A DNA stretch of 20,485 nucleotides, taken from a virus. Shown here piece by piece: positions 1 to 20,485 of the stretch. Position 1 is the stretch's first letter. Each line of letters starts with the position of its first letter. The stretch covers positions 1 through 20,485 of the IMG/VR virus record IMGVR_UViG_3300033571_006301; one strand, written 5' to 3'. The notes under the pieces are model-generated. The model ran no database searches. It was not told the origin of the DNA and was given only the letters and a program-made list of their open reading frames with translations. The translations under genes were made by a program, and so were the position numbers.

Positions 1-331
1 AGTTATCTGCGTGCGCTTCCATAGAATCACCTTGTTTCCATATAGTTAATTCAGTATTATCAGGAACGCAAAACTCTAAATATTTTTCACACAAGTTTTT
101 TTGTCCCATGAAACGTGCATAGTTTAATATTCTTTCTACAGTACAAAAAGGAGTCTGCATACTTCTATGCAAACTCTTATACGATAAAGTTCTATCTTTA
201 AAAGCTGGAATAACCTGAGCCGTGTTTTTAAAAGCATCAGGATTATTCTTTATAAAATTAACCAAAAAATCACAACTTTCTGCTGGAAGTAAAGATTCTA
301 CAACTAGAATATTATTCTGGAAGTGGGACAC
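1..331 (-). CDS. 2OG-Fe(II) oxygenase, N-terminal part (truncated by window edge)
   Basis: The minus strand is open from position 331 to the left edge (110 codons, no stop). The product would be an iron- and 2-oxoglutarate-dependent dioxygenase of the prolyl-4-hydroxylase-like type common in T4-like phages, with an unknown protein or nucleic-acid substrate. The key evidence is the last visible stretch, ELTIWKQGDSMEAHADN, in which H107 and D109 form the HxD iron-binding pair after the usual aromatic/GDSM approach. The distal His and the Arg that bind iron and 2OG lie outside the window. No ATG fits. A GTG at 329-331 preceded by GAGG is the best start, and it overlaps the end of the upstream 86-aa gene by 20 nt, which suggests translational coupling. 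The family call is fairly firm from the motif; the start is inferred. Confidence 0.68.
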   Translation of the reverse strand, partial: MSHFQNNILVVESLLPAESCDFLVNFIKNNPDAFKNTAQVIPAFKDRTLSYKSLHRSMQTPFCTVERILNYARFMGQKNLCEKYLEFCVPDNTELTIWKQGDSMEAHADN

Positions 332-572
332 CTGGTATCACCTCGTTACTTTCTAAAGCTGCTGCATTTTTCTGATTTAGTCTTTCAACATAACTATGTC
401 TGTCGTCACTAAACTCAAAAATACCTGTTGCAGCAATTTCATATCTTTTTCTATCTTTTGTAATAAAGTATCGAATATCTTTGTCGTCTATATATCCGTC
501 TTCTACTAAATTTTTAATCTTTCTAAAGAATATTTGATTAGATAATTTGTATCTAACACTATAAGAATCCAT
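312..572 (-). CDS. Unknown 86-aa phage protein
   Basis: An 86-residue soluble, charged protein that I do not recognise. Its N-terminal two thirds are rich in Lys, Asp and Tyr and look compact alpha/beta; the tail ends in a Pro-rich stretch, VIPGVPLPE. The start is supported by a GAGGGG ribosome site just upstream. It lies 14 nt after the large fibre gene and overlaps the downstream oxygenase, so it is probably the penultimate visible gene of the leftward late operon. The position, between a tail fibre and a dioxygenase, would suit a fibre assembly or modification accessory, but that is inference from context only. Confidence 0.7.
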   Translation of the reverse strand: MDSYSVRYKLSNQIFFRKIKNLVEDGYIDDKDIRYFITKDRKRYEIAATGIFEFSDDRHSYVERLNQKNAAALESNEVIPGVPLPE

Positions 573-586
573 TTTCCCCTCGTTTC

Positions 587-3151
587 TTATGTTTTAATAA
601 TAAATTGTACTACCTCTCCAGGATGCGTTACTGTAAGTGCAGGTACGGAGAGACCTGGGATAGAAAGTCCTGGAATAGTTAGAGCTGGCACGTTGTGAGT
701 GTGTCCGTTTACTGTTAACGATGGAATCGTTAACGCAGGAATAGATAACCCTGGAACAGTTAGTGCAGGGATAGATAGTCCTGGTATAGTTAATGCAGGT
801 ACGTTATGGGTGTGCCCGTTAACTGTTAAAGAAGGAATAGTCAGAGCAGGTATAGAAAGTCCTGGAACTGTTACGTTCATAGCAGGAATTGATAGAGCTG
901 GCACCGATAATCCTGGAACTGATAGACCTGGAACTGACAGACCTGGAATAGAGTGAGTGTGAGCAGCGTGATCTGCTATTGCTCTAACTAGAGCATTTGT
1001 TGCTTGGTCTTTAACAAGAACAGGTTGCTGGTAAGCAACAGTTGTTAGTGAGTGAACGTCTAAACCTCCAGAACCAGTAGTTCCAGTTCCTGTAGTGCCT
1101 GTTCCTGTGGTTGAACCACCAGTAGTTCCAGTGCCTGTGCTGTAAGTTAGAGCAGGTATTATTCCTGTACCGCCCGCAGTTGTACCAGTACTTGTAGAGG
1201 ACGCTACAGTAGTTGAAGTATTAGATGTAGTAGCTGTTATAGCTGTAGAACTTGTTCCTGTAGTTCCAGTACCTGTTGTACTAGTTCCTGTAGTGCCTGT
1301 TCCTGTTGAAGAGGCTACTGTAGTTGATGTATTAGATGTGGTAGCTGTTATAGCAGTCGTACTTGTTCCTGTAGTACCTGTACCAGTTGTTCCAGTTCCT
1401 GTACTATTTTGGAAGCTGGTGTTAATCTTACCTGCGGAATTAGCACCTATAGTTAAACTCTGAGAAGCATCAACACCATAAGGAGAGCGACCTCTAAAAT
1501 CAGGTAGATTGAATGTTGTAGAGTTATCTCCTACACCGAAGTTTGTAGAGATTGCAGAATATAATCCTGAATAAGTAGTACGAGAAACTGCAGTTCCATC
1601 ACATACAAGCCATCCAGAAGGTGCAGTATTTGCACCAAACATGATTATAGATCCAGCTGGTAGAGTGGTTCCACCTGCAGAAGATAATAAATTTGATCCA
1701 ACACTAGCACTTGTAGCAGTTAGATCTATATAAGCTCCGCGGAGTGTTCCACCATTTTCAAAGAATCTTATTCTATTTTCATAAACATCAATAGTTACGC
1801 CAGCAGCAAGAGAAGTACCTGATGCTGGTCTATTTAAAAATATCTCTCCGCCTTCAAGACCGCTTTGAAAAGTAGACTCTAGATTACCGTTTACCCTGAT
1901 ACTGACGCCATCATATGTTAAACCTGAACTACCTGTCAGAACGTTGGAAGAGTTTCTATAAAGAAGCTGATTTGCTGCACCTACGTCATTAGCTTTTGTA
2001 GCTATAGTAGTATTAGCTCCAGCTAACCCAGTTTGTAAATTAGTAATATTAGTATTAGCACCGTTTAATCCAGTAGTCTGGTTAGCATTTGTAGTATTGG
2101 CAGCGTCTATACCACCTTTAGCCATTAAATAAGTAGCATAGTCATTTGCACGAAGTTCTACAGCACCTGAAAATACAGATGTACCTAGTATAGCATTTGC
2201 TGCTGTGACGTTTAAGGAAGCGTTAGCTGTTCTAACTCTTACATTAGCTAAGGAAAAAGTAGAGTTAGATATATCTATAGTAGAAGTAGGCTCATTAAAA
2301 GCATAAGTAGCAAAGAACATCCAGTCTTGAGAAGCTACCGATCTAAAAACACCTGTATGGTTATTAGAGAAACCACCTCCAGAATAATGTCCGTATAAAC
2401 CAATATCTAAAATATCAGAAGTGCTATTAGAAGCTAGAGATAGTAGGGAATCTCCGAAAGAAACTGTGTTAGCAGCTACTATTGTAGTATTACCTGCTAG
2501 AACTAAGTTACCAAGAATAGTTACGTTTGATTGAAAAGTTACAGGGCTATTTGTAATAGCAGTAATGTTAGTATTGGCTCCAGTAAGCCCAGTCTGCAAA
2601 TTAGTAATATTAGTATTAGCGCCAGCTAAACCGCCTTGTAAAGCAATAACGTTAGATTCCGCACCACTAATACGGGTATTAGATCCTGTTAGACCAGAAG
2701 TTAAATTAGTAATATTAGTATTCGAACCCGTTAATCCAGATTGTAGGTTAGTAATATTAGTATTAGCGCCTGTTAATCCTGTGGTTTGGTTAGTATTAAT
2801 AGTATTAGCTCCCGCTAACCCACCTTGTAATGCAATAACATTAGCCTCAGCACCAGATAAACGAGTATTAGAGCCTGTTAAACCAGTTTGAAGATTGACA
2901 ATAGCTGTATTGGCACCAGTTATACCACCTAAAGCTATTAAATAAGTTGAATAATCGTTTGAACGAGCGGATAGTAGAGTAGCATGGTCGTTAGCACGTA
3001 ATTCTACCCCATTGGAATAGACAGTACCAGAGTATACGTTACCTGTAGTTGTACCGTTACCAACAACTGCTGTAGCATTGGCAGTAACTTCAAATTTACC
3101 TGTGGCATCTATACCTAGGCCTCCAAGGTATTTATCTACACGAGTTACCAT
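587..3151 (-). CDS. Tail fibre protein with Tail Collar domain and HxH repeat tip
   Basis: An 854-aa virion adhesin with five visible parts. (1) Residues about 50-200 are tandem 14-residue units of the form TxIxNLQxGLxGSN, with a 3-4-3-4 spacing of aliphatic positions that suits a trimeric stalk. (2) About 205-345 is a block shared with the 1107-aa fibre. (3) About 500-570 is a phage Tail Collar domain (PF07484 type), with PSGWLVCDGTAVSRTTY and FNLPDFRGRSPYG. (4) About 575-690 is Ser/Thr/Gly low-complexity sequence (STGTGTTGTGTT-like). (5) About 725-845 has tandem GLSIPALTIPSLTV-like repeats with HAAHTHS and two NGHTHN motifs. By analogy with the metal-bound HxH needle of T4 gp37, the C-terminal part may be a metal-stapled trimeric tip that contacts the receptor. 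Its ATG overlaps the upstream stop by one base (TAATG). Confidence 0.93.
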   Translation of the reverse strand: MVTRVDKYLGGLGIDATGKFEVTANATAVVGNGTTTGNVYSGTVYSNGVELRANDHATLLSARSNDYSTYLIALGGITGANTAIVNLQTGLTGSNTRLSGAEANVIALQGGLAGANTINTNQTTGLTGANTNITNLQSGLTGSNTNITNLTSGLTGSNTRISGAESNVIALQGGLAGANTNITNLQTGLTGANTNITAITNSPVTFQSNVTILGNLVLAGNTTIVAANTVSFGDSLLSLASNSTSDILDIGLYGHYSGGGFSNNHTGVFRSVASQDWMFFATYAFNEPTSTIDISNSTFSLANVRVRTANASLNVTAANAILGTSVFSGAVELRANDYATYLMAKGGIDAANTTNANQTTGLNGANTNITNLQTGLAGANTTIATKANDVGAANQLLYRNSSNVLTGSSGLTYDGVSIRVNGNLESTFQSGLEGGEIFLNRPASGTSLAAGVTIDVYENRIRFFENGGTLRGAYIDLTATSASVGSNLLSSAGGTTLPAGSIIMFGANTAPSGWLVCDGTAVSRTTYSGLYSAISTNFGVGDNSTTFNLPDFRGRSPYGVDASQSLTIGANSAGKINTSFQNSTGTGTTGTGTTGTSTTAITATTSNTSTTVASSTGTGTTGTSTTGTGTTGTSSTAITATTSNTSTTVASSTSTGTTAGGTGIIPALTYSTGTGTTGGSTTGTGTTGTGTTGSGGLDVHSLTTVAYQQPVLVKDQATNALVRAIADHAAHTHSIPGLSVPGLSVPGLSVPALSIPAMNVTVPGLSIPALTIPSLTVNGHTHNVPALTIPGLSIPALTVPGLSIPALTIPSLTVNGHTHNVPALTIPGLSIPGLSVPALTVTHPGEVVQFIIKT

Positions 3152-3471
3152 TACTTTCTAACCTTCCTTCTAGGAGATGCTCCTGTAGCTACAAAAACAG
3201 GAGAACCTGTCCCCTCTCCTTTTTTACCAGCGCCTGCTTCAGACTGAGCAGATCTTTTACGACGTACAAAAGAAGCAATTCCTTCTTTTCCTAGTTTACG
3301 TGCTTTTTCTCTTGATAAGCAAGCAGCGTATGGGTCTCCAGGCTTACCTTCTCCACATTTTCCAATACGGTTACCTGATGCGTCGTAGCGATCCCATCCA
3401 CCACCACCAACTCCACCAGTCTTGCCAGTCCCGAACCAAGCTTTTAATCCGCTACGAGGTTTCTTAGCCAT
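3151..3471 (-). CDS. Basic Gly-rich phage protein with C-x(11)-C, 106 aa
   Basis: A basic protein that starts MAKKPRSGLKAWFGTGKT, followed by a Gly-rich stretch, a WDRYDASGNRIGKCGEGKPG segment with its cysteine, and a second Cys in YAACLSREKARKL. The C-terminus is rich in Lys, Arg, Ser and Gly and probably disordered. From memory, similar small proteins with a KCG...PYAACLS-like core recur in T4-like marine phages next to DUF5872-type genes; their role is not known to me. Starts and stops overlap by one base with both neighbours (TAATG), so translation is likely coupled across the small-protein cluster and into the 854-aa fibre. A nucleic-acid- or virion-associated role would fit the charge but is not shown. 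Confidence 0.85.
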   Translation of the reverse strand: MAKKPRSGLKAWFGTGKTGGVGGGGWDRYDASGNRIGKCGEGKPGDPYAACLSREKARKLGKEGIASFVRRKRSAQSEAGAGKKGEGTGSPVFVATGASPRRKVRK

Positions 3472-3707
3472 TAGTATTTTCTCTTTGGATTTGGAATAAC
3501 CATATTTTTAAAAGGTGTTTTGGCGGATGCCCATTGATCATAGGTCATCCACCCTTTCATCTCATCACTAGGACGAGTTACCATTCTTCCTAATGGTGTG
3601 TAAAATTCAGCAAGAGGCTGCTTCTGACGTGTAGAAACGTCAGAAGACATTGTCTCCCATAAAGAATCATCAGTAGATTTCTTCTTTCTGAATCTTATTC
3701 TAGCCAT
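3471..3707 (-). CDS. Unknown basic 78-aa phage protein
   Basis: A 78-residue protein beginning MARIRFRKKKS with a conserved-looking core LAEFYTPLGRMVTRPSDEM and a WMTYDQWASAKTPF segment, ending in PKRKY. There is no membrane segment and no recognised domain. It is the third member of a run of four small basic genes joined by one-base TAATG overlaps or a one-base gap. Both termini are highly basic while the centre is neutral with several aromatics, so it could bind DNA or another virion protein, but the function is unassigned. Confidence 0.8.
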   Translation of the reverse strand: MARIRFRKKKSTDDSLWETMSSDVSTRQKQPLAEFYTPLGRMVTRPSDEMKGWMTYDQWASAKTPFKNMVIPNPKRKY

Positions 3708-3862
3708 TACTTTCCTTTTTTAGCCATAATAGCTTTCTGTAAAGCGGGAGGAAGCTTCTTTTGAGCAGCTGTTAGACCAGATGCTTCTTTCTTCATTTCA
3801 GGAGATTTCATTTCCTTCTTCATTTTTGGTTCTTTTTTAGCCTTACTTTTCATTTTAGCCAT
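3707..3862 (-). CDS. Lys/Met-rich 51-aa phage protein
   Basis: The preferred start is the ATG at 3862, which follows an AGGAAAG ribosome site; a longer frame to 3964 would overlap the upstream gene entirely. The product begins MAKMKSKAKKEPKMKKEMK and ends SGLTAAQKKLPPALQKAIMAKKGK. The first half is almost entirely Lys, Met, Glu and Pro and is likely disordered. The second half, LTAAQKKLPPALQKAIM, is a short amphipathic helix of a kind I have seen at the ends of small marine-phage proteins. It starts one base after the DUF5872-like gene stop. Function unknown. Confidence 0.75.
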   Translation of the reverse strand: MAKMKSKAKKEPKMKKEMKSPEMKKEASGLTAAQKKLPPALQKAIMAKKGK

Positions 3863-3863
3863 G

Positions 3864-4037
3864 TTACTTCTTTCCTTTTTTTGAGGAAGTTGTTCTATAA
3901 GAACCTCCTCTGCGTTTATACTCTTGAACCAGCCAACCATTAGCGTAAGCAGATGGATAAACATCGAACTTAGCTTTTGCTTCAGCTTTTACTCTTGCAT
4001 ATAATGCTTTGTCTGTAGGAGTTGCTTTTTGTGCCAT
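3864..4037 (-). CDS. DUF5872-like small phage protein, 57 aa
   Basis: A 57-codon frame read from the ATG at 4037. The core ARVKAEAKAKFDVYPSAYAN followed by GWLVQEYKRRGGSY matches what I know of the DUF5872 family (VKxEAKxKF..WPSAYASGWLVxxYKxRGG), a small basic domain found in T4-like and giant viruses with no known function. The tail SSKKGKK is basic. It heads the small-protein cluster that leads into the 854-aa fibre. The 54-nt gap upstream (4038-4091) holds a TATAAAAATA string on the minus strand that could be a late promoter, but it is not a clear match to the T4 late box TATAAATA. Confidence 0.8.
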   Translation of the reverse strand: MAQKATPTDKALYARVKAEAKAKFDVYPSAYANGWLVQEYKRRGGSYRTTSSKKGKK

Positions 4038-4091
4038 AATATTATTACTGTACCTTATATTTTTATAGCAGTCAAACCAAAATTTGTAAAA

Positions 4092-7000
4092 TTATCTTAT
4101 AGTTACAATTTCTAAACTCAGAGAAGAAGCTAAAGAAACATCGGTAAATTGAATGTTTGAAGACGAATTAGCTAGAATATATTGATCTTTATTTTGATAA
4201 ACTCCGTTTAGATATACAGAAACATTATTAACACTAGACACAATTGTTCCTATGTAATAGGAATTAGAAGTTGTAGTGTTATAAGTACTAGTAGTATAAG
4301 AAACTTTATTAGAGATAGCTGTATTAGCATAGGTAGCATAAGAAGATAGGTTAGATTGTACGGAGTTTACGTTAGCGTATAATCTAGTATATGTTACAAA
4401 ATCATTTGAGGTAGCAGCTAAATAAGTAGCATATACGTTAGCTACAGAATCTTTAGTAGCGATATTAGTATTAGCGCCAGATAACCCAGTTTGTAAATTA
4501 GTAATGTTGGTATTAGCACCATTTAACCCAGTAGTCTGATTAGTATTAATAGTGTTAGAACCAGTTAAACCAGTTTGTAGATTAATAATAGAAGTGTTAG
4601 CACTATCAATACCACCCTTAGCTATTAAATAAGTAGCATAAACGTTAGCAACTGAGTCCTTAGTTGCAATGTTAGTATTAGCTCCAGCTAGTCCACCTTG
4701 TAAATTTAAAATAGAGGTATTAGAACCAGACAAACCACTCTGTAAATTAATAATAGAAGTATTAGCGCTATCAATACCCCCTTTAGCTATTAGATATGTA
4801 GAATAATCATTAGAACGAGCGCTAAGTAGCGTTGCTCCGTCGTTACTCATAGCAGTTAGGTAAGTTGAAAAAACGTTTGCTACGGAATCTTTAGTAGCTA
4901 CAGTGGTATTAGTACCGCTAAGACCTGTCTGCAAATTAAGTATAGCTGTGTTAGAGCCACTTAAACCAGATTGAAGATTTAGTATAGCTGTATTAGAACC
5001 AGAGATTCCACCTTGTAGATTAACAATAGCTGTATTAGCTGCGTCAATTCCACCTTTAGCAGTTAAAAATGTAGAATAATCATTAGAACGTGCTGTTAAT
5101 AGCGTAGAACCATCATTAGAATAAGCAAATCCAAGAGTTATACCATCGTTTGAATATGCTGCAAGTAATGTTGAGTAGTCATTAGAACGAGCACTAAGAA
5201 GAGTAGCTCCGTCGTTACTCATAGCACTTAAATAAGTAGCATAGACGTTTGCTATAGAGTCTTTAGTTGCGACTGTTGTATTAGTTCCTGTTAATCCTGT
5301 TTGTAAATTAACAATAGAAGTGTTAGCACCTGCTGCTCCCCCAAAAAGACTTAAAATAGAAGAGTTAGAGTAAGTAACAGAACCTAATAAAGTAAGATAA
5401 GTGCTATAATCATTTGAACGAGCTGTTAGTAAAGTAGAACCATCATTGCTAAGAGCAGATAGGTAAGTCGCATAATCATTAGCGCGAAGTTCAATACCAC
5501 TTGAAAATACACGAGTTGATATAATAGCATTACCAGATACAACATCTAAACTAGCGTTAGATGTTTTGACTCTAAGATTTCCAAGATCAAAAGTAGAATT
5601 AGAAATGTCAATTGTAAGAGAAGGCTCTTCTTTTGCATACGCGCCAAATATAAACCAATCTTTTGATGTGGAAGATCTAAAAATACCAGAATGATTGTTT
5701 GAATAACCACCCCCACTATAATGACCATATAAACCGATATCTACAACATCAGAAGTACTATTTGACGCAAGAGATAGCAGAGAGTCCCCGAAAGAAATAG
5801 TATTAGCACTAACAATTGTAGTATTACCGGCCAGAGTAAGATTACCAAGAATAGTTACGTTTGATTGAAATGTTACTGGAGAATTTGTTATCGCTGTGAT
5901 ATTAGTGTTAGCGCCTGTAAGCCCTGTTTGTAAATTAGTGATAGAAGTGTTAGAACCAGTAATTCCTGATTGTAAATTAGTGATGTCTGTATTAGAACCA
6001 AGTAGACCTACTATAAGATTAAGAATATTTGTATTAGACCCTGCTATACCTCCTTGAAGAGATGTTACGTTAGCTTCTGTACCAGATAAACGAGCATTAG
6101 ATCCGACAAAGGCTCCTGAGAATATAGCTACATTCCCAGAAAGATTAGTATTAGTACCTGAGATACCAGTTTGTAAATTAACGATAGAAGTATTAGAAGC
6201 TGAAACAGCTCCTAAAAGAGTTAAGTATGTGCTATAGTCATTTGAACGCGCACTAAGAAGAGTTGCACCATCATTACTCATAGCAGATAGATATGTAGCA
6301 TATACGTTAGCTACTGAATCTTTTGTAGATAGAGTTGCGTTAGTACCGCTAAGACCAGTTTGAAGATTAAGTATAGAAGTATTAGAGCCAGTAATTCCAG
6401 CCTGTAAATTAATAATAGAAGTATTGGCAGCGTCTATCCCGCCTTTGGCAGTTAGATAAGTGGTATAAACATTTGAGATAGAATCTTTTGTGGCGACTAT
6501 TGTATTAGTACCAGAAATGCCAGCGATAAGATTATCTATAGTAGCACGTTGAGCATCGTTTACAGTATTAGCTCCTACTAGACCAGAACGTAAATTTACG
6601 ATATCTGTATTAGATCCTGATAGTCCACTCTGTAAATTAACAATCGCAGTATTAGCTCCGTCTATTCCTCCGCGAGAAACTAGATATGTAGCATACACAT
6701 TTGCGATAGAGTCTTTTGTAGCAACTGTAGCATTTGTACCACTTAGTCCACTAGATAGTGTAATATAGCTACTATAGTCATTTGCTAGAGCTGAGTTAAG
6801 AGTTACTGCATCATTGGAGTAAGCAATGCCAAGAGTAGTTCCATCATTGGCATATGCTATAAGATATGTGTTATAAATATTTGCGTTAGCAGCAGCAAGA
6901 CCGTTCTGAAGATCGGCAATTGAAACGTTAGAGCCTACCAACCCAGTTTGTAGATTGACAATTGCAGTATTGGATCCAGAGAGACCACTCTGTAAATTAA

Positions 7001-7415
7001 TGATTGAGGTATTAGCGCTAGCGATACCTCCTTGAAGCGAAATAGTATTAGAAGCAACATTAGCAATCTGATTAAAAACTGTAGTAGAGAAACTGCCGTC
7101 ATTCGCAATAGCGTTAGCAATCTCACGTAGAGTATCTAAAAATTCTGGAGAGCTGTCAACAATCTCTGAAATCTTAGCATCTATAGCTGCATTAGTAGTA
7201 AAAGTTGTATTAGCATAACTAGCATAGGCATTTAAATTTGAACTAAGAATGTTATAAGTAATATAATCATTTGAATCGGAAATAGCAATACGAGCGTTCG
7301 ATACAGAAAGCGAACGAGAAGCTGCATTGGCAGTTTGGGTAATTAAAAACAAATCATTTCCAGCAACTGCGTTACCAGAAAGAGTTGAAAGAGCGGAAAT
7401 CTTTACGTTTGCCAT
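4092..7415 (-). CDS. Large repetitive tail fibre protein, 1107 aa
   Basis: A long trimeric-fibre candidate. The N-terminus, MANVKISALSTLSGN then NDLFLITQTANAASRSLS, is the kind of virion-attachment head seen on T4-like marine phage fibres. Most of the rest is tandem repeats: 14-residue TxIxNLQxGLxGSN units alternate with SNDxSTYL/YATYL segments and ATKDSxANVY linkers. A globular block at about residues 505-655 (SFGDSLLSLASNSTSDVVDI, GLYGHYSGGGYSNNHSGIFR) is shared with the 854-aa fibre. The C-terminal 60 residues (VYLNGVYQNKDQYILANSSS) resemble the small beta-domain found at the end of many phage fibres. Its repeats are varied at the nucleotide level, consistent with expansion by recombination followed by drift. 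The start follows AAGGAAT. Stop codons are absent from all 1107 codons. Confidence 0.92.
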   Translation of the reverse strand: MANVKISALSTLSGNAVAGNDLFLITQTANAASRSLSVSNARIAISDSNDYITYNILSSNLNAYASYANTTFTTNAAIDAKISEIVDSSPEFLDTLREIANAIANDGSFSTTVFNQIANVASNTISLQGGIASANTSIINLQSGLSGSNTAIVNLQTGLVGSNVSIADLQNGLAAANANIYNTYLIAYANDGTTLGIAYSNDAVTLNSALANDYSSYITLSSGLSGTNATVATKDSIANVYATYLVSRGGIDGANTAIVNLQSGLSGSNTDIVNLRSGLVGANTVNDAQRATIDNLIAGISGTNTIVATKDSISNVYTTYLTAKGGIDAANTSIINLQAGITGSNTSILNLQTGLSGTNATLSTKDSVANVYATYLSAMSNDGATLLSARSNDYSTYLTLLGAVSASNTSIVNLQTGISGTNTNLSGNVAIFSGAFVGSNARLSGTEANVTSLQGGIAGSNTNILNLIVGLLGSNTDITNLQSGITGSNTSITNLQTGLTGANTNITAITNSPVTFQSNVTILGNLTLAGNTTIVSANTISFGDSLLSLASNSTSDVVDIGLYGHYSGGGYSNNHSGIFRSSTSKDWFIFGAYAKEEPSLTIDISNSTFDLGNLRVKTSNASLDVVSGNAIISTRVFSSGIELRANDYATYLSALSNDGSTLLTARSNDYSTYLTLLGSVTYSNSSILSLFGGAAGANTSIVNLQTGLTGTNTTVATKDSIANVYATYLSAMSNDGATLLSARSNDYSTLLAAYSNDGITLGFAYSNDGSTLLTARSNDYSTFLTAKGGIDAANTAIVNLQGGISGSNTAILNLQSGLSGSNTAILNLQTGLSGTNTTVATKDSVANVFSTYLTAMSNDGATLLSARSNDYSTYLIAKGGIDSANTSIINLQSGLSGSNTSILNLQGGLAGANTNIATKDSVANVYATYLIAKGGIDSANTSIINLQTGLTGSNTINTNQTTGLNGANTNITNLQTGLSGANTNIATKDSVANVYATYLAATSNDFVTYTRLYANVNSVQSNLSSYATYANTAISNKVSYTTSTYNTTTSNSYYIGTIVSSVNNVSVYLNGVYQNKDQYILANSSSNIQFTDVSLASSLSLEIVTIR

Positions 7416-7422
7416 TTATTCC

Positions 7423-7584
7423 TTATAGAACTGTGTTATCTTCAACTTGCAAGTATAAAGACTCTTCAGTAATGATATTTATACCAGATTCTGTAGTTAT
7501 AGAATTACCAGGCTCAAAGAAGTCTGAAATAACAACTCTTAGAGCGGCAGTAAAATTCAAAAAGAGTGAAGTGATTCTTAGCAT
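7423..7584 (-). CDS. Small 53-aa virion-operon protein
   Basis: A short frame that fills the gap between two larger genes. Its ATG at 7584 directly follows the TAA of the upstream 114-aa gene, and its stop lies 7 nt before the fibre start. The product begins MLRITSLFLNFTAALRVVIS, a hydrophobic or amphipathic N-terminal stretch, then turns acidic (TEESLYLQVEDNTVL). I do not recognise it. The tight packing and the purine-rich GAGAGAG upstream are the main support. It could be a small structural or chaperone protein for the following fibre. Confidence 0.55.
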   Translation of the reverse strand: MLRITSLFLNFTAALRVVISDFFEPGNSITTESGINIITEESLYLQVEDNTVL

Positions 7585-7929
7585 TTACTCTCTCTCAGAG
7601 ATATAAGCTACTCCAGCGCTGGAGTCTGATATTATAGAAATGGTATTATGATAGCCATCTGTATCAGAAAGATCAGATCCTAGAGCCATATCAAAAGGAA
7701 GACCAGCTGGAATAAAGTGTGAGTTAGTTGTAGCCTCAACTCCAGCATTCCCAGTTTCAAAATAGGAAGATACAGAACAGATTAGTGTGATAACACGAGT
7801 TCCACCAGGGATCGTAATGCTCGAAGCGCTAGAAGAGTTTATCGATACCTTCTGCGCACCTCCGGTGCGAAAACGTAGTACTGGGATGCTCTGAGAGTTG
7901 TCGTCGCGAGGCATACGAGTTTTAGCCAT
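7585..7929 (-). CDS. Small virion structural protein (beta-rich, 114 aa)
   Basis: A beta-rich protein with the order RVITLICSVSSYFETGNAG, then HFIPAGLPFDMALG, then ISIISDSSAGVAYISERE. From memory this layout (RVIxL.S...Y...G, S.FIPAG.P....., I..IS.SS.G..YVTE) recurs in small virion structural proteins of T4-like marine phages, probably a head or tail decoration fold; I cannot name the exact family. Ser/Thr-rich strands and no membrane segment fit a secreted-like virion surface protein. The start overlaps the end of the upstream 147-aa gene by 8 nt. Confidence 0.7.
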   Translation of the reverse strand: MAKTRMPRDDNSQSIPVLRFRTGGAQKVSINSSSASSITIPGGTRVITLICSVSSYFETGNAGVEATTNSHFIPAGLPFDMALGSDLSDTDGYHNTISIISDSSAGVAYISERE

Positions 7930-8365
7930 TAACTAAATCCTTCATGAGCTTCTCATAATTATTTACTTGAATTGCAACAGCAGGACCAGTTTGTTTAGGC
8001 TTTGCTGTTGATTCCATGTCATTGAGTAGCTTCAACCAATCTAATAGATCTTTCTTAGATAGCACGCCAGTTTCAAGAGCATCTTGCATCTTTTGCTCGA
8101 TTACACGGTTGATTAGGTCTATGCGCTTCACACGGTTTAAATAACCTTGTGTGGCATACACAGTATCAACATATGACTTCACCTCTTTCTTCTCAAGCAC
8201 TGATGTAATACGGTCTGCTGGCAAACCATATTCATCGCTCATCTCTGAAACTGACTTTCCTGCTAAATAGTCGTTAGCGATACTCAAAAACACTGGGTCA
8301 AGTGCGGGAGTATCTAGAGAACGATTTATTGCGTCAACTGTTGTAACAATAATCTCTTTTGTCAT
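7922..8365 (-). CDS. Putative terminase small subunit / HTH DNA-binding protein
   Basis: A 147-aa, largely helical protein. Residues about 29-60 (YLAGKSVSEMSDEYGLPADR, then ITSVLEKKEV) read as a helix-turn-helix, followed by a long helical region (RVKRIDLINRVIEQKMQDAL) and a short C-terminal tail, AVAIQVNNYEKLMKDLVNG. An N-terminal HTH, a central oligomerisation helix pair and a conserved C-terminal peptide is the usual layout of phage small terminase subunits, which recognise genome ends and load the large subunit. The location inside the virion block fits. No terminase large subunit is visible in the window, so a transcriptional regulator remains possible. Confidence 0.55.
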   Translation of the reverse strand: MTKEIIVTTVDAINRSLDTPALDPVFLSIANDYLAGKSVSEMSDEYGLPADRITSVLEKKEVKSYVDTVYATQGYLNRVKRIDLINRVIEQKMQDALETGVLSKKDLLDWLKLLNDMESTAKPKQTGPAVAIQVNNYEKLMKDLVNG

Positions 8366-8403
8366 TATTATACTATACCTCTAATTTATTTTAATGTCCA
8401 ATG

Positions 8404-8832
8404 CTAAACGCTCGAACTCTGTCGATAGGAGATCGTTAACCTCATATCGGTCACCCCATAAGGAGTCATCAGTCCTTCGTCTGAATTTATACTATCTATA
8501 CGAGCGTCTACAACTTCTAGAGATGGTGTAGAACTTTTTCCAAAGCTTATCACAATCTGTTCAATATCTAACATAAGCTGATCAAGATCTCCTTGAGGAT
8601 CTTCGCTACGCACATATGCACGAAGTGCAATCTCCATGGCATAATAACGATTATTATCACCTATATGAGTTAATGTTGATTCTTGAACATTGTATGTGAT
8701 ATATGGAAAATCGTTTATTGTATCTATCCACTTAAAACCTCGCGCTACTCCGCGTGGCGGCAGCGTTTTATAGTAGGCTCCATTTTGTAGCGCGGCGGTA
8801 AATTCATTTAACACATCAACACGTCTACCCAT
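8404..8832 (-). CDS. Putative tail-terminator / tail-completion-like protein
   Basis: The preferred start is the ATG at 8832 (MGRRVDVLNEFTAALQNG), which overlaps the Fe-S carrier stop by 8 nt; a longer frame to 8868 begins well inside that gene. The 142-aa product has an N-terminal helix, a middle FPYITYNVQESTLTHIGDNN segment, a strand MEIALRAYVRSEDPQGDLDQ and a C-terminal YGVTDMRLTISYRQ. This order resembles the small alpha/beta tail-terminator and tail-completion proteins of tailed phages, which cap the tail tube and sheath. The match is one of fold pattern as I recall it, not of a diagnostic motif. Virion-block context supports a structural role. Confidence 0.5.
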   Translation of the reverse strand: MGRRVDVLNEFTAALQNGAYYKTLPPRGVARGFKWIDTINDFPYITYNVQESTLTHIGDNNRYYAMEIALRAYVRSEDPQGDLDQLMLDIEQIVISFGKSSTPSLEVVDARIDSINSDEGLMTPYGVTDMRLTISYRQSSSV

Positions 8833-9151
8833 TACAACCTCCAACAGATACTGAACGTCCACAACCACAGCTACCGTTGGCGGAGGCGGAGTTTATCTCC
8901 CACGAGCTTCCAAAAATATCCTCTATAAAATTTAGAGAAACTTCACCAAGCAGCATCTCAGATTGCGAGTCTATAATCAACCCATAGTCACCTACTTTGA
9001 CGACGGAGTCGTCAGGTGTTGGCGTATCATAGCTCCAATCATAGGAATAGCCTGCACAACCTCCAGCACGTAGGGCGAGACGTATGTAACTTTTATTTAA
9101 TGCACATGAAATGTGCAACTTTTTTGTAGCGCTTTCAGTAAGAGTAATCAT
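8825..9151 (-). CDS. A-type iron-sulfur cluster carrier (IscA/HesB-like)
   Basis: A 108-aa A-type carrier that accepts and passes on Fe-S clusters. The opening MITLTESATKKL corresponds to the usual start of this family. The first cluster Cys is in the GGCAGYSYDW segment (about residue 32) and the paired cysteines are in NGSCGCGRSV near the C-terminus, giving the family's C...CxC arrangement; the pair is followed by an extra GGC that is not usual. IscA/HesB-type genes are well known in T4-like marine phages, where the client is uncertain. It is the first gene of the leftward block, directly beside the divergent hinge, with the downstream gene overlapping its end. Confidence 0.88.
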   Translation of the reverse strand: MITLTESATKKLHISCALNKSYIRLALRAGGCAGYSYDWSYDTPTPDDSVVKVGDYGLIIDSQSEMLLGEVSLNFIEDIFGSSWEINSASANGSCGCGRSVSVGGCNG

Positions 9152-9380
9152 AACTTTTATAAGTTTAACTCTTATTTAGTAGTAAGTCAAATTGAAATTA
9201 TTTCAAGGCTAGTTGCCCCCTGGACTTTTCGACTTTTTATAATCGAGGCCGTGAAAGGGTCCGCCCTAGGTAGGGCGGGGTGTCAAGTCCTCGAAACCGC
9301 CCTACTTATTAAAAATATTTATATTTCGAAATAAAAAAATATTTTTTTATTTTATTTTTCGACTTAATATCGAAGGCATA

Positions 9381-9449
9381 GGGTAGGGGAGGGGGGAGGG
9401 GGGTACCCCCTACCTAATGGCATACCCCCGCCCCCTACCCCTCCGGGGG
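9381..9449. repeat. G-quadruplex candidate facing a C-rich inverted repeat
   Basis: The top strand has four G-runs of 3, 4, 6 and 6 separated by loops of 2, 1 and 1 bases (9381-9403). They run directly into the palindrome GGGGGTACCCCC and then into C-runs (CCCCCGCCCCCTACCCCTCC) that mirror the G side imperfectly. The lower strand therefore also has quadruplex potential, and the whole block can fold as a long GC hairpin. This stands out sharply from the A/T-rich surroundings. Confidence 0.8.
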
Positions 9450-9505
9450 ACTTATGCACAGGGAAAAAATAATTCAATTATTTTTATTTTTTTTTCTTGA
9501 GGCGC

Positions 9506-9534
9506 TTGACAAAACGGGCAAACACGCATATATT
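9506..9534 (+). promoter_or_regulatory. sigma70-type promoter of the first HNH gene
   Basis: TTGACA at 9506-9511, 17 bases, then TATATT at 9529-9534. The CTTGAC form of the -35 box is common in alphaproteobacteria. It is preceded by a TTTTTTTTTCTT tract and the TTATGCACA site. The gene starts 26 nt after the -10 box, with GGAG in the leader. Confidence 0.75.
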
Positions 9535-9560
9535 TAATTCATAGAGACGGAGATAGAGAC

Positions 9561-9887
9561 ATGACGAAGCGCAACGAATTCACCAACGCCACGAAGCAAG
9601 CGATCCGCGCTAAGGGCGATTGCTGCTGGGCCTGCGGTCTGCCGGGCTGGGCGGGCATTGAGGTTGACCACATCATCCCCCGCAATCACAACGATTCCCA
9701 CAACGGCGAAACCAACGGGCAGATGCTTTGCTCGCCTTGCAACAATGTTAAGGCGGAAGTTACCTTCGCCGTTGCCCCTCGCAAGCCGCTCTGGATTGCA
9801 GATCAAGAGAAGATGATGAAACAGATCTGCGCTAATCGCCGCAAGTTTGCGGTGCTGATCCGCAGAGCAAGAGAAAGACAACGCTAA
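9561..9887 (+). CDS. HNH endonuclease (paralogue 1)
   Basis: A compact 108-aa HNH nuclease that would cut DNA with a single metal ion. The ordered motifs are CCWAC (C21/C22/C25), VDHIIPR (D36-H37), SHNGETNGQMLC and CSPCNN (C57/C60, N61). The two Cys pairs would bind a structural zinc and the D-H...N...N set forms the beta-beta-alpha-metal active site. It has the size of free-standing phage HNH proteins. It is more GC-rich than its neighbours, with codons unlike the AT-rich left arm, which suggests separate transfer. A second copy at 11097-11420 aligns without gaps over nearly its whole length. Mobile (homing) activity or a packaging/defence role are both possible. Confidence 0.88.
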   Translation: MTKRNEFTNATKQAIRAKGDCCWACGLPGWAGIEVDHIIPRNHNDSHNGETNGQMLCSPCNNVKAEVTFAVAPRKPLWIADQEKMMKQICANRRKFAVLIRRARERQR

Positions 9888-9904
9888 CAGGAAAGGTTAC
9901 TAAC

Positions 9905-10009
9905 ATGTCAAGCTATGATACACTTATCGTTCTCGGCCCCTTCCTTGCTCTCGTTTTTGTGATGATGATTGGGTTCGGAATAACGCACTATCTGGACAAT
10001 CGCTCTTGA
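9905..10009 (+). CDS. Tiny single-pass membrane protein, 34 aa
   Basis: A 34-codon frame with a good AGGAAAGG ribosome site just upstream. The product has one hydrophobic segment at about residues 7-27 (TLIVLGPFLALVFVMMIGFG) and ends THYLDNRS. Its stop codon lies inside the -35 box (TTGACA) of the next promoter, so the gene end and the next control region are compressed. No family recognised. It could modulate the host envelope, as small early phage membrane proteins often do. Confidence 0.55.
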   Translation: MSSYDTLIVLGPFLALVFVMMIGFGITHYLDNRS

Positions 10010-10034
10010 CACGCTAGGCGGAGACGCATATAAC
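10006..10034 (+). promoter_or_regulatory. Promoter overlapping the previous stop codon
   Basis: TTGACA at 10006-10011, 17 bases, TATAAC at 10029-10034. The TGA of the 34-aa gene is the middle of the -35 box. It drives the 49-aa gene that begins 26 nt downstream of the -10 box. Confidence 0.65.
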
Positions 10035-10059
10035 TAGGGCATAACTAATGGGCTAAGAC

Positions 10060-10209
10060 ATGACACGCAAGCGCATCGAACTAATCGGACAAGTTAACAA
10101 GATTCGCGCTTTCGAGAATCGCCCTAGCAAAACTCGCATTGCAGCGCAAACCCTTTCCCGCGCTGTTATCAAAGCATGGCTAGCGTGCAATGCTGGCAAA
10201 CTAATCTAA
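10060..10209 (+). CDS. Unknown basic 49-aa protein
   Basis: A 49-codon frame placed at a normal distance from the promoter above. The product (MTRKRIELIGQVNKIRAFEN onward) is basic, mostly helical and without membrane segments. The ribosome site is weak (GGGCTAAGAC region), so confidence is moderate. The net positive charge and small size would suit a nucleic-acid-binding peptide, but I recognise no family. Confidence 0.5.
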   Translation: MTRKRIELIGQVNKIRAFENRPSKTRIAAQTLSRAVIKAWLACNAGKLI

Positions 10210-10219
10210 GGGGATTACA

Positions 10220-10285
10220 ATGGGTACTCTGATCTGCATTATTGCTGGCGTTTACTTTGTCGCTCTTACGTTCGCGAAAGGCTAA
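10220..10285 (+). CDS. Micro-protein, 21 aa, membrane-like
   Basis: A 21-codon frame with a strong AAGGGG site 6 nt before the ATG and 10 nt after the previous stop. Almost the whole peptide is hydrophobic (LICIIAGVYFVALTFA). The good ribosome site and operon spacing are the only support; it could also be a chance frame. It is followed at once by the intergenic cassette. Confidence 0.4.
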   Translation: MGTLICIIAGVYFVALTFAKG

Positions 10286-10290
10286 TAAAA

Positions 10291-10338
10291 ACAACGCCTT
10301 AGGGCGGGGCTGCGGCCCCACTAACCTATTGATATTAA
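10291..10338 (+). repeat. Intergenic cassette, copy without its own promoter
   Basis: CCTTAGGG, then a hairpin GGGGC (10306-10310) / GCCCC (10315-10319), then CTAACCTATTGATATTA. This is the leftmost clear copy of the repeated boundary cassette. It lacks the T-tract plus TTGACT half; the promoter here belongs to the TTATCCACA class instead. Confidence 0.75.
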
Positions 10339-10354
10339 ACAGCTTTCTGGTTCA

Positions 10355-10398
10355 TGGCGCCGCGCGGAACAAAACGTGAACTAGCAAAAAGCGTGCCA
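10355..10398 (+). repeat. 44-bp direct repeat, copy 1
   Basis: Begins TGGCGCCGCG and contains AACAAAACGTGAACTAGCAA, ending GTGCCA. Copy 2 lies at 10812-10855 with a few substitutions and the same length. A third partial copy begins at 10908 (TGGCGCCGGC). All lie in gene-free DNA next to hairpins. Confidence 0.8.
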
Positions 10399-10402
10399 AT
10401 AG

Positions 10403-10477
10403 TTATCCACAGGCAAAAATTTATTTTAGTCTGGACGCAATTTTTTTCTTGCAATCCGGTTGGCGATATGCGATAAA
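10403..10477 (+). promoter_or_regulatory. TTATCCACA-class promoter
   Basis: A perfect DnaA-box consensus TTATCCACA (10403-10411), then an A/T tract, TTTTTTTCTT, TTGCAA (10449-10454), 17 bases and GATAAA (10472-10477). The same order occurs upstream of the second HNH gene, where TTGCAT and GATAAA have the same spacing. Confidence 0.6.
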
Positions 10478-10509
10478 TAAGCATGGTTAGAACAGAGAAA
10501 GGAAAGCAA

Positions 10510-10665
10510 ATGGAAAAGGTTCTTAGCAAGGTTATCGTAGGTTCCAAAAAATATGCAGAAAAAGAGATTGCATATTATGTTAAGAATGGTTGGAAGATTG
10601 TTAACAAGTCAGAATGGTTTGGTGGCAAGGTTTCCTGCAAATTGGAATATGTGAGGGTTTACTAA
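10510..10665 (+). CDS. Unknown 51-aa basic protein
   Basis: The start at 10510 is chosen because AGAAAGGAAAG precedes it; the in-frame ATG at 10483 lies at the predicted transcription start and has no ribosome site. The product begins MEKVLSKVIVGSKKYAEKEI and continues with a YYVKNGWKIVNKSEW segment, then KVSCKLEYVRVY. A helix followed by a strand-rich half is likely. The helix-GW-strand pattern is common in small phage proteins of unknown function. Its stop overlaps the next start by one base (TAATG). Confidence 0.65.
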   Translation: MEKVLSKVIVGSKKYAEKEIAYYVKNGWKIVNKSEWFGGKVSCKLEYVRVY

Positions 10666-10796
10666 TGAGCAACGCAAAAAAAGCTTTCCAAGCTTATCTG
10701 GACAAAGAAGCGAAAGCGGTTGAAGCTTTCAAAGAAGAGATGAAAAAACTAGAAGAGCAATATAAGGCGATTCTAGAAAAAGAAAAGAAGGTGTGA
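10665..10796 (+). CDS. 43-aa coiled-coil protein
   Basis: Starts in a TAATG overlap with the previous gene. Nearly the whole chain is one charged helix (KKAFQAYLDKEAKAVEAFKE onward, ending EKEKKV) with heptad-like Leu/Ala/Ile spacing, so a dimeric coiled coil is likely. There is no recognised domain. It may be a partner of the 51-aa protein, given the coupling. The stop codon lies within the stem of the following hairpin. Confidence 0.65.
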   Translation: MSNAKKAFQAYLDKEAKAVEAFKEEMKKLEEQYKAILEKEKKV

Positions 10797-10811
10797 CATT
10801 TATGTCACACC
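10790..10811 (+). terminator. Perfect hairpin over the stop codon
   Basis: GGTGTGACAT / ATGTCACACC, 10 bp with a 2-nt loop, containing the TGA of the 43-aa gene. No T-run follows, so it may protect or attenuate the RNA rather than act as a classical terminator. Confidence 0.6.
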
Positions 10812-10855
10812 TGGCGCCGCTGAGAACAAAACGTGAACTAGCAAAACGTGTGCCA
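10812..10855 (+). repeat. 44-bp direct repeat, copy 2
   Basis: Matches 10355-10398 in length and most bases, including AACAAAACGTGAACTAGCAA. It follows directly on the GGTGTGACAT hairpin. Confidence 0.8.
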
Positions 10856-10883
10856 GTTTTTTGGAACGGCGAAAATAAAAATT

Positions 10884-10907
10884 AGGTGTGGCATTATAGC
10901 CACACCT
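10884..10907 (+). terminator. Sister hairpin AGGTGTGGC / GCCACACCT
   Basis: 9-bp stem with a 6-nt ATTATA loop. Compared with the hairpin at 10790-10811, one A-T stem pair is replaced by G-C on both arms (GGTGTGAC versus GGTGTGGC), a paired change that keeps the stem. Each hairpin is followed by a (C)TGGCGCCG repeat start. Confidence 0.6.
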
Positions 10908-11096
10908 GGCGCCGGCTCGGCACGGATTCCCACACTAGCAGAATAAGCGGGTTTTGATTCGTGGTCAATAGGAAAAATGAGTCTTATCCACAAAAAAGTT
11001 ATCCACAGAAAAAAAATTTTTTTTCTTTTTTGCGTTTTTTCGCTTGCATTATTTTTGCAGCCATGCGATAAAGGGACATCAACAAATGAGGTTCAC

Positions 11097-11420
11097 ATGA
11101 CTAAGCGCCTTGAGTTTACCCCCTCCACCAAAGCCGCCATTCGCGCCAAAGGCGATTGCTGCTGGGCGTGCGGCGTCCCCGGTTGGTTCGGAATCGAAGT
11201 CGACCACATTGTGCCGCGCTGCGATCCCGCATCGCACAATGGCGAGAGCAATGGTCAGATGCTTTGCAGCACATGCAACAATGTAAAGGGTGAAGTTACA
11301 TTCGCGGTGAAGCCGCGCAAGCCCTACTGGAACCCCGATCAAGTTGCAATGATGCAACAGGTGACGGCAAACCGTCGCAAATTTGCAACACTGATCCAGA
11401 GGGCGAGGGCAAGGGGCTAA
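11097..11420 (+). CDS. HNH endonuclease (paralogue 2)
   Basis: A 107-aa HNH nuclease. The start at 11097 is chosen by alignment with the first copy (both begin MTKR.EFT) and because an in-frame start at 10977 would lie upstream of the promoter. It keeps CCWAC, VDHIVPR, SHNGESNGQMLC and CSTCNN, so all predicted zinc and active-site residues are present. It differs from copy 1 by scattered substitutions with no gaps until the last residue, and the DNA differs at many silent positions, so the duplication is not recent or the copies arrived separately. The upstream promoter modules are also related. The stop lies in the loop of a hairpin. Confidence 0.88.
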   Translation: MTKRLEFTPSTKAAIRAKGDCCWACGVPGWFGIEVDHIVPRCDPASHNGESNGQMLCSTCNNVKGEVTFAVKPRKPYWNPDQVAMMQQVTANRRKFATLIQRARARG

Positions 11421-11428
11421 GGCCCCTT
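11411..11428 (+). terminator. Stop-in-loop hairpin fused to a promoter
   Basis: AAGGGGC (11411-11417) / GCCCCTT (11422-11428) with loop TAAG; the TAA is the stop codon of the second HNH gene. The last two bases of the stem are the first two of the next -35 box. Confidence 0.65.
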
Positions 11429-11455
11429 GACTAACTAGTTAGAAACCGATACAAG
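11427..11455 (+). promoter_or_regulatory. Promoter for the 62-aa gene
   Basis: TTGACT (11427-11432), 17 bases, TACAAG (11450-11455). The -10 box is weak; a TATAAA 7 bases further on gives poor spacing. The position between a hairpin and a well-formed ribosome site supports it. Confidence 0.45.
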
Positions 11456-11478
11456 TTATAAATCGAAAGGAAAACAAA

Positions 11479-11667
11479 ATGTTTGCTTTTGCTCTTATCG
11501 GTGCTTCCATGAAAGAAGGCGAAACTCTTCTTGGTATTTATTCTAGCTGCGAACAAGCGTTCAAGGCTAGAATGGAATTCCAAACAAAAATGGGAGACGG
11601 TTACTTTGATGAATATCAAATAATGAAGTATACCTTGGACGCAGCAGCATTTGAGATTAAGGAGTGA
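11479..11667 (+). CDS. Unknown 62-aa phage protein
   Basis: Preceded by CGAAAGGAAAAC, the leader type used by several genes here. The chain begins MFAFALIGASMKEGETLLGI, then YSSCEQAFKARMEFQTKM, then YFDEYQIMKYTLD. The order (strand, EGE/LLGIYSS turn, helix with an acquired Phe/Met face, strand YDEYxIMxYxLD) resembles a broad class of small phage alpha/beta proteins that read 'value, then helix, then strand'. Function unknown. Followed 4 nt later by the next gene, so the two form an operon. Confidence 0.7.
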   Translation: MFAFALIGASMKEGETLLGIYSSCEQAFKARMEFQTKMGDGYFDEYQIMKYTLDAAAFEIKE

Positions 11668-11671
11668 CAAA

Positions 11672-11857
11672 ATGAAAAATGCAACAGTTCTAGCCCGTGC
11701 CGCCTTGCGCTTGTATAAAAGCGAAGGCGGTACTATTTTTGAAATCGACGAAGCGCTCGATTTTATGGAAGAAGAAATCGAAGCTTGCGAAGATGAAGAC
11801 GTGAGCGACGAAGATCTAATCCGATCAGTTGCTAGTTATATGTTGGAGATGGAATAA
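11672..11857 (+). CDS. Unknown acidic 61-aa protein
   Basis: The start at 11672 follows AAGGAG at 7 nt; an earlier in-frame ATG at 11651 lies inside the previous gene without a good site. The product is helical and very acidic in its second half (EALDFMEEEIEACEDEDVSD). Acidic early phage proteins often act as DNA mimics or bind host enzymes, but nothing specific can be assigned. The stop lies in the loop of a 7-bp hairpin. Confidence 0.7.
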   Translation: MKNATVLARAALRLYKSEGGTIFEIDEALDFMEEEIEACEDEDVSDEDLIRSVASYMLEME

Positions 11858-11864
11858 TCCAACA
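11841..11864 (+). terminator. Stop-in-loop hairpin
   Basis: TGTTGGA (11841-11847) / TCCAACA (11858-11864), with the TAA stop of the acidic 61-aa gene in the 10-nt loop. No T-run follows. Confidence 0.5.
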
Positions 11865-12000
11865 TAATCAACTAGTTAGGCCAGGGGCGGCCCGCAAATT
11901 TATTGTGCAATTTCAATGGGTTAGCAAGTGAAAAAAGTTATCCACAGGCTCACTTTTTTTCTTTAGTGCGCTTGACAAGGCGGCCCGCATAGGCTATATT
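11865..12000 (+). promoter_or_regulatory. Cassette remnant, TTATCCACA site and promoter
   Basis: TAATCAACTAGTTAGGCCAG and a GGGGCGGCCCGC core resemble the boundary cassette but lack the TGATATTA block. They are followed by an AGTGA...TCACTTTTTTT hairpin whose loop holds TTATCCACA (11938-11946), then TTGACA (11972-11977)-N17-TATATT (11995-12000). The promoter is near consensus. Confidence 0.65.
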
Positions 12001-12031
12001 CTTATTATAGACAAACGAAAGGAAAACGACC

Positions 12032-12229
12032 ATGAACGCCAAGCAAGCTTTCAAAATGACTATCCAGCAGATTGTAGACTTCGCGTCTTCAACGGCGGTG
12101 ACTGCTGAGGATGCGCGTATTCTCGCGGCTGAGGTTGAACGTCGAATTGGGAAGCGTCAGATAAGCGGTAAGGCTATCTCGCGTAAGTATCACAACGCTC
12201 TTTCAATGGTTAAGGGGGTCATGCAATGA
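12032..12229 (+). CDS. Unknown 65-aa helical protein
   Basis: Starts after CGAAAGGAAAACGACC, a strong site. It is a basic, mostly helical chain (MNAKQAFKMTIQQIVDFASS onward) with a C-terminal RKYHNALSMVKGVMQ. A TAEDARILAAEVERRIG segment could be the recognition part of a small DNA-binding fold, but there is no firm family. Its TGA overlaps the ATG of the exported-protein gene (ATGA). Confidence 0.7.
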   Translation: MNAKQAFKMTIQQIVDFASSTAVTAEDARILAAEVERRIGKRQISGKAISRKYHNALSMVKGVMQ

Positions 12230-12558
12230 GAAAAATTTTAGCAACTCTTTTAGTTTTTGCGAGCGCTCCAGCCCTTGCAAATAACTATGTAGGGGTTTGG
12301 GCTAAGTCTGAACAACAATGCAAGAAAGAATGGTTTCGCGTAGTAAATCAATCTTTAATTACTGGACCTGATTGGAAATGCACAATAGTTCTCACAAGCG
12401 AAAGCAAGACTGAAAAAGTTGTTGCTGCGTTTTGTGGGTATGACAGAACAGATGTAGTATTCCAAGATGTATTCAAAATGAGCGTAGTTAACAATAAGTT
12501 AGAGGTAGCTTTTGAAGACGCAAAAATAAGCTTCGTAAAGTGCAAACAAAATCAATAA
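12226..12558 (+). CDS. Secreted/periplasmic protein with signal peptide, 110 aa
   Basis: The N-terminus is a textbook Sec signal: MRK, then ILATLLVFASAPALA, with likely cleavage after A18 (ALA-NN). The mature part is about 92 residues with four cysteines (near 33, 52, 70 and 106) that could form two disulfides in the periplasm, and it is strand-rich (YVGVWAKSEQQCKKEWFRV; WKCTIVLTSESKTEKVVAAF). The size and order resemble small lipocalin- or inhibitor-like periplasmic folds, but I cannot name one. Export of an early phage protein suggests envelope modification, superinfection exclusion or inhibition of an envelope enzyme. Start overlaps the previous stop by 4 nt. Confidence 0.75.
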   Translation: MRKILATLLVFASAPALANNYVGVWAKSEQQCKKEWFRVVNQSLITGPDWKCTIVLTSESKTEKVVAAFCGYDRTDVVFQDVFKMSVVNNKLEVAFEDAKISFVKCKQNQ

Positions 12559-12652
12559 CTTAGGGGCGGGCGAGCCCCCTACTAACTTACTGATTTTACT
12601 TGGTTTTTTGGTGAAGAAAGTTATTGACATTAGGCGGAACGTATGAGATACT
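12551..12652 (+). promoter_or_regulatory. Boundary cassette with promoter
   Basis: ATCAATAACTTA, hairpin GGGGC (12563-12567) / GCCCC (12574-12578), CTAACTTACTGATTTTAC, a TTTTTTGG tract, then TTGACA (12624-12629)-N17-GATACT (12647-12652). The leader begins ACATCATCAA, shared with the copy at 14490-14604. Confidence 0.75.
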
Positions 12653-12676
12653 ACATCATCAACTGGAGGAAAGACT

Positions 12677-12844
12677 ATGACATATGAGCGTGATGCGGTA
12701 GATGCGTTTCTTATTCGTAGAGAAAAGTATCTGCGTTGGGAAAGGCGCAATCGTCACATTAAGATTATGGCTAACATCGGAATGATTTATTTCGGTGCAA
12801 TTATGGCGCTAATCATTGTTGACTTTTTATATAAAGTGAACTAA
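12677..12844 (+). CDS. Small single-pass membrane protein, 55 aa
   Basis: A 55-codon frame after GGAGGAAAG. The N-terminal half is highly charged (MTYERDAVDAFLIRREKYLR) and the C-terminal half is one membrane segment, about residues 31-52 (IGMIYFGAIMALIIVDFLY). Arg-rich cytoplasmic residues before the segment predict N-in topology. No family recognised. First gene of a three-gene unit. Confidence 0.65.
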   Translation: MTYERDAVDAFLIRREKYLRWERRNRHIKIMANIGMIYFGAIMALIIVDFLYKVN

Positions 12845-12845
12845 A

Positions 12846-13088
12846 ATGAAATTCTGGAACATATTCAAAAACAACTTTTACTCGGGAGATCGTGAGATGG
12901 CTTATGATGAAATTCGTGAGACTTTGTATGCTAGGCTTAAAGATGTTCGTGATCGTATTAACGAACCTAAGCCTGACTGGCTTAACCCTCACGATTACGG
13001 TTCTGGTTTTCTTATTGGTAGGCTGAAGGCAACAAAAGAAGAAGAAAAATTTATTCTTGAGTTGCTCGATAAAATGGAGCGTTCATAA
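12846..13088 (+). CDS. Unknown 80-aa protein
   Basis: Starts one base after the previous stop. A second in-frame ATG at 12897, preceded by GGGAG, would give a 63-aa form beginning MAYDEIRETLYARLKDVRDR and may be the real start. The chain has an amphipathic helix, a WLNPHDYGSGFLIGRLKAT turn region and a second helix (EEEKFILELLDKMERS). No recognised domain. The stop overlaps the next start (TAATG). Confidence 0.65.
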   Translation: MKFWNIFKNNFYSGDREMAYDEIRETLYARLKDVRDRINEPKPDWLNPHDYGSGFLIGRLKATKEEEKFILELLDKMERS

Positions 13089-13273
13089 TGATTGGAATGA
13101 TTTGGGCTAGAGCTGTGGATTATGAAATCGGCAAGACCGATAAAGATATTCCACAGCTTCCCGTTCTTTCTCTAAAGCAAGCAAAGGTTGCTTTAGGTAT
13201 ACGAACTTTTCTAGTTGTGCTAGAGGTTGCAACTTGTGTTGCTGTAATCTCGGGAGTGTTTAGACACTGGTAA
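13088..13273 (+). CDS. Small membrane protein, 61 aa
   Basis: A 61-aa protein in a TAATG overlap with the upstream gene. The N-terminal two thirds are soluble (MIGMIWARAVDYEIGKTDKD, IPQLPVLSLKQAKVALGI) and the C-terminus is one membrane segment (FLVVLEVATCVAVISGVF) ending RHW, so it is a tail-anchored candidate. Function unknown. The stop codon occupies the loop of a 9-bp hairpin. Confidence 0.65.
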   Translation: MIGMIWARAVDYEIGKTDKDIPQLPVLSLKQAKVALGIRTFLVVLEVATCVAVISGVFRHW

Positions 13274-13286
13274 AAAGCCAGTGTCT
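13262..13286 (+). terminator. Stop-in-loop hairpin
   Basis: AGACACTGG (13262-13270) / CCAGTGTCT (13278-13286), perfect 9 bp, with the TAA stop opening the TAAAAAG loop. No U-tract follows; the cassette begins immediately. Confidence 0.7.
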
Positions 13287-13387
13287 TCAATGGGTTAGGC
13301 GGGGGCCGGCCCGGAGGTAAGTTACTGATAATACTAGGATTTTAACTACAGATTGTTGTAGACATATGCTAAAAAGCGTGCTATTCT
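13287..13387 (+). promoter_or_regulatory. Boundary cassette with promoter
   Basis: TCAATGGGTTAGG, GC-rich GGGGGCCGGCCC core, TAAGTTACTGATAATACT, then TAGACA (13359-13364)-N17-TATTCT (13382-13387). A weaker -35 than in the other copies. Confidence 0.65.
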
Positions 13388-13414
13388 GTATAAGTAAACA
13401 GTGAGGAGATAGTT

Positions 13415-13654
13415 ATGGACTACGAAGCTCTTGATGGTGCCCTTATGGTTCTCGTTGGTGAAGATGATTACGGTGAGACTATCATCATCACTTGGCATGG
13501 TATGAACCAGCTTAATGTTCACGATGATACCTTGCAAATGTATGAGACTAAGGCTTACCTGTCTATTCGTGACGCAAAGCACGCACGACAGCTTGCCCGT
13601 GACTGGCTGGCAGATATCGTGACTGCTAACGAACTTGTATACGACGAGGCTTGA
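13415..13654 (+). CDS. Unknown acidic 79-aa protein
   Basis: Starts after GTGAGGAGATAG. A strand-rich first half (LMVLVGEDDYGETIIITWHG) and a helical second half (SIRDAKHARQLARDWLADIV) suggest a small alpha/beta fold. It is acidic overall (EALDGAL, EDDYGE, NELVYDEA). No family recognised. Its TGA is part of the next -35 box (TTGACA). Confidence 0.7.
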   Translation: MDYEALDGALMVLVGEDDYGETIIITWHGMNQLNVHDDTLQMYETKAYLSIRDAKHARQLARDWLADIVTANELVYDEA

Positions 13655-13685
13655 CAAAGTCGAGGGGAGATGATATTCTCCCCTC
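13651..13685 (+). promoter_or_regulatory. Promoter with the -10 box inside a palindrome
   Basis: TTGACA (13651-13656)-N17-TATTCT (13674-13679). A perfect 8-bp inverted repeat GAGGGGAG (13662-13669) / CTCCCCTC (13678-13685) spans the spacer and the -10 box and ends at the predicted start of transcription. It can act as an operator on DNA and as a hairpin in read-through RNA. Confidence 0.7.
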
Positions 13686-13709
13686 ATAACTTGATGAAAG
13701 GAAACCGAA

Positions 13710-14093
13710 ATGAACAAGCTTGCAACTGCTATAGTAATCGGTATTACAGGAATAGGACTTGCGGGATGTTCTAACGATGCGCAGGTTGCATCACGTAACC
13801 TTTCGCAAGCTGCTGATAATTTCGAGATCATGCGTCGCATTGTGTTCTATAATGGTATCACAAACGACTACATTCTCAAAATTGAAGGACTTTGCTCACA
13901 AGAGCAGACTGACAAGAAGTTAGCTGTAACGTGTAAGACAGGGCCAGCTCAGTTTAAGAAACATTTCCTTGGACTTAGCGACAATGTCACGTATTTCTCA
14001 GAGCAGATGGATGCAGCTCCTGTAAACGTCTATCACTATCGTGTGACGTTCAAGCCTGCTGCTATCATCCCCAATATCGACTTTAGAAACTAA
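13710..14093 (+). CDS. Phage lipoprotein, 127 aa
   Basis: A lipoprotein signal: MNK, a hydrophobic stretch to residue 16, then the lipobox LAGC with the lipidated Cys at 20. The mature part contains QAADNFEIMRRIVFYNGITN, CSQEQTDKKLAVTCKTG, KKHFLGLSDNVTYFSEQ and YHYRVTFKPAAIIPNIDF. From memory this AADNFEI...FLGLSDNVTYF pattern is a widespread phage/prophage family, sometimes listed as a beta-sandwich lipoprotein and sometimes, doubtfully, as a recombination directionality factor. The signal sequence argues for an envelope site. A role in superinfection exclusion is plausible because other phages use lipoproteins that way, but it is not shown for this family. Confidence 0.82.
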   Translation: MNKLATAIVIGITGIGLAGCSNDAQVASRNLSQAADNFEIMRRIVFYNGITNDYILKIEGLCSQEQTDKKLAVTCKTGPAQFKKHFLGLSDNVTYFSEQMDAAPVNVYHYRVTFKPAAIIPNIDFRN

Positions 14094-14108
14094 CAACAGG
14101 AGACTAAA

Positions 14109-14267
14109 ATGAAGCTGCATACTTTTGTTTTCGACGATAACTCTCGCATTGATATTTATGCGGAGGATTTTCGTTCAGCTTGCCTCAAGATGGACTTATA
14201 CTTGAGCGTTCTTGGTAAGACGGTTCAAGACATTGAGGCTATCGAATGTTGGGAGGAAGAGGTATGA
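14109..14267 (+). CDS. Unknown acidic 52-aa protein
   Basis: A 52-codon frame 15 nt after the lipoprotein gene, with ACAGGAGAC as ribosome site. The order MKLHTFVFDDNSRIDIYAED, a central helix (FRSACLKMDLYLSVLG) and an acidic end (IECWEEEV) suggests a small beta-alpha protein of the type that often accompanies phage early genes. No family recognised. Its TGA overlaps the next ATG (ATGA), so the three genes 13710-14491 form one unit. Confidence 0.65.
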   Translation: MKLHTFVFDDNSRIDIYAEDFRSACLKMDLYLSVLGKTVQDIEAIECWEEEV

Positions 14268-14491
14268 TACCTACCGACAAACAAATCTCAGAAGCTTGGG
14301 CTGTTCTTGAACGCGCAGGGATCTTTCCGATCATGTCTATCTGTGTGGCTGACATCTTAGAACAGCACCCAGATCTGAGTGATGCTGATGCTCTCAAAAT
14401 TGCCGAAAAAGTATCGCGTGATTGGGAGATTGGTAATGAGTGGCAGTCTATGATGGGCTATGTCCACGAGTTAGTTGAGGAAAACCTTTAA
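14264..14491 (+). CDS. Unknown 75-aa helical protein
   Basis: The start at 14264 is chosen because it gives an ATGA overlap and has GGGAGGAAGAGG upstream; an in-frame ATG at 14246 is buried in the previous gene. The protein is helical and acidic (MIPTDKQISEAWAVLERAGI, then DILEQHPDLSDADALKIAEK, then WQSMMGYVHELVEENL). No DNA-binding or enzymatic motif is seen. Possibly a small adaptor that binds a host protein. Confidence 0.7.
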   Translation: MIPTDKQISEAWAVLERAGIFPIMSICVADILEQHPDLSDADALKIAEKVSRDWEIGNEWQSMMGYVHELVEENL

Positions 14492-14604
14492 AATCAGGCA
14501 CTTAGGTGCCGCCACCCCCGGCGGCAAGCCGTTGATTTCATTAGCTTTTCCCCTGCATAAACTTTTAAAAAGAGTTTGACTTTTTCTTAGGTCTGTGAGA
14601 TATT
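14490..14604 (+). promoter_or_regulatory. Boundary cassette with promoter
   Basis: AAATCAGGCACTTAG, hairpin GCCGCC (14508-14513) / GGCGGC (14520-14525), AAGCCGTTGATTTCATTAGC, CTTTTCCCCTGCATAA, then TTGACT (14576-14581)-N17-GATATT (14599-14604). The leader begins ACATCATCGAA. Confidence 0.75.
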
Positions 14605-14630
14605 ACATCATCGAAATATGGAGAACACAG

Positions 14631-14834
14631 ATGATCGCTCGCGAAGAACTTATTGCCCTTGTCGCCCAGTACGAGCTCCTCCTCGATGCCGTCGAGAATG
14701 CTGATCTGGCTCAGGCTGAGATAGCCGAGGGCGAGCTGGACAACTTTCTCTCGCGTTTCCCAAATATCTCGAACTATGATTCGCGCGGCAATTTCATCGG
14801 GGCTATGCGTAACGAAAATGGGTGGACGCCTTAG
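14631..14834 (+). CDS. Unknown acidic 67-aa protein
   Basis: The start at 14631 is preferred: an in-frame ATG at 14595 lies upstream of and partly inside the -10 box. ATGGAGAACAC gives the ribosome site. The product begins MIAREELIALVAQYELLLDA, a long acidic helix rich in Glu, Ala and Leu (ENADLAQAEIAEGELDNFLS), then a short non-helical tail (YDSRGNFIGAMRNENGWTP). It is more GC-rich than its neighbours. A single-gene unit with its own promoter and a strong terminator. Function unknown. Confidence 0.7.
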   Translation: MIAREELIALVAQYELLLDAVENADLAQAEIAEGELDNFLSRFPNISNYDSRGNFIGAMRNENGWTP

Positions 14835-14839
14835 CAGAA

Positions 14840-14865
14840 AAGCGCAGATTAATCTGCGCTTTTTT
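14840..14865 (+). terminator. Rho-independent terminator
   Basis: AAGCGCAGA-TTAA-TCTGCGCTT followed by TTTT, the clearest classical terminator in the window, 6 nt after the stop of the 67-aa gene. Confidence 0.85.
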
Positions 14866-14962
14866 GCGCCGGTACGCAGTCGATAATCAATGTGGAAAAT
14901 CAAGCAGTTATAGCCGCACTTTGTGCGCCGGTACGTAGTCTATAATCAATGTGGAAAATCAA
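14866..14962 (+). repeat. Two tandem 38-bp repeats
   Basis: Copies at 14866-14903 and 14925-14962 (period 59 nt) share GCGCCGGTACG.AGTC and ATAATCAATGTGGAAAATCA with two substitutions. They lie directly between the terminator and the next cassette. The spacer can form a small GCCGCAC/GTGCGCC hairpin. Gene-free. Confidence 0.75.
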
Positions 14963-15072
14963 TACGTTAGCAGGCACGGGCTGGCCCGCAAGTAAGTCAT
15001 TGATAATACGTGGTTTTTAGGTGCACAAAGTTTGAAAAAGCGTTTGACTTTAGCTGAGACTTCGACTATATT
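14963..15072 (+). promoter_or_regulatory. Boundary cassette with promoter
   Basis: TACGTTAGCAGG, hairpin CGGGC (14977-14981) / GCCCG (14984-14988), TAAGTCATTGATAATACG, TTTTTAGGTGCACAAAG, then TTGACT (15044-15049)-N17-TATATT (15067-15072). AAGAACATGAA follows, as in the copy at 16531-16612. Confidence 0.75.
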
Positions 15073-15078
15073 AAGAAC

Positions 15079-15249
15079 ATGAAGAACGAACGACACTCAC
15101 GGACATATAAAGATGAGCGCAAAACGCGCAACCCGTTCGCGAGGGCCGTTCGCGAAAATAAGCTCTTTACAGAACGCGTGGTTTCTGCTAAAGTGCGTTA
15201 TGTTAGGAAGTCAAAACACAGAAAGGAACTTGACTATGGCTACGAATAA
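15079..15249 (+). CDS. ArfA-like alternative ribosome-rescue factor candidate, 56 aa
   Basis: A basic 56-aa frame that opens with the ATG 7 nt after the -10 box, so its mRNA would be leaderless or nearly so. Residues 18-51 (NPFARAVRENKLFTERVVSA, then KVRYVRKSKHRKE) line up with the core of E. coli ArfA ([20 protein letters not shown], then SYMRKGKHG): LF..RV, then a basic run, then Y.RK.KH. ArfA frees ribosomes stalled on broken mRNAs by recruiting RF2. The C-terminal part of E. coli ArfA, which is removed from the active form, is absent here. The 3' end carries the promoter of the next gene and overlaps its start by 14 nt. The similarity is from memory over a short basic region, so confidence is moderate. 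Confidence 0.5.
   Translation: MKNERHSRTYKDERKTRNPFARAVRENKLFTERVVSAKVRYVRKSKHRKELDYGYE
15166..15194 (+). promoter_or_regulatory. Internal promoter for the HTH gene
   Basis: TTTACA (15166-15171)-N17-TAAAGT (15189-15194), inside the ArfA-like frame. The bases before and over the -10 box (GTTTCTGCTAA) are identical to those of the paralogous gene's promoter at 19131-19149. Confidence 0.6.
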
Positions 15250-15571
15250 GACTGTGAACTATACCGAAGAACTCACCGCCAAGCTGCATGATCTTTATGC
15301 AGAACTCGGCAACGATGGTTTGGATAAGATTGCCGACACTATCGGCAAGCCTGTTCGTTCCGTTCGTGCCAAGCTGGTTCGTGATGGTGTTTATGTTGCA
15401 TCTGCCAAGTCTGCGGCAGCAAAGAAGGATGGTCCTTCTAAAAAGGAAATCCTTAACGAAATCCAAAAACTCGGTTTCGCTCCCGATGGTCTGGAAGGTG
15501 CGACGAAAGAAGCACTCTACCGCATCAAGAATTTGGTTCTCGATGTGAATGGTGTTCGTAACGCGAACTGA
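15236..15571 (+). CDS. HTH DNA-binding protein (paralogue 1), 111 aa
   Basis: The start at 15236 follows AGAAAGGAAC and matches the start of the paralogue. An N-terminal three-helix HTH/SANT-like domain spans residues about 8-55: YTEELTAKLHDLYAELGNDG, then LDKIADTIGKPVRSVRAKLV, then DGVYV. A Lys/Ala/Ser-rich linker follows, then a second helical domain (PSKKEILNEIQKLGFAPDGL, EGATKEALYRIKNLV) that has the look of a SAP/LEM-like helix pair. The first domain is common in T4-like phages as an unassigned DNA-binding module. Its 19185 paralogue shares both domains. Likely a small nucleoid-type or transcription-control protein; abundance is suggested by two promoters. Confidence 0.8.
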   Translation: MATNKTVNYTEELTAKLHDLYAELGNDGLDKIADTIGKPVRSVRAKLVRDGVYVASAKSAAAKKDGPSKKEILNEIQKLGFAPDGLEGATKEALYRIKNLVLDVNGVRNAN

Positions 15572-15578
15572 TACAAAT

Positions 15579-15704
15579 ATATGCCTTAGTGTAGTGTAAG
15601 CACCTGAGAAATCAGAGGGTTGGATAGAAACCAACAGGCATATGGGTTGGACGCCAGAAATAGTCTCGCGTGGGTCCACGGTTAGCCCACACCTTTTGTT
15701 TTCT
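15579..15704 (+). ncRNA. Candidate structured RNA (tRNA-like fold plus terminator)
   Basis: A gene-free stretch after the HTH gene. ATATGCCT (15579-15586) pairs perfectly with AGGCATAT (15636-15643) and encloses three small arms: GTGT/GCAC, CTGA-GAAA-TCAG, and GTTGG-ATAGAAA-CCAAC (5-bp stem, 7-nt loop, abutting the closing stem like a tRNA T-arm). It has no CCA end or T-loop consensus and is about 64 nt, so it is not a normal tRNA. A hairpin GTGGG (15670-15674) / CCCAC (15686-15690) followed by CTTTTGTTTTCT ends the region like a terminator. No separate promoter is seen, so it may be a 3'-UTR-derived RNA. Confidence 0.45.
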
Positions 15705-15710
15705 CCAGAC

Positions 15711-15828
15711 TCTAATCACTTGAGAAATCAAGGGGTTAGGGCGGGGCCTGCCCGCCGTTAAACTATTGATATATCACTCTTTTTCCCTTCATTATCTTAT
15801 TGACTCTCCGCCTAAAATGGGTTATTAT
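15711..15828 (+). promoter_or_regulatory. Boundary cassette with promoter
   Basis: CACTTGAGAAATCAAGGGGT (GAAA-loop hairpin), then GGCGGG (15740-15745) / CCCGCC (15751-15756), GTTAAACTATTGATATATCA, CTTTTTCCC, then TTGACT (15800-15805)-N17-TATTAT (15823-15828). Confidence 0.8.
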
Positions 15829-15855
15829 CTTTATATCAACTGAGGAGAAAACAGC

Positions 15856-16494
15856 ATGAAGCGTATCTCAATTTTTGAAAATCACCCCGAGTGTTCTGAG
15901 GATTGCGTTAACGGAATGACTGAAGCTTTGCAAAGCGGATATGAGGTTGACCGTTTCACTCTTGATGATGATCTTGAAGAAGTTTTGAGCGGAAGTGATA
16001 TCGTTGCTTTTCCTGGTGGAATTGGCGACTCTGATACTCATTTCGATTTCTTTACTCGACGTGATGGTAATAAGATTGCAGATTTTATTGATGCAGGAGG
16101 TAAATACCTAGGTATTTGTATGGGAGCATACTGGGCAGGCTCTCGCTACTTTGATCTACTCGATGATGTAGATGCAACGCAGTATATCAAACGTGAAGGG
16201 GCTACAACCCGACGTTCTTATGCTACTACAGAATCAGTTCTCTGGAATAACAAAATTGAAGATATGTTTTTCTATGACGGCTGTTCTTTAGTTGGTGATG
16301 AAAGCAAGTTTAAGACTATTGCTCGTTACGTAAATAACGATCCTATGGCAATCATTCAAGGTAATATTGGAATCATAGGTTGTCACCCTGAAAGTTTAGA
16401 TTACTGGTATGATAAGAAATACCTGCGTAATCGCTGGCATAAAGGTTTACATCACGAACTCTTGCTTGGCTTTGTTGACGAGTTAGCACAATAA
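15856..16494 (+). CDS. BPL_N-like class I glutamine amidotransferase homologue, 212 aa
   Basis: A class I GATase-like flavodoxin fold. Visible landmarks are VAFPGGIGDSD (about 50-60, oxyanion/turn region), the nucleophile elbow YLGICMGAYWAG with C88, and GCHPES (H177, E179) completing a Cys-His-Glu triad. LGICxGAY with an upstream FPGG is the signature of the BPL_N family (the domain at the N-terminus of eukaryotic biotin-protein ligase) rather than of GMP synthase or CTP synthase. There is no synthase domain attached. It is preceded by its own cassette promoter and followed by a 12-bp hairpin, so it is a single-gene unit. A role in making a modified nucleotide, peptide or amide is possible; the substrate is unknown. 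Confidence 0.75.
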   Translation: MKRISIFENHPECSEDCVNGMTEALQSGYEVDRFTLDDDLEEVLSGSDIVAFPGGIGDSDTHFDFFTRRDGNKIADFIDAGGKYLGICMGAYWAGSRYFDLLDDVDATQYIKREGATTRRSYATTESVLWNNKIEDMFFYDGCSLVGDESKFKTIARYVNNDPMAIIQGNIGIIGCHPESLDYWYDKKYLRNRWHKGLHHELLLGFVDELAQ

Positions 16495-16498
16495 GAAA

Positions 16499-16529
16499 AG
16501 TCCCTTAAGTTTCAAAGACTTAAGGGACT
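16499..16529 (+). terminator. Perfect 12-bp hairpin
   Basis: AGTCCCTTAAGT (16499-16510) / ACTTAAGGGACT (16518-16529), loop TTCAAAG, 4 nt after the GATase gene. It stands where the GC-rich hairpin of the cassette would be; the right half of the cassette follows directly. Confidence 0.75.
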
Positions 16530-16530
16530 C

Positions 16531-16612
16531 CTTGCCCGCCGCTAACCCACTGATATTACACGTTTTTTAGCTACACAAAGTTATTGACTTTCTCTGAGCC
16601 TTGGGCTATATT
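16531..16612 (+). promoter_or_regulatory. Boundary cassette (right half) with promoter
   Basis: TGCCCGCCGCTAACCCACTG then ATATTAC, TTTTTTAGCTACACAAAG, TTGACT (16584-16589)-N17-TATATT (16607-16612), then AAGAACATGAA. The 5' arm of the usual GC hairpin is missing and is replaced by the 16499-16529 hairpin. Confidence 0.75.
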
Positions 16613-16618
16613 AAGAAC

Positions 16619-16642
16619 ATGAACGACGGAGCTAAACAATGA
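16619..16642 (+). CDS. Possible 7-codon leaderless leader peptide
   Basis: ATG AAC GAC GGA GCT AAA CAA TGA begins exactly 7 nt after the -10 box, where transcription should start. It contains the GGAG ribosome site of the next gene, and its TGA overlaps that gene's ATG (ATGA). Translation of it would place a terminating ribosome on the next start. It may equally be a chance frame. Confidence 0.3.
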   Translation: MNDGAKQ

Positions 16643-16788
16643 GTGGCTGGCTTATCCTGATTACAGGTTTAATTTACCTGTATATTGCTTTCGAGATGTT
16701 TTTCCTTCGCGGAAACAATCATATCGCAATCGTTTACTTTGGTTATGCTTTCTCTAATGTGGGGTTATACCTTGCAGCAATGAGGTAA
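16639..16788 (+). CDS. Two-pass membrane protein, 49 aa
   Basis: A 49-codon frame after ACGGAGC. Two hydrophobic segments, about 3-22 (GWLILITGLIYLYIAFEMFF) and 30-47 (IAIVYFGYAFSNVGLYLAA), are joined by a short RGNNH loop, giving a hairpin in the inner membrane with likely N-out/C-out or N-in/C-in ends. Small two-helix phage membrane proteins are often holin-like or exclusion factors; neither is demonstrated. The next gene follows after 2 nt. Confidence 0.65.
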   Translation: MSGWLILITGLIYLYIAFEMFFLRGNNHIAIVYFGYAFSNVGLYLAAMR

Positions 16789-16790
16789 CT

Positions 16791-16961
16791 ATGAATAAGC
16801 ACGAAATCATAAAACAGGTTCGCCGTGAGGTTCGGATGGGGCGTGTTTTGTTTCTACTAGCGAAACAAAATTATTCTCCTGAAGTAAAATTAAACCTTGA
16901 CAAACGCTCCGCCGTCCACTATGTTAGAGCCTATCAGCTCTTGAAAAAGGTAAACAGGTAA
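16791..16961 (+). CDS. Unknown basic 56-aa protein
   Basis: A 56-codon frame with GAGG before the ATG. The product is basic and helical (MNKHEIIKQVRREVRMGRVL, FLLAKQNYSPEVK, RSAVHYVRAYQLLKKVNR). The AVHYVRAYQLLKK end looks like a short recognition helix. It lies one base before the exonuclease gene, so it could be its accessory. No family recognised. Confidence 0.65.
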   Translation: MNKHEIIKQVRREVRMGRVLFLLAKQNYSPEVKLNLDKRSAVHYVRAYQLLKKVNR

Positions 16962-16962
16962 C

Positions 16963-17667
16963 ATGAAAAAGCAGGTTTTCGTAGTTCTTGACACCGAAAC
17001 GACTAAGCGCAATGGCATGGTTTTCGATGCGGGTTGGACTACTATTGACCGTTCGGGCAAGCTCTATGGCAAGGGCTCTTTTCTGTTCAAGGATATTCTG
17101 GAGCAGGATAACCCTTTCTATCGTCACAAGATTGCAAGCTATTGGCAAATGGCTTGGAACCGTGATATTCGTCCCGTAAAGTTTAAGGTTTTCCGCAAGC
17201 TGTTTAATCTGCATCTTGCTTATCTGCGAGCGCAAGGCTTGCAGCCTATTGTCTGCGCTTACAATGCGGCGTTCGACACTCGCGTTTTGTCTCTCACAAG
17301 CAAAACGATGACTGGAAAGTCTTTTCTTAACGCCCCTGTTTTGATGCTGGACATTTGGGATGCGTGGGCCAAGACTTGCCCGAAGCGTTATGTTGCGGAA
17401 GTTTCGCCGTCTGGCAACATTCGCACTCGTGCGGAAGATGTTTTCAAGTTTGAAAGCAATCAACCTGACTTTGTGGAGGCTCACACTGGTTATGAGGACA
17501 CTAAAATTGAGGCGCAAATCTTGCTCAAGGTTTTGTCTCGCAAGCGCGGCAAGTTGCCTATCGTAACTCATCCTAAGCAATTCAACGCACAGCCTTGGCG
17601 AACTGTTCAGCAGCGGTTGGCTGGTCGCGTGGAAGCTATCAAGGCCGCTCAAATGGTCGCTGCTTAA
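16963..17667 (+). CDS. DEDDh 3'-5' exonuclease (DnaQ-like), 234 aa
   Basis: A DnaQ-superfamily exonuclease that would remove nucleotides from 3' ends with two metal ions. The motifs are in order: Exo I VVLDTETT (D10, E12), Exo II YNAAFDTRVL (D105) and Exo III EAHTGYEDTKIEAQIL (H174, D179), so all five DEDDh residues are present. The size fits a free-standing nuclease rather than a polymerase domain. The C-terminal tail (PWRTVQQRLAGRVEAIKAAQ) is basic and helical. Third gene of the unit 16639-17667. The role may be nucleic-acid turnover, RNase T-like trimming or repair. The stop lies in the loop of a terminator hairpin. Confidence 0.85.
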   Translation: MKKQVFVVLDTETTKRNGMVFDAGWTTIDRSGKLYGKGSFLFKDILEQDNPFYRHKIASYWQMAWNRDIRPVKFKVFRKLFNLHLAYLRAQGLQPIVCAYNAAFDTRVLSLTSKTMTGKSFLNAPVLMLDIWDAWAKTCPKRYVAEVSPSGNIRTRAEDVFKFESNQPDFVEAHTGYEDTKIEAQILLKVLSRKRGKLPIVTHPKQFNAQPWRTVQQRLAGRVEAIKAAQMVAA

Positions 17668-17685
17668 TTGCAGCGACTATTTTTT
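17656..17685 (+). terminator. Rho-independent terminator with stop codon in the loop
   Basis: GTCGCTGC (17656-17663) / GCAGCGAC (17670-17677), loop TTAATT containing the exonuclease TAA, then TATTTTTT. Stem plus U-tract make this a true terminator candidate. Confidence 0.8.
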
Positions 17686-17723
17686 AAAATAGGAATATAA
17701 ACCGGGCGGAAAAAACTGAATAA

Positions 17724-17826
17724 TATCAAGCACTTGGGGGCGGGCCTGCCCGCCGCTAACCTATTGATTTCATTGGCTTTTTGGTTGCAGAAACCTATTG
17801 ACTTCTCGGTGCGGTTGGGCTATATT
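17724..17826 (+). promoter_or_regulatory. Boundary cassette with promoter
   Basis: ATCAAGCACTTGG, hairpin GGCGGGC (17739-17745) / GCCCGCC (17748-17754), GCTAACCTATTGATTTCA, CTTTTTGGTTGCAGAAAC, then TTGACT (17798-17803)-N17-TATATT (17821-17826). A near-complete copy. Confidence 0.8.
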
Positions 17827-17856
17827 GTGACCATGAAAACAGAAGGAAAACAGACC

Positions 17857-18327
17857 ATGAAGAACATCATCATTTTTGATCTGGACATGACGGTTGTGGA
17901 CAGTCGCCACAGAACGCCTAACAAGCCTGATGGCACTCTTGATCTGCAAGGTTATTTTAACCTTCGCAATCGTGATAGCATTATGCGTGATACCTTGCTT
18001 CCTCTTGCAAAGGCCATGCGTTCTTTGTTTGAAAATAACTATATCATCATTGCGACTGCGCGAAGCGTAGATGCAGCAGATTATGAGTTTTTGGAAAAGA
18101 ACAATTTGCCCTATCACAAGTTTTTCTCTAGGGAATGGGGTTCGATGGAAAAAGATGCGAGTTTGAAGCTGCGTCAGATCAAAAAGCTCTTGAACCTAAA
18201 GCAATTCCGTGGTAAACCTTGTTTCATGTTTGACGACGCGTCTCCAGTTATTCGTGAAATGCGAAAGGCTGGTATTCGTTGCATGAACTCTCACAAGGTA
18301 AACAGGAAGATTGCAAATGCGGCTTAA
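17857..18327 (+). CDS. HAD-superfamily phosphatase, 156 aa
   Basis: Starts at 17857 after AGAAGGAAAAC; an in-frame ATG at 17833 lies at the predicted transcription start. Motif I is IIIFDLDMTVVDS (D8 nucleophile, D10), motif II IIIATARS (T/S in ATARS), motif III a Lys in the helical region after SREWG, and motif IV CFMFDDASPVI (paired Asp). It has no large cap, so the substrate may be a nucleotide, a nucleic-acid end or a small protein. The order and size resemble the 3'-phosphatase half of T4 polynucleotide kinase, which repairs cut tRNA, but the kinase half is missing. It overlaps the protease gene by 11 nt. Confidence 0.8.
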   Translation: MKNIIIFDLDMTVVDSRHRTPNKPDGTLDLQGYFNLRNRDSIMRDTLLPLAKAMRSLFENNYIIIATARSVDAADYEFLEKNNLPYHKFFSREWGSMEKDASLKLRQIKKLLNLKQFRGKPCFMFDDASPVIREMRKAGIRCMNSHKVNRKIANAA

Positions 18328-18793
18328 TCCAGAAATGCAAGGGACTCTCGATTCCCTCTGCGGTCTGTATGCTATAACGAACGCTTTTAGACTTGCTCTA
18401 AAAGATAAAGAAGAAAACGGCGAAAAGATATTCCACACAATTCTAGATTGTATCCCGAATAATCAGCTCGCACGTTTTATCAAACTCGGAATGACTTTGC
18501 GGCAGGTTCTTTATGTTTTGCGTAGGTCTGCCCCTAAGTTTGGACTAGCTTTTGAAGTTGTCCCTTGTGCAAGAAAAGGCAGGTTCCAGAAACTAGCTAA
18601 ACAACAATATCCCTTGATTATAGGCGTCGAGGATAATAACAAGATTTGGGGTGGCGGTCACTGGACAGTAATTCGCAAGATCACCCCAAAGCATGTTAAG
18701 TTGCAAGATAGCTCAGTGTTTGCTCGCCAAGTTTCTAGGCGCAAGTTTCCTGAGTTTGATATGAAAGAGATTATTAGGGTCTACAAACCCTAA
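18317..18793 (+). CDS. C39/papain-like cysteine protease, 158 aa
   Basis: The start is the ATG at 18317 (AGGAAG 7 nt upstream), inside the end of the phosphatase gene. QGTLDSLCGLYAITNAF places the nucleophile at C15 with the usual DSLCG..A.TNA helix start; GGGHWTVIRKI gives H115; KLQDSSV gives D131. A Cys-His-Asp order with the Cys near the N-terminus and GGHWxV matches the C39-like branch of papain-fold proteases and related transamidases. It has no signal peptide or transporter domain, so it probably acts in the cytoplasm. Coupling to a HAD phosphatase suggests a two-protein unit that edits a host target. The call is from motifs, so moderate to good. Confidence 0.72.
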   Translation: MRLNPEMQGTLDSLCGLYAITNAFRLALKDKEENGEKIFHTILDCIPNNQLARFIKLGMTLRQVLYVLRRSAPKFGLAFEVVPCARKGRFQKLAKQQYPLIIGVEDNNKIWGGGHWTVIRKITPKHVKLQDSSVFARQVSRRKFPEFDMKEIIRVYKP

Positions 18794-18795
18794 TA

Positions 18796-18899
18796 ATTTC
18801 AACTACTTAGCGCGGGGCGCGCCCGCTCGCAAGTTATTGATATTGTTGGGTTTTTTGCTTCACAAAGTTCTTGCCTTCTGCTCTGAGTTGGGCTATAAT
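18796..18899 (+). promoter_or_regulatory. Boundary cassette with promoter
   Basis: TTTCAACTACTTAG, hairpin GCGGG (18812-18816) / CCCGC (18822-18826), AAGTTATTGATATTG, TTTTTTGCTTCACAAAG, then TTGCCT (18871-18876)-N17-TATAAT (18894-18899). Confidence 0.75.
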
Positions 18900-18925
18900 C
18901 TATTTGTTGAGTCGGAGAAAGGCAG

Positions 18926-19111
18926 ATGGAAGCTAACACGCTAGTTTACTCAAGCTCAGGTAACTTCGCTATTGAGATCAAGCGCGAGGATACAAAATCT
19001 GAAACATTCGCAACGGTTACGTTCAAAAAGAAAAAGATCGGATTGCAGCCTATTTCAGCAGAGTTGAGTAACACGAAGGAAAAAATCTTAGATTTTCTCC
19101 AAAAAAACTGA
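18926..19111 (+). CDS. Unknown 61-aa protein
   Basis: Starts after CGGAGAAAGGCAG. Beta-rich first half (TLVYSSSGNFAIEIKREDTK, FATVTFKKKKIG) and a helical end (LSNTKEKILDFLQKN), so a small beta-sheet plus helix is likely. It is basic, with a Lys-rich centre, and could bind nucleic acid. No family recognised. Single-gene unit. Confidence 0.65.
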   Translation: MEANTLVYSSSGNFAIEIKREDTKSETFATVTFKKKKIGLQPISAELSNTKEKILDFLQKN

Positions 19112-19130
19112 AAAAGCGTGTTGACAGGTT

Positions 19131-19149
19131 CCAGAGTTTCTGCTAATAT
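19131..19149 (+). promoter_or_regulatory. Promoter of HTH paralogue 2
   Basis: TTGACA (19131-19136)-N17-TAATAT (19144-19149 by the shared GTTTCTGCTAA anchor). It matches the promoter of the 15236 gene in the spacer end, so promoter and gene were probably duplicated together. Confidence 0.65.
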
Positions 19150-19184
19150 CTAAAAGTTAAATGAGAAGCCAATAGGAGATGAAC

Positions 19185-19514
19185 ATGGCTGAAGCTGCTA
19201 AGAAGGTGAACTACACTGACGCTGACATCGCTACGCTGACCAATATGTATGGTGAGCTTGGCAATGATGGGCTTGATCGTATCGCTGAGACTCTCGGCAA
19301 GAGCGTTCGTTCGGTTCGAGCGAAGCTCGTTCGTGAAGGCCTGTATGTCACGCCTGTAAAGGGTGCGACTGCTAAGAAGGAAGGTCCGACTAAGAAGGAG
19401 CTTCTTAACGATCTGGAAAAGGTCGCGCCTTTTCCGGTTGATGGTCTGGTGGGTGCTACGAAGGAGGCTATCGCTTATTTGATTGCTTACTTCGCCCCTC
19501 GCAAGGATGCTTAA
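19185..19514 (+). CDS. HTH DNA-binding protein (paralogue 2), 109 aa
   Basis: AGGAG is 7 nt before the ATG at 19185; an earlier ATG at 19179 is too close to it. The first domain, VNYTDADIATLTNMYGELGN, then DGLDRIAETLGKSVRSVRAK, is nearly superimposable on that of the 15236 gene, and the second domain keeps KKELLNDLEK and DGLVGATKEA. Its codons are richer in GC and differ at many silent sites from the paralogue. Two diverged copies in one early region suggest hetero-oligomers or distinct target sites. The linker VKGATAKKEGP is basic and flexible. Confidence 0.8.
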   Translation: MAEAAKKVNYTDADIATLTNMYGELGNDGLDRIAETLGKSVRSVRAKLVREGLYVTPVKGATAKKEGPTKKELLNDLEKVAPFPVDGLVGATKEAIAYLIAYFAPRKDA

Positions 19515-19517
19515 TCC

Positions 19518-19556
19518 TTGACAGGTGTAGGCTCATTTGATATAATGAGCCTACAC
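19518..19556 (+). promoter_or_regulatory. Consensus promoter with the -10 box inside an 11-bp palindrome
   Basis: TTGACA (19518-19523)-N17-TATAAT (19541-19546), a perfect consensus promoter. GTGTAGGCTCA (19525-19535) and TGAGCCTACAC (19546-19556) are perfect inverted arms; the 10-nt loop holds most of the -10 box. It starts 4 nt after the HTH stop, so read-through RNA would form a hairpin here. Same architecture as 13651-13685. Confidence 0.8.
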
Positions 19557-19576
19557 TAAAGAATTGTGAGGACAAC

Positions 19577-19777
19577 ATGAAACGCGATTTAGGCGAAGTT
19601 ACTGGCAAATGCAAAATCTGCGAGATTAACCTTTGGGAAAAAACGGATAACAAGCCTGCAATTCTCCCGTGTGGTGTTGCGGCTTGCCCCTACGAAAAAG
19701 GTGGCGCAAAGTTTGAACGCCATGAGTTTTCGCCTATCGGTTCAGGTCTTGCACAGTTAATCGAGTCAAGCGACTAA
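19577..19777 (+). CDS. Small zinc-ribbon-like protein, 66 aa
   Basis: Starts after GTGAGGACAAC. CKIC (about residues 12-15) and CGVAAC (32-37) place four cysteines as CxxC...Cx4C, the usual ligands of a small zinc ribbon. The segment around the second pair (LPCGVAACPYEKGGAKFERH) has an extra His that could also bind metal. The rest is short and polar. It may bind DNA, RNA or a protein. It alone is driven by the palindromic consensus promoter, which suggests tight control. Confidence 0.72.
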   Translation: MKRDLGEVTGKCKICEINLWEKTDNKPAILPCGVAACPYEKGGAKFERHEFSPIGSGLAQLIESSD

Positions 19778-20016
19778 GCAACAAAGGTAAGTTACCGTTG
19801 GAGGGTAACACCGTGGTACGCGAGAGAACTGGTAGGTGGGGCGTACCACAAAACATGTATATTCACAGATGTTGCACGGGGTATCGTTAACAGACGTGTT
19901 AACTATGGGTTGACAGGGCTTTCACTCAACCCTAATACAACTCGGGCAAAAGCTGAGAACGGCAGATCACCGACTTCAAAATGTTGCCTTTATGCAACAT
20001 CTTTGAATATACATTT
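19778..20016 (+). ncRNA. Dense-hairpin, gene-free region upstream of tRNA-Lys
   Basis: No supportable gene. The predicted stems, in order: GCAACA (19778-19783) with TGTTGC (19870-19875), enclosing GTTACC/GGTAAC (19791-19809) and a 9-bp GTGGTACGC/GCGTACCAC (19813-19849); then two GTTAAC arms, GGGTTGA/TCAACCC, CTCGG/CTGAG, and ATGTTGC/GCAACAT near 19981. This density is more than ordinary spacer shows. Position next to a phage tRNA recalls GOLLD and ROOL RNAs, which sit beside tRNA genes in phages, but this region is shorter and I see no match to their sequence. Confidence 0.45.
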
Positions 20017-20092
20017 GGACCCTTAGCTCAATAGGTAGAGCAACGGACTTTTAATCCGCAGGTTGCCGGTTCGAGTCCGGCAGGGTCTACCA
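20017..20092 (+). tRNA. tRNA-Lys (UUU), CCA encoded
   Basis: A 76-nt cloverleaf. Acceptor GGACCCT / AGGGTCT (one G-U pair), D-arm GCTC/GAGC, anticodon loop CTTTTAA with anticodon TTT, T-arm GCCGG-TTCGAGT-CCGGC, discriminator A and an encoded CCA. The first anticodon-stem pair is A-C (27-43), slightly unusual. A phage copy would supply the Lys-AAA reader for the AT-rich, Lys-rich small proteins of the left arm. It follows the hairpin-rich region and precedes a boundary cassette. Confidence 0.95.
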
Positions 20093-20098
20093 AAACAC

Positions 20099-20207
20099 CA
20101 ACAAAATCAACCACTTACGGCGGGGCGTGCCCGCGACTAACTATCTGATACTACTAGCTTTTTTCCTGCACAAAGTTCTTGACTATTCGGCGGCTTTCCT
20201 CTATAGT
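20099..20207 (+). promoter_or_regulatory. Boundary cassette with promoter
   Basis: ACAAAATCAACCACTTACGG, hairpin GCGGG (20120-20124) / CCCGC (20130-20134), ACTAACTATCTGATACTACT, CTTTTTTCCTGCACAAAG, then TTGACT (20179-20184)-N17-TATAGT (20202-20207). Confidence 0.78.
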
Positions 20208-20228
20208 CTGAGCATGAAAGGAAAACAA

Positions 20229-20485
20229 ATGACAAATTCGAAAAAGGTTGCAGAGGTTGGTGGCTGGTTTGGTATGGTCCTAATTCATGGGGCTACTCTA
20301 CCTGTCACGCTTGGGGTTATTCTGGGATTGACTACTCACCTACCGCCGCTTAGCATGGTGGCAATGGTGTGGGTTGGGTTGGCTCTTTTCTTCTTCCGTG
20401 CTTTGGCTCGGTTTGATTGGCTCTATCTGGTTTCAAACGGTGTTGGCTTTACGTTCCAGAGTGTGCTACTCTATCTTATCTTGAA
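20229..20485 (+). CDS. Multi-pass membrane protein (cut by right edge)
   Basis: Starts at 20229 after AAAGGAAAAC; an in-frame ATG at 20214 lies at the predicted transcription start. At least 85 residues are visible. After a short charged N-terminus there are about three hydrophobic segments: WFGMVLIHGATLPVTLGVIL, LSMVAMVWVGLALFFFRALA and LVSNGVGFTFQSVLLYLIL, with RFDW between the second and third. Likely an inner-membrane protein of three or more helices. No family recognised, and the C-terminus is outside the window. Confidence 0.65.
   Translation, partial: MTNSKKVAEVGGWFGMVLIHGATLPVTLGVILGLTTHLPPLSMVAMVWVGLALFFFRALARFDWLYLVSNGVGFTFQSVLLYLIL

Follow-up and report, generated by a model that had tools for sequence, protein, structure and literature searches.

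A candidate small structured RNA immediately upstream of tRNA-Lys in a genome fragment of an uncultured bacterial virus

The analysed DNA is a 20,485-base fragment of an uncultured virus of bacteria, and this whole stretch is called the window here. Genes for the head and tail, including those for a terminase small subunit and a tail terminator, lie on its minus strand, and small genes lie on the plus strand. At the right end, g66 is followed by 239 bases without a listed gene and then by tRNA-Lys(UUU) (Table 1). No listed open reading frame of at least 50 aa was found within 19778–20016, and the earlier note was right in describing a gene-free stretch directly before the tRNA. Rfam matched the tRNA with 72.8 bits at 20017–20089. 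The putative promoter before g66 also has TG preceding its second hexamer, and the consensus scan detected neither promoter nor terminator on the plus strand between g66 and tRNA-Lys. The promoter at 19518 would probably drive g66, the RNA stretch and tRNA-Lys together.

About 1.7 kb before tRNA-Lys, positions 17848–18327 encode a protein with a HAD-type polynucleotide-kinase phosphatase domain, which is present in two copies in several relatives. T4 Pnkp mends tRNA-Lys after cleavage by the anticodon nuclease PrrC, and the presence of the phosphatase domain protein and tRNA-Lys in one locus is a suggestive parallel to T4 Pnkp/PrrC. Elsewhere in the window, an A-type iron-sulphur scaffold (HesB/IscA-like, Pfam Fe-S_biosyn) was observed amid structural genes at 8825–9151. 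A palindromic, very G-/C-rich stretch (GGGGGG runs, TACCCCC) at 9370–9450, where the structural and early gene blocks diverge, is possibly a bidirectional terminator or origin.

Table 1. Features at the right end of the window; hairpins and helix arms are those of the predicted fold.
Feature	Position	Strand	Details
Putative sigma-70-type promoter	19518–19546	+	Consensus scan: TTGACA-17-TATAAT, 12/12 matches
g66, gene for a 66-aa Cys-containing small protein	19577–19777	+	
Hairpin A	19786–19812	+	GGT/ACC plus GTTACC/GGTAAC, loop GTTGGAG
Hairpin B	19813–19849	+	GTGGTACGC/GCGTACCAC; 19-nt purine-rich loop GAGAGAACTGGTAGGTGGG
5′ arm, 22-nt closing helix of domain C	19855–19876	+	
Inner hairpin C1	19886–19903	+	GTTAACA/TGTTAAC
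Inner hairpin C2	19907–19932	+	GGGTTGA/TCAACCC, 12-nt loop with GGCTTT
Inner hairpin C3	19942–19973	+	TCGG/CCGA, GCTG/CGGC inside
3′ arm, 22-nt closing helix of domain C	19993–20014	+	
tRNA-Lys(UUU), CCA encoded	20017–20092	+	ARAGORN
Next promoter-like site	20179–20207	+	Consensus scan; bounds the proposed transcript

Codon statistics were non-coding-like in all six frames of the stretch: the best value was −0.02, and 16 genes in the window scored +0.08 to +0.39. Frame +0, which continues the g66 frame, runs 79 codons without a stop and had a codon score of −0.13. Among shuffled sequences, 1.8% had such an open frame by chance when that frame alone was counted, and 9% when any of the six was. 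The 79-codon frame gave no Pfam match and weak PHROG matches (E 0.11 and 0.17); tblastn matches were at E 1 or worse in phages and none better than E 0.07 in relatives. A coding reading of the 79 codons was rejected because the frame has neither coding bias nor a protein family. A 25-codon frame has GGAGG at 19800, GTG at 19813 and a stop at 19890, and this combination may have occurred by chance.

The 19784–20016 stretch consists of two 5′ hairpins, A and B, followed by domain C, and together with the tRNA it was predicted as a row of independent folding units. Its dominant element is a 22-nt inverted repeat that encloses the three-hairpin domain. The arms stand 116 nt apart and are 95% complementary (21 of 22 positions paired), and the helix stops 2 nt before the tRNA-Lys 5′ end. 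In the full RNA, its pairing probability was 0.999. Inside the domain, GGCTTT in the C2 loop could pair with AAAGCT at 19949–19954, and GCAACAT of the 3′ arm (19994–20000) has an alternative partner, ATGTTGC, at 19981–19987.

The perfect stems listed in the earlier note were largely recovered: GTTACC/GGTAAC (19791–19796/19804–19809) and GTGGTACGC/GCGTACCAC (19813–19821/19841–19849) are perfect, and several others are present; the main 22-nt inverted repeat was missing from that list. The note had also placed these two stems inside an enclosing GCAACA/TGTTGC stem. This stem exists as sequence (GCAACA at 19778, TGTTGC at 19870), but its pairing probability in the full RNA was 0.0, since TGTTGC is part of the 22-nt arm and pairs there. 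The stem dominated solely in partial transcripts ending at about 19877–19977.

Fold stability was compared with dinucleotide-preserving shuffles. The 19784–20016 stretch gave −85.6 kcal/mol with a z score of −7.1, and z scores for 19771–20016 and 19853–20016 were −6.3 and −7.5, respectively; in each of the three cases, 0 of 200 shuffles were as stable. By part, the 5′ hairpins together showed a z score of −3.7, with −2.1 for hairpin A and −3.8 for hairpin B alone, and the 116-nt interior of domain C alone reached only −1.6. These values indicate that the inverted repeat and hairpin B supply most of the signal. Among 57 tRNA leaders of 164 nt from the phage group (median −1.4), the leader discussed here had the lowest z score. 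By simple counting, chance would produce a 22-nt repeat with a single mismatch about 2e-5 times per window. No second inverted repeat of this quality was found within the window, and one other was seen (L085) among related loci totalling about 1 Mb, with the distant L023–L027 excluded. By these predictions, the stretch folds far beyond chance and is a candidate for a small non-coding RNA.

Two further results bear on how the stability should be read. The minus strand folded nearly as well (−81.5, z −5.7), and a palindrome at the DNA level therefore also fits. Comparable z scores were reached in other segments of this hairpin-rich genome, some of them at visible terminator-like hairpins (z −10.8 at 10743–10906). 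A low z score alone thus does not make the stretch unique, and it was rejected as proof of an RNA.

Rfam cmscan of the plus strand over 501 bases (19700–20200) with E up to 10 gave tRNA as the sole credible family. With the tRNA left out, the best matches in DNA searches of INPHARED and PLSDB had E 0.7 or worse. Exact and degenerate patterns in IMG/VR and GTDB retrieved nothing except a chance-like match (L099) without structure. The arm motif was absent from GTDB genome contigs and occurred once in IMG/VR, with a differing spacer and with neither a second arm nor structure nearby. Two single-sequence covariance models, R1 and R2, were run over related phage loci totalling about 1 Mb and over 50 whole records, and they found no homologue. 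Such models detect rather close kin only, and the collections may lack the records nearest to the window, so the absence of homologues is weak evidence. Relatives reached through exo234 (24 loci) and through a 111-aa DNA-binding protein (75 loci) likewise showed no such RNA by blastn, nhmmer or the covariance models. The one R1 match, to L048/L018 (18.5 bits), was dismissed as a homologue, as it retains just a long hairpin and is not part of a tRNA leader.

The tRNA-Lys leaders of Phosso, AS-zj, CR3 and POP17 were also rejected as homologues, since neither model matched; the two of them that were folded had z scores of −1.8 and −1.3. In Sinorhizobium phage Phosso, positions 1283–1516 contain two T-arm-like remnants, GGGGTTCAATTCCCC and GGGGTTCGATTCCC, before tRNA-Lys, which suggests eroded tRNA genes. 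No homologue turned up anywhere in these searches, and one sequence alone cannot show selection on structure. The proposal of a structured RNA or tRNA leader thereby loses comparative support by covariation but is not contradicted.

More than 30 contigs of related phages contain a g66 homologue. At the syntenic site behind g66, none of them has the RNA stretch, and another gene or the usual spacer was found instead. The piece formed by the RNA stretch and the tRNA is therefore an accessory insertion, and from this sequence comparison the two together look like an accessory cassette. On one side it borders the stop of g66, and on the other a type of spacer that recurs after genes in related phages. 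This spacer comprises a hairpin, a GGCGCCC/GCGGGGCG palindrome and then CTAAC..TTGAT, and a sigma-70 promoter often follows directly; it was seen at 18805–18860, 20104–20165 and 10290–10345 of the window and in spacers of relatives. Positions 19179–19511 and 15233–15568 of the window, as well as L004–L097, encode a conserved DNA-binding-like protein (about 105 aa, with the core VRSVRSKLVREGVYVA, GPTKKELL). Many phages of the group carry several paralogous copies of it, up to four per locus.

GOLLD RNAs are phage-encoded, highly structured and often near tRNAs, and the stretch is likewise phage-encoded and near a tRNA. Many GOLLD members exceed 800 nt (PMC12286853), whereas the gene-free stretch measures 239 nt. 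ROOL RNAs, which are also phage-encoded and often near tRNA islands, share only position with it. ROOL forms a homo-octameric RNA nanocage (PMC12286853). Neither the Rfam covariance model of GOLLD, which covers its conserved 3′ region, nor that of ROOL matched in cmscan with E up to 5 for the window and up to 10 for 19700–20200. The proposal of a smaller GOLLD or ROOL member is not supported, the element being about 230 nt long and tRNA the only credible Rfam family. A broader reading, in which the stretch is either a structured RNA of an undescribed kind or a leader processed from the tRNA, is the best available.

The small stable RNAs annotated beside tRNA-Arg in T4, rnaC (139 nt) and rnaD (119 nt), known as species 1/2, appear nearest in kind. 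T4 rnaD begins 1 nt from tRNA-Arg, which demonstrates that small stable RNAs adjoining phage tRNAs do exist. The T4 RNAs lie downstream of their tRNA, whereas the stretch lies upstream of tRNA-Lys, and rnaC ends in a T-arm-like hairpin that the stretch lacks. Models R1 and R2 did not match the T4 locus (L098). The z scores of rnaC and rnaD were −4.6 and −0.8, respectively, and those of the stretch were lower (−6.3 to −7.5).

An 86-nt tRNA-Trp leader of a related phage (L012, 6289–6374; near-identical in L095/L097) is also structured, with a z score of about −3, and is possibly the same kind of element. Its order is gene end, GGTAAG, a 6-bp hairpin with a purine loop, a second hairpin and the tRNA. 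The loop of the second hairpin holds GTAGGATGAGGGG, to be compared with GTAGGTGGGG in the stretch, and the leader lacks the 160-nt domain. In a search of 601 bases, model R2 gave it 2.8 bits in register, with E 0.95. As a homologue it was rejected: the resemblance is suggestive by eye, and the score is not significant.

Our main reading, to which we give a probability of roughly 0.4, is that 19784–20016 encodes a small structured RNA of the phage, about 230 nt long, co-transcribed with tRNA-Lys and freed by RNase P. One transcript from the 19518 promoter would contain g66, the RNA and tRNA-Lys. Maturation of a tRNA 5′ end requires an RNase P cut, which here falls at 20016/20017. This cut would yield the tRNA 5′ end and the RNA 3′ end at once, and the 22-nt helix would then shield that 3′ end, giving a stable small phage RNA. 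The sequence analysis itself shows the stability of the predicted fold, the anatomy, the lack of coding character and the accessory nature of the piece. We infer the scheme, from transcription and RNase P release to the stability of the RNA and any trans-acting role, from the anatomy and from general knowledge of tRNA processing. Whether it extends to a new tRNA-linked class, in which an RNA of two hairpins and a helix-closed domain of three more is freed by the RNase P cut that makes tRNA-Lys, and an RNA-plus-tRNA cassette moves between phages, is doubtful.

The same anatomy could serve in cis, with the stretch as a leader of tRNA-Lys whose 22-nt helix, ending at tRNA position −3, slows or gates RNase P; we regard this as unlikely. 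The helix is 2 nt from the cleavage site, and the early stem (19778–19783/19870–19875) is predicted to form first during transcription. The early stem could compete with the late 22-nt helix and with 19981–19987/19994–20000 as a switch. However, at 0.999 for the late helix and 0.0 for the alternatives in the full RNA, no equilibrium switch is predicted. A ribosome on the 25-codon frame could also sway the choice of stem. GGAGG with a start codon 4–9 nt on occurs at 4 places on the plus strand of the window, but the combination could be chance here. Among the related-phage leaders inspected, hairpins like these were seen only in the 86-nt L012 group, and to our knowledge there is no precedent for such leader control of a phage tRNA.

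A foldback DNA insert is fairly unlikely as well. In that case, 19855–20014 would be a 160-bp unit with 22-bp terminal inverted repeats, originating as a non-autonomous mobile element or a template-switch product, and the RNA fold would be a by-product of its palindromes. The 21/22 repeat, the nearly equal folding of both strands, the low signal of the interior alone and the absence of the piece behind g66 in relatives are all consistent with such an insert. Against it, the unit is single-copy in the window, its arm motif was found neither in GTDB contigs nor with a partner arm in IMG/VR, inspection by eye showed no flanking duplication, none of the scanned proteins was recognised as a transposase, and hairpins A and B fall outside the repeat. 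A miniature inverted-repeat transposable element would be expected in multiple copies, or with its terminal repeats also present at other sites; the searches of the window, IMG/VR and GTDB contigs did not show this.

Neutral or decayed sequence, such as eroded tRNAs or a pseudogene folding well by chance in a hairpin-rich genome, is quite unlikely: similar z scores in other parts of the genome, the Phosso remnants and the 79-codon frame with its weak PHROG matches agree with it, but ARAGORN and a lax cmscan showed no tRNA signal apart from 20017–20092, the frame has the chance frequency and the lack of coding bias and matches described above, and the 22-nt repeat is unexpected by chance.

Sequence alone cannot separate the small-RNA, cis-leader and foldback-DNA readings, and we class the stretch as a candidate for a small, structured RNA of the phage. 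Phage tRNA clusters repeatedly host structured RNAs of unknown function, namely T4 species 1/2, GOLLD and ROOL. If the small-RNA reading is true, the stretch would add a further and much smaller RNA, joined directly to a single tRNA and easily tested. It could then tell whether such RNAs serve the tRNA, in processing or protection, or act alone.
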